Positions 1 through 64,000 of a DNA stretch of 64,000 bases are shown here, piece after piece. The stretch is from the NCBI GenBank assembly GCA_028284125.1, contig JANQSI010000013.1, positions 186,001-250,000 of the forward strand, read 5' to 3'. Every line of letters begins with the position of its first letter. The stretch's first letter is position 1. The notes under the pieces are model-generated. The model saw only the letters and a list, made by a program, of their open reading frames with translations, was not told the DNA's origin and did no database searches. The DNA comes from Cyclobacteriaceae bacterium. Lineage in GTDB: Bacteria > Bacteroidota > Bacteroidia > Cytophagales > Cyclobacteriaceae. The position numbers and the translations under genes are program-made.

Positions 1-695
1 CTCACGCTAAAAAAGAAATCCTAAGAACAGTTGCTGAACTGAACGTGGGGCAATTATTTATTACTCATCATCATGAAGATCACTCTGGAAACATAGAAGC
101 TATCAAAGCAAAGTTTGGATGTTCAGTATCTGCTTCAGCGTTGTGTTGTGAAATAATGAAAGATCCACCTCCAATAAGCTTCGCTCAAAAACTGGTTTGG
201 GGTTCCAGACCGTCCAACTGTGATCTCGTTCCAATTGTAAGTGATTATCTCGAAACTCCAAATCATCGTTTCACCATTATTCCAATTCCAGGTCATGCAA
301 GTGATATGGTTGCCTTGTATGAACCGGAAGAGAAATGGCTATTCTCAGCAGATCTTTACATCAATTCCTACATTGGATACTTCCTCGATAATGAAAGTAT
401 TGTCCAACAGATTGAGTCCATCAAGAAAGTATTAAAACTTGATTTCAGAGTGATGTTTTGCAGTCATAGCCCTCAACTTGAAAATGGTAGGAAAAAGCTG
501 GAAGAAAAGTTACAATTTCTTGAAGGCTTTAATCATAGTGTGGTTGATCTTTATGAAAAGGGCTTTAACGAAAAAGAGATTTTCAAAGCGCTAAAACTGA
601 AAGAAAATCAATTTGTTTACCTCCTCTCAGGAAAACATCTTTCAAAACGAAACATGGTAAGGTCTGCAATCAGAGACTTTGCAGGGAAATCCTAG
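1..695 (+). CDS. MBL-fold metallo-hydrolase (5' partial)
   Basis: The reading frame is already open at base 3, so the N-terminus lies outside the window. The visible part carries the metallo-beta-lactamase metal motif HHHEDHSGN and a later GHASD segment, which supply ligands for a binuclear zinc site. After the hydrolase core there is a helical tail of about 60 residues (FNEKEIFKALKLKE...) that looks like the winged-helix end of LACTB2-type hydrolases. A GTG at 45 is not a plausible start because the fold would lose its first strands. Its stop overlaps the stop of the convergent next gene by 4 bases. The substrate is not predictable. Confidence 0.85.
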   Translation, partial: HAKKEILRTVAELNVGQLFITHHHEDHSGNIEAIKAKFGCSVSASALCCEIMKDPPPISFAQKLVWGSRPSNCDLVPIVSDYLETPNHRFTIIPIPGHASDMVALYEPEEKWLFSADLYINSYIGYFLDNESIVQQIESIKKVLKLDFRVMFCSHSPQLENGRKKLEEKLQFLEGFNHSVVDLYEKGFNEKEIFKALKLKENQFVYLLSGKHLSKRNMVRSAIRDFAGKS

Positions 696-1573
696 TCCTT
701 GCTAAACGTCAATTGTCGGACCTCTGTTCCATCCACATTCATTGAGAATACCCCTCTTTTTCCAGTTTTACCCGAAGTGAAGAACACCTTTTCCCCGTCA
801 GGTGAATAAACTGGTCCATGATCTCGGTAGCAATTAGAAGTTAGCTGCTTACGGTTCTTTCCATCCACACCGACTTCATATATTTCTGCGCCATCCCAAG
901 ATGAGCCAGCTACAACAACAGAAGAGGGCTCTCTGCTATACCAGATTACTTTGCGACCATCAGGAGACCAGCTTGGCACTCTATCTGACCTGGGATCATT
1001 GGTAAGTCTTTTTACCTCGGTTCCATCTATATTCATCGTATAGATTTCATTGTTTCCATCTCTGTTTGACACAAAAACTATTTTTTCTCCATCGGGCGAA
1101 ATTGAAGGGGTTTGATCTGATACTTCATTATTCGTGATGCGCTTCGAATTTTCTCCGTTAGCATCCATCAGGTATATTTCATTATTGCCATCCTCGTCTG
1201 AATAGTAAATAATCTTTTCACCATCAGGCGACCAGTGTGGATCCGCATATTCGTGATCCCCTTCCATCAGGATTCTAAAGTCTGATCCATCTAGGTCTAT
1301 GGTACATATGATCGTTTTTTCATCTTTGAGTACCATGAAGAGTATTTTATTTCCATCTGGTGATAAAAAGGGATAATAGCAACTCATTTCCAGTTTTGTT
1401 ACTTGAGTCTGATTTGAACCATCGGGAGCCATTACAAAAACTTGATTAATAGACCCAACCATTGAAGTATAAACTACTTTTTCTCCATTTGATGAAAGAG
1501 ATGGATCTCTCGATTGGGCCAATAACTGAACAGAAATGCACCAAAGTGCTAAAGCAAACAGTTGTGTTTTCAT
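692..1573 (-). CDS. TolB-like PD40 beta-propeller protein, exported
   Basis: The 293-residue protein starts with a signal peptide (MKTQLFALALWCISVQLLAQ). It then consists of about six copies of a roughly 43-residue repeat with the core (W/S)SPDGEKIxYxS...NNEIYxMNxDG, the PD40/TolB propeller signature. It is therefore a periplasmic or surface beta-propeller, probably a binding or scaffold protein; no catalytic domain is fused to it. It converges on the upstream hydrolase gene with a 4-base overlap of stops. A 95-base gap with no recognisable signal separates its start from the lysR gene behind it. The ligand is unknown. Confidence 0.85.
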   Translation of the reverse strand: MKTQLFALALWCISVQLLAQSRDPSLSSNGEKVVYTSMVGSINQVFVMAPDGSNQTQVTKLEMSCYYPFLSPDGNKILFMVLKDEKTIICTIDLDGSDFRILMEGDHEYADPHWSPDGEKIIYYSDEDGNNEIYLMDANGENSKRITNNEVSDQTPSISPDGEKIVFVSNRDGNNEIYTMNIDGTEVKRLTNDPRSDRVPSWSPDGRKVIWYSREPSSVVVAGSSWDGAEIYEVGVDGKNRKQLTSNCYRDHGPVYSPDGEKVFFTSGKTGKRGVFSMNVDGTEVRQLTFSKD

Positions 1574-1668
1574 GAAAAATAATGATTTCTAGAGTCCAAT
1601 ACTACACGAACTGAATTGCAATCTGATTGACGATAATGTACAAATACTTCCAGATGGACAATTAATGG

Positions 1669-2583
1669 CTAAAGTGCTGCCCAACCAAAATGTTCGTCGG
1701 CTATGGTGATTTTATTCTCCTCCATGAAGTTGATCAACTCCTCATGCGCAGGAGTTAGTTTTTTCCCCTTGTTGTAAACCAGATTCCAGTTGGTTGTTAT
1801 TGGTAAACCTCTGATGGGAAATATTTTCATTGTGTTGTTTGCAAGTTCATTTCTTAACCCGATTAATGGAACAATCGAGAGTCCGATACCCGCATTTATT
1901 GCTTGCTTTACAGCCTCATTCGAGACGAGCTCCATAGTCTTTCCAACTGCCACATTATGCCTGCTAAGAAATCTCTCCATTGCATTTCTAGTAGCAGAGC
2001 CTTCTTCCCTGAAAATGAGTGTTGCTTTTTTCAAGTCAGACAAGCGTTTAATTGTATGAGGATAAGTACTACTTCCGACTAAGTACAGACGATTTTCCAT
2101 AAGCTCAATCGAGTTGATTGATACTTCCTTGGGAATGACAGAAACCAATGAAAAATCACTATCATTTTTAATCAGCCCTTCAACCACTCGGTTCTTATTC
2201 GAAACGTCAATTGAAATTTCAACCCCCGGATACTTATCCATAAATGGTTTAAGAAAATAGGGTATCACATACTTGCCAGTGGAGACTACTGAAATCTTTA
2301 TTTTTCCAGAAAGCAGACCCTTGTATTGTTCGATTGTGTATCGAATAGCGTCGGCTTCTTCCAGGATTTTTCGGCTTGTCTCCGCAATCTTTTGACCAAA
2401 ATCGGTAATGTATAATTGTCTTCCGACCACTTCGGTGAGAGGTAATTCAAATTGATCTTGTAATTTTTTTAACTGAATTGATACGGCTGGCTGTGTCAAA
2501 TAGAGCTCTTCTGAAGCCTTCGTAATACTCTGACAATCAACTACTTTAAGGAAAATCTTTAACTGGTGTAATGTATAATTCAT
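1669..2583 (-). CDS. LysR-family regulator, CbbR-like
   Basis: The 304-residue protein has the LysR winged helix-turn-helix at residues 3-62 (TQPAVSIQLKKLQ) and a type 2 periplasmic-binding effector domain from about residue 90. The helix-turn-helix and early effector region resemble CbbR/RbcR-type regulators, which control carbon fixation and inorganic-carbon uptake in autotrophs. It is divergent from the small gene at 2679 across a 95-base region holding an operator that recurs three times around the dabAB operon 25 kb away. I infer that it controls that set of genes and probably itself. No rubisco gene is in view, so the effector and targets are inference. Confidence 0.88.
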   Translation of the reverse strand: MNYTLHQLKIFLKVVDCQSITKASEELYLTQPAVSIQLKKLQDQFELPLTEVVGRQLYITDFGQKIAETSRKILEEADAIRYTIEQYKGLLSGKIKISVVSTGKYVIPYFLKPFMDKYPGVEISIDVSNKNRVVEGLIKNDSDFSLVSVIPKEVSINSIELMENRLYLVGSSTYPHTIKRLSDLKKATLIFREEGSATRNAMERFLSRHNVAVGKTMELVSNEAVKQAINAGIGLSIVPLIGLRNELANNTMKIFPIRGLPITTNWNLVYNKGKKLTPAHEELINFMEENKITIADEHFGWAAL

Positions 2584-2601
2584 ATATCAAAATATATGCA
2601 A

Positions 2602-2650
2602 TATATAAAATATTTAAATAATTATTTATGAATCATTAAGTTCATATTTG
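2602..2650 (+). promoter_or_regulatory. Operator 1 and promoter of the candidate inorganic-carbon regulon
   Basis: The arms TATATAA (2602-2608) and TTATGAA (2626-2632) are separated by 17 bases that include TATTTAAATA. Ten bases after the right arm comes CATATTTG (2643-2650), a near match to the Bacteroidetes -7 element TAnnTTTG. There is no good -33 TTTG; the operator sits in its place, as expected for an activator-dependent promoter. The same arrangement recurs near 28962, 29214 and 30078. It serves the gene at 2679 and possibly the divergent lysR. Confidence 0.7.
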
Positions 2651-2678
2651 CGTCATACTAACCAAATGAAATGAAGAT

Positions 2679-3056
2679 ATGACGTTACTAATCAACACTC
2701 CGGTTTCTGCTACCACAGATGAAGATTTGAATCTGGATCAGGAACCAAAGTCATCAGGTAAATCTCAAGATGAATTGACAATTATTCAAAAATCAAAGTA
2801 TACGCATCCAAGCGCTATGCCCGATCATTTGAAAGAGAATCTGCAAAAGGAAAATTCTCAAATGCCTCAGCAGTTCATCGAGATGATGCGAAAGAAAGGA
2901 GTAGATGATAGTGAAAACATGAAATGGCAAAATGACCATGTTGTAGAAGTCAATAGTTTAACGCAAAAAGACTTACATGACTTCATTTTGCATGCTGAAA
3001 CGCTAGGTAAAAAGATTACATATTCGAAACAAACAATTATCAGTATATCGAATTAA
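2679..3056 (+). CDS. Small unknown protein, paralogue of the first dab-operon gene
   Basis: The product is a 125-residue soluble, charged protein that I do not recognise. Its last 27 residues (starting LHDFILHAETLGKKITYSKQ) align with the C-terminus of the 124-residue product at 28540-28914 (LHSFILKAEEFGKNITYTKS). Both begin M-T/S-LL and have a low-complexity acidic middle. The two genes also share promoter architecture: operator arm to start codon is 46 bases here and 47 there. No signal peptide or membrane segment is visible. A role beside the Dab inorganic-carbon transporter is suggested only by the paralogue's position and the shared operator. Confidence 0.8.
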   Translation: MTLLINTPVSATTDEDLNLDQEPKSSGKSQDELTIIQKSKYTHPSAMPDHLKENLQKENSQMPQQFIEMMRKKGVDDSENMKWQNDHVVEVNSLTQKDLHDFILHAETLGKKITYSKQTIISISN

Positions 3057-3062
3057 GGATAC

Positions 3063-3097
3063 TGTTTGGGTAGTTTCTAACTCTCACTACCCAAACA
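3063..3097 (+). other. Perfect 12-bp hairpin in the 3' UTR
   Basis: The arms 3063-3074 (TGTTTGGGTAGT) and 3086-3097 pair over 12 bases around an 11-base loop, 6 bases after the stop codon. There is no U-tract, so it is not a terminator. It may stabilise the 3' end or serve as an RNA processing site. Confidence 0.6.
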
Positions 3098-3160
3098 AAC
3101 ACCTCAAAGATTTCAATTTATAATAGTTAAGTTTTACTACATAATTGAGTTGGTTAGTCA

Positions 3161-3197
3161 GCCTCTCCTCGTTTGATCGAGGGAGGCTATTTTTTTA
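3161..3197 (+). terminator. Intrinsic terminator after the small gene at 2679
   Basis: GCCTCTCCTCG pairs with CGAGGGAGGC around a short loop and is followed by a run of seven T. It is preceded by GAGTTGGTTAGTCAG, which resembles GAGTTAGTCAG in front of the terminator at 30576. Confidence 0.8.
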
Positions 3198-3209
3198 ACT
3201 AGCGACTTC

Positions 3210-5270
3210 TTAATTATTTCTTGGCTTGAAATCTGCAGCTACCCATAGTGGATCACTTTCGTAGTAGTTTCCATTGGTGACAACCGCTGAAACTGTTCTT
3301 AGATTCTCAATATTCTCCAGGGGATTTTTGTTCAAAATTGCTATATCAGCCTCCTTCCCAATTTCCAATGTTCCGGTATCCATATCCAATCCCATCGCTT
3401 TTGCTGGAATGATGGTGGCAGTTTTGATTGCTTCAAGTGGGGTAAGACCACCCAACTTATGATAGGTTTCTATCTCTAGATAAAGACTGTAAACAGGCAC
3501 CACATTATCCGTTCCAGCAACAATCGGTACGCCTGCTCGATAAAAATCTCCGATCACTTTCATCGTTCTTTTGTTCCCATTCTCTGCCAGCTCTGCACGC
3601 CTTGGACTGACGCCACTACGGAATCTCTTTCCTTCCCAGAGCTCATATGCAATTCTTCCTGCATCAGGTTCTACAACTTCAATTGGAGTACCTCGCGGAA
3701 CATTTCTTATCACATTCAAAGCAATCGTTGGATCAAGAACAGTTTCATATTTAAGAAAGAATTCAGTTGCTCGTTCGATTTGGTTCTTGGTTAGTGCTCT
3801 TTCATTAAGGAAGTTTCTACCCAATTCTAATGTCGTTTTCTCCGGAAACAAGACCGTCAAAAAAAGCCCACTGTGGCTCAATTGGTTCATACCTCTTTCC
3901 ACTGCTTCAACGGCATTACCAACAGCATTCGGTACATGACCAGTCGTAGTGATTCCAAGTTTATGTGCTTCTTCCGAAAGCACACTCACCACTTCAGGTT
4001 CTACGGAGGTATAGATTTTTATCTGGTTATATCCTTTTTCGTAATACATAGCCACTACTTGCCGAGCTTCCTCCGGAGTAGTGGCTCGGATTATTCCGTT
4101 TCCTCTAATTCCGGCACCATCTGTCATTCCGGCAAGGAGAATATCCGGGCCTATGGCACCTTCTTTAGCAATCGCATCTCTAAATGCCGTGGCAAATTCA
4201 ATTTCATTTCCATTGTCTCTGATGGTGGTAATACCTCCGGCAAGATAAGCGGGCGCCCATTGTACCTGATTGGAATGAGCATGCATGTCCCATAGCCCGG
4301 GTATCAATGTTTTTCCAGCTACGTCAATGACTGTGGCACCTTCCGGAACTTCAACATCAGAACTCTTTCCAATAGCCTTAATTCGACCATTTTCAATCAG
4401 CATTGTCATGTCGAGTTTTGTTTCATCGCTCAATCCATCAACTAAATCCCCACCAATCAAAGCAGTGATCGAACCTTGTTCCTTTTTTAGGTCTCTCGTG
4501 TACTTTGAAAGTGCATTCATTTGCTCGATTACATTGCCAGCGATGAAGGTTGGCAAAGCTTCTTCGTATCCTTTCTTGATTAGTTCTCTGATCTGAGTAT
4601 TAGCCTTAACTAATGCCACCAAATTTTTGGATTGATCAAGCCACACTGTTCTTCCGCCCCAGTTGATACCCTCTACCACATAGCGATCCAGGAGCTCTTT
4701 TTCTCCATTAATAACTACTTCGTCCTGTCCAGTTTTCGTAATTGTAACCTCACCTCTTGGGAACGTTGGAACTGAAGATTCTCCATTTCTGAAATAGTAG
4801 TGATACAACATCATTTCCATAGCCGCAGGGATATTGCTGTGCAATGGAAAAAATGAAGATGGACGAGCAGTAGCTACCACTTCAAATCTTTTTTCCCAAA
4901 CAGAAATGCTATCTGAGTTAACCTCGACTCTTAAAATATTGGTCGTATCGCCATTGGCAATTCGTCGATTTACATAGAAAGAGGGAACCAAGTTTTTGTC
5001 AAGTCGAAGCTCGGCCTGAACTCCGGTAATTCGTCCACGCTCATTTTCTCCTTGAAGAGATTGAACGATGATAGATTCTTGATCTGAGGTTATTGAATAA
5101 GATTCTTCTCCAATCAACGATTGTCTTCTATACACCAAAAATTCTCCCTCCTCATTGAAATCACTTCGAAAGGACGATGAAGTGCATCCTGTAAATTGAA
5201 GTAGTATTATCGAGCTAATCAGACACCATTTAATAAATCGGATAGGCTGTGAGTAGATGCGGAATTTCAT
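3210..5270 (-). CDS. Amidohydrolase-family lipoprotein
   Basis: The 686-residue protein begins with a lipoprotein signal ending in LLQFTGC (Cys29), so it is probably anchored in the outer or inner membrane. An N-terminal domain of about 230 residues of unknown role is followed by a complete metal-dependent amidohydrolase domain. Visible ligand motifs are DMHAHS near residue 330, TTGHVP, QLSHSG and VAGTDN. This order matches the imidazolonepropionase/prolidase-like branch that often acts on cyclic or N-acylated amino acids and dipeptides. It lies upstream of an M19 dipeptidase on the same strand, with a 63-base gap before this gene's start. The substrate is not known. Confidence 0.88.
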   Translation of the reverse strand: MKFRIYSQPIRFIKWCLISSIILLQFTGCTSSSFRSDFNEEGEFLVYRRQSLIGEESYSITSDQESIIVQSLQGENERGRITGVQAELRLDKNLVPSFYVNRRIANGDTTNILRVEVNSDSISVWEKRFEVVATARPSSFFPLHSNIPAAMEMMLYHYYFRNGESSVPTFPRGEVTITKTGQDEVVINGEKELLDRYVVEGINWGGRTVWLDQSKNLVALVKANTQIRELIKKGYEEALPTFIAGNVIEQMNALSKYTRDLKKEQGSITALIGGDLVDGLSDETKLDMTMLIENGRIKAIGKSSDVEVPEGATVIDVAGKTLIPGLWDMHAHSNQVQWAPAYLAGGITTIRDNGNEIEFATAFRDAIAKEGAIGPDILLAGMTDGAGIRGNGIIRATTPEEARQVVAMYYEKGYNQIKIYTSVEPEVVSVLSEEAHKLGITTTGHVPNAVGNAVEAVERGMNQLSHSGLFLTVLFPEKTTLELGRNFLNERALTKNQIERATEFFLKYETVLDPTIALNVIRNVPRGTPIEVVEPDAGRIAYELWEGKRFRSGVSPRRAELAENGNKRTMKVIGDFYRAGVPIVAGTDNVVPVYSLYLEIETYHKLGGLTPLEAIKTATIIPAKAMGLDMDTGTLEIGKEADIAILNKNPLENIENLRTVSAVVTNGNYYESDPLWVAADFKPRNN

Positions 5271-5333
5271 ACTTGGTTAGGCTTAGGTATATGAAAGCTA
5301 CTGAAATTCCGCTCGAATTAGAATGAAATGAAG

Positions 5334-6320
5334 CTAACTCCAGGTTCTCTTTAAATAACCTATCACATTCTCGTGAGCAATTTTAGATACTTGATCTGGA
5401 GTTAATCGCTTGGAAAGTTCATCAATGATTGATGGATACCGATCCGCACTTTCATGTTCTTTATGAAAAAAGGGAATTCTAGATGGATCAGGATGGCTTC
5501 CGGGGTGAAAAAAATCTGCGCCAAAACAAAGCGAATTTTCGGCACCGAGAGAAAGCCCATGTTCAACATGATCATAAAGCACATTTGGATCTTCATTGTT
5601 CACAAATGCACGAACGAAATTCATCCCAATTAATCCCTCTCGATTAATAATTTCTTTCGCAATGGTGTCTGTCAAATTCCTGGGATGATCAAAGATTTCT
5701 CTGAAATTCGAATGGCTAGCAATCACTGGGACGTTCAAACCCCTTTTCGTGATGTGGTCAAGAATTCCATCAGCTAATGTATCACTCGTGTGTGAAAAAT
5801 CAATGGCAATTTTTCTACCATCCAAATAGTCGAGCAAAGCTTTCCCATCTTCCTTCAAGCCGGCATCACTGTAATTGCCGCCCCCAAACCTGTTCTCCAT
5901 GTGATGCGTCATTGTGATGTACAACACCTTTGTGGTGTTCTGGATGATTTCTTCCAATTTTTTAAATCCATCATCCAATGATTCATCTTCTTCACAAAAT
6001 CCAGATGCATTTTCAATCGCAGCTACAATTCCAATTGAAGTAGTGTCTTTGATCTCAACTTCGTCCGGTTTTGTAATCGAACTGAAATCATCACCATGCT
6101 TGGAAAGAAGTTCTTTAAATATCAAACTCTGATTAAGAGCCAACTCGGTACTTCCCTTCTCTGTGGCTGTATAAATAGCTAAAATCTGTAGTCCTACATT
6201 CCCGGCTTTCAAAGACGGGATTGAACATCCGATTTCATCAGTAGCAAAAGGATGGGCATTCGGAACTTCTTCTAAATAGCTCAAAAGATCACAATGGAGG
6301 TCTATAACAGGTGGATACAT
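5334..6320 (-). CDS. Membrane-dipeptidase-type (M19) peptidase
   Basis: The 328-residue protein starts with the M19 metal motif DLHCD (His9, Asp11). It later has ASHSNFREI and GMNFVRAF, and ends with CFGADFFHPG, all typical of renal-dipeptidase-like zinc enzymes. No signal peptide is visible, so a cytoplasmic location is likely, unlike the neighbouring amidohydrolase lipoprotein. Enzymes of this family hydrolyse dipeptides, including some with D-residues. The length is near the family norm, and the chosen start leaves the metal motif nine residues from the N-terminus, as usual in the short bacterial forms. Confidence 0.9.
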   Translation of the reverse strand: MYPPVIDLHCDLLSYLEEVPNAHPFATDEIGCSIPSLKAGNVGLQILAIYTATEKGSTELALNQSLIFKELLSKHGDDFSSITKPDEVEIKDTTSIGIVAAIENASGFCEEDESLDDGFKKLEEIIQNTTKVLYITMTHHMENRFGGGNYSDAGLKEDGKALLDYLDGRKIAIDFSHTSDTLADGILDHITKRGLNVPVIASHSNFREIFDHPRNLTDTIAKEIINREGLIGMNFVRAFVNNEDPNVLYDHVEHGLSLGAENSLCFGADFFHPGSHPDPSRIPFFHKEHESADRYPSIIDELSKRLTPDQVSKIAHENVIGYLKRTWS

Positions 6321-6358
6321 CTTCTAAAATTATTTAAATTGAAAATGAAGAGTGCAAT

Positions 6359-6925
6359 ATGAGAATTATTACCATACATATCTGTCTGATTCTTGCTATT
6401 AATTTAAATGCGCAGGCCGTCAGAGTTGAAATGCAAACCGAAATTGGAAATATTGTTGCGGAACTCTATCCTGACAAAGCACCAATTACGGTAGCCAACT
6501 TTGTCAAGTACATTGAGAATGATCAGTATACGGGAGCTCATTTCTATCGAGTAGTGCGAATGGACAATCAGCCAAACAATGAAGTGAAAATTGAAGTCAT
6601 TCAGGGTGGACTGGGGTTTGGTAGCGAACGCCCTTATCCACCAATTGAACATGAAACAACTGATCAAACAGGGTTAATGCATATGGACGGGACGCTTTCA
6701 ATGGCCAGATCCAAACCAGGGTCAGCAAGCTCTGAAATCTTCATTTGTATTGGAGATCAGCCAGAGTTGGATTTTGGCGGAAAAAGAAATCCTGATGGAC
6801 AAGGATTCGCGGCATTTGGACAAGTGGTTGAAGGGATGGATGTTGTGAGAAAAATTCAAAATATGAAATCGGATGGTCAAAGACTTACTGAGACAGTAGC
6901 AATTACTTCGATAACTATTATGTAA
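6359..6925 (+). CDS. Secreted cyclophilin-type peptidyl-prolyl isomerase
   Basis: The 188-residue protein has a short signal peptide (MRIITIHICLILAINLNAQA) and then one cyclophilin domain. It opens with VEMQTEIGNIVAELYPDKAP and contains FYRVVRM, IQGG, GTLSMAR and FGQVVEGMDVVRKI. These are the usual catalytic-core stretches, although the Arg-Phe-His set is partly altered (GAHFYRVV). It probably assists proline isomerisation of exported proteins in the periplasm. It is a single gene, transcribed away from the dipeptidase gene. Confidence 0.92.
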   Translation: MRIITIHICLILAINLNAQAVRVEMQTEIGNIVAELYPDKAPITVANFVKYIENDQYTGAHFYRVVRMDNQPNNEVKIEVIQGGLGFGSERPYPPIEHETTDQTGLMHMDGTLSMARSKPGSASSEIFICIGDQPELDFGGKRNPDGQGFAAFGQVVEGMDVVRKIQNMKSDGQRLTETVAITSITIM

Positions 6926-6991
6926 CAGGATATTATTTTTTTTATCCACGGAAATTTATTTACTTGAACAGACTTAAAAACAATTTCTAAT

Positions 6992-7291
6992 ATGAAAGCA
7001 AAAATTTCAATCCTAGCACTTTTTGTGCTCTTATCTTTTGGGGCAGCTGCTTCGGACACCAACAATACCACACCTACTGAAACCACTAGTCAACGAGCTA
7101 CCGAGCTTTTAGAGCGAGTGAATGAAATTAAGGAGATGGACTTTAAGGAGATGGACCGATCAGAAAAGAAAGCCATCAAGAAAGAACTTAAGGGTATCAA
7201 AAAAGAATTGAAGGCTGAGGGCTTAGATGATAAGGTGAGTATCTCCATTGGAGCGATCATCATTATTATCCTGGTACTTATCCTTATCTAA
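6992..7291 (+). CDS. Small exported protein with C-terminal hydrophobic anchor
   Basis: The 99-residue protein has an N-terminal signal peptide ending around GAAASD and a Thr/Asn-rich linker. A strongly charged helical segment follows (EMDRSEKKAIKKELKGIKKE), then a C-terminal hydrophobic run rich in Ile and Leu. Similar short proteins with a poly-Ile tail are common in Bacteroidetes but have no known function. It lies 66 bases after the cyclophilin gene and may be co-transcribed with it. Confidence 0.75.
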   Translation: MKAKISILALFVLLSFGAAASDTNNTTPTETTSQRATELLERVNEIKEMDFKEMDRSEKKAIKKELKGIKKELKAEGLDDKVSISIGAIIIIILVLILI

Positions 7292-7353
7292 AAATATTGG
7301 CTAGATCCAAGGCTCAAAGCGGGCCTGGGTCTACTGCCATATTTCATACATTC

Positions 7354-8430
7354 TCATCGCTCGTTTAGCCCACCAACGAAACTTTCCAGTTTTTCAAAAA
7401 ATAACTCAGCCTCATCGCTGAATATGTTGTGTCCTGAATTTTCAAACAACATGAACTGTGCATTGGGGTGATTTTCACTAATTAGATCTTTTTTTCTTTC
7501 GCTCCAGGTAAGGTCCCAAAGTCCTTCACAAATCAACGTTGGAACTTCAAAATCATCGAATTTTCCAGATAGATCATATTGTTGATAGCTCCTGGACATG
7601 ACTTGATTAAACCCTTCATCATGGATCCATTCATATAAAGATGAGCGAATGAATTCTTCCTCTGTTGGTTTCAAATAGTTCTGTCGTTTCCAATCTCCGT
7701 TTATTCCTTTGTTGTACATGAATTGGAATTGAGAGATCTCCCCTGATCTGTAAAGATGATATATTTCTCTGATCTTCTCACTCTCCTCCGAACTTATGTA
7801 ATCGTATTGTCTGGTTGGCCATAGTAAATCATTTTCGAACATGGGGGAAGCATTGATTAAAACCATTCCCAGCACATTTTCCTTAAACTTTGATGAGTAG
7901 TATTGGGCTAAAGCTCCACCATAGGAATAACCGACTAGAATAATTTTCTCTATTCCAAGACTTTTTCGCAGTTCTTCCAGGTCGTTGACTGCTTGCTCAA
8001 ATGAATAGCCATTTTCCCCTTTCACATAGCCAGATTGTCCACAGCCTCGCTGATCGTAATACACCACTTTTGAAAACTTAGCGGCTTTACTAAACCAGGG
8101 ATGAAAATAATGTTGAGTGCCGCCCGGTCCACCGTGCAAGAGAATCATGGGCAATCCTTTGCCTTCAACTTCCACATACAAATCAACATCTCCGATATTG
8201 ACCAGTTTCTTCTCACCCGAAAAACTTGAGAGTCTCGGCAGACTATCTATTTCAAGATGTATTGATTCTTCAACATGAGGAATATTATCAATGGCTTTTT
8301 CTCTGGGTTTCTCTGCTTCATTTTTATCTGACTGAGAAGAACAGCCAAATGAAATCAACACTATGAAAGATGATAAAATGAACTTCCTTTGTTTTGAATG
8401 TGATTTCAGGCTTATCGTGGTAGGCATCAA
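7354..8430 (-). CDS. Alpha/beta-hydrolase lipoprotein, proline-iminopeptidase-like
   Basis: The 358-residue protein has a long basic N-terminus and a lipobox ending at Cys30 (VLISFGC). The hydrolase core shows the oxyanion motif HGGPGG (residues 99-104), DQRGCGQS, the nucleophile elbow GYSYGG (Ser169) and a C-terminal GHN, as in proline iminopeptidases and related S33 enzymes. It is probably an envelope-attached peptidase or esterase. The start could also be the second Met. It converges with the small gene ending at 7291; a weak stem (about 7303-7331) without a U-tract lies between them. Confidence 0.88.
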   Translation of the reverse strand: MMPTTISLKSHSKQRKFILSSFIVLISFGCSSQSDKNEAEKPREKAIDNIPHVEESIHLEIDSLPRLSSFSGEKKLVNIGDVDLYVEVEGKGLPMILLHGGPGGTQHYFHPWFSKAAKFSKVVYYDQRGCGQSGYVKGENGYSFEQAVNDLEELRKSLGIEKIILVGYSYGGALAQYYSSKFKENVLGMVLINASPMFENDLLWPTRQYDYISSEESEKIREIYHLYRSGEISQFQFMYNKGINGDWKRQNYLKPTEEEFIRSSLYEWIHDEGFNQVMSRSYQQYDLSGKFDDFEVPTLICEGLWDLTWSERKKDLISENHPNAQFMLFENSGHNIFSDEAELFFEKLESFVGGLNER

Positions 8431-8501
8431 AAAAGTTCTATTTAGAAGTTCAGGTTAACGAGTTCCTGATAAGGATGTTGTCAACTGCTTTTTGAAGGAG
8501 A

Positions 8502-10163
8502 TCAATCTAAATCTACAGGATCATTGATATCTGATTTCGGAATCCAGATTCTAAATGTTGATCCTTTTCCAACTTCGCTTTCCAACGCCACAATACATCC
8601 ATTTTTTTCAAGCAATCCAAGGCTTAAACTTAACCCCAGACCAGTACCGACCTCCCCGCTTGTGCCAACAGATGATTTTTGAATTTCCTTGTTTAAAATA
8701 GAATCGACAACCTCCTGACTCATCCCAGCACCAGAATCTGTGATTTCTATAAGCACTGAATCGTCATCTTGAGAAGTTTCAGCTAAAACCTCGCCACCTG
8801 TATCGGTATATTTTAAAGCATTGTGTAGCAAATTTCTGATCGCAACTTGAAGGTGATTTTCGTCCATCCATCCATCTATTTCACAAAAGAGTTTCATTTT
8901 AAAATTGATCCCCTTTCCTTCGATCAATGTTTTATACAGGTTAGCATTTTCCTTAATCACCTCGTTAGCATCTACTTCACTTGGATAAGCGTTGATACCA
9001 CCCATTTGCATCCGTGCCCAATCCAACAATTCATCCAGCCGCTCTCGAAGTGAAGCCAGACGATCTTTTAACTCTCCTTGGTAGCTGATAAATTGATCTT
9101 TCGAGATGGCTTTATCATCACTGATATTTAAAAGGCTTTGGAAGAGGTTCAATGGACTCCTGATGTCATGTGCTATGATTGAAAATAGTTTATCCTTAGT
9201 CTCGCTTGTTCTCCTAAGTGATTCCTGAGCCTCAACTAATTCGGAAACATCGGCCACATAAATACTTATAGCATCTACTTTCCCATTTGAATTTTTTATT
9301 GGCACGTAGGTTCCCCTGGAATAAATAGTTTCCCCGGAGGGCAAGGTATCTCTTTCCAGAAATGAAACCGGTTCACCCTGCAATGCTTTTTCGAAGTTCA
9401 TCTGATGTGTATCCAGAATGTTATCTGGCAGAATCTTCGTTCGCTTTTTGCCGATAATCTCATCCTTTTCTAAACCAAAAAGGTCAGAGTAATGATGATT
9501 AGCTATTCTGTAATTCCCATTTCTATCCACCAGAGCCATATAAGCTGGCACATTATCCAGCAAAGAATAGAGTGTCTTTTCATGCTCATTGGTTTTTTCA
9601 ACAGCCCGAAGCAGCACTCTTTTAAAAAAATTAAGAAACAGGAAAAGAAGCCATGCAGCGAAAAGTAAATTCAGGACGATAATCAAAAATCCGATACCAT
9701 ATTCATCTCCCAAATACTCAACTCTGGCAACTTTGACGCCAAGCAAAATGAGGAATGTAATCCAGTAGCTATAATTTTTGATTTTTCCCTCTAGTAGTAA
9801 TAACGGAACAGCCATCAACGGAAAATAGATGTATTCAATGTTGGTATCCTGTTGTGTGAAAATTGAAACAGTGGAGAGAACTAGCAACATTATGTTCGAT
9901 AACACAATGAAATAAACTCCACCTGCTCGGTAATACCTATTGTGGTTCAAGTAGAAGACAAGCAGGAAAAAGAGGGATCCGATTAGACATGTTATTGCTA
10001 TCGCGTAGAGCTTGAAAAAAATGGTCACCAAACCCATGAATAATGCTCCACATATACAGAAAAAAGTAAGATAATTCGTGATCAGGATCTGCCGATACTG
10101 TAAAATGGGAACAGTAGTTTGAAGACCTATCTTTAGAATACGACTGATCAGACTTGAAGCCAT
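8502..10163 (-). CDS. PAS-domain sensor histidine kinase
   Basis: The 553-residue protein has about six hydrophobic membrane segments in the first 185 residues. A PAS domain follows (about 195-310, LYSLLDNVPAYMALVDRNGNY). Then come HisKA with the phosphoacceptor in FSIIAHDIRSPL (His332) and an HATPase domain with N, G1 and G2 boxes (NLLHNALKYT, DSGAGM, GTGLGLSL). It should sense a membrane or small-molecule cue and autophosphorylate. The gene lies 25 bases after a receiver-only response regulator, its likely partner. Confidence 0.93.
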   Translation of the reverse strand: MASSLISRILKIGLQTTVPILQYRQILITNYLTFFCICGALFMGLVTIFFKLYAIAITCLIGSLFFLLVFYLNHNRYYRAGGVYFIVLSNIMLLVLSTVSIFTQQDTNIEYIYFPLMAVPLLLLEGKIKNYSYWITFLILLGVKVARVEYLGDEYGIGFLIIVLNLLFAAWLLFLFLNFFKRVLLRAVEKTNEHEKTLYSLLDNVPAYMALVDRNGNYRIANHHYSDLFGLEKDEIIGKKRTKILPDNILDTHQMNFEKALQGEPVSFLERDTLPSGETIYSRGTYVPIKNSNGKVDAISIYVADVSELVEAQESLRRTSETKDKLFSIIAHDIRSPLNLFQSLLNISDDKAISKDQFISYQGELKDRLASLRERLDELLDWARMQMGGINAYPSEVDANEVIKENANLYKTLIEGKGINFKMKLFCEIDGWMDENHLQVAIRNLLHNALKYTDTGGEVLAETSQDDDSVLIEITDSGAGMSQEVVDSILNKEIQKSSVGTSGEVGTGLGLSLSLGLLEKNGCIVALESEVGKGSTFRIWIPKSDINDPVDLD

Positions 10164-10188
10164 ATGTTAACTAATCGATCTGCGAATG

Positions 10189-10551
10189 TTAAACCGCATT
10201 AATGCACTCGTAGATGGCATTAACCAATTGATCGGCACTTCTGAGCGGTTTTTGTATGAACTCAACATACTCTATATCGTAATTCTCCATCACTTCTTCT
10301 CCGTGGCTGGTAATTACAATGGTTCTAGGTTTATGATCAGTCATTTCTAGAATCTCTGGACCTTCCAAGCCAGAAATATTGACATCTAGCAATAGAATAT
10401 CCGGTTTATCCAACTCTAACCTCTTTGCCGCGTCCACGGTATTATCGCATATTCCTATTACATCTATTTCAGGAACTTTCACGGCGATGCTTTCCAAAAT
10501 ATCAGCGAAAGCTTTATCGTCTTCAATAATTAGACAGGTGAATTTGCTCAT
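10189..10551 (-). CDS. Receiver-only (CheY-like) response regulator
   Basis: The 120-residue protein is a single receiver domain with the acidic pair Asp11-Asp12, the phosphorylation site Asp56 in LLLDVNISG, a VITSH switch strand and the conserved Lys in FIQKPL. It has no output domain, so it probably acts by protein contact or in a phosphorelay. It is the first gene of a pair with the PAS kinase 25 bases downstream. Confidence 0.92.
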   Translation of the reverse strand: MSKFTCLIIEDDKAFADILESIAVKVPEIDVIGICDNTVDAAKRLELDKPDILLLDVNISGLEGPEILEMTDHKPRTIVITSHGEEVMENYDIEYVEFIQKPLRSADQLVNAIYECINAV

Positions 10552-10717
10552 ACTAAACTGGCTTCAAACCTAAGTTAATAAGATTTTTATGGAGTCCACA
10601 TTTCTACCAAATAAGTTTTTTCACCGATGAAAAAAGTACCTTTTACTTATTTACGTTCTTTTTGGTAAAAGTGGATTTCTGTAGTAGAAATTAGGACTAA
10701 ATAGTCTTCTTAAAGAG

Positions 10718-11104
10718 CTAAAGAAGCGTGATTTCTTTTGAGCCTTTTTTAGCCACTGCTTCAATTTCAATGCCACATCCAAAGTGCAATTCTGGCACTG
10801 GGACAACGACACGAGCAGGTCTGTGATCTTTAAAGAAACTGGCATATATCGAATTTACCTCGTCCCATTTCTCAACCCCTACAATATAGATTCTCATCTG
10901 AATCACATCTTTTTTCGAGCATTCATTTGCTTCAAGAATTTTTTCCAATTTTCCCAGCACGCATTTTACCTCATCAGAAAAGGTAGATGGAACCACACCG
11001 TTCTCAATTGGCAGCTGTCCTGAAACAAACATCAGATCTCCAAAAACAGCAGCGTGACTATAATGGCCATTCGGTGGTGGCAAATTTGCGCCTTGATCAC
11101 TCAT
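10718..11104 (-). CDS. RidA-family protein
   Basis: The 128-residue protein matches the RidA/YjgF/UK114 fold (YSHAAVFGDLMFVSGQLP near the start, RIYIV, RPARVVVPVPEL near the end). RidA deaminases remove reactive enamine or imine intermediates released by PLP enzymes. The arginine in RPARVVV is in the usual carboxylate-binding position. It lies 26 bases downstream of a peptidase-like gene that follows a transporter and an aminotransferase, so a housekeeping role for that operon is plausible. Confidence 0.93.
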   Translation of the reverse strand: MSDQGANLPPPNGHYSHAAVFGDLMFVSGQLPIENGVVPSTFSDEVKCVLGKLEKILEANECSKKDVIQMRIYIVGVEKWDEVNSIYASFFKDHRPARVVVPVPELHFGCGIEIEAVAKKGSKEITLL

Positions 11105-11130
11105 TTTTTAATATGGTTAATTGGTACGAA

Positions 11131-12720
11131 TCATTTATCCATCAAAGTGACATCCTCCGGTAGGCTTTGAAGATGCTTTTGGGCCTTATCCAGTAGCATT
11201 CGCTTGTAGGTTAGGTAATTGTCTCTGGTCACGGGAATATATTCGTCAACCATGGATGGATTGCCTTCGGCTATTTGTCCATTGGGTCGAATCGTATGAC
11301 CAATATCCCACATAAAGCTGGTGACTGGTTTATCCGTGCCAGGAAATTTCAAAACTTCCATCCATTCCCAGGTATTGCTGTAGCCACCGTCTTGCATTCC
11401 AATGGTATGCCCCAAATCATTGTCATTGATCATGGCGGCAAATTGCGTAAGATGAGAACCTCCTCTTGGACCAAACATCACCACCATTTTTCCAGTGAAA
11501 TGTTTCTCCGCCGGCTGCATAATCCAGTCGGAATAGTATGGAAGGTGCGCACATTTGAAAGGTGTGTTATTGCTGTATTCTTGTCCAGCCGCCAATCCTT
11601 TTAAGACTGGTCCGTTCAGCCATTCGATCGCATAAGATCCATCATCTTCTGTTTCCCGACTGTCGTGATCCATCTGTGCTTGTCGTTTGACATAACGATC
11701 CGTATAAGCAGAAATAAACTGATAAGTAATATCACTCAGCTTGAGATTTCCCCCAGTTGTTTTAAATGGTTTTGGGCTCAGACGAGCCAACGCATACGCA
11801 CCCTGACTCCCGCCACGTGCATCGATGGCATCAATGATTAAGTCATAACTCAAAGCATTATTTTGCTCAGCCCATTCTACTAAAGCATCAGATGCTTCCG
11901 GAAGGTCTCTTCTGAATCCATACCACCAAAGGACTAGTGTTTTGTTTGAAGGATCAGCTGGTTTGTAAAGCTCAAAGCTCTCAAACTCAAATGAAGTCAC
12001 TTTTTCATACCCTGGATAATCCCGGATAAAAACTCCGTATTTCCAATCAACCTCTTCTAAATATGGAAGTGTTACTGAATACTCTCTTCCTTTCCGGGGC
12101 TTTAGTGTCAACGTCACTTCGTCTTTGAAAAAAGATGGTGGGAGATCTCTGTTCTTTATTGTCAATCGTTGAGCCATGTTCTTTATGAAATTCTCATTCG
12201 TGGAATGACGGATATACACTTTAGCTCTGTTGAGATATGATTCGATTTCTTCATCATTGATTTTGATTAATTGATCTCCAATGGCTGGAATTTTAGTCGA
12301 GTGAGACTTGATGTCTTTATCTAAATCTGCAACAAACAAGAAAGGGTTGGTTGTATCACTGAAATCTACATCGAATCTGACTGGAGCTGTACCTTGATTA
12401 ATCACGGGCAAGTCCAATCCACCCTTTACTTTGCCAACTGAAAGATGACGGTCACGTCGAGCCGCACTGAGTTTCGTTAAGGCGTAAAACAGTTTTTCAT
12501 CGGTATCCGCATTGATCACTTCATCCTTCAAAGCCATCATTTCTTGCATGGGATTATACCCTAATCTTTCTTCCTTTATCGGCGACCATGCCTCTCTGAT
12601 TTTAGTTTTTTCGATGATGTAATCAAATAAGGCTTCTCTATCTTGTTTGGTGCCTGCATTTTGAGCACTGGTTTCGAACAAGAGAAAAAAGAGTAGAAAT
12701 AGCGTGGTTATCTTTTTCAT
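11131..12720 (-). CDS. Secreted S41-like peptidase-related protein
   Basis: The 529-residue protein has a signal peptide (LLFETSAQ). A PDZ-like segment (IPAIGDQLIKINDEEIESY) is followed by a C-terminal alpha/beta region resembling the tail-specific protease fold (YDLIIDAIDARGGSQG; MVVMFGPRGGSHLTQFAAMI). A Ser in GGSHLTQ lies roughly where S41 enzymes have their nucleophile, but I cannot confirm the Ser-Lys pair. It may be an active periplasmic peptidase or a degenerate member. Its start overlaps the symporter stop by 4 bases, so the two are co-transcribed and probably translationally coupled. Confidence 0.75.
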   Translation of the reverse strand: MKKITTLFLLFFLLFETSAQNAGTKQDREALFDYIIEKTKIREAWSPIKEERLGYNPMQEMMALKDEVINADTDEKLFYALTKLSAARRDRHLSVGKVKGGLDLPVINQGTAPVRFDVDFSDTTNPFLFVADLDKDIKSHSTKIPAIGDQLIKINDEEIESYLNRAKVYIRHSTNENFIKNMAQRLTIKNRDLPPSFFKDEVTLTLKPRKGREYSVTLPYLEEVDWKYGVFIRDYPGYEKVTSFEFESFELYKPADPSNKTLVLWWYGFRRDLPEASDALVEWAEQNNALSYDLIIDAIDARGGSQGAYALARLSPKPFKTTGGNLKLSDITYQFISAYTDRYVKRQAQMDHDSRETEDDGSYAIEWLNGPVLKGLAAGQEYSNNTPFKCAHLPYYSDWIMQPAEKHFTGKMVVMFGPRGGSHLTQFAAMINDNDLGHTIGMQDGGYSNTWEWMEVLKFPGTDKPVTSFMWDIGHTIRPNGQIAEGNPSMVDEYIPVTRDNYLTYKRMLLDKAQKHLQSLPEDVTLMDK

Positions 12721-13949
12721 GATTCGTTGTTTTCAGTTTCGTAATTGGGAACCCATTGTTTTTCAAGTTTTGAAACTACTGTCGTTGCGACCATATCGCC
12801 CATGCAATTCACTGTTGTATTTCCCATGTCGATCAATCGGTAAATTCCTCCAAGAACTGCCACAATTTCCAGCGGAAGATTAAATGCCTGAGCAAAGAGC
12901 ATAGCAGCAACTAAACCTCCACCTGGAGTCCCTGCAGAGCCTTCGGAAATGAGTAACCCGACAACCACAATCTGTACCATTTGTGGGAATGTGAAAGTGA
13001 TCCCAATCGCTTGGGCAGTGAAAATTAATATGGCTGCCAACATGATTGATGTTCCATCCTTATTGAACTGAGCGCCAAGTGGAAGTGTGAATGAGAATAT
13101 TTTTTTGGGAAGTTGGAGTTTTTTTTCAGCAATCTCCAATGAGACTGCCAAACTCGCGAGACTGCTGCATGTGGCTGCCGTAGTTGCATATAAAGGTGCT
13201 GTTTGTTTAAGAAACCAGTGTGGTCTGATTCTGCCAACAACACTTACCACAGTCATGTAAAAGAGAACCATGATGAAAAGCCCCAAATAGACGCTTCCGA
13301 TGAATCCTGCCAACGAACCAACAATTCTGGTTCCGTACTCACCAAATGTAGCGGCCATCAATGCGCCCAATCCCAGAGGAGATGCTTTCAAAATAAGTTC
13401 TACTAACCTTCGCATGAGTTCTGATATTTTTTCAAATCCAGTTTGAAACCATTCCTTCTTTTCTTCAGGCAAGTACAGGACAACCATCCCAAGTAGCACA
13501 GCAAAAACGACTATTTGAATCAGGTTGCCTTCCGCGAAAGATTTGAAAATATTGGTGGGAACCATTTGCATCAAAATGACTCCCAGCTCCGGCATTTCTC
13601 CAATATTCGTGGGCGTTTCGCCTTTCAGTGCCATCCCAACTCCAGATTTCGTGAAGCTCATGATCACAATACCCACGATGATTGCCAATGAAGTCGATAT
13701 CAGGTAATAGACAAAGACTTTCACTCCAACTTTTCCAAAAGCACCAACACTTCCAATGGAGGAAATTCCGGAAACCAGATTGAAAAAGACCAACGGAATG
13801 GCGGACATGATGAGTAATTGTAGGAAAATCTCTCCGATTGGTTTTAGGAAAAGTACCTCTTTACCAAAAGCAAGGCCAACTAAACTACCAACCAGCATCC
13901 AGATCAAAACTCGAGTGGCAAATGATATTTTAAAGTAGTGTTTCAACAT
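12717..13949 (-). CDS. Dicarboxylate/amino acid:cation symporter (SDF family)
   Basis: The 410-residue integral membrane protein has the GltP/DctA-type architecture of about eight transmembrane helices and two re-entrant hairpins. Family motifs are visible: ATTAATCSSLASLAVS in hairpin 1, NKDGTSIML in helix 7, SAGTPGGG in hairpin 2 and DMGNTTVN in helix 8. It should import C4-dicarboxylates or acidic/neutral amino acids with Na+ or H+. It lies 15 bases behind an aminotransferase gene, which suggests uptake of an amino acid that is then transaminated. Confidence 0.93.
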   Translation of the reverse strand: MLKHYFKISFATRVLIWMLVGSLVGLAFGKEVLFLKPIGEIFLQLLIMSAIPLVFFNLVSGISSIGSVGAFGKVGVKVFVYYLISTSLAIIVGIVIMSFTKSGVGMALKGETPTNIGEMPELGVILMQMVPTNIFKSFAEGNLIQIVVFAVLLGMVVLYLPEEKKEWFQTGFEKISELMRRLVELILKASPLGLGALMAATFGEYGTRIVGSLAGFIGSVYLGLFIMVLFYMTVVSVVGRIRPHWFLKQTAPLYATTAATCSSLASLAVSLEIAEKKLQLPKKIFSFTLPLGAQFNKDGTSIMLAAILIFTAQAIGITFTFPQMVQIVVVGLLISEGSAGTPGGGLVAAMLFAQAFNLPLEIVAVLGGIYRLIDMGNTTVNCMGDMVATTVVSKLEKQWVPNYETENNES

Positions 13950-13964
13950 AAAAGGACTTTCAAA

Positions 13965-15146
13965 TTACAAATCCTTGACAAATTCTCGGATTCCTTTTAA
14001 TCCAGCGTTTATCTCATCCCAGGATTTGACGCATGTAACACGGACATAATTCTCTCCCTGCTTTCCAAATGAGCTTCCAGGAATTAAGGCTACCTGCTTT
14101 TCTTCAAGCAGTCTTTCACAAAATTGTTCGGAGCTAATTCCTAACTTGGAAATATCCATCCAACCGTAAAAGCCGCCTTCAGGTGTATAGCATTTTAGTC
14201 CTTCGATTTTGTCCAATGAAGTGGTGAAGTGAGCCACTTTTTCTTCCCACTGTTTCCAATAATCCAATACCTCATCTTTTGGTGGCTCGCCAAAGGCGGT
14301 AATTGCTCCAGCCTGAACGAATGAACTTGCACAAGTAATCAAGTGCTGCTGTAGCTTGGTCATTTGCTCAATTTTCCTTGGACTCGCATGTGCAAAGCCA
14401 ATCCGCCACCCTCCCATCGAGAAGCTTTTTGTCAAACTCATCAAAGTGATGGTTCGCTCTGCCATTCCAGGCAATGTAGCTAGATTGACGTGACGCCTTG
14501 CATCCCATGTCATGCGTTCGTACGGTTCATCCGTGATGACGGTGAGATTATGTTTGATTGCAACTTTGGCTATCTCTTCAAGATCTTCTTTTGTGTGAAC
14601 AACTCCTGTTGGATTCTGTGGAGTACATAGGATGACCGCACGAGTTTTATCAGTAATCACCGATTCTAACTGCTTACCTTTCCATCGGAAATCATTGCTC
14701 TCTAGCAGTGGGACAGCAACATAATTTCCTCCGAGATAATCAATCGTTTGTTTGTAGCTAACAAAGCACGGATCTTCAACGATCACCTCATCTCCAGGAT
14801 TTAAAAGTGTCAACAAAGAGATGACTAGACCTTGCTTGCAGCCCATTGTGGCGACAATCTCGGATTCAGGATCTGCGTCAATTCCATTTTCCCTGGCCAA
14901 TTTTCTGGCACAAGCCTTTCGATAATCTAACGTCCCCTGCCCCATCGTCTGATGCGTATCACCGGCTTCCATGGCCTTTGTAGCAGCATCAATTACATAG
15001 CGCGGAGTATGTTCAAATGCTCTTCCGGCTGAAAAATCATAAACCTCATGACCAGCTTCTCTGAGTCGTTTCACTTTGTCAGCAATGCCAACAGTTGTGG
15101 AAGGTGCTGACTGAACAACCCGATCAGATAATATCGTTTCAATCAT
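13965..15146 (-). CDS. PLP-dependent class I aminotransferase
   Basis: The 393-residue fold-type I enzyme has the aspartate-aminotransferase-like signature: CTPQNPTG, the TDEPYE cofactor aspartate and the Schiff-base lysine in SLTKSFSMGGWRIG. The Arg in YVRVTCVKS is the usual alpha-carboxylate anchor. Substrate specificity cannot be read. It heads a set of genes (aminotransferase, symporter, S41-like, RidA) spaced by -4 to 26 bases, consistent with amino-acid uptake and catabolism. Confidence 0.92.
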   Translation of the reverse strand: MIETILSDRVVQSAPSTTVGIADKVKRLREAGHEVYDFSAGRAFEHTPRYVIDAATKAMEAGDTHQTMGQGTLDYRKACARKLARENGIDADPESEIVATMGCKQGLVISLLTLLNPGDEVIVEDPCFVSYKQTIDYLGGNYVAVPLLESNDFRWKGKQLESVITDKTRAVILCTPQNPTGVVHTKEDLEEIAKVAIKHNLTVITDEPYERMTWDARRHVNLATLPGMAERTITLMSLTKSFSMGGWRIGFAHASPRKIEQMTKLQQHLITCASSFVQAGAITAFGEPPKDEVLDYWKQWEEKVAHFTTSLDKIEGLKCYTPEGGFYGWMDISKLGISSEQFCERLLEEKQVALIPGSSFGKQGENYVRVTCVKSWDEINAGLKGIREFVKDL

Positions 15147-15201
15147 GGTATTCCTAAGGTACTATATACCTGGGTGAATCCATGAATGGACTCATCTTGA
15201 A

Positions 15202-15426
15202 TCACTTCTTCACGAGCCCGAATCTAAACTTGTACCATGCTCTTTCATGTAAATAGTAAAATATCATTTTAAGTGCTGATTCTGCTACCGCAATTCCAGT
15301 CGCATTTTCCAAGGCCTGTGGATGGTCTTGAAAAAATATTAGAGCCAGCAAAAAAGTAGTGCCTGAAGCAATTACTCTCCATGTGATCGCTTTGGCTATA
15401 TGTCTTAGTCGACTTTGATCTTTCAT
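15202..15426 (-). CDS. DUF2061 small membrane protein
   Basis: The 74-residue protein has two hydrophobic segments separated by a short loop and the family pattern R(H)IAKAITWRVIASGTTFL...HERAWYKFRFG. DUF2061 proteins often sit next to sulfate-assimilation genes; the biochemical role is not established. Here it closes the sulfite reductase-cobA-met8-cysH series, 37 bases after cysH. A 55-base gap separates it from the aminotransferase gene. Confidence 0.85.
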   Translation of the reverse strand: MKDQSRLRHIAKAITWRVIASGTTFLLALIFFQDHPQALENATGIAVAESALKMIFYYLHERAWYKFRFGLVKK

Positions 15427-15463
15427 TTTAGTTTAAGTCAAGTGTGAAAAAATAAATGGCGGA

Positions 15464-16135
15464 TTAAGTATGTAATCCGCACTCAGTTTTGGCACTATTG
15501 AGCCATCTTCCCTCTCGTCCTTCTCCTTTGGCAGTACAATGCGCACATCCAATCGAACCGTAACCCTGGTAAATCAATGGGTTGAAGGGTAATTCATAAA
15601 TCGTAGCATATGTTTCCACTTCTTCGGAAGTCATGTCTATGATTGGATGAAACTTCAGTAGGTCTTCTTTCGGCTCAAAAATTCTTAATTGCTCTCGGTT
15701 TGCATTTTGATACTTCATCAAACCAGACAACCAGACATCTTTACCTTCTCGTAATTTTTCAGTTGGACTTACTTTGTTAATAAAGCAACACAAATCAGGG
15801 TTATACTTCCATGATTGATTTTGTCTGGTAAAAGCATGATGATTTTTTGGACTCGAGGCGTCAATGACATTCAAATTCAATTGATTGGCCATTTGCTCCT
15901 TGTACCTAAGTGTTTCTTGAAACAAGTAACCTGTGTTCACAAAGTAAATTGGATGGTCTGGTGCAACTCGACTTACCATGTGCAGCAAGATTGCCGAAGT
16001 AGCCCCGAAGGATGAAGTGACCAGGATTTTATCATGATCAAATTCATTGAATACTCGTTCTACACGCTCAATCCCAGTGAGGCTCTCGTGCTCTATATTC
16101 AGATCATCTAATGTTATGTTTTGTACTAACTCCAT
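15464..16135 (-). CDS. cysH: Phosphoadenylyl/adenylyl-sulfate reductase
   Basis: The 223-residue enzyme reduces activated sulfate to sulfite. It carries the iron-sulfur signature CC...CxxC (Cys116, Cys117, Cys197, Cys200) and the catalytic Cys219 in the C-terminal ECGLH. The four cluster cysteines mark the assimilatory APS-reductase-like branch, so APS rather than PAPS is the likely substrate. The nucleotide-binding loop SSFGATSA is visible near residue 42. It follows the met8-like gene by 3 bases. The sulfate-activation genes cysD/N are not in this window. Confidence 0.94.
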   Translation of the reverse strand: MELVQNITLDDLNIEHESLTGIERVERVFNEFDHDKILVTSSFGATSAILLHMVSRVAPDHPIYFVNTGYLFQETLRYKEQMANQLNLNVIDASSPKNHHAFTRQNQSWKYNPDLCCFINKVSPTEKLREGKDVWLSGLMKYQNANREQLRIFEPKEDLLKFHPIIDMTSEEVETYATIYELPFNPLIYQGYGSIGCAHCTAKGEGREGRWLNSAKTECGLHT

Positions 16136-16138
16136 TGC

Positions 16139-16717
16139 TTAGTCCACTAATGTTTTGGTTAATTCATTTAAGGTTTTGACTTTCTCTGAAAAATCGCCAT
16201 CCAATCGGTCTCTGAATTTTTTGAGAATATCCAATAGTTCTTCTGTTTCTTCCGGAACGGCCTCCTCCAGCAACTCTCGAAATCTTTTGGCGAAAGTTGG
16301 AGATTTTCCATTGGTACTTATGCCAATCTTAAGATCTCCCCGTTTGACGGTTGAGCCCAAATAGAAATCACATAAATCTGGAGTATCAGCAACATTCAGT
16401 AAAACACCTAACGCCGAAGCATGTACACGAATATCACGATGAAGTAAGTGATCATCCGTGGCAAGAATGGCAATGTCTGACCATGAAAGGTCCTCCATTC
16501 TGTATTTTCTTCGAACTAATTCAATTGTCACTGAATTGGCAGCTAGGACCTCTATATCAGTAGAAATCTCAGGTGCCACGATTCTAACCTTAGCATCCGG
16601 ATCGTTTTTCAACAACGCTTCGAGTTTCTCCAAACCTACGTTTCCACCACCAACTATTAACACTCGCAGTTGTTGCAGTTTTAGAAAAATTGGAAACAAA
16701 ACATTGCCGTTACTCAT
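16139..16717 (-). CDS. Precorrin-2 dehydrogenase / sirohydrochlorin ferrochelatase (Met8-like)
   Basis: The 192-residue protein has an N-terminal Rossmann fold (RVLIVGGGNVGLEKLEAL), an ATDDHLLHRDI segment carrying the catalytic aspartate region, and NVADTPDLCDFYLGS. This matches the Met8/CysG N-terminal domain. It oxidises precorrin-2 and inserts iron to make siroheme, the cofactor of the sulfite reductase in the same operon. Its first codon overlaps the cobA stop by 4 bases. At about 190 residues it is the usual single-domain form. Confidence 0.93.
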   Translation of the reverse strand: MSNGNVLFPIFLKLQQLRVLIVGGGNVGLEKLEALLKNDPDAKVRIVAPEISTDIEVLAANSVTIELVRRKYRMEDLSWSDIAILATDDHLLHRDIRVHASALGVLLNVADTPDLCDFYLGSTVKRGDLKIGISTNGKSPTFAKRFRELLEEAVPEETEELLDILKKFRDRLDGDFSEKVKTLNELTKTLVD

Positions 16718-17472
16718 GCGATTTCTTGTAGTTCTAGTTTTGGATAAAGTGTTTTGGAATTGGCCTCAGATGCTCCTTCACCAAAAATTAATAGTGCTGG
16801 CGCAGCTGGTTTTTCTTGTTCGGCTTTTTCTAAAATATCATCGACAGTGCCACTGACTACTTTTCCATTCTCAAGGGATCCATTGCTCACGATTGCCACT
16901 GGAAGGTCGCCTCTTCCAGCTGCTTGATATGCATCAACCACACGATCTAGTTTTCCCAACCCCATAAAAATGATTGCGGTCGGAGCATACTTGGCCGCAT
17001 GGATTACTTCATCGCTTAAAACTCCATCCGAAGTGGTGGCCGTCAGAACAGTGAAACTTTGATTCACACCCCGACAGGTCAAAGGAATTCCGTAGTAACC
17101 CGGAAGCATAACGCTGCTAATGCCGATCACCACATCGGTTTCCAATCCGAAACTTTGTGCATAATTCAACTCCTCGAATCCTCTTGCAAAAACGAATGGA
17201 TCTCCTCCTTTTAGTCGAACCACATGCCCATGACGTTTAGCTTTTTCAACAATCAACCGGTTGATGGTTGTTTGAGAAACACTTGCTCTTCCCGCTCTTT
17301 TTCCTACAGGAATGTGAATGGCTTGTGGTGCATATTGAAGCAACTCTGGATCAACCAATGCATCGTAAAGAACAACATCGGCTCGTTGCAAAGCCTTAAC
17401 TCCTTTGATCGTGATCAATTCTGGATCTCCTGGACCAGCACCAACTAACGTCAATTTTGGATTTATTCTCAT
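16714..17472 (-). CDS. cobA: Uroporphyrinogen-III C-methyltransferase
   Basis: The 252-residue SAM-dependent enzyme makes precorrin-2, the first dedicated step to siroheme. Motifs are VGAGPGDPELITIKG, DVVLYDALV, VRLKGGDPFVFARGFEE and GIPLTCRG, all characteristic of SUMT. It starts 4 bases after the sulfite reductase stop and overlaps the met8-like gene. The pathway from uroporphyrinogen III to siroheme is therefore encoded between the two siroheme-using steps of sulfate assimilation. Confidence 0.95.
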   Translation of the reverse strand: MRINPKLTLVGAGPGDPELITIKGVKALQRADVVLYDALVDPELLQYAPQAIHIPVGKRAGRASVSQTTINRLIVEKAKRHGHVVRLKGGDPFVFARGFEELNYAQSFGLETDVVIGISSVMLPGYYGIPLTCRGVNQSFTVLTATTSDGVLSDEVIHAAKYAPTAIIFMGLGKLDRVVDAYQAAGRGDLPVAIVSNGSLENGKVVSGTVDDILEKAEQEKPAAPALLIFGEGASEANSKTLYPKLELQEIA

Positions 17473-17476
17473 GACA

Positions 17477-19603
17477 TCAAGCTTTATAATGACTACTTAC
17501 CACCACTTTTTCATCATCGAGCACCAGCTGTCTAGATTTTCTGAACTCGACGATTTTTCTCAAAAAATCACTTGCTTGATCCACATAGGAAAAAGCAAAA
17601 GCTTCAGCCGGTTCATGCTTGTTGATTTGCAAAACCAACTCATCATATCGCTGATCCAATTGGATATGTCCCTCGTCTTGAATCTTTTCCTGGAAGTCTT
17701 TGATGATTCCTTTATGCGTATTGCATCTGATATCTTCTCCAAGGAGAATCGCCTTAGCTCCGATAACTAAGGAGTTGTAGGCAAAGTAGATAGCATTGGC
17801 CCAGTTGCTTTCAACAAGTGCCTGTTTTGATTTATCCAAATGTTCTTCTGAATCCTGTAGAATGGTTCCGACCAAATCGAGCATCACGCCGGCACATTCT
17901 CCAACTCCAATTTCTGGAAGGAAATCAACTTGTTTTCCCCAATCCTGAAAGTCCTCATTTTCAAAAGTGTTTGTGTCACTTAAGTGTTTTAAAAGGTCAT
18001 AGAAATAGACTTTGCCTTTTCGTTGAAAAAAGTCATTGAAATATTCTCCATCCTCAGAATTGGATTCGTACTCTTCCAATAAAACCCGTACAACTTGTGG
18101 GATTCGTTTCGTTGGAACTTTTATCACCTTTTCGGCAATAAATCCATTTCCAGCAGGATCTACTCCCCCACCGAGCACGACTTGCATTGCTGGAGCAACT
18201 TTGCCATCTGATTTAATGCTACTTCCATGAAATCCAATATTGGCAATCATATGTTGACCGCAAGAGTTCATGCATCCACTGATCTTAATCTTGATGTTTG
18301 ACTCAGCGATTAGATGTGGAAATTCCTTTCTAATCAGATCTTCAAGCTCAAGAGAAATGTGTGTACTGTTGGTGACAGCTAAATTGCATGTGTCTGTTCC
18401 TGGGCAAGCTGTCACATCAGCTAGTGTGTCAAATCCTGGCTTGTGCAACCCCAACAAGTGCAATTCGCTATAGATCAGTTTGAGATTCTCTCTGGGGACG
18501 AATCGGAACAAAATGCCCTGATTTACGGTAATCCGAACATCGTCTGATGCGTAGTTCTCAGCAATAGTCGCCAAAGATCTTGCAACCGCTGAGGAAATGT
18601 TACCGAGTGGGATTCTAACCGTTACACCATAATAGCCATCCTGCTTTTGCTTGAATGTATTTGTCTCATGCCATTGTTCAAATGCTTCTTCATTCGATAG
18701 TTTGATCGTTGAGACATTGTAATGAACTGGCGAATTAATGGTTTGATCTTTCACTTCAATTTCAAAAGTCGGATTTGGAAGTGATGTTTTTTCCTCTTCC
18801 ACCAATCGTAGAAATTCCTCCAACCCAATTCCTTTCTTCGGCTCAATTAAGTATTTGAGTCTTGCCTTTTGTCTTTTTTCTCGCTCGCCATAGCGATCAA
18901 AGACTCTCAAACCTGCCTCGATGAATGGAACGATTTGGTTTGACGGTAGAAAATCATAAGCGGTCTCAGCGACGAAAGGCTGAGCGCCCAATCCGCCACC
19001 AACTACCACTTTGAAACCGAGTACTCCATTTTCAATTCGTGGAATAAATCCAAAATCGTGGATATAGGCAAAAGCAGCATCTTTTTCACTAGAAGAAAAT
19101 GCCATCTTGATTTTCCGACCCATGTCCTGGCAAACCGGATTTCTGAGAAAATATTCAAAGACTGCTTGGACATATGGCGAGACATCAAATGGTTCTTCTG
19201 GATCAATGCCTGCAAATGGAGAAGCAGTAATGTTACGGACCGTGTTTCCACAAGATTCCCGTGCAGTCAACCCAGCACTTTCCAGAGCTTCCCATATCTC
19301 AGGCGTGTCACCGAGCTTTATGTAGTGGAGCTGGATGTTTTGCCGTGTTGTGAAATGAAGCTTTCCATTGGTATAAGTATCCGATATTTCGGCGACCGTT
19401 CTCAACTGATTTGGAGAAATTTTTCCATAGGGAAGCTTCAATCTAAACATCTGCACATCAGGCTGACGTTGACCATAAACTCCTCTGGTAAGTCGATACG
19501 CTTTGAATCGCTCTTCTGGAATTTCTCCTCGATTGAATCGATCAATCTTGTCTCTTAATTCGAGAACATCAGCTTTCGATTCTTTGGTTAATAATTCTGA
19601 CAT
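17477..19603 (-). CDS. Siroheme sulfite (or nitrite) reductase with C-terminal HEPN-like domain
   Basis: The 708-residue protein contains two ferredoxin-like half-domains and two siroheme/4Fe-4S domains. The cluster ligands are Cys400 and Cys406 (CPGTDTC) and Cys444 and Cys448 (CMNSC). Its genomic partners cobA, met8-like and cysH argue for sulfite as substrate. After the reductase there is an extra region (about 585-700) of amphipathic helices with a HEPN-like pattern (WANAIYFAYNSLVIGAKAIL), absent from standard enzymes of about 550 residues. The start lies 25 bases after an intrinsic terminator preceded by a Cys-rich leader peptide, so expression is probably set by attenuation. Confidence 0.92.
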   Translation of the reverse strand: MSELLTKESKADVLELRDKIDRFNRGEIPEERFKAYRLTRGVYGQRQPDVQMFRLKLPYGKISPNQLRTVAEISDTYTNGKLHFTTRQNIQLHYIKLGDTPEIWEALESAGLTARESCGNTVRNITASPFAGIDPEEPFDVSPYVQAVFEYFLRNPVCQDMGRKIKMAFSSSEKDAAFAYIHDFGFIPRIENGVLGFKVVVGGGLGAQPFVAETAYDFLPSNQIVPFIEAGLRVFDRYGEREKRQKARLKYLIEPKKGIGLEEFLRLVEEEKTSLPNPTFEIEVKDQTINSPVHYNVSTIKLSNEEAFEQWHETNTFKQKQDGYYGVTVRIPLGNISSAVARSLATIAENYASDDVRITVNQGILFRFVPRENLKLIYSELHLLGLHKPGFDTLADVTACPGTDTCNLAVTNSTHISLELEDLIRKEFPHLIAESNIKIKISGCMNSCGQHMIANIGFHGSSIKSDGKVAPAMQVVLGGGVDPAGNGFIAEKVIKVPTKRIPQVVRVLLEEYESNSEDGEYFNDFFQRKGKVYFYDLLKHLSDTNTFENEDFQDWGKQVDFLPEIGVGECAGVMLDLVGTILQDSEEHLDKSKQALVESNWANAIYFAYNSLVIGAKAILLGEDIRCNTHKGIIKDFQEKIQDEGHIQLDQRYDELVLQINKHEPAEAFAFSYVDQASDFLRKIVEFRKSRQLVLDDEKVVVSSHYKA

Positions 19604-19627
19604 TTCGTTTTCTTGGTTTATTTGGGA

Positions 19628-19691
19628 TAAAAAAACCTCGGCAGATTTCCACCGAGGTTGTTATTTCATATTTATTTTGTAAATAACGTTA
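19628..19691 (-). terminator. Attenuator terminator before sulfite reductase
   Basis: On the minus strand AACCTCGG (19652-19659) pairs with CCGAGGTT (19634-19641) and is followed by a run of T. Upstream, GTTATTT/AAATAAC (19681-19687 with 19660-19666) forms another stem. The last codons of the leader ORF contain TCCACC, which can pair with GGTGGA in the 5' arm and loop of the terminator. That pairing would be a competing antiterminator. The structure lies between the leader stop codon and the reductase start, the expected place for translation-coupled attenuation. Confidence 0.8.
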
Positions 19692-19766
19692 TTCTGGTGG
19701 ATGTGTGCTTATTTTGATACAGCACTTACAACAACACATCTTACACATGGCTTTAAATTCTCTCAT
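19689..19766 (-). CDS. Cys-rich leader peptide of the sulfite reductase attenuator
   Basis: A 25-codon ORF begins with ATG 3 bases after the sulfhydrylase stop and reads MREFKAMCKMCCCKCC followed by nine more residues. Six of its codons are Cys, five of them in a six-codon stretch. The stop is followed at once by a small stem and then a perfect intrinsic terminator. Ribosome stalling at Cys codons when Cys-tRNA is scarce would leave the 3' codons (TCCACC) free to disrupt the terminator and allow sulfite reductase, siroheme and cysH expression. The peptide itself probably has no function. Confidence 0.8.
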   Translation of the reverse strand: MREFKAMCKMCCCKCCIKISTHPPE

Positions 19767-19769
19767 AGC

Positions 19770-20978
19770 TTATTGATCTGTTAAATGACTGATTCGTGCA
19801 TTGGGCTTCTTATTCTTACTGGCTTGTAATGCCTGTTCGATATCCGCCAAAATGTCGTTGACGTTTTCTAAACCAACAGAAATCCGGACAAGCGCCGGTG
19901 CTATACCTACTTTAGCGCGCTCATCTTCTGTCAGTTTTCTGTGTGTGGTACTTGCCGGATGTGTCACCGTACTTCGTGTATCTCCAAGATTGGCAGTTAA
20001 GCTCAACATCTTGAGATTATCGAGAAATGCTTTTGCCCGATCAAGTCCGCCTTTTACCACGAACGTGACAATTCCTCCACCAAGTCGCATTTGTTTCTTG
20101 GCTAAATCATATTGTGGGTGACTCTCCAAAAATGGATACTTCACCTGCTCCAATTCATCATGGTTTTCCAAGTAGCGCGCAATCTTAAGTGCATTCTGGC
20201 AATGTTTTTCCATTCTAATAGAAAGCGTCTCAAGGCTTTTGCTCAAGAGCCACGCGTTGAACGGTGACAATGCCGGACCTGAATTTCTTGCAAAAGCACG
20301 AACCTCTTCGATCAATTCCTTCTTCCCAAGAATTGCGCCACCCAATGTGCGCCCCTGACCGTCGATGTATTTGGTCGCGGAATGGGTAACCAGATGTGCT
20401 CCGTATTCAATCGGATTCTGCAAATAAGGAGTTGCAAAGCAGTTGTCAACATTCAGAATGAGATTGTGTTTATCCGCTAACTGTCCAATGACTTCCAGAT
20501 CAACAATGTCCAATCCAGGATTCGACGGTGTTTCTATAAAAATCATCTTGGTGTTTGGCTTAATTAGTGACTCCCACTTTTCCGGCCGGTGCAAATTGAA
20601 ATAGTCGTGTTCAATTCCCCATTTTGGAAAAAACTTCGTAAGCAATTGATGTGTGGAACCAAACAATGCTCTTGAGGCCAATATGTGATCACCAGCTGAC
20701 AACAATCCGGCCATACTTGTAAACATTGCTGACATTCCAGAGGCAGTTGCAATTCCATCCTCCGCTCCTTCCAATCGGCAAAGCTTTGTTACAAATTCGT
20801 CTGTATTTGGATTGGAATAGCGAGAATAAATGCTCCCTTGAATCTCTTCATTGAACATGGCCCGTGCTTCTTCGGCATCAGCAAATGTGAAAGAACTGGT
20901 CAGAAAAAGCGGAACGGAGTGCTCTCGATGGAGGGCATTGTCCAGTTGGGTTCGAATGGCTTCTGTTTCAAAATTCAT
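19770..20978 (-). CDS. O-acyl-homoserine sulfhydrylase / Cys-Met metabolism PLP enzyme
   Basis: The 402-residue protein belongs to the cystathionine gamma-synthase-like PLP family. It has YSRYSNPNTDEF, the cofactor aspartate region NVDNCFATPYLQ, the Schiff-base lysine in HSATKYIDGQGR and STVTHPASTTHRKL near the C-terminus. With metX upstream, direct sulfhydrylation of O-acetylhomoserine to homocysteine is the likely reaction. By sequence alone, cystathionine gamma-synthase or O-succinylhomoserine sulfhydrylase remains possible. It is 27 bases after hom and ends 3 bases before the Cys-rich leader ORF. Confidence 0.9.
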   Translation of the reverse strand: MNFETEAIRTQLDNALHREHSVPLFLTSSFTFADAEEARAMFNEEIQGSIYSRYSNPNTDEFVTKLCRLEGAEDGIATASGMSAMFTSMAGLLSAGDHILASRALFGSTHQLLTKFFPKWGIEHDYFNLHRPEKWESLIKPNTKMIFIETPSNPGLDIVDLEVIGQLADKHNLILNVDNCFATPYLQNPIEYGAHLVTHSATKYIDGQGRTLGGAILGKKELIEEVRAFARNSGPALSPFNAWLLSKSLETLSIRMEKHCQNALKIARYLENHDELEQVKYPFLESHPQYDLAKKQMRLGGGIVTFVVKGGLDRAKAFLDNLKMLSLTANLGDTRSTVTHPASTTHRKLTEDERAKVGIAPALVRISVGLENVNDILADIEQALQASKNKKPNARISHLTDQ

Positions 20979-21005
20979 GGTTCGTTCTATTTCTTTTCTT
21001 TTAAA

Positions 21006-22127
21006 TCAATTTAATTGGCTAGCTCGTCCAACACGTATGATATCCGAGTAAACCCCTCGAGCTGTTACCTTCCCTCCTGCTCCAGCGCCCTGAATCACCA
21101 AAGGCTGTTCGCCGTAATCTTCTGTGTACACTTCGAAAATGGAGTCTGAGCCTTTTACATTTCCAAGCGGCGAATCATTATAGACCTCTATGAGCGAGAC
21201 ATTTAGCTCCTTGCTTTTCACATTCAGTTCTCCGACATAGCGAAGTACTTTTCCTTTACTCAATCGGTCATACTTATTTTGGAAATGCTTATCCAAAAGG
21301 TCTCGTTTTTCAAGAAATGCCTCAAAATCTTCAGCTTGCGACAAGGTTTCTGGGATTAGGTTTTCCACTTCGACATCTTCTAAATCCACCTTGAGTCCCA
21401 CTTCTCTCGAAAGAATGATGAGTTTCCTTGCTACGTCCAATCCGCTGAGATCTTCTCTCGGATCAGCTTCCGTCAGCCCTTTTTCTTTTGCTTCTAGGAG
21501 GATCTCAGAAAAAGGTCGATTGGCATTTGAAAAAGTATTGAACAGGTAGCTCAACGAGCCGCTAAAAATTCCTCTTATGCGTGTGATTGATTCTGCTGCA
21601 TCGGTTAGCTGCTTGAGTGTATCAATCACGGGCAAGCCTGCACCCACATTTGTCTCATAGTAGAAACTTTTTGATTGCTGCTCAAGAAGTTTGCGTACTT
21701 CTTCGTACTTCAGATATTCTCCAGAATTCAGCTTCTTATTGGAGGCGACAATATCAAAACCAGCGTTTAAAAAAGCAGGATAGAAATCAGTCACATCTTG
21801 TGAGGCAGTGTTATCTGCAATCACAATATTTTCCAAATCCAACTCCTGAATTCGATCTACGATCTCATCGAGGTTGTTCTTGTTTTTCCCAAAAGCAAGT
21901 TCCGACCTCCAGGTCGAACTTACGCCCTCTTTGTTGAGGATGTAAAACTTTGAGTCTGCTACTCCAATCACTTTCACAACTAATCTTCGTCTGCTTTCGA
22001 TCTCATTTTGTGTTTCCAAAATTTGGTTGACGAGATTGGACCCAACCGGACCTTTGCCAAGGCAAAAGACATGCATGGTTTTGAGCTTATAGGGTTCTAT
22101 GACTTCTGATTTCAAAGCTTCCATCAA
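21006..22127 (-). CDS. hom: Homoserine dehydrogenase
   Basis: The 373-residue monofunctional enzyme reduces aspartate semialdehyde to homoserine. It has an N-terminal NAD(P) site (VFCLGKGPVGSNLVNQI), the VIADNTAS strand, TNVGAGLPVIDTL and EADPREDLSGLDVARKL. No aspartokinase or ACT domain is attached, and it resembles the C-terminal half of ThrA/MetL. Placement between rhodanese and the sulfhydrylase dedicates it to methionine synthesis. The start overlaps the rhodanese stop by 4 bases; a second Met directly after it is an alternative start. Confidence 0.93.
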   Translation of the reverse strand: MMEALKSEVIEPYKLKTMHVFCLGKGPVGSNLVNQILETQNEIESRRRLVVKVIGVADSKFYILNKEGVSSTWRSELAFGKNKNNLDEIVDRIQELDLENIVIADNTASQDVTDFYPAFLNAGFDIVASNKKLNSGEYLKYEEVRKLLEQQSKSFYYETNVGAGLPVIDTLKQLTDAAESITRIRGIFSGSLSYLFNTFSNANRPFSEILLEAKEKGLTEADPREDLSGLDVARKLIILSREVGLKVDLEDVEVENLIPETLSQAEDFEAFLEKRDLLDKHFQNKYDRLSKGKVLRYVGELNVKSKELNVSLIEVYNDSPLGNVKGSDSIFEVYTEDYGEQPLVIQGAGAGGKVTARGVYSDIIRVGRASQLN

Positions 22128-22447
22128 TATTTCGTTATGGATTGATCTACTTTATCCGCCCAAGCCAATATGCCACCTTCAAGATTGTACAGGTTTTCTT
22201 GTCCGGTTCTTTCTTGAATGGCCTGAATGGCATTGGCACTTCTTTTCCCGCTTCGGCAATACACGACAACTTTGTTAGCTTCTTTATCAAACTTTTGAAG
22301 ATTCTCAACGACTTCTCCAAGTGGAACCAGCTCACCTCCAATCGTTGCGATTTCCGTTTCGTGAGGCTCTCGTACATCAATCAATTGAAAATCAGCCTTG
22401 TCCGTGATCAATTGGTTTAGTTCTTCTACTGTTATTTCTTTAACCAT
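22124..22447 (-). CDS. Single-domain rhodanese-like sulfurtransferase
   Basis: The 107-residue protein is one rhodanese domain with LIDVREPHE and the active-site loop CRSGKRS (Cys64). Such proteins carry persulfide sulfur or act as thiosulfate sulfurtransferases. It is embedded between metX (8-base overlap) and hom (4-base overlap), so it is translated with the methionine genes. That suggests it feeds sulfur to, or protects, the sulfhydrylase reaction. The donor and acceptor are not predictable. Confidence 0.93.
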   Translation of the reverse strand: MVKEITVEELNQLITDKADFQLIDVREPHETEIATIGGELVPLGEVVENLQKFDKEANKVVVYCRSGKRSANAIQAIQERTGQENLYNLEGGILAWADKVDQSITKY

Positions 22448-23444
22448 TTTGTGTAAAGTCTAAAATGTTAGCTGCGATTTGTTTCGTTTCGATCAAAAAG
22501 CCATCATGGCCGTAATCGGATTGGACCTCCACGTATTTCCCTCGGGGCAATCCATTGGCTATTTCTTTTTGTAAATAGGTTGGCAACAGTTGATCGGAAT
22601 CGATTCCAAGAATTAAGCTTGGAATGTTGATTTCGGATAATGCTTGATCCACACCGCCTCGATCTCTGCCAAGATTGTGCGTATCCAGGCAATTGATCAG
22701 GTAGTAGTAAGCAATCGCATTGAAACGATTCACCAATTTTTCAGCCTGATAGTCGATGTAAGATGCTGCACGATGATCCGTAAGTTTATCTTCTTCATCC
22801 GTCTGAGTGGCCACAAAAGCATCCCCTGTTCGATAGCTGAGTAAACCGATTGCCCTGGCTGCCCCAAGGCCTTTTGCTCCGCCATTTTCAGATCCAAAAG
22901 TCGGATCGGCCTGAAGTGCTAAACGTTGAGCTTGGTGAATGGCAATGCCCCAGGCTGATTCTCGTGCTGCACAAGCGATCAACGCCATTTGTTGAATTTG
23001 ACCTTGAAAAGCATAGGCAAATTCAAGTGCCTGACTTCCTCCAAAAGAGCCTCCCATCAACAAGTGGACCTGATTGATCTGTAAATGTTTAGCTAAAAGC
23101 AATTGTGCATTTACAACATCTCGAACGGTGAAAAAAGGAAAATCAAGGTTTTGAGGAGCAGTACTTCCATAAGGAGATCCGATGGTATTTACACAAATAA
23201 TGAAATGCTTTTCCGGATTAAAGAGATTTCCTTCTCCAAAAAGTCCGGTCCACCAATCATAGACATTGGAATTGGCTGTCAGTGCATGAAAGACCCAAAT
23301 GACATTGTCTTGGGCTTCATTAAGTTCTCCAATGGTATGATAGGTCAATTCAAGGTTTTGGATTGACTCACCAGATTCCAAAAGAAAATCTCCTTCTTTT
23401 TGCCAGCTTTCTTTTTTCGCTATGATTTCTTGCTCTATTACCAT
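22440..23444 (-). CDS. metX: Homoserine O-acetyltransferase
   Basis: The 334-residue alpha/beta-hydrolase-fold enzyme has the nucleophile elbow GGSFGGSQALE (Ser133), the aspartate in LGIDSDQLLP and the histidine in YGHDGFL, the MetX catalytic triad. It activates homoserine with acetyl-CoA; succinyl-CoA use cannot be excluded from sequence. It is the first enzyme gene of the sulfur superoperon. A leader of about 450 bases precedes it, holding a SAM riboswitch and a 37-codon ORF ending in six Cys codons. Confidence 0.92.
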   Translation of the reverse strand: MVIEQEIIAKKESWQKEGDFLLESGESIQNLELTYHTIGELNEAQDNVIWVFHALTANSNVYDWWTGLFGEGNLFNPEKHFIICVNTIGSPYGSTAPQNLDFPFFTVRDVVNAQLLLAKHLQINQVHLLMGGSFGGSQALEFAYAFQGQIQQMALIACAARESAWGIAIHQAQRLALQADPTFGSENGGAKGLGAARAIGLLSYRTGDAFVATQTDEEDKLTDHRAASYIDYQAEKLVNRFNAIAYYYLINCLDTHNLGRDRGGVDQALSEINIPSLILGIDSDQLLPTYLQKEIANGLPRGKYVEVQSDYGHDGFLIETKQIAANILDFTQNG

Positions 23445-23639
23445 TTTTTCAATTCACAATTAAAATTTGTTTGATTTATCTGCTCCTGAGACTATTTGCA
23501 GTTGACTTGATCAGTTTTATGAGATTATTTTCTGATCTGATGGTATGAGAATGATTGGTATTACAACACCAGAGATGATTCTGGAACAATCAAACCGATA
23601 CCTGAAAAACTAATAGTGGGAATCAGATATTGTTTGTTG

Positions 23640-23753
23640 TTAGCAACAACAGCAACAACAATGAGAAATCTGACAATAGAAGTGGGCAATTCTCTTCCTG
23701 ATGGAAAATAAAGATTGGGTCTTTACCTGGAAACAAATGTTAAGTGTTTGCAT
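23640..23753 (-). CDS. 37-codon leader ORF ending in six Cys codons
   Basis: The ATG lies 9 bases after the SAM riboswitch P1 stem and is preceded by AAAGGA, an unusually good ribosome site for this phylum. The frame reads MQTLNICFQVKTQ at the start and ends QISHCCCCCC. The last codons (TGTTGTTGC twice, then TAA) can also fold as TGTTGTT/AACAACA across the stop. No ATG follows until metX about 190 bases later. A run of six Cys codons at the very end is the classical form of a leader sensing charged tRNA-Cys. No intrinsic terminator follows, so the output mechanism is unclear. Confidence 0.75.
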   Translation of the reverse strand: MQTLNICFQVKTQSLFSIRKRIAHFYCQISHCCCCCC

Positions 23754-23762
23754 GATCCTTTA

Positions 23763-23869
23763 ATTTATATTTCCCCGATTGTTTACGGGTGTCAGGAATT
23801 GGCACCTTGCCATTTTGGTAGGTTGCCAGAGGGTCGTAGAGCCTGTCTCTCACCTCGTTCTTTATAAAT
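23763..23869 (-). ncRNA. SAM riboswitch (SAM-I type)
   Basis: On the minus strand the element opens with P1 ATTTATA (23863-23869), closed by TATAAAT (23763-23769). Inside are the SAM-I core stretches: GAGGTGAGAGACAGGCTC, then GGCAACC, and later GGTGCCAATTCCTG. These match the conserved kink-turn and SAM-binding J3/4 regions of the class. It precedes the methionine operon starting with metX. The ribosome site of the poly-Cys leader ORF directly follows P1, so the switch may gate translation of that ORF rather than metX directly. Confidence 0.88.
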
Positions 23870-23898
23870 CAAATCTGCTTTCGGAGAATTGATCGTGG

Positions 23899-23927
23899 CA
23901 AATATAGACGAAAGATTTAAAATACAA
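23899..23927 (-). promoter_or_regulatory. Promoter of the sulfur superoperon
   Basis: On the minus strand a TTG is followed after 18 bases by TATATTTG, a perfect TAnnTTTG -7 element. Start-to-start spacing is 21 bases, as in Bacteroidetes sigma-ABfr promoters. The predicted transcript would start about 25 bases before the SAM riboswitch. Confidence 0.75.
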
Positions 23928-24010
23928 GTTTTACGAATTTGTAATTTTTTTTGAGACGATGTTGAAAGTGTCGGTGAGGTGTCAAATGACTTACCACTTT
24001 CTTGGAAATC

Positions 24011-24045
24011 AAAAAAAGCCCCTGAAATAAATCAGAAGGCTTTTT
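24011..24045 (-). terminator. Terminator of the dab operon
   Basis: On the minus strand AAAAAGCCTTCTGA pairs with TCAGGGGCTTTTT (with G.T pairs) and ends in a T run, 54 bases after the dabA stop. The region from here to the met promoter (23928-24010) holds nothing else I can recognise. Confidence 0.8.
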
Positions 24046-24098
24046 CTTAGACTACTCGATTAGAGTCAATTCAAATTGGATTTACTTTTTGTTCTCTG

Positions 24099-26564
24099 TC
24101 AAATCACTTCCCACTGAAGATCTCCGATGTACTTGTAAGCGACCTTGCCTTCCTGGTTAATGGCAAATAGGAAAATCCATTGATTGTCACAAAGATCTCT
24201 GATGGACTCATGTTTTTCTAGGATCTTGCTCATCTCATCAACCGGAGCCTCTATGATTACATTGAGTCGTTGCGGCTCGTGCTGGAATTTTTCACCATCA
24301 TGAACTGATTGCCATGGAAGTCCGACTCGCAAGTCACCGGCAAATCCTTCAAGCACACCTAGTCCACCCACCACGTTATGAAGTGTTTTATTCCCAGAGC
24401 CAAACAATTTGTTATCCACTGTTGAAGCATAGTATTGAAGGTTGATCCAACTGGTCACAACCATTGGTGCCGTCATGATAAGCTCCAGGACACCAAAGTC
24501 TTTATCCTTTTGCCAAGAGTAGTTGTGCATGAACGTTTTCCCTTCCAAATTCAGTTGAGAAGTTCGTTCACGAGGTGCTACAACAAAAGAAGAACATCCT
24601 GCCAGCCCCCATTCAGGTCTAACCTGTGACCAATCTCTGCTTCGTTCGATTACTTTCTTTTGAACATCTTCACTAGCTACGTTCATTCGTTCTCCTCGCT
24701 CTGCTCTTGTTTTCTCTCCTGCTAGCTGGAGTATGTATTTCAGGTCATTGATGTACCCACTGTGGTAAGTTTCTTTGTCATCCAGGAAGGCATCAAATAG
24801 TTTAACCTCATCAGTTGTGGTGTCATGAAGCGCTGGCATGAATAGGGTGTCTTCAGGAATTTCAATACCCTCATTTTTTACCAGTTCTCGTACTTCCGGA
24901 TCGTTAAGTATAGCAGCTGCTACTTTAGCATTTGCTTCACCAGAATTACCTCCACAGGCACCACAATCCAAACCAGATCCATGCGGATTATTAGTGGTCG
25001 TAGAACCGTGACCAACTATCAGTACAACTGGGGCAAAATTTTCTGTCAATGACATGGCTGTCAAAGCCGACTTAGCCATTTTAACTCGATCTTCAAGAGG
25101 GATTCCAACAGCTTCGGTTTGCGCTAACTCCACACTCTTTTTCTCTACCTCTTGCTTGTGAAGACCAAAGTTATTTGGTAATGGAAGTGGTCGCGTACGT
25201 CCAAATGAATCCGATAGAAGTTTTGGAAGAAAGAAAATTCCTAATGGACTCACAAAACCAAAACAACTAATCGCGCCTTGTTTGAATGATTTCCAGGCTT
25301 TTAGCATCTGTTTTTTTAAGGTCCTCTTTTGAATAATCGCCTTTTCATCTGCAGGCCCTAATACACTTTCTTTTACCGTATGCGAAGTATTCAGTAGTAC
25401 GGGGCATTGATTGTCTCCGTGTTCGTGACCAAGCGGCACATATTCCACCGGAAAACCGAAGAAACCTGCGAAACCTATCGTTTCAACATCTTCTGTGATT
25501 GATTCCATGTTTCTGCGATAAACCTCGGAACGAACATCAATGCAAAAAACTGCTTGATACTTTGTATCTAATTTTTTCTTTAAATCGACGGATTTCTGAC
25601 TGTTGATCTTTTGGATGATCTTACGTTGATTCGCCAGATCAAATGCTTCCTGCAAAATAAGCCGTTGAGCCAGTTCTTCATCTACATTGTTTGAAGCTAT
25701 GATGCTTAGAACCTCATTCTTGCAACGATCCCAACTCGACTCCAAATTGGAATACTTCAGCAGCTTCTTTAGCGACATCTCCCAAACAACCATGATGGCT
25801 AACATTTCATGCAATGCATGGCTTTCTTCTCCTGCAAGTCTTGCATCCCAATCAATTCTCGCTGCAAACCCAGCCCAGCCGTTAATCTTCATGAGCAAGC
25901 TGTTGAGGTAATGATCCATCATTTCCTCCGGAATTTCCAGCTCATTTAATGCAATGGCAACAGCGTCAAGGTAGTTGTCGGGGAGAATAGATACCAAGTT
26001 TCTAAAACCCTTCAATCCCATCACTTCCGTACCTAAATCTACTTCTGCCTCTCGCTTCCAGGCTTTAAAAATGGAACGATCATTCTTAGCCGTATCCCAT
26101 GTCGCTTGCTTGTTATCAAAATAAGCTGAAGCCCAGAAAGAAACACGATCAATCATGAACCTGCTCCATTTCTTCTTCTTTCCATTGATCTCGCTTGCTA
26201 CATCAGCCAGTGTTCGAATTTTCCAAGTTTGTGCGCTCGAATCTTCCCTAAGATTGAAAAGAAAATCATCTTCATCGCTTACAATTCCCAATTTATTCGT
26301 ATCCAAAGCTTGGGCTATATCATCTTTGGTTAATCCGCCCTTTCTCAAAGCTTCGAGATAGAATGAAGTAGAAAGTGTCCCCTCAGTACCTGCACTTTTG
26401 TTTAGAAAATTCATGGCTTCATGAAATGGCGTATCAGCCAGCCCCATGTAAGCATTTACTGCGACGAAATTTTCTAGTGGCCAAAGAGGTGCGATAAATC
26501 GCGATCCACTTGTCAGATATTCGTTAACTCTTGATCTGGTTGTAGGGGTTTGAGTAACTATCAT
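24099..26564 (-). CDS. dabA: DabA-type inorganic carbon transporter subunit (DUF2309, UPF0753)
   Basis: The 821-residue protein is the beta-carbonic-anhydrase-like subunit of the DAB complex. With DabB it converts CO2 to bicarbonate in the cytoplasm and thereby accumulates inorganic carbon. The zinc and catalytic residues established for DabA are present: Cys341 and Asp343 in FCIDVRSE, His519 in VGHGS and Cys534 in GLDCGACGG. The 15-residue spacing between the last two fits the family. An ATG at 26564, 13 bases after dabB, is preferred over an in-frame TTG at 26591. It is the last gene of a four-gene operon ending in a good terminator. Confidence 0.95.
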   Translation of the reverse strand: MIVTQTPTTRSRVNEYLTSGSRFIAPLWPLENFVAVNAYMGLADTPFHEAMNFLNKSAGTEGTLSTSFYLEALRKGGLTKDDIAQALDTNKLGIVSDEDDFLFNLREDSSAQTWKIRTLADVASEINGKKKKWSRFMIDRVSFWASAYFDNKQATWDTAKNDRSIFKAWKREAEVDLGTEVMGLKGFRNLVSILPDNYLDAVAIALNELEIPEEMMDHYLNSLLMKINGWAGFAARIDWDARLAGEESHALHEMLAIMVVWEMSLKKLLKYSNLESSWDRCKNEVLSIIASNNVDEELAQRLILQEAFDLANQRKIIQKINSQKSVDLKKKLDTKYQAVFCIDVRSEVYRRNMESITEDVETIGFAGFFGFPVEYVPLGHEHGDNQCPVLLNTSHTVKESVLGPADEKAIIQKRTLKKQMLKAWKSFKQGAISCFGFVSPLGIFFLPKLLSDSFGRTRPLPLPNNFGLHKQEVEKKSVELAQTEAVGIPLEDRVKMAKSALTAMSLTENFAPVVLIVGHGSTTTNNPHGSGLDCGACGGNSGEANAKVAAAILNDPEVRELVKNEGIEIPEDTLFMPALHDTTTDEVKLFDAFLDDKETYHSGYINDLKYILQLAGEKTRAERGERMNVASEDVQKKVIERSRDWSQVRPEWGLAGCSSFVVAPRERTSQLNLEGKTFMHNYSWQKDKDFGVLELIMTAPMVVTSWINLQYYASTVDNKLFGSGNKTLHNVVGGLGVLEGFAGDLRVGLPWQSVHDGEKFQHEPQRLNVIIEAPVDEMSKILEKHESIRDLCDNQWIFLFAINQEGKVAYKYIGDLQWEVI

Positions 26565-26577
26565 CAATATTTCTTTA

Positions 26578-28248
26578 TTAATTATTGACAAGCATTTCTG
26601 CTTTCTTAATAAGAGATTTTTGGCTTGACTTCTGTTCTTCCACAGATTCTTCTTCCACGGTCAGATTCGCCCATTTGAATTTTTCATGCTTCAAAGAGCC
26701 GATTACACGGTCAAATAAGACATTGGCATATAGCCCGTTTCTTAAGTGAACACCTAGGCGATAACCCAAACCGGTTGAGCTCAACCTAGGCGCCGTTAAC
26801 TGTATGAACATTACACCAACGAAACAGATGAAAAGTGTCAGTGCAACTCCTTTAATAATCTGGTTCGGCTCGTAAGTGATCGGTATTTCAGATTGTAGCA
26901 GGATTCTTGCGCCTGTTTCCAGAATTAAGAATGAGAAAACTACAACCAGAGCTAATGTTACCGATTGAAAAATGACTTGGAAACTTCCTTTGGCTGAATC
27001 AAATGTTTGAACCAAAAGTTGGCTTATTCCCATCACGATAATTGATCCGATAAAGATTAAATTAAAATCGTTGAGTAAATGAACACCCCAGACATACGAA
27101 CAGACTAGGAAGATCGTGAAAGCCGAAATAATGCTCAACAAAATCAAGCCTTTGTGTCCTCTTCTTCCAGGGTGTTTAATGTTTTGAGATTTTACAGAAT
27201 CAATAACACTTCCCGAAGAGAGAAATGAGTGTGCCTTGTAAAAAGAATGAGCAACGATGTGTAAGATCGCCGCTGAGTATAATCCGACTCCACAGATAAG
27301 TAATGAGAAACCCATGTGGGCAACACTTGAATAGCCCAGTGAAACTTTTATCGTAGGTTGTGTGAGATAGATCACAGAAGAAATCAGCGCTGTAAAACCA
27401 CCTATAAGGATCAGCATTACCGAAGCTGGTGTTGATTCCACCAAAAGCATGCTTAATCGTACCATCAAAAATGGACCAGCGTTCAACAAACCTGCGTGTA
27501 GAAGAGCCGAAACTGGTGTGGGCGTTTCAACCACCTCTATCAACCAACCGTGGGTTGGAAATTGAGCTGATTTTAGCACTGCTGTGAAAACCAGCAAAAC
27601 TGAAGCTGCAATCAGAGATCCATTTAATGTTTCTATGTTCTGAATTGCATTGAAAATCGAGTGTAAATCTCCTGTCCCAAAATTGGAATAGAGAAGCATT
27701 ACTGCACTCAAAAGACTTAAATCACCAAAACGAGCGACAAAAAACTTCTTTCTTGCTGCAGCAACTGCTTGTGGTCGATGACGATAGAAAACAAGCAGGT
27801 AGTGTAAACAAACACTTGTGAGAATCCAGAATACAAGTATTTGAAATAGGTTTCCTGAGAGCACTAACAATTCAACAGCAGCAATTGTGGCTGCCAAACG
27901 ACCGAAGAATACTCCTTTTCGATGATCACCATCCAGATAATTAGTACTGAATTTGAGGATAACAAATCCCAAAATTGTGATCATCGAGAAAATGGTCACA
28001 CTTAGTGCGTCCATCCTTATCGAGAACCCTAATCCCTCCCATCCAAGCAATGTGGAATTCACAACTGAATGCTCAGCGATGATCAAGAAGCTGATGATTG
28101 ACGTTATGATTCCAACTATGCCAGCGAATTCGCCTCGAAAAATAAAAGACTTCCTATCGCTAAATCTCCCTGTCAATACCAATGAAGCATAGATTAACAG
28201 GGAGATTGGGGCAATTAGTGGTACTAGTGACAAAATATTGTGTAGCAT
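26578..28248 (-). CDS. dabB: DabB-type proton-conducting membrane subunit (NuoL/MrpA-like)
   Basis: The 556-residue protein has about 13-14 membrane helices and the proton-channel core of the NuoL/MrpA family (PTPVSALLHAG, a lysine-bearing helix in VFTAVLKSAQFPTHGWL, SYSSVAHMGF-like GYSSVAHMGF). Short length and pairing with a DUF2309 protein identify it as DabB rather than a complex I or Mrp subunit. It should couple proton movement to CO2 hydration by DabA. It starts 23 bases after a small two-helix membrane protein gene and ends 13 bases before dabA. Confidence 0.95.
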   Translation of the reverse strand: MLHNILSLVPLIAPISLLIYASLVLTGRFSDRKSFIFRGEFAGIVGIITSIISFLIIAEHSVVNSTLLGWEGLGFSIRMDALSVTIFSMITILGFVILKFSTNYLDGDHRKGVFFGRLAATIAAVELLVLSGNLFQILVFWILTSVCLHYLLVFYRHRPQAVAAARKKFFVARFGDLSLLSAVMLLYSNFGTGDLHSIFNAIQNIETLNGSLIAASVLLVFTAVLKSAQFPTHGWLIEVVETPTPVSALLHAGLLNAGPFLMVRLSMLLVESTPASVMLILIGGFTALISSVIYLTQPTIKVSLGYSSVAHMGFSLLICGVGLYSAAILHIVAHSFYKAHSFLSSGSVIDSVKSQNIKHPGRRGHKGLILLSIISAFTIFLVCSYVWGVHLLNDFNLIFIGSIIVMGISQLLVQTFDSAKGSFQVIFQSVTLALVVVFSFLILETGARILLQSEIPITYEPNQIIKGVALTLFICFVGVMFIQLTAPRLSSTGLGYRLGVHLRNGLYANVLFDRVIGSLKHEKFKWANLTVEEESVEEQKSSQKSLIKKAEMLVNN

Positions 28249-28271
28249 TTACAGCTCTTTTTCTTAATGAA

Positions 28272-28520
28272 TTAAGTTGCAGAACTAACTACTGATTTCT
28301 TTGAGGTATTTCTCATAACAGATCCAGAAGAAGCAATTGCTATTGAGGCTACAATGGTACCAGCGACTACCAACCCTGTAAGAGAGCCATAAATGAATCC
28401 CGATTCGATCCACTTATGACTAGAATCGAGGTTCCAATACGTAGCTAGGTAGCCTCCTAGCTTGGCTCCAAAACCGCCACCAAGAACTACTCCAATAAGT
28501 AAATACCTTAAATTTTTCAT
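28272..28520 (-). CDS. Small two-helix membrane protein of the dab operon
   Basis: The 82-residue protein has a first hydrophobic helix rich in glycine (LLIGVVLGGGFGAKLGGYL), a polar loop (NLDSSHKWIESG) and a second helix (YGSLTGLVVAGTIVASIAIA), ending in a short basic tail. I do not recognise the family. It lies 19 bases after the 124-residue gene and 23 bases before dabB, so it is firmly in the operon. The product at 30218-30502 has the same two-helix layout and similar glycine spacing and may be a distant paralogue. A role as an accessory Dab subunit is inference. Confidence 0.8.
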   Translation of the reverse strand: MKNLRYLLIGVVLGGGFGAKLGGYLATYWNLDSSHKWIESGFIYGSLTGLVVAGTIVASIAIASSGSVMRNTSKKSVVSSAT

Positions 28521-28539
28521 CAGTAAATGTTATTTATAA

Positions 28540-28914
28540 TTAATCAGATATTTTCACCTTCAAAGACTTTGTGTAAGTAATGTTCTTACCAAACTCTTCT
28601 GCTTTCAGGATGAAACTGTGAAGGGTCATATTCGAGAGACCTTCTACTTCAAATTCGCTTGTTGAATTTCTACTCATTTTTAGCGAATCAGCTTCTCCTT
28701 TTTCTTCTACCACCTGATGAAATAGTTCTTCAAGTGATGAAAGTTCATTTCTCTTTTCTGTTTTTAGCTCCTCGCTCATAGGGCTAGGATGCTCGTTGAC
28801 AGTTTCCATAACTAGAGTTATCTCATCGCTCTTAGTTTCTGGATTTTTGTATTCCAAGACATCAGATTGTCCATTGCTTTCTGTGTCGGAGATTAATTTT
28901 GTTAAAAGTGACAT
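28540..28914 (-). CDS. Small unknown protein, first gene of the dab operon
   Basis: The 124-residue acidic protein has no membrane segment. Its C-terminal 27 residues (LHSFILKAEEFGKNITYTKS and on) match those of the 125-residue product at 2679-3056. The shared part looks like a helix followed by a strand; the N-terminal part is low-complexity and differs. Position as leader gene of dabBA, 19 bases before the small membrane protein, suggests a regulator, assembly factor or sensor for the transporter. No known domain is recognised. Its promoter region contains one of the four shared operators. Confidence 0.82.
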   Translation of the reverse strand: MSLLTKLISDTESNGQSDVLEYKNPETKSDEITLVMETVNEHPSPMSEELKTEKRNELSSLEELFHQVVEEKGEADSLKMSRNSTSEFEVEGLSNMTLHSFILKAEEFGKNITYTKSLKVKISD

Positions 28915-28943
28915 AATCGAGTTTGTTTAATAATCTAATGATG

Positions 28944-28992
28944 CGAAAGTACAGCTAGTGATTCATTAATTATTATTCAATTTTATTATCAA
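28944..28992 (-). promoter_or_regulatory. Operator 2 and promoter of the dab operon
   Basis: On the minus strand TTGATAA (28986-28992), N17 and TAATGAA (28962-28968) are followed after exactly 10 bases by TACTTTCG (28944-28951), a near match to TAnnTTTG. The spacing between right arm and -7 element is identical to operator 1, and the distance to the start codon is 47 bases against 46. The rest of the intergenic stretch (28993-29213) is very AT-rich, with several ATATATG/CATATAT motifs but no gene. Confidence 0.7.
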
Positions 28993-29213
28993 ATACATAA
29001 ACTTTTATATATGTATTTGGATTTGAATAAAAATTCATTCACTTATATATGTCTGATTTTCAATATTTTATAAAAATTTTTCATTGATTCACTTTCATCA
29101 AGTCAGTCCACCCGATTTCTATATAAAAAAATTGAAGTGAGCATTTTAATACTTAGGGACTTCTTCGATTAGCATTATGGCTATCAAAAATTCATTAATC
29201 ATAATATATGTAT

Positions 29214-29262
29214 TTCATAATTTATTTAAATAAAATTTTATGAATTATTAGCTCCATCTTTA
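29214..29262 (+). promoter_or_regulatory. Operator 3 and promoter of the 222-residue gene
   Basis: TTCATAA (29214-29220), N17 and TTATGAA (29238-29244) form a perfect inverted repeat. Its interior includes the 14-base palindrome TTTATTTAAATAAA (29221-29234). Ten bases after the right arm lies CATCTTTA (29255-29262), in the same register as the -7 elements of operators 1 and 2. Over the 44 bases from TATTTAAATA onward it aligns without gaps to operator 1. Confidence 0.7.
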
Positions 29263-29320
29263 CGTCGAGATCTAATCGTAGACACTCATTCAATAAGTCT
29301 CAATTTGAAAAAAAATAAAA

Positions 29321-29989
29321 ATGGAAATATTTAAAGATTCACTCTTAGGTAAAGTTCACATGCTAGAGCATACCAATGCCTACCTTGACGATCATGTAAG
29401 TATATGGATTGCAATACCTATCATCAGCAATTACAAAAACAGGATGCACGAGTTTACATTGTCCATCAAGAGTCATTTGAGTGAGGAAGAAAAATCTTCA
29501 GACGGTTATTCAGGACAGACAGTGCTTCAATTGAAGCAACAGATTTCTGACAAAATGGATATTTTGGATGATACCTTGGAAGCCTACGCGGAAGACATTG
29601 GCGATACGGAACTCAGAGATCTGGCAGCAAATTACTACTCCGACTATTACGCACTTTCTTATGAAAAATTCGAGAATAAGGTAACTGAAATGATTTCTTT
29701 ACTCGAAACTCATGTCGATAAAATGACAGATTATGGACTAGTCCAGGATCAGATCGATGACGTAAAACTCAATCTAGATGAATATCAAATCGGTCTGGAC
29801 AGACCTATTACTTATGATTTAGGAACTGAACTCAGTTCGAAAAGCCTGGAAAGTTTAGTTCAGGAGGCTACTAAGTATGCTGAAAAACTCGATCATGTAA
29901 TGAAGCGATTCAAACGCTCTAACGTGACTTTTTACAGGGGATACATGACCGCACGAACGGTTCATGAACTAGCACCGGCATACGCCTAA
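29321..29989 (+). CDS. Helical protein of unknown function, divergent from the dab operon
   Basis: The 222-residue protein is predicted to be almost entirely helical, with a long N-terminal bundle rich in Asp/Glu and a C-terminal pattern LDHVMKRFKRSNVTFYRGYM. From memory this ending resembles an uncharacterised family of about 200-residue helical proteins in Bacteroidetes (…F..SNP.FY..Y..AR…); I cannot test that here. There is no signal peptide or membrane helix. Its promoter has the shared operator, in a 406-base region divergent to the dab operon, so it should respond to the same signal. No terminator is visible after it. Confidence 0.82.
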   Translation: MEIFKDSLLGKVHMLEHTNAYLDDHVSIWIAIPIISNYKNRMHEFTLSIKSHLSEEEKSSDGYSGQTVLQLKQQISDKMDILDDTLEAYAEDIGDTELRDLAANYYSDYYALSYEKFENKVTEMISLLETHVDKMTDYGLVQDQIDDVKLNLDEYQIGLDRPITYDLGTELSSKSLESLVQEATKYAEKLDHVMKRFKRSNVTFYRGYMTARTVHELAPAYA

Positions 29990-30077
29990 ACTTTAATTCT
30001 GAAATTGAATTTTCAAATATTGTTTTGGATTGAGCTTTCATTTTGCTTACCTAATTCATTAATAAAAGATAATGTTT

Positions 30078-30108
30078 TACATAAGGTATTTAAATAATGA
30101 TTTATGAA
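30078..30108 (+). promoter_or_regulatory. Operator 4 upstream of the small membrane protein gene
   Basis: TACATAA (30078-30084), N17 and TTATGAA (30102-30108) repeat the pattern of operators 1-3. The 22 bases starting at 30087 differ from those starting at 2611 at a single position. A -7 element in the usual register is not convincing here, so either the promoter is weaker or its start differs. The rest of the 200-base gap shows nothing else. Confidence 0.62.
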
Positions 30109-30217
30109 CAAAATAGCATCGGAATCTGTCTTATAGAAAAGCGATCAATCGCTAATCCCGAGGTGATATTCAAAACTATTTCTACGGGGCATGTTTAACA
30201 CTAAAGAAACAGATGCT

Positions 30218-30502
30218 ATGAAAATCATTCACTTTACAACGATTGTGCTCTCAGCAGCTTCTGGGATGATCCTGGGAATTTTTATCAGCCCTGCAGCAAA
30301 CACAGATGCTTTAATCCTGGAAGCACTTCTGTTGGGCGCAAGTGTCGGGGTTACAGTTGGATCTATCATTTGGTTTCCAAATCTTGAATTCATTCGAAAC
30401 GGATTACGGAAAATAGTTATAAAGAAAAGTTCAGGAAGGAGCGAGTCATTGGACTCCTTGTATTTAAATAGAAATTCTAAATCAATTGCGAATGCTAGCT
30501 AA
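30218..30502 (+). CDS. Small two-helix membrane protein near the dab operon
   Basis: The 94-residue protein (ATG at 30218; an upstream in-frame ATG at 30191 is less likely because the hydrophobic N-terminus starts at MKIIHF) has two membrane helices (TTIVLSAASGMILGIFI and LLLGASVGVTVGSIIW). A basic, Ser/Asn-rich tail follows. The layout parallels the 82-residue dab-operon membrane protein. I do not recognise the family. It is preceded by operator 4 and followed by a strong terminator, so it is a single-gene unit. Confidence 0.75.
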   Translation: MKIIHFTTIVLSAASGMILGIFISPAANTDALILEALLLGASVGVTVGSIIWFPNLEFIRNGLRKIVIKKSSGRSESLDSLYLNRNSKSIANAS

Positions 30503-30575
30503 GGCTAAACGAGCAAATTGAAATAAGATCCCTTCATACTTTGACTAGTAATTTTTAGTTACGTGAGTTAGTCAG

Positions 30576-30600
30576 ACCCCTCCAAATGGAGGGGTTTTTT
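30576..30600 (+). terminator. Terminator after the small membrane protein gene
   Basis: ACCCCTCC pairs with GGAGGGGT around AAAT and is followed by six T. It is preceded by GAGTTAGTCAG, as is the terminator at 3161 with a short insertion. Confidence 0.88.
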
Positions 30601-30656
30601 ATTAGGGCAGAAACCTTAGAAAAAGAAAAAGCCTCTGATAATTCAGAGGCTGTGAG

Positions 30657-30738
30657 TACCAAAGGAGGGAGTCGAACCCTCACTCCCGAAGGAACACGAG
30701 TTTGAGTCGTGCGCGTCTACCAATTCCGCCACTTTGGC
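30657..30738 (-). tRNA. tRNA-Leu (CAA)
   Basis: The 82-base gene on the minus strand folds into a tRNA with acceptor arm GCCAAAG/CTTTGGT, a D-arm GGCGGAATTGGTAGACGC and anticodon loop CTCAAAC (anticodon CAA, reading UUG). It has a long variable arm (GTTCCTTCGGGAGT) and T-arm GGGTTCGACTCCC. The long variable arm confirms a class II leucine tRNA. CCA is not encoded. Confidence 0.95.
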
Positions 30739-30846
30739 TTGTTAGCAATCCTAAATTGTTTCATGATTGCAAAACGGTGGGCAAAAGTATTTAATCAGCC
30801 ACTAGATTGCAATAGGAGCTTTTATATTTGATCAAACAATTTAATT

Positions 30847-31236
30847 GTGGGAAAAGAAATCAGATACGCCGGTTTTTCTCAACGACTTCTGGCACACAAT
30901 GTGGACCTACTTCCCATATTGTTACTTCTTTACGGCTCGACCTTTCTTTTTCCAAAGATTGGATTTGACTGGCTTATTTTCCTGCTTATTTACATTGGTT
31001 ACAACATTGGATTTGAGCTTAGCAATTGGCAAGCAACTCCTGGAAAAAAATGGGCAAAAATTCACGTAGAAGTTGAAGCTAAAAACAATTATGCCATTCG
31101 GATTGTATCAAGAAATTTTCTCAAAATTCTATCCTTGCTGATTTTCTTTTTAGGGTTCGTGTTTATCATCTTCAACCGACAACAAAAAGGACTGCATGAT
31201 TATCTAGCAGGCACCGTGGTACTATTTGATGATTAG
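30847..31236 (+). CDS. RDD-family membrane protein
   Basis: The 129-residue protein starts with GTG and has RYAGFSQRLLAHNVDLLPI (the R-x-D-type opening, here with Asn before Asp), GYNIGFELSNWQATPGKKWAKIHV and a second pair of helices. It ends with RQQKGLHDYLAGTVVLF, all typical of RDD proteins. There are about four hydrophobic segments. RDD proteins are membrane proteins of largely unknown function; some affect ion exchange. It stands alone between the two tRNA-Leu genes, upstream of the YqhA-like gene. Confidence 0.85.
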   Translation: MGKEIRYAGFSQRLLAHNVDLLPILLLLYGSTFLFPKIGFDWLIFLLIYIGYNIGFELSNWQATPGKKWAKIHVEVEAKNNYAIRIVSRNFLKILSLLIFFLGFVFIIFNRQQKGLHDYLAGTVVLFDD

Positions 31237-31315
31237 CTTATTTTTGCGAATTCCTGAACTGGGATATGAAAAGTTCCTATATTTCAGGTCTGATTGAAAA
31301 CTGACTTAAACGAGT

Positions 31316-31906
31316 ATGAGCGACCAACTATCACCAATCAAACGGTTTGAGAATTTTTTTGAAGGATTTATGTTCTGGAGTAGATGGGTACAAGCCCCTC
31401 TTTACACCGGATTAATCATATCTTCCTTCTTCTATTTATATAAATTTTTCCAGGAACTTCTCCACATCATAAACCACACGGCCTCTTTTCATGAGACAGA
31501 AATGATGCTCGGTATTTTGAGCCTTGTAGATATTTCGATGGTAATGAACCTTGTTGTGATGGTTACTATCGGGGGTTATTCGATCTTTACCAGCCGAATC
31601 GATGTGGACATGCACGATGATAAACCTCTTTGGTTGGAAAATCTTGATGCGGGCCAGTTGAAAATTAAACTAGCAACCTCATTGGCATCTATCTCAGGGG
31701 TTCAATTATTGAAGACATTTATCGATTACCGAGAGGCTGTTGAAAAAGCAAGTTCTGCTGGTATTGTAATGGAAATTGTAATTCACATGGTGTTCATTAC
31801 TTCAGCATTGCTTCTTGCTCAGACAGAAAAAATCACTCACAGCTATGGCCACCATGGTGTCATTTTGGATCATGATGATCATAAGGAAGAGGAAAAAGAA
31901 AATTAA
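31316..31906 (+). CDS. YqhA/UPF0114-family membrane protein
   Basis: The 196-residue protein begins FENFFEGFMFWSRWVQAPLY and has NLVVMVTIGGYSIFTSR and LKIKLATSLASISGVQLLKTF, the conserved stretches of the UPF0114 (YqhA) family. Four transmembrane helices are predicted. The C-terminus is rich in His, Asp and Glu (HHGVILDHDDHKEEEKE) and could bind metal. Function is unknown in the family. A clear terminator follows. Confidence 0.88.
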   Translation: MSDQLSPIKRFENFFEGFMFWSRWVQAPLYTGLIISSFFYLYKFFQELLHIINHTASFHETEMMLGILSLVDISMVMNLVVMVTIGGYSIFTSRIDVDMHDDKPLWLENLDAGQLKIKLATSLASISGVQLLKTFIDYREAVEKASSAGIVMEIVIHMVFITSALLLAQTEKITHSYGHHGVILDHDDHKEEEKEN

Positions 31907-31926
31907 CTAACCATTATTCTAAGATT

Positions 31927-31955
31927 GAAAAAGGCTTCCGAATGGAGGCCTTTTT
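31927..31955 (+). terminator. Terminator after the YqhA-like gene
   Basis: AAAAGGCTTCC pairs with GGAGGCCTTTT (one G.T pair) around GAAT and is followed by a T run. Confidence 0.88.
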
Positions 31956-32011
31956 TAATTTCCTGTTGAGATCAATAATTCAAGTCGAACTGCTATTTTT
32001 GTGGGCCCTCA

Positions 32012-32097
32012 GCGCACGTGGCGGAATTGGTAGACGCGCCAGGTTGAGGGCCTGGTGACCGCTTTAGGTCGTGGAGGTTCGACTCCTCTCGTGCGCA
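32012..32097 (+). tRNA. tRNA-Leu (GAG)
   Basis: The 86-base gene has acceptor arm GCGCACG/CGTGCGC, D-arm GGCGGAATTGGTAGACGC, anticodon stem CCAGG/CCTGG with loop TTGAGGG (anticodon GAG, reading CUC/CUU), a long variable arm and T-arm GAGGTTCGACTCCTC. Its discriminator base is directly followed by the stop codon of egtD on the other strand. CCA is not encoded. Confidence 0.96.
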
Positions 32098-33066
32098 CTA
32101 TTCTTTACTCCAAACTACATCTGAAAACCACTTCATCTCATCTTGAAAAGAGGTAATGATATTAAAGCCTGATTCTCCTGCCAGTTTTTTCAACTGAACT
32201 TCATCATACTTTTTTGAGATTTCCATAAAAATGGCTTCCCAGGCTCTGAAATGAATGAGCTCATCGGAAACTTTCACCTCTTGTTCGACCGTACTGATCA
32301 AGTAACTTCTGCACTCTCCGGTTTGTGGATTGTAATACGGATAATGCATGAAATTTTCCCTTTTAAAATCAGCTGAAAGCTCGGCATTTATTCGGTCTAG
32401 TAAATTGAGATTGAATTCCTTCGTTATCCCTCTTGAATCATTGTAAGCAGATAGAATAGCGGCAGGATCTTTTTTCATATCTACACCCATAAAAAGTAAG
32501 TCTCCTGGCTTAAGGTATTCCTGCAACGAAGAAAGGAAACCGACTGCCTCCTCCTTTGAGAAGTTTCCGATGTTGGAGCCAAGGAAAAATACAATATCTC
32601 TTTCAGGGCTTTCAGATATCTCTTCCAATGCTTCGAAGTAGTCACCTTCAAAAGATTGGATGTTAAGTTCAGGAATTTCTTCTAACAAATTTTCCTCCAA
32701 TATTTCTAAGACATTCCTTGAAATATCAACCGGGCGGTAGGTGAACTTCGCCCCCTGATCCATGAAATACTTCAGCAAAATTTTTGTTTTCAACCCATCG
32801 CCGGCACCTAATTCAATAATTCGAAAAGGTTCACCATCTGATATTGTATCCAGGATTCCTTGCTTATGACGATTGAATATTTCAAGCTCTTTGTTTGTGA
32901 GATAATATTCATCTAAATGCATGATTTGCTGGAAGAGTTCGTCCCCACGTTCATCATAAAAGTATTTGGAGGGCAAAGATTTCTTTGTTGACAAAAGACC
33001 GCTAATGATGTCTTCTTCAAATGTGGATATAGAATCGATCAATGATTCTCCGTTATTAGTTCCCAT
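32098..33066 (-). CDS. egtD: L-histidine N-alpha-methyltransferase (EgtD)
   Basis: The 322-residue SAM-dependent enzyme trimethylates histidine to hercynine, the first step to ergothioneine. The family pattern is clear: LPSKYFYDERGDELFQQIMHLDEYYLTNKE, the SAM loop ELGAGDGLKTKIL and FLGSNIGNF. The C-terminal RAWEAIFMEISKKYD is typical of EgtD. It follows egtB with no intervening base. Its stop abuts the tRNA-Leu gene on the opposite strand. Confidence 0.94.
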   Translation of the reverse strand: MGTNNGESLIDSISTFEEDIISGLLSTKKSLPSKYFYDERGDELFQQIMHLDEYYLTNKELEIFNRHKQGILDTISDGEPFRIIELGAGDGLKTKILLKYFMDQGAKFTYRPVDISRNVLEILEENLLEEIPELNIQSFEGDYFEALEEISESPERDIVFFLGSNIGNFSKEEAVGFLSSLQEYLKPGDLLFMGVDMKKDPAAILSAYNDSRGITKEFNLNLLDRINAELSADFKRENFMHYPYYNPQTGECRSYLISTVEQEVKVSDELIHFRAWEAIFMEISKKYDEVQLKKLAGESGFNIITSFQDEMKWFSDVVWSKE

Positions 33067-34323
33067 TTATTGTGTATGCTTCGCTAACCTGATCCCACTG
33101 AATAGCCATCTCAGATGCGGATGAAAAAAGTTTCTGTATGTAGGACGAATGTGATTTGCTGGAGTTCCATAAGACCCTCCTCTAAGTACCATTTGATTCA
33201 CCATGAATTTCCCATTGTATTCTCCCAAAGCTCCTTCTGCAATCTCAAAAAACGGATAAGCAACATAAGGACTTGATGTCCATTCCCATAGGTTACCTAA
33301 AAATCCATAATCTTCAGATTGGATTGGTTTAAAGAACTTAGATTCGACAAAGTTGGATGTGTTACATATTTCAGGGTTAAATTTTTTACAAGCCACCTCC
33401 CACTCCTGCTCCGTTGGGAGTCTACATTTTTTCCATCTGGCAAAAGCATCAGCCTCATAATAGGAAATATGTGCTACTGGATCACTTGGATTTACTTTTT
33501 CATATCCTCCCAAAGTGTAGTTCCACCACTCGCCTTCTTCTTTTGCCCAGTACCTCGGATGCTTTACGTTTTCGGTATTGACCCAATCCCAGGCTTCATG
33601 CAGCCAATACTGAAAAGAATCATATCCACCTGCATCCATGAACTCCATAAATTCTCCATTGGTAACAAGACCAGACGCAATTTGATAGGAATGCAAGAAC
33701 ACCTGGTGTCGGCCTTTTTCATTGTCGAAATGAAAGCCGTCACCTTCATGTCCAATGGAATACAACCCCTCATCTACAGACAGCCATTCTTTGTTGGAAG
33801 AACTATTAGCCATTTTTTCTGAAGGACGGAACATCGGGTTGAGTGGATTATCTCCAAGAATTCTCTTTATATCGTAGAGAAATAATTCCTGATGCTGTTG
33901 CTCATGGTTGATTCCAAGCTCGATAATCTTAAGCAGCTCCGGCGAGATTTGTTTTTTTTCCATGAAGGAAATCATGTATTCCTCCACGTATTCTCTATAT
34001 CGAAAAATTTCTTTTACGGTAGGTCTGGTGAGTTGTCCCCTATTGGCTCTTGTCCATCTTTCACCGGCAGTGACGTAGTAGCTATTGAATAGGTAATTGA
34101 ATTTTGGATGGAAAGGTTTGTAGTCCTTAAGGTTTGGAACAAGAACAAAATTTTCAAAAAACCAGGTGGTGTGACCCAAATGCCATTTGATTGGACTGAC
34201 ATCAACAATCGGCTGGACTACAAAATCTTCCGTCTCTAATGTTTCACAAAGGAATTCAGTTTGAGCTCTCGTTTGCTTAAAAGCTTTTAGAACATCGTTA
34301 CTAGTAATGACTACAGATTCCAA
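33067..34323 (-). CDS. egtB: Ergothioneine sulfoxide synthase (EgtB)
   Basis: The 418-residue iron enzyme joins a thiol to hercynine using O2. An N-terminal DinB-like domain carries metal histidines in WHLGHTTWFFE and NHEQQHQEL, and the C-terminal FGE-sulfatase-like domain has GNLWEWTSSPY and VLRGGSY. No egtA or egtC is adjacent, so this EgtB may use cysteine directly rather than gamma-glutamylcysteine. The lyase EgtE is not in the window. The gene is the first of a two-gene unit with egtD. Confidence 0.93.
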   Translation of the reverse strand: MESVVITSNDVLKAFKQTRAQTEFLCETLETEDFVVQPIVDVSPIKWHLGHTTWFFENFVLVPNLKDYKPFHPKFNYLFNSYYVTAGERWTRANRGQLTRPTVKEIFRYREYVEEYMISFMEKKQISPELLKIIELGINHEQQHQELFLYDIKRILGDNPLNPMFRPSEKMANSSSNKEWLSVDEGLYSIGHEGDGFHFDNEKGRHQVFLHSYQIASGLVTNGEFMEFMDAGGYDSFQYWLHEAWDWVNTENVKHPRYWAKEEGEWWNYTLGGYEKVNPSDPVAHISYYEADAFARWKKCRLPTEQEWEVACKKFNPEICNTSNFVESKFFKPIQSEDYGFLGNLWEWTSSPYVAYPFFEIAEGALGEYNGKFMVNQMVLRGGSYGTPANHIRPTYRNFFHPHLRWLFSGIRLAKHTQ

Positions 34324-34392
34324 ACGCCAGATTCTTTTTTCTTCAAGTTATACATCTTGACGAATCTATCGGCTTGTTTAGGACCTAAAGTT

Positions 34393-34530
34393 CAAAAAAA
34401 ATCCCGCCCCCGATGAATGGGGGCGGGATACCAACTAACCAAAACTCAAACTACCACTATCTATAACCTTACGACTTGATAGTGGCAACATCCTTGCCAG
34501 GATTCGTTAAAGGATGTTAAAATTGAATTT
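34393..34530 (-). ncRNA. Structured 3' UTR or small RNA candidate downstream of ettA
   Basis: On the minus strand three hairpins follow one another. The first is CATCCTT/AAGGATG (34510-34516 with 34489-34495), the second CCACTATC/GATAGTGG (34478-34485 with 34454-34461). The third is a long GC-rich stem ATCCCGCCCCC/GGGGGCGGGAT, ending in a run of eight T near 34393. The last one is a strong intrinsic terminator for the minus strand. The first two start about 25 bases after the ettA stop and have no coding potential. This could be a long structured 3' UTR or a separate small RNA. Confidence 0.5.
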
Positions 34531-34555
34531 TGGTAGCTGAATTAATAGTTCCAGC

Positions 34556-36238
34556 CTAAGCCATCAGTTTCTTGTACTTGATACGCTTAGGTTCTTCATC
34601 TCCCAATCGCTTCTTACGGTTCTCTTCATAATCTGAGAAATTACCTTCAAACCAATAGACTTGTGAGTCGCCCTCAAAGGCCAAAATATGTGTTGCAATA
34701 CGATCAAGAAACCAGCGGTCGTGAGAAATGACAACCGCACATCCGCCAAAATTTTCCAAGGCTTCTTCTAAAGCGCGAAGCGTATTGACATCCAAATCGT
34801 TTGTGGGTTCATCTAAGAGAATCAGGTTGGCACCTCTCTTCAATGTAAGTGCCAGATGAACTCGATTTCGTTCTCCTCCAGAAAGTTTGTCGACTGTTTT
34901 CCCTTGATCCGGACCTGTGAAATTGAACTTGCTCACATAAGCTCGAGCATTCATTTCTTTTCCACCAAGGTCAATGATTTCATTCCCTTCAGAAATTGTC
35001 TCATAAACTGTTTTGCTTGGATCCAGCGTATCATGCTCCTGATCTACATAGCTCATCAATACAGTTTCCCCAACTTCGAAGCTTCCTTTGTCAGGTTTTT
35101 CTTTATCGGTGATCAATTTAAAAAGTGTGGACTTCCCAGCACCATTCGGACCTATAACTCCTACAATTCCACCTTGTGGCAAATTGAATGTCAGATCTTC
35201 GAATAAGAGTTTATCACCAAAGGCTTTAGATACGCCATTCACTTCGATCACTTTAGCGCCCAATCTTGGTCCCGGTGGAATGTAAAGCTCCAAATCCTTT
35301 TCTCTTTCTTTAGCCTCCTGACCCAGAAGTTTATCATAGGCACTAATCCTTGCCTTCGCTTTGGCTTGCCTTCCTTTTGGTGTCATACGCACCCATTCCA
35401 ATTCACGCTCCAATGTTTTTTGTCGTTTGGACTCTTGCTTTTCCTCTTGAGCTAATCGTTTTTGTTTTTGGTCCAACCAGCTTGAATAATTTCCCTTCCA
35501 AGGAATTCCCTCTCCTCGGTCCAGCTCCAATATCCAGCCTGCCACATTATCAAGAAAATAGCGGTCGTGCGTTACCGCGATAACCGTTCCTTCGTACTGT
35601 TTGAGATGTTGTTCTAACCACAACACAGACTCTGCATCCAAGTGGTTCGTAGGCTCATCCAAGAGAAGTACATCCGGTTGCTCAAGAAGTAATCGACATA
35701 AGGCAACTCGTCTTTTTTCTCCTCCTGATAAGTTTTTGATAATTGCATCTTCAGGTGGAGTCCGCAGTGCATCCATCGCACGTTGGAGCTTGTGGTCAAT
35801 TTCCCATGCTCCGGTTGCATCTAGTTTCTCCTGCAATTCTCCTTGCCTCTCAATCAACTTGTTCATTTTGTCAGGATCTTCTAAGACTTCTGGGTCACTG
35901 AATTTTGCATTTACTTCATCATATTCCTGGAGAAGAGAATTAACTTCCTTCACTCCTTCACGGACCGTCTCGATAACTGTTTTTTCCGGATCCAACTCTG
36001 GCTCCTGCTCCAACATGCCAACAGTAAATCCAGGTGAAAAAACCACCTCACCTTGGAATTCTTTATCTATTCCTGCAATTATTCGAAGCAATGAGGATTT
36101 CCCTGCTCCATTTAGTCCCAGAACGCCTATTTTCGCTCCATAAAAAAAAGAGAGATAGATATTCTTAAGTACTTGTTTCTGCGGCGGGTAAATCTTGTTT
36201 ACCCCCGACATTGAGAAGATGATCTTTTCGTCTGACAT
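34556..36238 (-). CDS. ettA: ABC-F protein, energy-dependent translational throttle EttA
   Basis: The 560-residue protein has two ABC ATPase domains (Walker A GLNGAGKSSL and GPNGAGKSTL; signatures LSGGEKRRVALC and LSGGERNRVHLA) and no membrane segments. The linker between them contains LERELEWVRMTPKGRQAKAK, which is diagnostic of the EttA subfamily. EttA binds the ribosomal E site and regulates entry into elongation according to ATP level. It is divergent from the DUF349 gene and followed by the structured region at 34393-34530. Confidence 0.95.
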   Translation of the reverse strand: MSDEKIIFSMSGVNKIYPPQKQVLKNIYLSFFYGAKIGVLGLNGAGKSSLLRIIAGIDKEFQGEVVFSPGFTVGMLEQEPELDPEKTVIETVREGVKEVNSLLQEYDEVNAKFSDPEVLEDPDKMNKLIERQGELQEKLDATGAWEIDHKLQRAMDALRTPPEDAIIKNLSGGEKRRVALCRLLLEQPDVLLLDEPTNHLDAESVLWLEQHLKQYEGTVIAVTHDRYFLDNVAGWILELDRGEGIPWKGNYSSWLDQKQKRLAQEEKQESKRQKTLERELEWVRMTPKGRQAKAKARISAYDKLLGQEAKEREKDLELYIPPGPRLGAKVIEVNGVSKAFGDKLLFEDLTFNLPQGGIVGVIGPNGAGKSTLFKLITDKEKPDKGSFEVGETVLMSYVDQEHDTLDPSKTVYETISEGNEIIDLGGKEMNARAYVSKFNFTGPDQGKTVDKLSGGERNRVHLALTLKRGANLILLDEPTNDLDVNTLRALEEALENFGGCAVVISHDRWFLDRIATHILAFEGDSQVYWFEGNFSDYEENRKKRLGDEEPKRIKYKKLMA

Positions 36239-36292
36239 GCTTAAGTTTGATTAGTAATCGAATATAGCACCCATTTAGAAATTACACTCACC

Positions 36293-37492
36293 TTGAAAGA
36301 ATCCGAAGTTCCTTTTGGCTATGAAAAAGATGGAAAGCTTTATCTATCGGCATGGGCTGATTTCCCTGATCGTGAAATAGGTGAAGTAAGGGATAATGAT
36401 ATTGCAACTTCAGCTTCATTTTTTACTGAAAGATTTGGAGACTTGAAAAAGAAAGTTGACGAAGTTGTCGCGAAAATTGATGCAACGGAAAACAAGGGTT
36501 CTTACTTAATGAAGCTTCTTCACTTAAAAGAGCAACTACCGAAACATGACGGTCTCGGAGACTACTTAACGCTGTTGGAATTAATTTCTAAGTATGAGTC
36601 TCTTGTTACTGACATCATCAAGAAGAATAGGCAACGAAATTCTGAGATTAAGTCCGCTTTAATAGAAGAAGCGAAAGTTGCTGTAGAAGCCATCAATTGG
36701 AAAGAAGGGACAGAAAAAGTCAATGACCTAAAAGCGCGATGGATAAAAACCGGGAATGCTGAAGAAGATAAAAATGAAAATCTGGAAACTGAATTTTGGG
36801 AAATTATCAAGAGCTTTTTTGACCGAAAGAAAAGTTTCTATGAAGACAAGCAAAAACTAATTGAACTCAGACAAAAGCAGTATGAAGAGTTAGTAGACGA
36901 AGCGGAAAAGACGAAGGAACTTTACGGGAAACTTCGATTTGAAAAAGTCAAGGAATTAAGAGAACAATGGAAAAATGTTGGTGGAGTTCCAAATGAAATT
37001 TTCACACCCCTAATTGAAAAATTCAATGCTCACCTAAAGCCAAAATCCCGAGAATCTACCGTCGATTATTCTAAAGTCTTAGAATCATTAGAGTCTATAA
37101 AATCAAAAAAATCTTCTTTCAATAAGAAGGATCTTGATCTGATCAAGAAAAATGTCTTTCGAGACAAAGGAAGAAATCCAGATAAGAGCAAAGTTCTGGA
37201 ACTCATCCAACTTTTGGTCGAAAGAGAATTCGTCAATAAACTCGCGAATAAGAGATTCCCAAACTTTGAAAGTGTTGAGGGAAGCAAGAAAAAAAATATC
37301 CGTACAGGTATAATTAAAGATCTCATTTCCAGGGATAAAGAGGAACTCAAAGTATTCGAAGAAAACTCTTCTAATTTTTCCACGTCTGATGGAAAGATGA
37401 ACAAGATCGTTGAAGGAAAATTGAAATCACAACAAAGGAAGATTACAGTCAAAGAGAAGCTTCTCGAATGGGTTGAAGCTGACCACTTTTAA
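36293..37492 (+). CDS. DUF349-repeat protein
   Basis: The 399-residue, highly charged, all-helical protein contains at least two DUF349 units recognisable by W..GTEKVNDLKARWIKTG and VKELREQWKNVGGVP with FFDRKKSFYEDK. It starts with TTG at 36293; no ATG exists between the preceding in-frame stop and this codon. DUF349 proteins are common in Bacteroidetes, where they are usually annotated as hypothetical. The role is unknown, and the shape suggests a coiled-coil scaffold. It is transcribed divergently from ettA. Confidence 0.82.
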   Translation: MKESEVPFGYEKDGKLYLSAWADFPDREIGEVRDNDIATSASFFTERFGDLKKKVDEVVAKIDATENKGSYLMKLLHLKEQLPKHDGLGDYLTLLELISKYESLVTDIIKKNRQRNSEIKSALIEEAKVAVEAINWKEGTEKVNDLKARWIKTGNAEEDKNENLETEFWEIIKSFFDRKKSFYEDKQKLIELRQKQYEELVDEAEKTKELYGKLRFEKVKELREQWKNVGGVPNEIFTPLIEKFNAHLKPKSRESTVDYSKVLESLESIKSKKSSFNKKDLDLIKKNVFRDKGRNPDKSKVLELIQLLVEREFVNKLANKRFPNFESVEGSKKKNIRTGIIKDLISRDKEELKVFEENSSNFSTSDGKMNKIVEGKLKSQQRKITVKEKLLEWVEADHF

Positions 37493-37635
37493 CTTTTTTG
37501 GAAACTTTTCTTTTTAGAATAGTGTATGAGTTTTATCTTTCTTAATGCAGATAAATAATTATGAATTTGATTTTTGCATAATAAAATTATATTTGCGCGC
37601 ATTATAGAAAAGGACATTAAAATAGAGGGTAGATT

Positions 37636-37857
37636 ATGTACTGGACATTAGAACTTGCATCTTATTTAGAAGACGCTCCTTGGCCTGCCTCCAAGGATGA
37701 GTTGATTGATTTTTCTATTAGATCAGGAGCTCCACTCGAGGTTGTTGAAAACCTTCAAGAACTAGAGGATGATGGACAACCTTTTGAGAACATCGAGGAA
37801 ATTTGGCCAGATTATCCCACCAAAGAAGACTTCTTCTTTAATGAAGACGAGTATTAG
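37636..37857 (+). CDS. DUF2795-family small protein
   Basis: The 73-residue acidic protein begins MYWTLELASYLEDAPWPASKDEL and has the LEVVENLQELEDDGQ and WPDYPTKEDFFFNEDEY segments. These mark a DUF2795 form that is highly conserved and Bacteroidetes-specific. It is a small soluble protein of unknown function. Gaps of 143 and 180 bases flank it with no terminator that I can see; it appears to be a single-gene unit. Confidence 0.88.
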   Translation: MYWTLELASYLEDAPWPASKDELIDFSIRSGAPLEVVENLQELEDDGQPFENIEEIWPDYPTKEDFFFNEDEY

Positions 37858-38037
37858 TTTTTTCAGCTCTAACAGAAAAACTTAAAGACTTCTTCAAGGC
37901 CAAACTCAAATCTCTTAATACTCAATCAGCACTTTCAAGATTCCTTTGACTTACCGTCAAGCCTAATAATCTTCATTCTAGCTGACTAATTTTTTCATAT
38001 TATCTTTCGATAATTATTAACTAATTAACCAGTAAGT

Positions 38038-39273
38038 ATGAAGAGAGTTTACCTATGTGGCCTGGTATTGCTATGTCTACAGGTCACTGCACAAAAATTA
38101 CCATTTCAAGGACGATTGTTGGACAATGGAATTCCATTTAATGGGACAGCCACTTTTGAATTTAGCATTTCGGACCCAGCTTGGTCTGAAACTATAAGTG
38201 ATGTTTCAGTTTCGGATGGATTCTATTCTGTAGTATTAGGTGAGAGCACAGCACTTCCGAAAAATATATTCACAGACGGAGAAGCTGCACTGAATATTAC
38301 AGTCAACAACACAACACTAAGTTCTGTTAATATATACGCCAACCAAATATCCGACAGTACCTACACTAATCACATTGCCGCTATCGGAGTAAATGATGAA
38401 GAGAAAACGGTGGTTAGCACAACCAACGATGGATACGACGGATATCTATTATTGAAAGACTCACTCAATCGCGTAGGAGGTTTTATGCTGACACGAAAGA
38501 CAGGAGGCTATATTCAACTGAATCAAAGAGACTTGGAAACCGATGCCTTAAAAGCAGCAGTTGTAACGGGAACCTTTGGCGATCAGAATAGTTTCTTCGA
38601 TCTCTATGGTGGCAATTCATCAAATGACGGGCTCAGAAATATGGTGAATATGTATGCGTCGAATTTAGATGAGAATGGAAATACAAGATCTGATGGGTAT
38701 CGACGTGGAGGAATAGATCTCTACAATTATGATGGAGATATTACTTCCTTTTATACTTCAGAACCAGACGGTGGTATATTTGGACTTCATAACACAAATA
38801 GCGGGGACGTAACAGTATTCCTGGATGGAGCTACCGGTCAAATTGATGGAACCTCGGCAAACATAGAAAATGTAAATGCTACTACCGTGAACCAATCTTC
38901 CGATGGAAGGTTGAAGAAAGATATTCGATCTCTTGAACATTCCCTTTCAAAAGTCAAAAGACTAAGAGGGGTATCGTACACCTGGAAAGATTCGAACAAA
39001 CCTCAAGGGAAACAAATTGGAGTCATCGCTCAAGAACTAGAAGAGATTTATCCCGAATTTGTAACAACCAGAGAAAATGGCTTCAAGGCGGTCAACTATT
39101 CACAAATGACAGCAATCCTTATTGAGGCAGTCAAGGAGTTGAACGAAAAAGTAGAAGTCCTCGAGAAAGAAAAAGAGAACCTAGAAGGCAGGCTAGCTTC
39201 AATTGATCAAATTCAAAGTGATCTGGAATTGCTAAAGTCAATGCTTGGTCAAAGTAAAGCTTCTTCCAAATGA
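38038..39273 (+). CDS. Secreted tail-fibre-type protein with S74 intramolecular chaperone
   Basis: The 411-residue protein has a signal peptide (VYLCGLVLLCLQVTAQ), a beta-rich middle and a C-terminal S74/endosialidase-type chaperone domain. The last opens with QSSDGRLKKDIRSLEHSL and continues with RLRGVSYTWK and QIGVIAQELEEIYPE. The C-terminal 60 residues form a coiled coil (ELNEKVEVLEKEKENLEGRL). Such domains drive trimerisation of phage tail spikes and bacterial surface fibres and are often cleaved off. No other phage gene is present, so it is more likely a surface protein. The next gene overlaps by 4 bases. Confidence 0.85.
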   Translation: MKRVYLCGLVLLCLQVTAQKLPFQGRLLDNGIPFNGTATFEFSISDPAWSETISDVSVSDGFYSVVLGESTALPKNIFTDGEAALNITVNNTTLSSVNIYANQISDSTYTNHIAAIGVNDEEKTVVSTTNDGYDGYLLLKDSLNRVGGFMLTRKTGGYIQLNQRDLETDALKAAVVTGTFGDQNSFFDLYGGNSSNDGLRNMVNMYASNLDENGNTRSDGYRRGGIDLYNYDGDITSFYTSEPDGGIFGLHNTNSGDVTVFLDGATGQIDGTSANIENVNATTVNQSSDGRLKKDIRSLEHSLSKVKRLRGVSYTWKDSNKPQGKQIGVIAQELEEIYPEFVTTRENGFKAVNYSQMTAILIEAVKELNEKVEVLEKEKENLEGRLASIDQIQSDLELLKSMLGQSKASSK

Positions 39274-40424
39274 AAGCGCTAGCTAATCAACTAGTGATAA
39301 TAACGTTGCTGACTTCTGCTATTGCAGCAAACGGTCAATTATCACTAGAATCATATACTACGAGTCAAGGAGGTGGGAGTATTTCTGGCGGCAACCTATC
39401 AGGTGAAGTAGTTATCGGGAGTTTATCAGGAACTCCTAGCAGTACTACTTTCAGCAGCTACGTTGGGTTACTGGCAGCTAACTTAGAAACTGCAGCTATT
39501 ACCATCCGTTCAGAAGATGGATCGGAAAATCTAATAGCTGATGAAGTGAATGGATATCTCTTAAAGATTACTCCAACAGGAAGTTATGATACGTTGGAAT
39601 CGAAGCTGAGTGTTTCAAGTGAATTTTCATTTTCAACCGTATTCACAGGAACATACTTGGTTAATGTTTCTGGTGATCCGGAGAGTTACATTCCCACCTA
39701 TAACGGAAATGTTATCCTTTGGGAAGAAGCTGAGCAAATTATTCTAAAAAATGATTCCACTATTTCCATTAATATAGAAGGTGTGCCCGAAGAATTAGCT
39801 CCAACTGAAAATGGAGGAGTGATATCAGGTACAATAGAGACGGAAGTTGTGACTCCTGGTGGTCGTGTATTGCAGACAAGCCCTGATGCGGGAAGAAGTT
39901 GTGGTTTACGCACAGACCAAAATGGGACATTAGAATTAGTTGCACTTACTGAAACAGATGCAAACGGATTTTTTGAATTCACAAACCTCCCCTCGGCAAC
40001 ATATGAGTTTTTCATAGACGTGCCTGGAGTGCCGTTTGAGCAAGCTGCTAGTACAACAATCAACTTAGAAGCAGAAGTTGGTGTTAGCAGTGAATATCAG
40101 GTCGAGGCTGTAATTACAGAAACGGGAATTCAGGTAGAGATTGAACAAGTCTTAGGCTTTTTGGATGCTGAGGAAATTGGACTGAAAGTGTATCCGAATC
40201 CAGCAAGCAGTCTACTCACATTGAGTTTTTCAAAACTGCAGAAAGAAAATCATGAAATTGAAATGAGAGATGTTATGGGAAGGTTGATTTTCTATAGCCA
40301 ACTCAATGCAAATGAGATGAGTAAACAAATTCCAGTTTCTCATTTGATGAGAGGTTCCTATTTCATTAAAATCAGTAATGCATCGAGCAAAGATCGAATT
40401 ACTTATAAAGTGATACTTAAGTAA
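39270..40424 (+). CDS. T9SS type A sorting-domain protein
   Basis: The 384-residue protein has a signal peptide (LLTSAIAANGQ), beta-sandwich-like repeats (a carboxypeptidase-regulatory-like segment near FEFTNLPSATYEFFIDVPG) and a C-terminal sorting domain. That domain begins VYPNPASSLLTLSF and ends with GSYFIKIS and a basic KVILK tail. It should be exported by the type IX system and attached to the outer surface. It overlaps the S74 protein gene by 4 bases, so the two are probably made together as partners on the surface. Confidence 0.88.
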   Translation: MKALANQLVIITLLTSAIAANGQLSLESYTTSQGGGSISGGNLSGEVVIGSLSGTPSSTTFSSYVGLLAANLETAAITIRSEDGSENLIADEVNGYLLKITPTGSYDTLESKLSVSSEFSFSTVFTGTYLVNVSGDPESYIPTYNGNVILWEEAEQIILKNDSTISINIEGVPEELAPTENGGVISGTIETEVVTPGGRVLQTSPDAGRSCGLRTDQNGTLELVALTETDANGFFEFTNLPSATYEFFIDVPGVPFEQAASTTINLEAEVGVSSEYQVEAVITETGIQVEIEQVLGFLDAEEIGLKVYPNPASSLLTLSFSKLQKENHEIEMRDVMGRLIFYSQLNANEMSKQIPVSHLMRGSYFIKISNASSKDRITYKVILK

Positions 40425-40435
40425 CTCGGCTTAAA

Positions 40436-40560
40436 AGAGGATGTCTCACAAATCCAACGTCATAGCGAACAAAGTGAAGCTATCTTAGGGATTTTAAATG
40501 CACTTTTCAAGCATAAGATCGCTTCGATACCTCGCGATGACGATTATTGAGACATTCTCT
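40436..40560 (+). repeat. Long imperfect palindrome (REP/MITE-like) between convergent genes
   Basis: Outer arms AGAGGATGTCTCA (40436-40448) and TGAGACATTCTCT (40548-40560) are inverted copies with one mismatch. Inner arms CGTCATAGCGA...GAAGCTATCTTA and TAAGATCGCTTC...TCGCGATGACG are also inverted. A loop of about 26 bases lies at the centre. The inner motif resembles the GTCATTGCGAGG...GAAGCAATCT family of dispersed repeats I know from Bacteroidetes genomes. It fills the gap between a plus-strand and a minus-strand gene and could act as a bidirectional terminator. I see no second copy in the window. Confidence 0.65.
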
Positions 40561-40562
40561 TT

Positions 40563-41201
40563 TTATTTTAAATCATCAGGAGTCGTGATCTTTATGTTTG
40601 AATACTCACCTTGAATTAATCGAACTTTGTTTCCTGCCATTTCAAAAACGGTCGCATCGTCGGAAAATGACCCTTCGATTTTGGCATAAGCCTCTTTGAG
40701 TTTCGAAACTTGAAATGTTTGCGGAGTTTGCACCACCACATATTCTTCACGATCTCTGAATTCTGAATGTTCCTCTCCTTGTTTTTTTCTCAAGGAATCT
40801 TTCAAAGGGACAGCCGCAATACCACTTCCATATTCTTCGGCAGAGTTGAAGCTTTCTTCAATTAGCGTTGGGCTAACGAATGGCCGAACTGCATCATGAA
40901 CAGCAACCAACCCAGTACCATCTATTAAGTTCAATCCGGCGCGAACTGATTCTGATCGAGTATCGCCTCCAACGGTAGCTTCAATTTTGCTGTCTGGAAA
41001 GTAGTTCGATTCGATTTCCTTCCATGATTCAAGAAACTCTTCGGGAAGCACAAGGATGATCCTAACATTCAATAGGTTCTGAAATCTTTTGACTGTATGA
41101 ACCAAAATCGGGTCCCCTTCAATCTCCAAAAATTGCTTGGGTTTTTCATTATTCATTCGCAAGCCCTTACCGCCCGCTACTATGATGGCATATTTATTCA
41201 T
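40563..41201 (-). CDS. ispD: 2-C-methyl-D-erythritol 4-phosphate cytidylyltransferase
   Basis: The 212-residue enzyme catalyses the CTP-dependent third step of the MEP isoprenoid pathway. The nucleotidyltransferase loop AGGKGLRMNNEKPKQFLEI, VAVHDAVRPFVSP, AVPLKDSLRK and VVQTPQTF are the family motifs. Length is slightly below the 225-230 residues of E. coli IspD, as is usual in Bacteroidetes. No other MEP gene is adjacent. Confidence 0.94.
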   Translation of the reverse strand: MNKYAIIVAGGKGLRMNNEKPKQFLEIEGDPILVHTVKRFQNLLNVRIILVLPEEFLESWKEIESNYFPDSKIEATVGGDTRSESVRAGLNLIDGTGLVAVHDAVRPFVSPTLIEESFNSAEEYGSGIAAVPLKDSLRKKQGEEHSEFRDREEYVVVQTPQTFQVSKLKEAYAKIEGSFSDDATVFEMAGNKVRLIQGEYSNIKITTPDDLK

Positions 41202-41391
41202 TATAGTTGTTAATAATCAGGAAATATTCGAAACATCTTCAAAATGGCTCATTTAGGCACAATTTTATTCTTTAAAAAACATAAAAACATACGAATAATG
41301 CTGATTCTTAACATTATTACATAGTGCATTGTGTATATGTGGTTGAAATAATACTATTTTCGTCCTTGATTATTAACCAAAAAAAGTAGTT

Positions 41392-44300
41392 ATGAAGAAA
41401 ACTTTACTTTTATCTTATGTTTTAACGTTCATGTTTGCGTTAAGTGCAATTGCACAGCAAACTGTAACTGGAAGAGTCACCGACGACACGGGCGAGGGGC
41501 TTCCAGGTGTGAACGTTGTGATTAAGGGCACCACTGATGGTGCAACGACAGACATTGACGGAAATTTCCGATTGTCTGTACCTGGGGCTGATGCCATTTT
41601 GGTCTTTTCATTTATCGGAATGGACGCGCAAGAGATTACAGTAGGATCAAGAACTGTGATCGATGTGCAAATGGCCTCAAGTGCTACTGAGTTAGCAGAA
41701 CTTGTAGTTGTTGGGTACGGTACCCAATCTAAAAGGTTCGTTACAGACAATGTAGCAAAGCTAAGTTCTGAAGACATTGAGGGTGTGCCGATTCCAAGTT
41801 TCCAGAATGCACTTTCTGGTAAAGCTGCTGGTGTTCGAGTAACACAGCAAAATGGAAAAGTTGAATCAGGTATCACTGTTGCAATTAGAGGACAGTCTAG
41901 TGTAACGGCTGCTAGCGGGCCTTTGTTCGTTTTAGATGGTATTCCATTGATTAACGAAAATGAGTCGCAAAACGGTGCAGCTGTAAACCCACTTCTTACA
42001 ATTCCAACAAGCGACATTGAAAGTATCGACATTTTGAAAGATGCATCTTCAGCAGCTATCTACGGTGCAAGGGGTGCAAATGGTGTTGTTATCATCACAA
42101 CTAAAAAAGGAAAAGAAGGAAAAGCAACATTCTCTCTTAACGTTTCTTCTGGTATTAGTAGAAAAACAAATGGTAGAGACTGGTTGAATTCTGAGCAATA
42201 TGCGGAGCTTTTCCTAGAAGCTGGAGACAATGCGAGCTGGACTGACAGAAGCTTCGTTGAAGGTCGTTTAGATCGATACTCAAACAACACTTGGGGAACA
42301 CCTAATCAAGTTGATACTGATTGGGAAGAAATCGCTCTTAATGACGGTCACGTTAGAGACGTTGATTTCTCAGTTTCTGGTGGAAACAATGGTTCTACCT
42401 ATTTCATCGGTGCTGCTTACAATGACACGGATGGAATCGTTAGAAGTAACGAGTTGGAGCGATTCAGTGGACGAGCTAACATTTCTCAAAAGATATCTGA
42501 CAAGCTCACTATTGGGATGAATTTCAACTATTCTAGAACTACGATAGATCGAGTTTCAAATGACAATGCTTTCGTAACTCCATTGCAAGCGATTGCACAG
42601 TCTCCACTTTCTCCAGCCTTCTTTGGTCCTGATGACCTGGCAAATGGAGAGACTGGGCCGTTCACAAGAACAGTTTATGCAAACTTCTTGCTACAAGATG
42701 AATTTGGTTTTTACGAAACCACAATGAACAGAACAATTGGTAAACTATATGCTCAATATGAGATTACGGATTGGCTTAAATTCAATACTGATTTTGCATA
42801 TGACATCTTTGGTCAAACAGAGTTGGATTGGGATGGAAGTCGAGTTCCTTTCCAGTCTACTCAAGGACAGAAGCGTACAGCTAACGTAAACACTACCAAC
42901 TACATCTGGTCAAATTATGCTACGGTCGACAAAGTTTTCGATGAGCATACAGTTAATGTAGTATTAGGTTATGAGTACCAACAAAGTGACAGAAGATTCA
43001 ACTCTGTAACAGGTCAGCAATTCCCTTCGGATGCCTTGACTTTGATTAACAGTGCGGCTACAATTTCAGCCGGATTAGAGCAGACATCTGGATACCGATT
43101 TGTAGGACTATTTGCAAGAGCTTCATATACATTCCAAGATAAGTACATATTCAAAGCGAGTGTAAGAAGAGACGGTTCATCGCGATTTGGACGTTCAACT
43201 CAATATGGTACGTTCCCAGCAGTTTCAGTAGGCTGGATTCTTTCTGAAGAGAGTTTCCTTAGTGGAGTAAGTGCTATTTCATTCTTGAAATTCAGAGCTA
43301 GCTACGGTGAGCTCGGAAATTCTGAAATAGGAAACTTTGCTGCTCTTGGACTGTTTAGAGGAGAATCTTACAACCAAAGACCAGGATTGGCACCATTTCA
43401 ACCGCCAAACCAGGTTCTTAGCTGGGAAACTTCCAAGCAAACAGATATAGGAATTGAGTTTGGATTGTTTGATGGACGAGTTTCTGGGGAAATTGATTAT
43501 TACGTCAAGAATTCAGAAGACCTGTTGTTCAATGTTCCATTGGTTCCTTCATCTGGACAGAACACCATTGCAAGTAATATTGGAGAAATGCAAAACAAAG
43601 GTTTTGAAGTATTGCTTAACGGAGATATCGTTAGAACCGGAGACTTAAATGTGAATCTCGGATTAAATGTTGCGAGAAATGAAAATGAAGCTGTAAGTAT
43701 CCCCGATGGATCTGATATTGTGACTGGACGTAACATTATTCGTCAAGGTGAAGTTCTTAACTCTCTTTATATGATTGAGTATGCAGGTGTTGACCCGGCA
43801 AACGGAGATGCGCTTTATTACTTGAACACTGAGAACGCAGATGGATCCATTGACAGAGGAACTACTAATGATCCTAATGCAGCGACAAGAATCATTGCTG
43901 GTTCTCCTGTTCCTGTATGGATCGGAGGTCTAACAGGTTCTGTTAGATACAAGAATTTCGATTTCTCATTTACATTCCAAGGAGAATGGGGAGCGAGCAT
44001 CTACAACGCTGGGGGTCGATTCCAATCAGCCAATGCTGACTGGTTTGATAACCAATCTGCAGATCAAATGAACAGATGGCAAAACCCCGGTGACATCACT
44101 GATGTACCACAAGCTAGACTAGGAGAAGGAAACGGATCAAGCCACTCTACAAGATGGTTAGAAGAAGCTGATTTCGTAAGACTTAGAAATGTAACGTTGG
44201 CTTACAATCTTCCAAACAGCTTGATAGACGGAACTGGACTTTCATCCGTAAGAGTTTATGCAACAGCAATCAATGCATTGACTTTCACAAACTATAGCGG

Positions 44301-44421
44301 ATATGATCCAGAAGCTCGTTCAGATGCTGCAACAAGAACTACTTTGCCTGGAGCTGGTATAGATTTCTATTCTGCTCCTGCAGCAAAAACGTTCACACTT
44401 GGTGTAAATCTTAAATTTTAA
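41392..44421 (+). CDS. SusC/RagA-family TonB-linked outer-membrane receptor
   Basis: The 1009-residue protein has a signal peptide (YVLTFMFALSAIAQ) and a carboxypeptidase-D-like domain (about 22-100, VTGRVTDDTGEGLPGVNVVIKG). A TonB-dependent plug follows (GTQSKRFVTDNVAKLS, FVLDGIPLINENES, IDILKDASSAAIYGARGANGV), and then a long beta-barrel. With the downstream SusD-like lipoprotein it should import an oligomeric nutrient; no glycosidase or regulator is linked, so the substrate is open. The stop overlaps the SusD-like start by one base. Confidence 0.94.
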   Translation: MKKTLLLSYVLTFMFALSAIAQQTVTGRVTDDTGEGLPGVNVVIKGTTDGATTDIDGNFRLSVPGADAILVFSFIGMDAQEITVGSRTVIDVQMASSATELAELVVVGYGTQSKRFVTDNVAKLSSEDIEGVPIPSFQNALSGKAAGVRVTQQNGKVESGITVAIRGQSSVTAASGPLFVLDGIPLINENESQNGAAVNPLLTIPTSDIESIDILKDASSAAIYGARGANGVVIITTKKGKEGKATFSLNVSSGISRKTNGRDWLNSEQYAELFLEAGDNASWTDRSFVEGRLDRYSNNTWGTPNQVDTDWEEIALNDGHVRDVDFSVSGGNNGSTYFIGAAYNDTDGIVRSNELERFSGRANISQKISDKLTIGMNFNYSRTTIDRVSNDNAFVTPLQAIAQSPLSPAFFGPDDLANGETGPFTRTVYANFLLQDEFGFYETTMNRTIGKLYAQYEITDWLKFNTDFAYDIFGQTELDWDGSRVPFQSTQGQKRTANVNTTNYIWSNYATVDKVFDEHTVNVVLGYEYQQSDRRFNSVTGQQFPSDALTLINSAATISAGLEQTSGYRFVGLFARASYTFQDKYIFKASVRRDGSSRFGRSTQYGTFPAVSVGWILSEESFLSGVSAISFLKFRASYGELGNSEIGNFAALGLFRGESYNQRPGLAPFQPPNQVLSWETSKQTDIGIEFGLFDGRVSGEIDYYVKNSEDLLFNVPLVPSSGQNTIASNIGEMQNKGFEVLLNGDIVRTGDLNVNLGLNVARNENEAVSIPDGSDIVTGRNIIRQGEVLNSLYMIEYAGVDPANGDALYYLNTENADGSIDRGTTNDPNAATRIIAGSPVPVWIGGLTGSVRYKNFDFSFTFQGEWGASIYNAGGRFQSANADWFDNQSADQMNRWQNPGDITDVPQARLGEGNGSSHSTRWLEEADFVRLRNVTLAYNLPNSLIDGTGLSSVRVYATAINALTFTNYSGYDPEARSDAATRTTLPGAGIDFYSAPAAKTFTLGVNLKF

Positions 44422-45794
44422 TGAGAGGAATAATGAAAAAGTATATTTATATATTATCAGTTTGCCTTCTAGCGGTTTGGAGCTGTGATGATAAGCTAGA
44501 TCTCGAACCAGAAGAATTTATTTCTTTTGATGCGGCTTTCGCAAATGAAGAAAGTGTTGAAGGTATATTATTAGGCGTATATGATGAAGCGGGACAAGGT
44601 CCTTCTTATGGTGGTCAATTACAGGTTATTTCCGATTTACTTGGAGCAACTAACCAGTTGACTTGGCAAGGAACTTTCATTCAACCACGAGAGTACTTCC
44701 AAAAGTCCATGCTAGTAGATAACACTTGGGCTGAAAACGCATGGAGAAATGGATATGAGACAATCAACCAAGCAAACTTGGTAATCGACAATGTCTCCAT
44801 TTTTCAGGATGCTACCAGAGCTCAAAGAGTTGAAGGAGAAGCTCGCTTCCTAAGAGCCTTAATTTACTTTGATTTGGTACGCCACTTTGGTGAAACATGG
44901 GTAGCCGGAGGTGCTAACAATACTGCTGAAAGAGGTGTTCCTCTTCATTTGGCAGGTATTGTAGATTATGGTGCTGACCTTAGTATCGCAAGAGCAACAG
45001 TTGCTGAAGTATATGCACAAGTTATTACTGACTTGCAAACTGCAATGACACTTCTTCCTGCGACAAATGGTGAGTTTGCAGACCAGTATTCAGCCGAAGC
45101 ATTGTTAGCAAGAGTTTACTTGCAGCAAGGAAACTTTGCTGGTGCGAGAGATGCTGCTAACAGCGTAATTACTAATAGTGGTCACACATTAGCTCCAACA
45201 TATGCTGATGCATTTAATAATGACTCTGATGGTGTGGAAGATGTATTCATGTTCCAAGTGACTAATCAAAGTTTGTTTGATCGTCAGCAATTGATCACAT
45301 TCTATGCTGATCAACCAACTGGTGGTCGACAAGGAGATATCGCTGTTGCTCCTGCTTATGCAACGCTATTTGACGATCCGGTTAATGATGTTCGTGCATC
45401 ATTCACTTACGTGAGTGTTGATAACGGATTGAACTTGACTAGAAAGTATTCAAATCAGTTTGCAAACATTCAATTGATCAGATTAGCAGAGATGCATTTA
45501 ATCAGAGCTGAGGCTAACTTGGAAGCAGGTACCACTACTGGTGCTACTCCAGTGGCTGATGTTAATGCTGTACGTACAAGATCTGGAGCTCCTGCTCTTG
45601 CTGCGGTTACAGTAGCTGATGTCTTGAATGAGCGTCAATTAGAGCTTGCGTTTGAAGGTTTTCTTATTCACGATCTTAAGAGAACTCAAACAGACGTAGG
45701 AACTACTGCTTGGAATTCTGGGACTTTAATCTCTCCAATTCCTCAAGACGAAATGGATACTAATCCATTGATGCAACAAAATGATGCTTACTAA
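44421..45794 (+). CDS. SusD/RagB-family nutrient-binding lipoprotein
   Basis: The 457-residue protein forms the lid of the SusC channel. It has a lipoprotein signal with the lipobox Cys in LLAVWSCDD; the true start may be the Met at 44433, four codons in, since MKKYIYILS fits a signal better. SusD features include NAWRNGYETINQANLVIDNV, RFLRALIYFDLVRHFG, YSAEALLARVYLQQGNF and the C-terminal NERQLELAFEGFLIHDLKRT. The bound ligand is not predictable. Confidence 0.94.
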   Translation: MRGIMKKYIYILSVCLLAVWSCDDKLDLEPEEFISFDAAFANEESVEGILLGVYDEAGQGPSYGGQLQVISDLLGATNQLTWQGTFIQPREYFQKSMLVDNTWAENAWRNGYETINQANLVIDNVSIFQDATRAQRVEGEARFLRALIYFDLVRHFGETWVAGGANNTAERGVPLHLAGIVDYGADLSIARATVAEVYAQVITDLQTAMTLLPATNGEFADQYSAEALLARVYLQQGNFAGARDAANSVITNSGHTLAPTYADAFNNDSDGVEDVFMFQVTNQSLFDRQQLITFYADQPTGGRQGDIAVAPAYATLFDDPVNDVRASFTYVSVDNGLNLTRKYSNQFANIQLIRLAEMHLIRAEANLEAGTTTGATPVADVNAVRTRSGAPALAAVTVADVLNERQLELAFEGFLIHDLKRTQTDVGTTAWNSGTLISPIPQDEMDTNPLMQQNDAY

Positions 45795-45813
45795 TAAGAA
45801 TCATAAATCATAG

Positions 45814-45845
45814 AAAAGGGGTTGCGATTGCAACCCCTTTTTTTG
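45814..45845 (+). terminator. Terminator of the susCD-like operon
   Basis: AAAAGGGGTTGC pairs with GCAACCCCTTTT around a short loop and continues into a T run, 20 bases after the SusD-like stop. Confidence 0.92.
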
Positions 45846-45887
45846 TTCTTGTCGTTGTGAGTTTTAGTAGGCCGTAACCAAGTCTTC

Positions 45888-46940
45888 TTATACTATTAGC
45901 ATCGCATCTCCATAGCTGAAGAACCGATACTTCTCTTTAATCGCAACTTGGTAAGCTTCATTGATCAATTCATAGCCTCCAAAGGCAGAAGCCATCATTA
46001 ATAGTGTAGATTCTGGTAAATGAAAGTTTGTGATCAATGCATCACAGATTTTAAAATCATAGGGTGGGAAAATGAATTTATCTGTCCAGCCTGAATTTTC
46101 TTTCAGTAGGCCTGTTGCTGAAACAGATGACTCTAATGTTTTCATCGCTGTAGTACCAACAGCACAGATTTTTGTTTTCTCATCAAGGGCTCTGTTCACT
46201 CGATCAGCAGTCGCTTTTTCTACCCAGTAATTTTCTGAGTCCATCTTGTGTTTAGTAAGATCCTCAACATCAACTGGTCTAAAAGTTCCGAGCCCAACAT
46301 GTAATGTGATGTTTGCGATATCTACTCCCACCAATTCTAATTTCTTCATCAATTGCGGAGTAAAGTGGAGTCCTGCGGTTGGTGCAGCTACAGCACCAAT
46401 TTTATCCGCATAAATGGTCTGAAATCGTTCTCTATCTTCAGGCTCAGCAGCACGCTTAATTTCTTTAGGAAGTGGAGTTTCTCCCAAAGCATCAATCATA
46501 TTGTAGAATTGATCGCGATCTCCATCAAATAGAAATCGGATCGTTCTTCCTCTGCTCGTCGTGTTGTCCACTACTTCCGCTACCAATTCACCATCTCCAA
46601 AATAGAGTTTGTTTCCAACTCGAATCTTTCGTGCAGGATCTACCAATACATCCCATAGTTTCATTTCCTGGTTCAATTCACGAAGCAAAAAAACTTCGAT
46701 TTTCGCACCTGTCTTCTCCTTATTCCCGTATAATCTAGCCGGAAACACCTTGGTGTCATTGATGACAAAAACGTCACCTTCACCAAAGTAATCCACGACA
46801 TCTTTGAAAACTTTGTGCTCTATTTCTCCGCTATCCTTATGGACAACCATGAGACGCGATTCGTCTCTATTTTCATTTGGATGTAAGGCGATGTGACTGG
46901 ATGGAAGATCAAACTTGAATTCCGATAATTTCATTCCCAT
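45888..46940 (-). CDS. queA: tRNA preQ1(34) S-adenosylmethionine ribosyltransferase-isomerase
   Basis: The 350-residue enzyme transfers the ribosyl part of SAM to preQ1 in tRNA, the penultimate step of queuosine synthesis. The QueA pattern is clear: [18 protein letters not shown] near the start, [43 protein letters not shown] and [17 protein letters not shown]. The start may be at 46934 (MKLSEF). No other queuosine gene is nearby. Confidence 0.95.
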
Positions 46941-47024
46941 AGAGAAAGCAGGTATTTATTGATAAGGAGCGCAAAATTAGCAAATATGTTTGATTAAATT
47001 TGATAATAATTAGCTCATTATACA

Positions 47025-48281
47025 GTGTTAATACTCAAGTTGATATTGGAAAGTTTTCGGTTTGCCTGGAACGCACTTCGAATGAACCTCTTGCGAACCA
47101 CTTTATCGCTTCTTGGCGTGACAATCGGGATCTTTGCGATTATCGCTGTTTTCACTTTGGTGGACTCTCTTGAAAAAAATATCAAAGAAAGCTTGAGTTT
47201 TCTTGACGCTAGCAATCTTGATATACGAAGATTCCCATACGAGTTTGGCCCAAACATCCCCTGGTGGGAATACTTGAAGCGGCCGTACACCAATTACGAA
47301 GAATATGAATTCTTAAAAGAAAATCTAAAGAACGATTTAGGCATTACCATATTCGCTGTAACTGGCGGTCAAACTGTAAAGAAGGAAAGCAACAGTTACA
47401 ATGATGCGGTATTGCTTGGTGTCTCATACACACATCAAGATGTCTATGACATGGCATCCGATATTAAATTCGGAAGATATTTTACTCAGCAGGAAGCCTT
47501 AAATGGAAAAAATGTAGCACTTGTGGGTTATAAAATTGCTGAGAAGCTTTCCCCAAGAGGCTCTTTATTAGGCAAGACAATCAAAATCAAAGGTCTAAAA
47601 TTTACAGTAATTGGAGTTTTGGAAGAGGAAGGTGAAACCATATTCGGGGATTCAGGGAATGATGAACAAATCTTTCTCCCCTACCATGCATTTAAGAAAA
47701 TGTTTTATTCAGGTCGCACAAGGGGAATAGAAACATTAGTTAGTGTAAAAGGAAAACCAGACGATATTGGGCTTGTTGAACTTGAAGCAGAAATCACAGG
47801 ACTTCTCAGAACCGTGCGAGGCTTAAGACCAAAACAAAAAAATAACTTCTCGGTCAATCGTCAAGATGCAATCATGAATATCATAGGCTCCACATTTGAC
47901 GTGATCGGAGTTGCCGGTTGGGCTATCGGTGGATTTTCCATTTTGGTTGGTGGATTTGGGATTGCAAACATCATGTTCGTTTCTGTTCGAGAAAGAACCA
48001 ATATCATTGGAATCCAAAAATCACTAGGAGCTAAAAACTATTTTATACTATTTCAATTCCTTTTTGAAGCAATTTTCTTGAGTATGATTGGAGGTGGTGT
48101 TGGAATCGGAATGGTCTATTTACTGTCCCTGGTGAGTCTCGGCAACCTCGATCTGGTGTTGACCTTTGGCAACACCGTACTAGGCTTTGGAGTTGCGGGA
48201 ATCATTGGAGTAGTCTCAGGAATTGTTCCAGCACTTATGGCCGCTCGGCTCGATCCAGTAATCGCGATTAGAACTCAGTAG
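47025..48281 (+). CDS. MacB/FtsX-type ABC transporter permease
   Basis: The 418-residue protein starts with GTG. It has one N-terminal helix (NLLRTTLSLLGVTIGIFAII), a large periplasmic MacB-PCD domain and three C-terminal helices with the FtsX pattern (FGIANIMFVSVRERTNIIGIQKSLGAK). These permeases form mechanotransmission exporters or lipoprotein-handling systems. No ATPase gene is adjacent, so its partner lies elsewhere. Substrate unknown. The 80 bases that follow show no terminator. Confidence 0.9.
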   Translation: MLILKLILESFRFAWNALRMNLLRTTLSLLGVTIGIFAIIAVFTLVDSLEKNIKESLSFLDASNLDIRRFPYEFGPNIPWWEYLKRPYTNYEEYEFLKENLKNDLGITIFAVTGGQTVKKESNSYNDAVLLGVSYTHQDVYDMASDIKFGRYFTQQEALNGKNVALVGYKIAEKLSPRGSLLGKTIKIKGLKFTVIGVLEEEGETIFGDSGNDEQIFLPYHAFKKMFYSGRTRGIETLVSVKGKPDDIGLVELEAEITGLLRTVRGLRPKQKNNFSVNRQDAIMNIIGSTFDVIGVAGWAIGGFSILVGGFGIANIMFVSVRERTNIIGIQKSLGAKNYFILFQFLFEAIFLSMIGGGVGIGMVYLLSLVSLGNLDLVLTFGNTVLGFGVAGIIGVVSGIVPALMAARLDPVIAIRTQ

Positions 48282-48361
48282 AAGATTTACGATTTTAGAT
48301 TTTGGGATTGGTGATTTCTACTCCCACTCAATCGAGTTAATCTTTAAGTCAATGAATCGAA

Positions 48362-49363
48362 TCAATCGTTTCCACTAAGTTTATCCTTAATCGCTTTCTC
48401 AAGTTCTTCCATCAATTCCGGATTGTCTTCAATCAGCTGTTTCACTGCATCACGGCCCTGCCCTAATTTATTTCCATTGTAAGAGAACCATGAGCCGGAT
48501 TTTTGAACGACATCTAATTCAACACCTATATCTACAATTTCCCCACTCTTACTAATACCTCGCCCGTACATGATATCGAACTCAACAACTTTGAATGGTG
48601 GAGCTACTTTGTTCTTGACCACTTTCACCCGGGTTCTGTTTCCCATCACATTATCAGCAGATTCTTTTATTTGACCTATTCTTCGAATGTCTAATCGGAT
48701 AGAAGCATAAAATTTCAAGGCATTCCCACCAGTCGTTGTTTCAGGATTCCCAAACATCACCCCTATTTTCTCTCTCAGCTGATTGATGAAAATGCAAGAG
48801 CACCCGGTTTTACTAATTGTACCTGTTAATTTCCTCAGAGCTTGTGACATCAAACGAGCTTGCAATCCCATTTTGCTATCACCCATCTCACCTTCTAATT
48901 CACCGCGTGGAACCAAGGCTGCAACTGAATCAACGACGATAATGTCAATCGCACCTGATCGTATTAAGTGTTCGGTTATTTCCAGTGCTTGCTCGCCATT
49001 GTCCGGTTGAGAGATCAAAAGATTTTCTGTATCAATCCCCAATTTCTCTGCATAGGATTTATCAAATGCATGCTCGGCATCTATAAATGCAGCCAATCCT
49101 CCTTGTTTCTGGGCCTCAGCAATGCAATGCATAGATAGAGTTGTTTTTCCCGAAGATTCCGGACCATAAACTTCAATGACTCTTCCACGTGGAATTCCCC
49201 CAACTCCCAATGCCATGTCCAGACTCAAAGAACCAGTTGATATCACCGGGACATCCGCCACGGTCGTATCATTCAATTTCATAATGGTTCCTTTTCCGTA
49301 GGTTTTCTCCAGCTTATCAATCGTGATCTGGAGGGCTTTCATTTTTTCATCTGAGTCTGACAT
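48362..49363 (-). CDS. recA: Recombinase RecA
   Basis: The 333-residue protein has Walker A GPESSGKT (residues 67-74), [12 protein letters not shown], the loop 1 region [15 protein letters not shown], the [41 protein letters not shown] core split by family-typical residues, and an acidic C-terminus. It catalyses strand exchange and triggers the SOS response where present. A TATTTTTG on the minus strand (49393-49400) fits a -7 element, with no clear -33 box. Confidence 0.97.
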
Positions 49364-49442
49364 ACTATTGGTATCAAGATTTTAAAACTTGACAAAAATA
49401 GTAGTTGTATTCAGATTTAGCTAAAAATATTAGTAAAAATTT

Positions 49443-49841
49443 TTAGGCTCCGTTTACCTGATTTTCTTTCTTGGTATGCAATGCATAAATCATGTAGGCG
49501 CCTAGTGCTGTCCCGATTGGGAATTCGAACAAAAGAAGAACAGCAGGAATTATTGCGAATTTTTTACCCCACTCTTTTTCCCCAGCCAAGCCAGTTCCGG
49601 CAGTAATAAATAGTGCAGCTAGGATTCCATAAAATATCGGGAAGAAATATAAGATCCGGTGTGGATGGCGGATATGAACAAAAAAGATCTCTATACGATC
49701 AAAATCCAACCAAAAGTCCGACTCCTCAAACGCTTACAGGAAGAAAAATGAGAAAATGCAGAAAGGGACCAGGATCAAACCCAGAGCCAACATGATTTTC
49801 CCAATGATTTTCAGATTTTGATCGTGATCTTTTAAATCCAT
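49443..49841 (-). pseudogene. Small membrane-protein gene interrupted by one in-frame stop
   Basis: An ATG at 49841 opens 35 codons (MDLKDHDQNLKIIGKIM and a hydrophobic helix ending FSFFFL), stopped by TAA at 49734-49736. The same frame continues without further stops to 49443 and encodes two more helices, ending with PIGTALGAYMIYALHTKK. Together they make a 132-codon frame. From memory, it matches a Bacteroidetes family of roughly 130-residue membrane proteins ending FPIGTALGIYxLW. A single nonsense mutation is the simplest reading. Two short proteins (the second from a TTG at 49709) or stop read-through are alternatives. Confidence 0.6.
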
Positions 49842-49911
49842 GACTTAAAGGTAATGTAAGTTACTATGCAATACAAGGTAACTTACGATAAACAATAAAT
49901 AAAGTTGTGGC

Positions 49912-50934
49912 ATGCTTAGGAAAAGCCTTTACCTCTTATTAGTCATATTCATTGGACTCACAATTATCTATTGGGACCTTTTAGCCTATGGAATTGGGCA
50001 AGCGAAAGGACAAATCAGAGTCATTCAGCAGGCTCGTGATATTGAAGAAGTTCTAGTCGATCCGGATTTTCCGGATTCGTTAAAACAAAAAATCCATATC
50101 ATTCAAGAGGTAAGAAAATTTGCCATCGACTCGATAGGACTAATAGATTCTGAAAATTACACGACGATTTTTGATCAAAAAGGAAAAACAATCTTATGGA
50201 ATCTTTCTGCTTGCGAACCGTATAGTTTTACTCCCAAAACCTGGTTATTCCCCTTGCTTGGTTCTTTTCCATACAAAGGATTTTTTGATTTGGAAAAAGC
50301 TAAAAAAGAGAGAGATGCACTGAAACTTGAAAATTATGATACGCGCATTCGTACGGTTGGAGGTTGGTCAACACTGGGTTGGTTTTCAGATCCGATTCTC
50401 TCCAACATGCTAACCCGTTCGGAAGGAAAACTGGCAGATCTCATTTTCCATGAGCTTACTCATTCTACCCTTTTTGTGAAAGACGATATTGTATTCAATG
50501 AGAACCTTGCTTCTTTTATTGGGAAGCGAGCAGCAGTCCAATTTTTAAAATCAAAATATGGAAAAGGTTCATTCGAGCTAGAGGAATATTTAATTGAAGA
50601 AGAAGACACCAAAAACTTCATAAATCAAATGCTTATTTCTGCTCAATTGCTTGATAGTCTCTATCAGACCTTTACCGAATCAGTTATAGAAACTGAGAGA
50701 GAAAAGCAAAAAAGTGCCTTAATTAAAAGTATTGTTAATGCGGTTGATACGATTCATTTCCACAACAACCGCTACTACCAGATTTTTGAGACCGCCTCGC
50801 CCAATAACGCTTATTTCATGTCATTTTTGAGATATCATTCCGCCGAAGATTCGTTGGCCACACTACTCGAATCCAAGTACGATGGAGATCTCAACTTGTT
50901 TGTGAAAGGCATGGTCGAGTATCACAACGATTAA
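49912..50934 (+). CDS. Predicted aminopeptidase-type zinc protein (PF10023-like)
   Basis: The 340-residue protein has one N-terminal membrane helix (LYLLLVIFIGLTIIYW) and a zinc-peptidase core with HELTH (His180, Glu181, His184). The third ligand is a Glu in FNENLASFIG (Glu197), a gluzincin pattern. TVGGWSTLGWFSDPILS before the motif is typical of the predicted aminopeptidase family PF10023. It probably acts at the inner membrane, facing the periplasm. Substrate unknown. It stands alone, 138 bases before the response regulator gene. Confidence 0.85.
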   Translation: MLRKSLYLLLVIFIGLTIIYWDLLAYGIGQAKGQIRVIQQARDIEEVLVDPDFPDSLKQKIHIIQEVRKFAIDSIGLIDSENYTTIFDQKGKTILWNLSACEPYSFTPKTWLFPLLGSFPYKGFFDLEKAKKERDALKLENYDTRIRTVGGWSTLGWFSDPILSNMLTRSEGKLADLIFHELTHSTLFVKDDIVFNENLASFIGKRAAVQFLKSKYGKGSFELEEYLIEEEDTKNFINQMLISAQLLDSLYQTFTESVIETEREKQKSALIKSIVNAVDTIHFHNNRYYQIFETASPNNAYFMSFLRYHSAEDSLATLLESKYDGDLNLFVKGMVEYHND

Positions 50935-51071
50935 CCTCCACTTTAACAAATTGTTACGTTTTTAACATAGCGTTGATTTCTCCCTAATTTTAAATAATCT
51001 TGAATTTAATCCAGTTAGGCAAACACTGGTGAGTAAATTTGTATTAATGCTGGCCAAATCTCCGCCAAAAA

Positions 51072-51758
51072 ATGGCTAAAACCGACCAAAAAATACTACT
51101 AATTGACGATGAGGAAGACATCCTCGAGCTGCTCAAATACAACTTATCTAAAGAAGGTTACGACGTAAAAACTGCCAGTGATGGAATGAAAGGAGTTGAA
51201 TTGGCCAAGTCGTTCGTCCCAGATCTTATTTTGCTTGATATCATGATGCCTAAGCAAGATGGAGTAGAGACTTGCCGCCAAATTCGAGAAGTACCTGACC
51301 TGGCTAATTGCTACGTGATCTTTCTGACCGCCAGATCCGAGGAATATTCAGAGGTTGCTGCTTTTGATATGGGTGCTGACGATTACATCACTAAACCTAT
51401 CAAGCCAAGAGCGCTGATGAGTAGAATAAATGCGCTTTTCAGAAGAGAGAAAAAACAAAAAAAGGAATCCAATCAAATCACATTTGGTGACTTAATTGTA
51501 GACCGAACGAGCTACACTGTTACAATTGATGACAATAAGATCAATCTTCCAAAAAAGGAGTTTGAATTACTCTATTTCCTCGCTGAAAATCCTGGGAAAG
51601 TATTCAACCGAGATGAGCTGCTAAGAAACATCTGGGGCACAGACGTATATGTCTTAGCCAGAACGGTCGATGTTCACATTAGAAAAGTAAGAGAAAAAAT
51701 CGGAGACGGTTATATATCTACTGTTAAAGGGGTTGGATATAAATTTGAGACAAATTAA
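51072..51758 (+). CDS. PhoB/OmpR-type response regulator
   Basis: The 228-residue protein has a receiver domain with Asp12-Asp13 and phosphoacceptor Asp56 (LILLDIMMP), switch residues in IFLTARSEE, and a conserved Lys in YITKPIKP. The C-terminal winged helix follows (ELLYFLAENPGKVFNRDELLRNIWG, ARTVDVHIRKVREKIG). It should bind direct repeats upstream of its targets. The kinase gene starts 11 bases later. Phosphate is a possible signal by similarity to PhoB, not by any visible pho gene. Confidence 0.93.
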   Translation: MAKTDQKILLIDDEEDILELLKYNLSKEGYDVKTASDGMKGVELAKSFVPDLILLDIMMPKQDGVETCRQIREVPDLANCYVIFLTARSEEYSEVAAFDMGADDYITKPIKPRALMSRINALFRREKKQKKESNQITFGDLIVDRTSYTVTIDDNKINLPKKEFELLYFLAENPGKVFNRDELLRNIWGTDVYVLARTVDVHIRKVREKIGDGYISTVKGVGYKFETN

Positions 51759-51769
51759 GTGTCTCTCAC

Positions 51770-52837
51770 ATGCAGTTCAATCCTAAAGCAATTGCTTTGC
51801 TGTTATCGGCTTGCGTCGCTGTTATTACAACTGCGTTTGTTTCACTTGTTCCCGATGTTCCCAGAAATGGCTTATTAATCGCATCATTACTTTCATTCCT
51901 ATCTTCCTACATTCTTGTTCGTATTTTTCTTGAATTCTTTTTCTTCAAGCAGATTAATGAAATAAGAAATAATCTCAAGCAAATCAAGGATGGTAAATTT
52001 CACCTTAGAAAATCTGCTCAAAATCCTTTAAAGAACATTAACAGTGAAATTTCAGATTACGTCAAAAGCAAGCAAGATGAAATTGATCGACTAAAAGAGC
52101 TGGAAAATTTCAGACGTGAATTCATCGCCGATGTGTCTCATGAACTCAAGACTCCAATTTTTGCCGCCCAAGGTTTCGTTCATACATTGATAGATGGAGC
52201 GATTCATGACAAAGAAGTAAGAAAGAAATTTTTGAAAAAAGCAGCGAGAAGTTTGGACGGACTTGACTTGCTCGTTCAAGACTTGCTTACAATCTCACAA
52301 ATAGAATCAGGCGACATCAAGATGCACTTTGAGAATTTCGATATGCTAGCGCTCTGTCAAGAAATTCTTGATCAGTTAGAATCTCGTGCTGACAAAAATG
52401 AAATTGACCTCAAGATCACAAGAAGGTACTCAGACCCAATTATCGTTAGAGGTGATTACCGAAGGATTTACCAGGTAATGATGAATCTCGTTTCCAACGC
52501 GATTAAGTACACAAGAAGCACTGGAAAAGTCAGAATCAAATTCAAAGAAGTGAATGGAAAGATCAGAACCATTGTGCAAGACAATGGCAGAGGAATCCCA
52601 AAAGAACATGTGAATCGAATCTTCGAAAGGTTCTACCGAGTGGAAAAAAGTAGATCAAGAGAAAAAGGTGGAACAGGATTGGGGCTTTCAATTGTAAAAC
52701 ACATTTTGGACGGGCACAACTCTGAAATATTTGTTGAAAGTAAGTTCAAAGTTGGTTCCAAGTTTTACTTCGATCTGGAAAAAGCCACCTTCATCGAACA
52801 CGTAGCAGAGCCTGTAGATGAAGAGGAATACGCATAA
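51770..52837 (+). CDS. PhoR-like sensor histidine kinase
   Basis: The 355-residue protein has two N-terminal membrane helices with almost no periplasmic loop and a short linker. HisKA (FIADVSHELKTPIF, His124) and HATPase (NLVSNAIKYT, DNGRGIP, GGTGLGLSIVKHI) follow. The lack of a sizeable sensor domain suggests it senses a membrane partner, as PhoR does with the Pst system. It forms an operon with the preceding regulator. The pseudouridine synthase gene overlaps its 3' end by 20 bases. Confidence 0.93.
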   Translation: MQFNPKAIALLLSACVAVITTAFVSLVPDVPRNGLLIASLLSFLSSYILVRIFLEFFFFKQINEIRNNLKQIKDGKFHLRKSAQNPLKNINSEISDYVKSKQDEIDRLKELENFRREFIADVSHELKTPIFAAQGFVHTLIDGAIHDKEVRKKFLKKAARSLDGLDLLVQDLLTISQIESGDIKMHFENFDMLALCQEILDQLESRADKNEIDLKITRRYSDPIIVRGDYRRIYQVMMNLVSNAIKYTRSTGKVRIKFKEVNGKIRTIVQDNGRGIPKEHVNRIFERFYRVEKSRSREKGGTGLGLSIVKHILDGHNSEIFVESKFKVGSKFYFDLEKATFIEHVAEPVDEEEYA

Positions 52838-53552
52838 GTTTCTGAAGAATGTCAACTTTGATGATCTTGTTCTATATAAGGACAAAGATTTCACCATTGT
52901 AAACAAACCTCCTCACCTTTCAAGTCTCGAAGATCGAAACGACTCGATCAATTTGTTAAAGCTTGCAAGAGAGGTAAATCCCGAAGCTCAGGTATGCCAT
53001 CGCTTGGACAAAGAAACCTCCGGGTTGCTCGTTATTGCCAATCATGGAGATGCATATAAATATTTCGCAGGATTACTCGAAAACCGAGAAGTGAAAAAAG
53101 TCTACCACGCAATCCTGACCGGACTTCATAAATTCAAGTCTTTCGAGGCAGATGAACCATTGTACAGCACTATCAATAAATCACGCGTCGATTTCAAAGG
53201 TGGAAAGCCCTCACTGACATTGGTTGAAACGCTTGAATTATTCAAAAAACACACCTTGATCAAATGCTTTCCTGTCACGGGAAGAATGCATCAGATTAGA
53301 GCACATCTGGCACATCATCAAGCTACCATTGTGCATGATAAGGATTATGGTGGAGTACCAGCTCATTTATCAGAAATCAAGCGCAATTTCAACCAGAAGA
53401 AATGGGAAGAAGAAAAGCCAATAATTGAACGAGTGGCTCTTCATTCCTTTGCCATCGCTTTCAAACAAATGGATGGCTCGATCTTGGAATTGGAAGCGCC
53501 TTACCCTAAGGATTTTGCTGTGCTTTTAAAGCAACTAAGGAAATTTAATTAG
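52818..53552 (+). CDS. RluA-family pseudouridine synthase
   Basis: The 244-residue protein has the RluA catalytic motif HRLDKETSGLL (Asp64) and the GRMHQIRAHLAHH segment near the C-terminus. It lacks an S4 domain, so it may act on tRNA or on 23S rRNA in the manner of RluA or TruC. The start overlaps the kinase gene by 20 bases. It sits just ahead of the ribosomal protein operon, which has its own promoter. Confidence 0.92.
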   Translation: MKRNTHKFLKNVNFDDLVLYKDKDFTIVNKPPHLSSLEDRNDSINLLKLAREVNPEAQVCHRLDKETSGLLVIANHGDAYKYFAGLLENREVKKVYHAILTGLHKFKSFEADEPLYSTINKSRVDFKGGKPSLTLVETLELFKKHTLIKCFPVTGRMHQIRAHLAHHQATIVHDKDYGGVPAHLSEIKRNFNQKKWEEEKPIIERVALHSFAIAFKQMDGSILELEAPYPKDFAVLLKQLRKFN

Positions 53553-53562
53553 GAGTTCGCTA

Positions 53563-53593
53563 TTTGATTTCTGAAATGAAAATTATACTTTTG
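53563..53593 (+). promoter_or_regulatory. Promoter of the rplM-rpsI-rpsB-tsf operon
   Basis: TTTG (53563-53566) is followed after 19 bases by TACTTTTG (53586-53593), a perfect Bacteroidetes promoter. A GAGGAGG lies about 30 bases before the rplM start codon, too far to be its ribosome site; the short leader between them shows no stable fold. Confidence 0.85.
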
Positions 53594-53643
53594 TGTCCCT
53601 TTTCGAAAGAGGAGGATTTTGATACAAAAAAATCAATAGAAAA

Positions 53644-54087
53644 TTGGATACTAACAGCTTTAAAACTGTATCACTAAATAAGGCAACTGCCGAAAAGAAT
53701 TGGCTCATCGTAGACGCTGATTCTCAGGTACTTGGAAGAATGGCAAGCGAGGTTGCGAAGTTGATCAGAGGCAAACACAAACCTGGATACACTCCACATA
53801 TGGATTGCGGTGATAATGTAATCGTAATCAATGCGGATAAAGTGAGATTGACAGGAAACAAGTGGACGGATAAACAATATGTTCGTCACACAGGATATCC
53901 TGGAGGACAAAGAACCGAAACACCTAACCAGGTGAAAGCCAAATCTTCTACCATTTTAGTAGAAAAAGCGGTTAGAGGAATGCTTCCAATCAATCGACTG
54001 GGAAGACAGCTTTTCAAAAATTTACATGTGTATGAAGGAGCTGAGCATCCTCATGAAGCACAAAAACCAAAAGAAGTAAAATTTTAG
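53644..54087 (+). CDS. rplM: 50S ribosomal protein L13
   Basis: The 147-residue protein has the L13 core NWLIVDADSQVLGRMAS, GDNVIVINADKVRLTGNKW and MLPINRLGRQLFKNLHVY. The start is TTG at 53644, since no ATG lies upstream in frame; weak starts are common for this gene. It is the first gene of the usual L13-S9 pair. Confidence 0.97.
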   Translation: MDTNSFKTVSLNKATAEKNWLIVDADSQVLGRMASEVAKLIRGKHKPGYTPHMDCGDNVIVINADKVRLTGNKWTDKQYVRHTGYPGGQRTETPNQVKAKSSTILVEKAVRGMLPINRLGRQLFKNLHVYEGAEHPHEAQKPKEVKF

Positions 54088-54093
54088 ATCTGA

Positions 54094-54480
54094 ATGGATA
54101 GAATTAATACGTTAGGAAGAAGAAAGACTTCAGTAGCCCGAATCTACTTGTCGAGCGGAAAAGGTGAGATCAAAGTAAACAACAGAGAACTTACAGAATA
54201 TTTTCCGTCTGAGATTCTTCAAACCATCGTGAAACAACCGCTTGCCAAAGTAGAGCAAGATGGAAATTTCGACATCAAAGTAAACGTAATGGGAGGTGGT
54301 CCTTCAGGTCAGGCTGAAGCTGTGAGGCTTGCGATTGCGAGAGCTTTAACAGAAGTAGATGCTGAATTCAGAGGCCCACTTAAATCAGAAGGATTCTTGA
54401 CAAGAGATTCCAGAATGGTAGAGCGTAAGAAATATGGTCGAAGAAAAGCGAGAAGAAGATTCCAATTCAGTAAACGATAA
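54094..54480 (+). CDS. rpsI: 30S ribosomal protein S9
   Basis: The 128-residue protein begins INTLGRRKTSVARIYL, has GGGPSGQAEAVRLAIARAL and ends in the basic tail KKYGRRKARRRFQFSKR, whose last Lys-Arg contacts P-site tRNA. It follows rplM by 6 bases. Confidence 0.98.
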   Translation: MDRINTLGRRKTSVARIYLSSGKGEIKVNNRELTEYFPSEILQTIVKQPLAKVEQDGNFDIKVNVMGGGPSGQAEAVRLAIARALTEVDAEFRGPLKSEGFLTRDSRMVERKKYGRRKARRRFQFSKR

Positions 54481-54497
54481 GATCGAGCAAAGTCAGA

Positions 54498-55265
54498 ATG
54501 AAAAATTTAGAACATAAAGATTTATTGGATGCAGGTGTACACTTTGGGCACCTAACAAGAAAATGGAACCCGGCAATGGCGCCATTCATTTTCATGGAAA
54601 AAAATGGTATTCACATCATTGACCTGCACAAAACTTTGACTTGTCTTGATGATGCGGTTCAATCGCTTCAGGCTATTGTACGATCAGGAAGAAAAGTAAT
54701 GTTCGTTGCTACTAAAAAGCAAGCGAAGGAAGTTGTAGAGACGGAAGCTCAAAAGCTTAAAATGCCATACGTAACTGAAAGATGGTTAGGTGGTATGCTT
54801 ACTAATTTTTCGACCATCAGAAAATCATTGAAGAAAATGACTTCAATGGAAAAGATGATGAAAGAAGAGTCTTACGCGAATCTTGCAAAAAGAGAGCGTT
54901 TGATGATGACTAGGGAAAAAGACAAGCTTAGAAAAGTATTAGGTGGAATCGCTGACCTGAACAGGTTGCCAGCAGCTCTTTTCGTGATTGATATCAAAAG
55001 AGAGCACATTGCAATTGCTGAAGCTCAGAAATTGAACATTCCTGTTTTTGGAATCGTTGACACAAACTCTGATCCAACTAAGATCGATTATCCAATTCCT
55101 GGAAATGATGATGCGTTCAAGTCAATCCAGTTGATCACTCAACACATCGGCGCTGCTTTGGAAGAAGCTTTAGCTGAAAGAAAGAAAGACAAAGAAGAGC
55201 AAGCTGCTGCTGAGGAACAAGCTGCGAAAAAAGCAGCCGACGAAAAGCAGGAAGTAGCAGAATAA
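54498..55265 (+). CDS. rpsB: 30S ribosomal protein S2
   Basis: The 255-residue protein has LLDAGVHFGHLTRKWNPAM, VTERWLGGMLTNFSTI and FGIVDTNSDPTKIDYPIPGNDD, all S2 signatures. A C-terminal extension of about 30 residues rich in Ala, Glu and Lys (KEEQAAAEEQAAKKAADEK) is typical of Bacteroidetes. A hairpin with a T-rich tail lies between it and tsf. Confidence 0.97.
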   Translation: MKNLEHKDLLDAGVHFGHLTRKWNPAMAPFIFMEKNGIHIIDLHKTLTCLDDAVQSLQAIVRSGRKVMFVATKKQAKEVVETEAQKLKMPYVTERWLGGMLTNFSTIRKSLKKMTSMEKMMKEESYANLAKRERLMMTREKDKLRKVLGGIADLNRLPAALFVIDIKREHIAIAEAQKLNIPVFGIVDTNSDPTKIDYPIPGNDDAFKSIQLITQHIGAALEEALAERKKDKEEQAAAEEQAAKKAADEKQEVAE

Positions 55266-55293
55266 AACACGATAAGAATCTCAAATATGAAGA

Positions 55294-55328
55294 TTGAATC
55301 CCGATAGCTATCAGGATTCAATTTTTAT
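55294..55328 (+). terminator. Hairpin terminator-like element between rpsB and tsf
   Basis: TTGAATCC (55294-55301) pairs with GGATTCAA (55314-55321) and is followed by TTTTTATTT. It lies inside the rpsB-tsf gap of 99 bases. It could lower tsf expression relative to the ribosomal proteins by partial termination. Confidence 0.6.
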
Positions 55329-55364
55329 TTAAAAGCATTTAGAAAAACTAAAACATTCATAAAA

Positions 55365-56195
55365 ATGGCTATCACAGCACAAGACGTAAACAAACTTCGA
55401 CAAATGACCGGTGCCGGAATGATGGATTGCAAAAAGGCACTCACAGAAGCAGATGGAGATTTCGATAAAGCAATTGAGTTGCTAAGAAAAAAAGGTCAAA
55501 AGGTGTCAGCTTCCCGAGCTGATCGAGAAACTTCCGAAGGAGTAGTTTTCGCTAAAACAAATGAATCAGGAACTGAAGGAGCATTGGTTGCCTTCACTTG
55601 TGAAACTGACTTTGTGGCTAAAAATGATGAGTTCGTTGAACTTGGAAATCAAATCGCTGAGTTGGCATTCGATCAAAAGCCAGCAAATGCTGAAGCATTG
55701 AATTCAATGAGCCTTGGCGACCTCACTGTTGGAGAGAAGATTGTTGAGCTTACTGGAAAAATCGGTGAAAAACTAGAAGTTCAAGCATTTGAACTGCTCT
55801 CTGGTGAAGCTGTTGTTCCCTACATCCACTCTAATTCTAAACTTGGAGTGTTGGTTGCGTTGAAAAACGTGAACGGAACTAACGTGACTGATGCTGGTAA
55901 AGATGTTGCCATGCAAATTGCTGCAATGAACCCTGTAGCTGTTGATAAGGATGGCGTAGATTCTTCTATTGTAGAAAAAGAAGTAGAGATCGGAAAAGAT
56001 CAAGCAAGACAGGAAGGAAAGCCAGAAGAATTGGTTGAAAAAATTGCTCTTGGAAAGCTGAACAAATTTTTCAAAGAAAATACCTTACTAAGCCAGGCTT
56101 TTGTGAAAGACAATTCACAATCCATTTCGCAATACCTGGACGGAATTAACAAAGGTCTTACTGTTTCGGAATTCAAAAGAGTTACGATCGGGTAA
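55365..56195 (+). CDS. tsf: Elongation factor Ts
   Basis: The 276-residue protein begins ITAQDVNKLRQMTGAGMMDCKKAL (UBA and core contact region, shown here in part), has the ETDFVAKNDEF motif that displaces Mg-GDP from EF-Tu, and ends with a dimerisation segment. It recycles EF-Tu. It is the last gene of the operon and is followed by a strong terminator. Confidence 0.97.
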   Translation: MAITAQDVNKLRQMTGAGMMDCKKALTEADGDFDKAIELLRKKGQKVSASRADRETSEGVVFAKTNESGTEGALVAFTCETDFVAKNDEFVELGNQIAELAFDQKPANAEALNSMSLGDLTVGEKIVELTGKIGEKLEVQAFELLSGEAVVPYIHSNSKLGVLVALKNVNGTNVTDAGKDVAMQIAAMNPVAVDKDGVDSSIVEKEVEIGKDQARQEGKPEELVEKIALGKLNKFFKENTLLSQAFVKDNSQSISQYLDGINKGLTVSEFKRVTIG

Positions 56196-56216
56196 GTATC
56201 TGAATCATTAAGAACG

Positions 56217-56246
56217 AGAAAGCCAGGATTAACCCTGGCTTTTTTT
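56217..56246 (+). terminator. Terminator of the ribosomal protein operon
   Basis: AAAGCCAGG pairs with CCTGGCTTT around a short loop (about 7 bases), followed by a T run, 22 bases after the tsf stop. It also lies just before the stop of the convergent gene at 56250. Confidence 0.92.
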
Positions 56247-56249
56247 GTT

Positions 56250-57788
56250 TCAGCTTAAATCTTTGAATTTCCCGCGTTTCTTCGCTTGAACAATTTCCTC
56301 CACAGGCTTATTGTGAATTTTACTTTCTAGCCAGGAAATAATATCCAGGTACAACGTTGGTCGTCGCTCATATGGATCTTTCAAAATTTCCAACAGCTCT
56401 TCTCTCAAAGCCTCAAAATTTGGAATCAGTCGCTTCCTGTCCATGTAAACAGATTTTTTCAAGAATCCGAAGATGGCCGATTGCACTTTCTGATAATCTT
56501 CCAGCTTAAGCAAAAACCGATAAGTAGATTTAATCTGGAAGTCAATCAAATCATCATTACCCAATTCATAATGTGAGATCAGGTTTAATATTCTAGCAAA
56601 GCACTGAATATCCTCCTTCAAGGCAAGATTTGGATGATTGATAATAAAATTTAAATGTCGAACTGCCCCTTTGAAGTCTGCACTTCCGAATTTCATGCTG
56701 GCCATTTTATAGTGAAACACCATCACTCGATGAATGTCCAGCTTGCCTTCGTTCTCCTTAATCTTCTGTTCGAATTCCTTGCAGTAAATAGCTCCTTCAC
56801 TAAACTTCCCTTCAAGGAAAAAACGATTGAGTTTGGCTGTTTCAGAATAAATAAAAGCAAGTGTCAACTGATTCTCATTAAACCGATCCTTGTTTTGAAA
56901 AATGAATTCTTCCAAAATTTCCTGCTCTTTCTTAAATCGCTCAAGATCATCACAATAAAACAGTGTAGAAAGGGCATTATGCAGCCCTCGCATATACATC
57001 TCAGGCTCATTATTCAGCAAGATTTCATTGGCTTCATAAAAGCCGCACCATTTTCTGGTGTATTTGTAACATTGAGCAAAATCCTGGGTGATGTAATAGA
57101 ACCAGACATAGCATTGATATGCATGGATAATTTCTGATTCATTTTCCTCAGGGATATTTTCTCTGAAAAAAGACTGAATCTGATCGTGCTCTTCTTGATT
57201 CTTTGTGTGTCCAAACTTCAGGTAATAATCATACAAGCTAAGCGCCAAATCAGACCACTTCCCCTGGAAATAAAACTTATGCCTCAACTGCTTCGATTCG
57301 TCTATCAATTCCTCCGCACGTTTCGAATGACTCCTTGTCACATATCTGGACTCAATCTGTTTTTCTAATTCGATGATCTCCAATCTCAGGATATCAACTT
57401 GATGTTCCTCCGCAAGTTGCTTCGCCTTATGTAACTGACCCAGACTCTGACGATACAATCCCTTTATGTGAAGCACATCCGCATAACTGATCAATTCCTT
57501 GATTCTGATTTTCGGATCATTATGATGGAGCAATCTTAAACTTCCCAATAAAAGCTCGTACAAATGTGATTTCTGATTGGAAAGCGTATTCGGTTTCAAC
57601 TTTGGAAACGCCTTGTTAATTTTTTTCTCGTCATACTCTTTTTGGCGGTCAAAAACATCAAAAAGTTGAATAGTCAGCGGTTCTTTTTCAGAAATATTTC
57701 TATTCGCATATAGCTTAAAATGCCTTTTTTCTGCCTTAGTGAGGCGCTTTATAAGGTTAAATAACTGATATGATAACTGCTTGGACAA
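56250..57788 (-). CDS. Conserved helical (TPR-like) protein of unknown function
   Basis: The 512-residue cytoplasmic protein starts with a helical region rich in basic residues (LIKRLTKAEKRHFKLYANRN). It is then all-helical, with loose TPR-like spacing (LYRQSLGQLHKAKQLAEEH, GDLSDLALSLYDYYLKFG-type units). I recognise it only as a Bacteroidetes-type hypothetical protein. The N-terminus might bind nucleic acid; the rest looks like a protein-interaction scaffold. It is divergent from the leu operon across 151 bases that hold no clear leader peptide. Confidence 0.82.
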   Translation of the reverse strand: MSKQLSYQLFNLIKRLTKAEKRHFKLYANRNISEKEPLTIQLFDVFDRQKEYDEKKINKAFPKLKPNTLSNQKSHLYELLLGSLRLLHHNDPKIRIKELISYADVLHIKGLYRQSLGQLHKAKQLAEEHQVDILRLEIIELEKQIESRYVTRSHSKRAEELIDESKQLRHKFYFQGKWSDLALSLYDYYLKFGHTKNQEEHDQIQSFFRENIPEENESEIIHAYQCYVWFYYITQDFAQCYKYTRKWCGFYEANEILLNNEPEMYMRGLHNALSTLFYCDDLERFKKEQEILEEFIFQNKDRFNENQLTLAFIYSETAKLNRFFLEGKFSEGAIYCKEFEQKIKENEGKLDIHRVMVFHYKMASMKFGSADFKGAVRHLNFIINHPNLALKEDIQCFARILNLISHYELGNDDLIDFQIKSTYRFLLKLEDYQKVQSAIFGFLKKSVYMDRKRLIPNFEALREELLEILKDPYERRPTLYLDIISWLESKIHNKPVEEIVQAKKRGKFKDLS

Positions 57789-57939
57789 GTGTTTCTATTT
57801 CTTATTAATTAATTGGCTATCTGATAGTTACATCTCCAAACTTCAATTTGAAATGATGTAAGTCCAGGCTTTTTGTTTTCAGTCCGGGTCTGCTCATATC
57901 CATTTTTGTAAAAGGCTGTAAAAATACACCGATCCGGAT

Positions 57940-59094
57940 ATGAACAAACTTTATGTATTTGATACCACTCTTAGAGACGGTGAACAGGTTCCTGGTTGCC
58001 AATTAAAAAGCGAAGAAAAGCTGGAGCTTGCTTATCAGCTTGAAAGTCTGGGTGTCGATATTATTGAAGCAGGATTTCCGGTTTCCAGCCCTGAAGATTT
58101 TAAATCAGTTTCCCTACTCGCAGCAGAAATCAAAGAATCTACCATTTGTGGTTTGACAAGGGCAGTGAAAGAAGATATTGATGTTGCAGCAGATGCCTTG
58201 AAACATGCGGTCAATCCTAGAATTCACACTGGAATTGGTACTTCAGAATCACACATCAAGTACAAACTGAATTCAACTCAAGAAGAAATAATTGAACGAG
58301 CAGTTCAAGCCGTTCGATATGCCAAAGACAAGGTTGCAGAAGTTGAATTCTATGCGGAAGATGCTGGTAGAACAGACAATGAGTTCCTTGCTCGTGTGGT
58401 CGAAGCAGTAATAAGTGTTGGCGCAGATGTAATCAATATTCCAGACACAACCGGCTATTGCCTACCGGATCAATTCGGAGCAAAAATTGCTTACCTGGTA
58501 AATAATGTTTCCAACATCGACAAGGCAATTCTTTCGACACATTGCCACAACGATCTTGGACTTGCAACTGCTAACACAGTCTCTGGAGTAATGAATGGAG
58601 CTCGTCAGGTAGAATGCACGATCAATGGAATTGGAGAACGTGCAGGAAATACTTCACTTGAAGAAGTGGTTATGATCATTAATCAGCACAATCACATTGG
58701 TGTGCAACATAGAATTGATACCAGGCAGATTACTTCAGTGAGCAAAAGTGTCTCAAAAATGATGAACATGCCCGTTCAGCCAAACAAAGCGATCGTCGGA
58801 TCAAACGCCTTCGCACATTCATCCGGAATTCATCAAGATGGAGTTATCAAGAAAAGAGAAACTTATGAAATCATCAACCCGGAAGAAGTTGGAGCAGCTG
58901 GCTCTGAAATCATTCTGACGGCCAGAAGTGGACGTGCTGCTTTGAACTATCATGCCAAAAAGCTTGGCTATGAGTTAGAGACCGAAGCACTCAAGGCAGC
59001 TTATAAAGAGTTTTTGCAAGTCGCAGATAAGGTGAAAAATGTAGAGGAATCTCACCTACATCAGATTTTTCAAAACATAAAGACGTACGCCTGA
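57940..59094 (+). CDS. leuA: 2-isopropylmalate synthase, short form
   Basis: The 384-residue protein has the DRE-TIM metallolyase signature [28 protein letters not shown] metal ligands and [16 protein letters not shown]. It joins acetyl-CoA to 2-oxoisovalerate. The C-terminal allosteric LeuA dimer domain (about 120 residues) found in many LeuA enzymes is missing: the protein ends soon after the catalytic and subdomain helices. The leuCDB context assigns it to leucine synthesis rather than homocitrate synthesis. Its stop overlaps the leuC start by one base. Confidence 0.9.
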
Positions 59095-60464
59095 TGTCAA
59101 ACACACTTTTCGATAATATCTGGGACCGACATGTCGTCAAAAGTATTTCCGAAGGCTTGGATGTCATCTACATCGATCAGCACTTTATCCATGAAGTGAC
59201 AAGCCCACAAGCATTTGATGGCGTGCGAAAAAGAGGTGTAGGTGTATTTCGCCCTGATAAATGTCTGGCCACTGCCGATCACAATGTCCCAACAATAAAT
59301 CAATCAGAACCGATCAAAGATCCTGAATCCGCTAAGCAAGTAGCCTCTTTAGAAAAAAATTGCGAGGAGTACGGTATCGAACTCTACAGCATGGGCCATG
59401 AAAATCAGGGAATCGTCCACATCATTGGACCAGACCTTGGCATCACCCAGCCAGGAATGACCATTGTTTGCGGTGACAGTCACACTTCCACGCATGGTGC
59501 GTTCGGAACTATCGCTTTTGGCATTGGCACTTCCCAGGTCGAACAAGTTTTGGCTTCTCAGTGTCTGGTTTTGAATCGTCCAAAGACCCTAAAAATTGAG
59601 GTGAATGGTTCATTGAAGCAAGGAGTAACTGCTAAGGACGTAATTCTTTACATCATTTCTCAATTAGGTACCGAAGGAGCAACAGGCTATTTCGTAGAGT
59701 ACGCAGGAGAAGTTTTCAGAAACTTTTCAATGGATGAACGAATGACCGTTTGCAATATGAGCATCGAAATGGGTGCTCGTGGTGGAATGGTTGGAATCGA
59801 TCAAACCACGATTGATTATGTGACAGAAAGAACTTCCATTTCCGATGAAAAAATCAATGATTGGCTCTCACTGAACTCAACAGCAGATTCCAAATTTGAC
59901 AAAGTGATTTCCCTAGAAGGAGAAAACATCTCTCCAATGGTGACGTGTGGAACTGCTCCTGATACCGGAATCAATTTGAATGCTACCATCGGATCTTCGA
60001 AACACCTTTCCAGTAAGGCGCTCGACTACATGAAGTTCGACGGTGCTGACCTTATTTCAGACCAAAAAATAGATTACGTTTTCATCGGAAGCTGTACCAA
60101 TGGAAGAATTGAAGATCTTCGGTCAGTTGCAAGAATTGTAGAAGGAAAAACCAAAGCAGATCATGTGAACGTGTGGGTAGTTCCTGGTTCAATGAAGGTA
60201 CGTGCACAAGCCATCGAAGAAGGCCTTGATAAGATATTTACAGCAGCCGGTTTTGAGTTTAGAGAACCTGGATGTTCCGCATGCCTTGCCATGAATGATG
60301 ATAAAATTCCAGCAGGTTCCTTATGTGTTTCCACCTCCAATCGAAACTTCGAAGGAAGACAGGGTCCTGGTGCCAGAACAATATTAGCATCACCATTAAC
60401 AGCAGCTGCCTCCGCACTTACTGGAAAGGTGACTGATCCAACAACAATCATGGAATTAGCATGA
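59094..60464 (+). CDS. leuC: 3-isopropylmalate dehydratase large subunit
   Basis: The 456-residue aconitase-family subunit has TVCGDSHTSTHGAFG, GMTIVCGDSHTS, the cluster cysteines in GSCTNGRIEDL and PGCSACLAMN, and GARGGMVG. With LeuD it isomerises 2- to 3-isopropylmalate using a 4Fe-4S cluster. It overlaps leuD by 4 bases. Confidence 0.96.
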   Translation: MSNTLFDNIWDRHVVKSISEGLDVIYIDQHFIHEVTSPQAFDGVRKRGVGVFRPDKCLATADHNVPTINQSEPIKDPESAKQVASLEKNCEEYGIELYSMGHENQGIVHIIGPDLGITQPGMTIVCGDSHTSTHGAFGTIAFGIGTSQVEQVLASQCLVLNRPKTLKIEVNGSLKQGVTAKDVILYIISQLGTEGATGYFVEYAGEVFRNFSMDERMTVCNMSIEMGARGGMVGIDQTTIDYVTERTSISDEKINDWLSLNSTADSKFDKVISLEGENISPMVTCGTAPDTGINLNATIGSSKHLSSKALDYMKFDGADLISDQKIDYVFIGSCTNGRIEDLRSVARIVEGKTKADHVNVWVVPGSMKVRAQAIEEGLDKIFTAAGFEFREPGCSACLAMNDDKIPAGSLCVSTSNRNFEGRQGPGARTILASPLTAAASALTGKVTDPTTIMELA

Positions 60465-61045
60465 AAATAAATTCAATAGCCATACCGCTCCCGATTGATA
60501 ACATTGATACTGATCAGATCATACCTGCTCGTTTTTTGAAGCAAGTCGATAAGAAAGGCTATGGTAAAAATCTTTTTTACAACTGGCGATTCAACGAAGA
60601 TGGAGATGCTAAGGAAAGCTTTGAACTGAACAAACCGGAACGAGCTGGAGCTGAAATCCTGGTAGCCGGAAACAATTTTGGATGCGGATCTAGTCGAGAG
60701 CATGCGGCCTGGGCAGTTGCTGACTATGGGATAAAAGTAGTTGTGTCTACTCAGTTTGCCGACATTTTCAAAGGCAACGCTTATAACAATGGCATTCTAC
60801 CGGTAGAGGTGAGCCCCGAAGCGCTTGAAAAAATAGTAGGCATCACAACAGAAAAACCGGAAACCCAAATAGCTGTCAATTTAGAAAAGCAAGAAATAGC
60901 TATCTCTGATATTAACCTAAAAGAAATTTTTGAGATTTCTCCCTTCAAAAAAGAATGCTTACTCAATGGGGTAGATGAAACAGAATACCTGATCAATTTG
61001 AGAGATGAGATCGAAGCATACGAGAAAAAAGTAGCGACTGCATGA
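60461..61045 (+). CDS. leuD: 3-isopropylmalate dehydratase small subunit
   Basis: The 194-residue swivel-domain subunit has IDTDQIIPARFLK, FGCGSSREHAAWAVADYG and FKGNAYNNGILPV, the standard LeuD motifs. It pairs with LeuC. The end overlaps the leuB start by 4 bases. Confidence 0.97.
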   Translation: MKINSIAIPLPIDNIDTDQIIPARFLKQVDKKGYGKNLFYNWRFNEDGDAKESFELNKPERAGAEILVAGNNFGCGSSREHAAWAVADYGIKVVVSTQFADIFKGNAYNNGILPVEVSPEALEKIVGITTEKPETQIAVNLEKQEIAISDINLKEIFEISPFKKECLLNGVDETEYLINLRDEIEAYEKKVATA

Positions 61046-62160
61046 AGAAGAACATTACAATATTGCCCGGAGACGGAATTGGACCAGAGGTAATGGACCA
61101 GGCAATCAAAGTGATTGAAGCTGTCAACAGTACTTTCAATCACGATTTCAAATTGCATAAAGCGTTGATGGGCGCTGTAAGCATCGATGCAACTGGTGAA
61201 GCAATCACTGATAAGACATTGGAGAAATGTGAAAACAGCGATGCGGTTTTACTAGGTGCCATTGGCGACCCAAAGTATGACAACAATCCGGAACTAAAGG
61301 TCCGGCCTGAACAAGGGCTTTTAAAACTGAGAAAAACATTAGAACTCTTCTCGAACATCCGTCCGATCACCACTTACGATATTCTGAAAGATGTTTCCCC
61401 GTTAAAGAATCAACTACTTGAGAATGTTGATCTTGTTATTTACCGCGAACTGACTGGTGGAATTTATTTTGGAGAAAAGAAGAAATCCGAAGATGGAACA
61501 AGCGCGTCTGACTTGTGCAGTTATTCTTCTCATGAAATTTCAAGGATTGCCTACCAAGCATTTGAAGCAGCCTCCAACAGGAGAAAAAAACTAACACTTG
61601 TAGACAAGGCAAACGTTCTCGAGACGTCCAGACTTTGGAGAAAAGTGATTCAGGATATTAGCAAAGAATATCCGCAAGTAGAAGTTGATTACATGTTTGT
61701 CGACAATGCAGCGATGCAAGTCATGCTAGCACCGTCCAGTTTTGATGTGATCTTGACTGAAAACATGTTCGGAGATATCATTTCCGACCTTGCAAGTGTA
61801 ATCACAGGTTCACTTGGTATGCTTGCTTCAGCATCAGTCGGAAATAAAACGGCATTGTTCGAACCGATTCATGGTTCCTATCCGCAAGCAAAAGGTCTTG
61901 ACATTGCAAACCCGATGGCGACCATTCTTTCAGTTGCTATGATGTACGACCATTTCAAACTTTTCGAGGAAGCAGACTTGATAAGAAAAGGAGTGAATTG
62001 GGCCATAGAAAATAACATCGTGACGCAGGACATAGCAGGCGAAGCAGAAGCTCAGCCATGCTCTAAAGTAGGAGATTTGATTGCCTGTTTTCTTGAAGAA
62101 CAAGGAAACGTGGAAATGAAAAATGATTCAATCAACATGTCATTAAACACCATTATATAG
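61042..62160 (+). CDS. leuB: 3-isopropylmalate dehydrogenase
   Basis: The 372-residue enzyme oxidatively decarboxylates 3-isopropylmalate with NAD+. Motifs are ILPGDGIGPEVM, RPEQGLLKLRK, YRELTGGIYFG, DKANVLETSRLWRK, DVILTENMFGDIISD, GSLGMLASASVG and EPIHGSYPQ. It ends the leu operon; a terminator lies 72 bases further on. Confidence 0.97.
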   Translation: MKKNITILPGDGIGPEVMDQAIKVIEAVNSTFNHDFKLHKALMGAVSIDATGEAITDKTLEKCENSDAVLLGAIGDPKYDNNPELKVRPEQGLLKLRKTLELFSNIRPITTYDILKDVSPLKNQLLENVDLVIYRELTGGIYFGEKKKSEDGTSASDLCSYSSHEISRIAYQAFEAASNRRKKLTLVDKANVLETSRLWRKVIQDISKEYPQVEVDYMFVDNAAMQVMLAPSSFDVILTENMFGDIISDLASVITGSLGMLASASVGNKTALFEPIHGSYPQAKGLDIANPMATILSVAMMYDHFKLFEEADLIRKGVNWAIENNIVTQDIAGEAEAQPCSKVGDLIACFLEEQGNVEMKNDSINMSLNTII

Positions 62161-62231
62161 ACAACAAAAAAACCCAAAATACAACTCGAAGTGATTTCTC
62201 ATAACGACTGAGTTGCGTTAAACAATGTGGT

Positions 62232-62262
62232 CCCTTCTCTCTCGCAGAGAAGGGATTTTTTA
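62232..62262 (+). terminator. Terminator of the leu operon
   Basis: CCCTTCTCT pairs with AGAGAAGGG around CTCGC and is followed by ATTTTTT. Confidence 0.9.
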
Positions 62263-62277
62263 GAAACCAGAAAAATT

Positions 62278-62309
62278 TTGACAAATAATTTAAAAATGAT
62301 ATAGCTTTG
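62278..62309 (+). promoter_or_regulatory. Promoter of ilvD and its leader
   Basis: TTG (62278-62280) is followed after 21 bases by TAGCTTTG (62302-62309), a perfect TAnnTTTG -7 element. It lies between the leu terminator and the branched-chain leader peptide. Confidence 0.75.
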
Positions 62310-62346
62310 GAAAACCTTAAAACAAATCGAAGGCTACAACCAAGAA

Positions 62347-62412
62347 ATGAAAAATATACTTTCAAATATCCTTGTGATCATTAACGTCATTATCATCTAC
62401 GATATGAGTTGA
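62347..62412 (+). CDS. Ile/Val/Leu-rich leader peptide of the ilvD attenuator
   Basis: The 21-codon ORF starts MKNILSNILVIINVIIIYD. It holds seven Ile, two Val and two Leu codons, mostly in one run. Its stop codon lies inside GAGTTGAGAAGG, which is the exact complement of CCTTCTCAACTC in the following terminator. This is the classical branched-chain leader arrangement: stalling at Ile or Val codons frees the antiterminator, and full translation covers it. The peptide is probably non-functional. Confidence 0.92.
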   Translation: MKNILSNILVIINVIIIYDMS

Positions 62413-62467
62413 GAAGGATATTTGATAAAAATATTAGAACCCTTCTCAACTCGAGAAGGGTTTTTTT
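62406..62467 (+). promoter_or_regulatory. ilvD transcription attenuator
   Basis: The terminator stem is AACCCTTCTC (62438-62447) with GAGAAGGGTT, ending in seven T. The competing antiterminator pairs 62406-62417 with 62441-62452, 12 perfect base pairs. The two folds are mutually exclusive and the choice depends on ribosome position on the leader ORF. Confidence 0.92.
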
Positions 62468-62482
62468 ATGCTCAAAATTCAA

Positions 62483-64000
62483 ATGGAAGAATTAAACAAA
62501 TACAGCAAAGCAGTCACTCAGGACCCAACGCAACCTGCGGCGCAGGCAATGCTCCACGCCATTGGACTAACCGATGATGATTTCAAGAAACCATTGGTTG
62601 GCGTTGCTAGCACAGGTTATGAAGGGAATCCCTGCAACATGCACCTGAATGGGCTCGCTGAGCATGTAAAGAAAGGAATCAATGATTCAGAAGGTGTAGG
62701 TCTGATCTTCAATACAATTGGCGTCAGTGACGGGATATCCATGGGAACCCCAGGAATGAGATACTCGCTTCCATCTCGTGACATCATTGCCGATTCAATG
62801 GAGACAGTCGTTCAGGGAATGAGTTATGATGGAATGGTTACTGTTGTTGGCTGTGATAAAAATATGCCTGGCGCATTAATGGCGATGCTTCGTCTCGATC
62901 GACCTTCTGTAATGGTTTATGGTGGAACGATTGCGTCTGGTTGCTTGAACGACAAGAAATTGGATGTCGTATCCGCGTTTGAAGCCTGGGGTGAAAAAGT
63001 AGCAGGTAAGATAGATGAAGCTCAATTCAAAAAGGTGATCCAAAATGCTTGTCCAGGAGCTGGTGCGTGCGGTGGAATGTACACCGCAAATACTATGGCA
63101 TCCGCGATTGAAGCGATGGGAATGGCACTCCCCTACAATTCTTCCAATCCAGCCGTAAGCCAGGAAAAAGTTGATGAATGCGAAGAAGCTGGAAAAGCAA
63201 CCATGAACTTATTGCGTCTTGGACTTAAACCTTCAGATATCGTTTCCAAAAAATCATTGGAGAACGCCATTACGATGGTAACTGTATTAGGCGGTTCAAC
63301 CAACGCAGTTCTTCATTTTCTCGCCATTGCAGATGCCGCGGGAATAGAATTCACATTAAAAGATTTTCAACGAATAAGTGATAATACGCCATTTCTTGCA
63401 GACCTAAAACCAAGTGGCAAGTTCCTAATGGAAGACGTCCATGAAATTGGAGGAGTGCCAGCGGTAATGAAATTCCTATTGGAAAAAGGAATGCTTCATG
63501 GCGACTGCCTAACGGTCACAGGCAAAACCGTCGCAGGGAATCTATCAACCGTTCCTTCAATGACTGAAGGACAAAAGGTAGTTAGAGATCTTTCAGACCC
63601 AATAAAACCAACAGGCCATATCACCATTTTGCATGGGAATCTTGCAACAGAAGGTGCAGTCGCAAAAATCACTGGAAAAGAAGGCCTTCAATTCAAAGGA
63701 AAAGCCAAAGTCTTTGATGGAGAGTTTGCAGCAAATGAAGGAATCAAAAACGGGGAAATCGAAAAAGGTGATGTAGTTGTTATCCGATATGAAGGTCCAA
63801 AAGGAGGTCCAGGAATGCCAGAGATGTTGAAGCCCACAGCGGCCATTATGGGAGCTGGATTAGGAAATGATGTAGCGCTAATTACAGACGGACGGTTTTC
63901 TGGAGGCACACATGGATTTGTCGTAGGACACATAACTCCAGAAGCGCAAAATGGCGGCAACATCGCCCTAGTAAAAGATGGAGATGCCATCACAATCGAT
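62483..64000 (+). CDS. ilvD: Dihydroxy-acid dehydratase (3' partial)
   Basis: The frame is open to the window edge (506 codons, against about 560 expected). It has [40 protein letters not shown] and [15 protein letters not shown], which include the iron-sulfur cysteines and the catalytic region of IlvD. It makes the 2-oxoacid precursors of valine, isoleucine and leucine. The ATG at 62483 (MEELNKYS) is chosen over one at 62468, which directly abuts the U-tract of the attenuator. Other ilv genes probably follow. Confidence 0.95.

Follow-up and report, generated by a model that had tools for sequence, protein, structure and literature searches.

The metX leader in the window (the whole 64,000-nucleotide stretch of DNA that was analysed) is, on comparative grounds, one member of a real and recurring Bacteroidota architecture in which a SAM-I riboswitch adjoins a short ORF ending in Cys or Cys and Met codons. 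This arrangement is probably a two-input regulatory leader for sulfur amino acid synthesis, in which SAM would gate translation of the ORF and its terminal codons would sense Cys/Met supply. A regulatory leader is usually described as either a riboswitch or a leader-peptide attenuator; across many genera the riboswitch here seems to feed into the attenuator, in the service of sulfur supply. Both devices are known, and it is their combination that appears to be new.

The window locus

The aptamer, identified in the earlier note as a SAM-I element, was matched by the SAM-I (S-box) family RF00162 at 23762..23870 on the minus strand (67.8 bits, E 1.1e-13, gathering score 44.4), and the match extended over model positions 1-108 of 108 in sequence and structure. 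Its P1 is A/U-rich, with TATAAATT as the 3′ strand. The ATG of the leader ORF (23753) begins at the ninth base past P1, with 8 nt between, and opens a frame of 37 codons plus TAA (23640..23753, minus strand) encoding MQTLNICFQVKTQSLFSIRKRIAHFYCQISHCCCCCC; the ORF, its spacing and its ending were as first reported. Reading of the sequence placed six Cys codons (TGT TGT TGC TGT TGT TGC) directly before the stop (23643..23660, minus strand) and a possible hairpin, TTGTTG-CTAA-CAACAA, in which the last Cys codons would pair across the stop (23634..23649, minus strand). The same hairpin was present in a three-sequence consensus fold. Close relatives of this leader were found in genomes G005 (L005) and G007 (L004).

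A candidate Bacteroidota promoter was read from the sequence at 23899..23927 (minus strand), consisting of TTG, an 18-nt spacer and TATATTTG, which fits the consensus TAnnTTTG given in the accessible text of PMC9723704. The candidate ends 28 nt ahead of the aptamer and places the putative transcription start near 23894. The leader ORF is not located at the 5′ end of the transcript, where a leaderless-type ORF would be, since the aptamer lies upstream of it and the candidate start about 140 nt upstream. One ATG occurs inside the aptamer, and its frame stops ahead of the leader. Between the leader stop and metX at 23444 there is no further ATG, in agreement with the earlier note. This 195-nt interval (23445..23639, minus strand) is the presumed attenuation region; no intrinsic terminator was found after the leader ORF in the window, and Rho is encoded in the window's genome.

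Four genes follow on the minus strand, all named from scores under the curated family cut-offs, the sulfhydrylase only just: a metX-like homoserine O-acyltransferase (22440..23444; TIGR01392, 291.9 bits, well under the cut-off of 500), a rhodanese-like protein (22124..22447; NCBIfam rhodanese-bearing families, all under cut-off among the matches listed), a homoserine dehydrogenase (21006..22127; PRK09436 positions 464-814, 396.7 bits, cut-off 726) and a homocysteine-forming sulfhydrylase of the O-succinyl/O-acetylhomoserine type (19770..20978; PRK08133, 519.7 bits, cut-off 522). The operon is predicted to lead from homoserine to homocysteine, a methionine-side step. Upstream of the leader, also on the minus strand, lie genes for a DabA-like inorganic carbon transporter subunit and an antiporter-like partner (24099-28248), followed by a terminator-like hairpin (24038-24019).

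The motif (TGY)4 followed by TRR occurred at four sites in the window's genome, namely the window leader, L233, L247 and one site on contig C7; the Cys-codon runs of L233 and L247 are outside any ATG-started frame. The genome's second SAM-I copy, ahead of metH, has no Cys-tailed ORF.

Collection of the leader set

Public genomes were scanned for an aptamer 3′ end carrying TATAAATT with an ATG at 0-14 nt, ORF content being ignored. At least 120 loci were recovered by this pattern, and 12 loci of earlier searches, the window's among them, brought the total to 132, from which 4 duplicates, 4 loci without an 18-65-codon ORF and 3 without a stop inside the locus were removed to leave 121 leaders. 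By record names and taxonomy the set extends over Cytophagales, Sphingobacteriales and Flavobacteriales. Recurrence of the ORF frame, the Cys run and the P1-to-ATG distance had been proposed as a check on the arrangement, and all three recur across these orders. Shared ancestry is present in all of the sets described here, and the p values therefore overstate independence.

Within the window's genus, SAM-I was found in 9 of 10 genomes, counting that of the window itself. Copies with the same type of P1 carried Cys-rich leader tails, and the gene downstream was metX or encoded a sulfhydrylase, OsmC or a pyridine-nucleotide oxidoreductase. Across the class, 17 of 396 genomes and 8 of 204 genera showed the arrangement in an exact pattern search, an undercount because matching was exact; the reversed-pattern control of this search gave 0 among the matches listed.

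The first gene after the leader was metY in 87 of the 121 loci, metX in 13, a ferredoxin gene in 2, metH in 1 and another gene in 10, and none was found in 8. As in attenuators, the genes downstream (mostly metY and metX) serve synthesis of the sensed amino acid or of a closely related product. Sulfate-assimilation genes encoding PAPS reductase (L156) and sulfite reductase (L166), both confirmed with Pfam, also follow leaders. At L142 the aptamer appears to adjoin metY itself, without a leader ORF.

Cys and Met codons at the end of the leader ORF

The tail was defined as the last 12 codons and scored against 6,116 further short ORFs from these loci. At least 3 Cys codons were present in the tails of 91 of the 121 leaders, the window's included, and in 69 of the 6,116 background ORFs; at least 4 codons of Cys plus Met were present in 98 and in 35, respectively. 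Cys made up 31.7% of the tail vs 2.1% of the body of the 121 leaders, and Met 11.8% vs 1.1%, while the shifted frames of the tail held 11.4% and 3.0% Cys. The last Cys was no more than 2 codons from the stop in 83 of the 91 Cys-tailed leaders. A run of end-product codons near the stop of a short ORF, a feature of codon-specific leader-peptide attenuators, was found in the window and across the set. Chance Cys repeats were rejected as an explanation on the background count and on the finding of 0 such tails among 13 ORFs that follow TATAAATT without an aptamer. In L069 (Psychroflexus) the leader tail consists mostly of Met codons (MMMSMYMRMRMQ).

Neither threshold was reached by 22 leaders, of which at least 4 belong to Algoriphagus and the others are partly scattered. 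The region from leader stop to gene had a median length of 64 nt in tail-less leaders (n=19) vs 125 nt in tailed ones (n=94), a difference that may reflect the history of one lineage because of the Algoriphagus share. In a few tail-less leaders the gap to the gene is 3-11 nt. Termination-reinitiation is unlikely as a general output, given the median gap of 125 nt in tailed leaders.

Codon changes bear on the strongest of the alternatives, itself improbable, in which SAM-controlled translation of the short ORF would be the single input setting downstream expression and the Cys run would be mainly the RNA arm of a hairpin. In the Pontibacter-group tail, changes at codon positions 1/2/3 numbered 108/26/120, so that position 2 was kept, and the Mucilaginibacter-group tail leaned likewise, with 138 changes at position 2 vs 237 and 258; in the body of both groups, changes were about equal at all three positions. 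In the same two groups, several aligned Cys positions switch between TGT and TGC. An RNA arm also accounts poorly for the enrichment of Met codons alongside Cys in the same tail, and for clade tails that differ yet mostly keep Cys or Met. The Pedobacter tail points the other way: its changes (184/240/300) fail the codon-position test, position 2 is not specially kept, and the third bases of the run are nearly fixed, as in an RNA arm. A single input would further suit the location of the run within hairpins in two clades, and the tail-less leaders, which still start their ORF close to P1.

Association of the tail with one type of P1

The reading favoured here, in which the riboswitch and the codon run form one device, was examined in a same-family control of 86 SAM-I loci from the window's genus and family, ordered by model score with the ORF ignored. 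These comprised 16 loci of the genus search, 30 of the family search and 40 further loci from the family list, and omitted one contig-edge locus and one already in the set. A Cys or Cys/Met tail was present at 24 of 33 loci with an A/U-rich P1 vs 1 of 53 others (Fisher p 7e-13, only indicative because the P1 classes were drawn after seeing the data and the loci are related). The bases used to assign L007 to its P1 class take in the ATG of that leader, and moving this locus gave 23/32 vs 2/54. Ahead of metH, such tails numbered 0 of 32.

Although 0-14 nt was permitted, 105 of the 121 leaders have their ATG 6-9 nt beyond P1. This narrow spacing and the lack of a tail at other SAM-I types of the family both argue against two independent devices, a riboswitch acting directly on the operon and a leader ORF that merely sits nearby as a separate Cys sensor. 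Independence, which we hold to be less probable still than a single input, would accord with the poly-Cys leader ORF at L224, which exists without a SAM switch (no Rfam match at gathering score), and with the actinobacterial cys leaders, for which the accessible part of PMC1262725 likewise mentions none.

A coupled leader with two inputs was the proposal of the earlier note, which took the second input to be Cys. Two inputs are well supported by comparison because the ORF frame, run and spacing recur and SAM-I copies with another P1 lack the tail; the sensor, by contrast, seems to be directed at sulfur amino acids, not just Cys, because Met and Cys codons occur together in the tails of many relatives. 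The AND/NOT logic attached to that proposal, like the SAM block of leader translation and the ribosome stall at the run, we only infer. That the ORF product is a working Cys-rich small protein, e.g. a metal or thiol binder, is very improbable. A terminal cluster of Cys would be able to bind metal, but the ORF body shows no conservation from one clade to another, tails vary both in length and in their mix of Cys and Met, and the run stands directly next to the stop.

RNA downstream of the leader stop

Terminator-like sites were detected in 10 of 108 post-stop regions vs 3.8 expected in shuffles. A classical attenuator is not general, because such sites are so few, and intrinsic-terminator attenuation was rejected as the general output on these counts. 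A clear intrinsic terminator does follow the leader of L069, unlike most of the set.

The post-stop region is C-rich and G-poor, with a log2 C/G of 0.88 (106 regions) vs 0.10 in 205 control regions (p 3e-28), and its fold stability exceeded that of shuffles (mean z -1.56, n=84). A C-rich structured region is what Rho-dependent control with competing structure would predict. Alternatively, the bias of C over G may reflect selection to keep the leader unstructured or the aptamer undisturbed.

Pairing of the final Cys codons with the bases past the stop had also been claimed. This holds as a possible hairpin in the window and clearly in some clades, but across the 91 leaders the run's pairing with sequence downstream did not exceed that in shuffles (mean z -0.04), and for this reason no single switch covers all leaders. 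In the Pedobacter group (15 leaders), a hairpin of the Cys codons themselves is followed by two stem-loops after the stop, with 13 two-sided changes vs 3.2 after shuffling; the last stem-loop co-varies, with two-sided changes in 4 of 7 pairs. In the Mucilaginibacter group (15 leaders), the bases just past the stop are mostly ACACG; their pairing with the Cys codons is possible in 98.3% of cells, and pairing with a later CGTG is possible instead in 14 of 15, alternatives that suggest a switch layout of mutually exclusive hairpins; the covariation score here (0.270) was nearly equalled by a 3-column slide (0.257). The layouts of the two groups differ, and the mutually exclusive form was not seen in the Pedobacter group.

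Predicted operation of the leader

Shine-Dalgarno sites are rarely used in Bacteroidota. An AAAGGA ribosome site does precede the ATG in the window, as the earlier note had it, but the feature is not conserved: a Shine-Dalgarno-like motif stood ahead of the leader ATG in 8 of 121 leaders, and a Shine-Dalgarno start was rejected as a general property. Because the A/U-rich P1 adjoins the start codon and Shine-Dalgarno-like sites are few, SAM-stabilised P1 most likely blocks leader translation. From the anatomy of the leaders and its conservation, a SAM block combined with a readout of Cys or Cys/Met supply is the most likely mode of action.

With SAM bound, P1 would form and cover the ribosome landing site, leaving the leader untranslated. 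When SAM is low, the A/U-rich P1 would open and the leader would be read, and scarcity of charged tRNA-Cys (or tRNA-Met) would hold the ribosome at the run. We regard these two steps, the SAM gate and the stall, as likely. In a third step, the position of the ribosome might determine the fold of the C-rich RNA after the stop, or the loading of Rho, and so whether transcription proceeds into the operon; the sign and mechanism of this step are tentative, and its direction is a guess from pathway logic. Low SAM together with a shortage of the sensed amino acid would then be expected to give peak expression. We put at even chances that these leaders, from three Bacteroidota orders or more, make up a class of ribosome sensors gated by a riboswitch, in which SAM would control translation and charged tRNA-Cys and tRNA-Met would set the ribosome's wait, so that two sulfur signals would be combined in one RNA, probably via Rho.

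The model predicts a natural two-signal gate that is testable by simple codon changes. It suggests a possible mode of action for SAM-I switches where, as in this phylum, Shine-Dalgarno use is rare, and offers a likely means of cysteine sensing for Bacteroidota.

Relation to known systems

The aptamer and the kind of genes controlled are those of the SAM-I (S-box) riboswitch RF00162; the expression platform differs, in that the aptamer here adjoins a leader ORF and most loci lack an intrinsic terminator. Canestrari et al. (2020) reportedly treated the poly-Cys leader peptides of actinobacterial cys operons. Mycobacterial poly-Cys ORFs are called leaderless, whereas the ORF here follows a structured aptamer. 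The actinobacterial leaders share with the present ones a Cys run near the stop and sulfur genes downstream, and there too a conserved terminator hairpin is lacking and Rho is suggested; the available text on them mentions no riboswitch (PMC1262725, seen in part), and here Met often joins the run. The uORFC-8-2 cysS attenuator of Rhodobacterales likewise has tandem Cys codons in a uORF, for which attenuation is proposed, but it differs in having an intrinsic terminator, in the phylum and gene concerned, and in that no riboswitch is mentioned in the excerpted text (PMC8632094).

Nearest is the B12 riboswitch and uORF of tuberculosis, where, in the accessible sections of PMC11260477, a riboswitch and a translated uORF also share one leader and translation of the uORF affects the gene that follows. 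The peptide encoded by the ppe2 uORF carries a polyproline stretch at its C-terminus. That system differs in its ligand and in that, in those sections, polyproline is not presented as a sensor; ppe2 moreover works mainly by termination-reinitiation at overlapping codons, as opposed to the median gap of 125 nt in the tailed leaders here. Within Bacteroidota, leader-peptide attenuation ahead of amino acid operons is suggested for Flavobacterium psychrophilum in the available portion of PMC9723704. Among the matches listed from titles and abstract openings in the open-access literature, no paper joining a SAM riboswitch to a Cys leader peptide in Bacteroidota was found.

Leaders with unusual downstream genes

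Two genus members, L013 and L014, carry the leader ahead of an OsmC-like gene (by Pfam for L013) and share about 60 nt of sequence, including an inverted repeat, after the leader stop. Poly-Cys leader ORFs also stand ahead of TonB-receptor-like genes at L118 (by Pfam) and L224 (by eye); L118 has a SAM-I aptamer.
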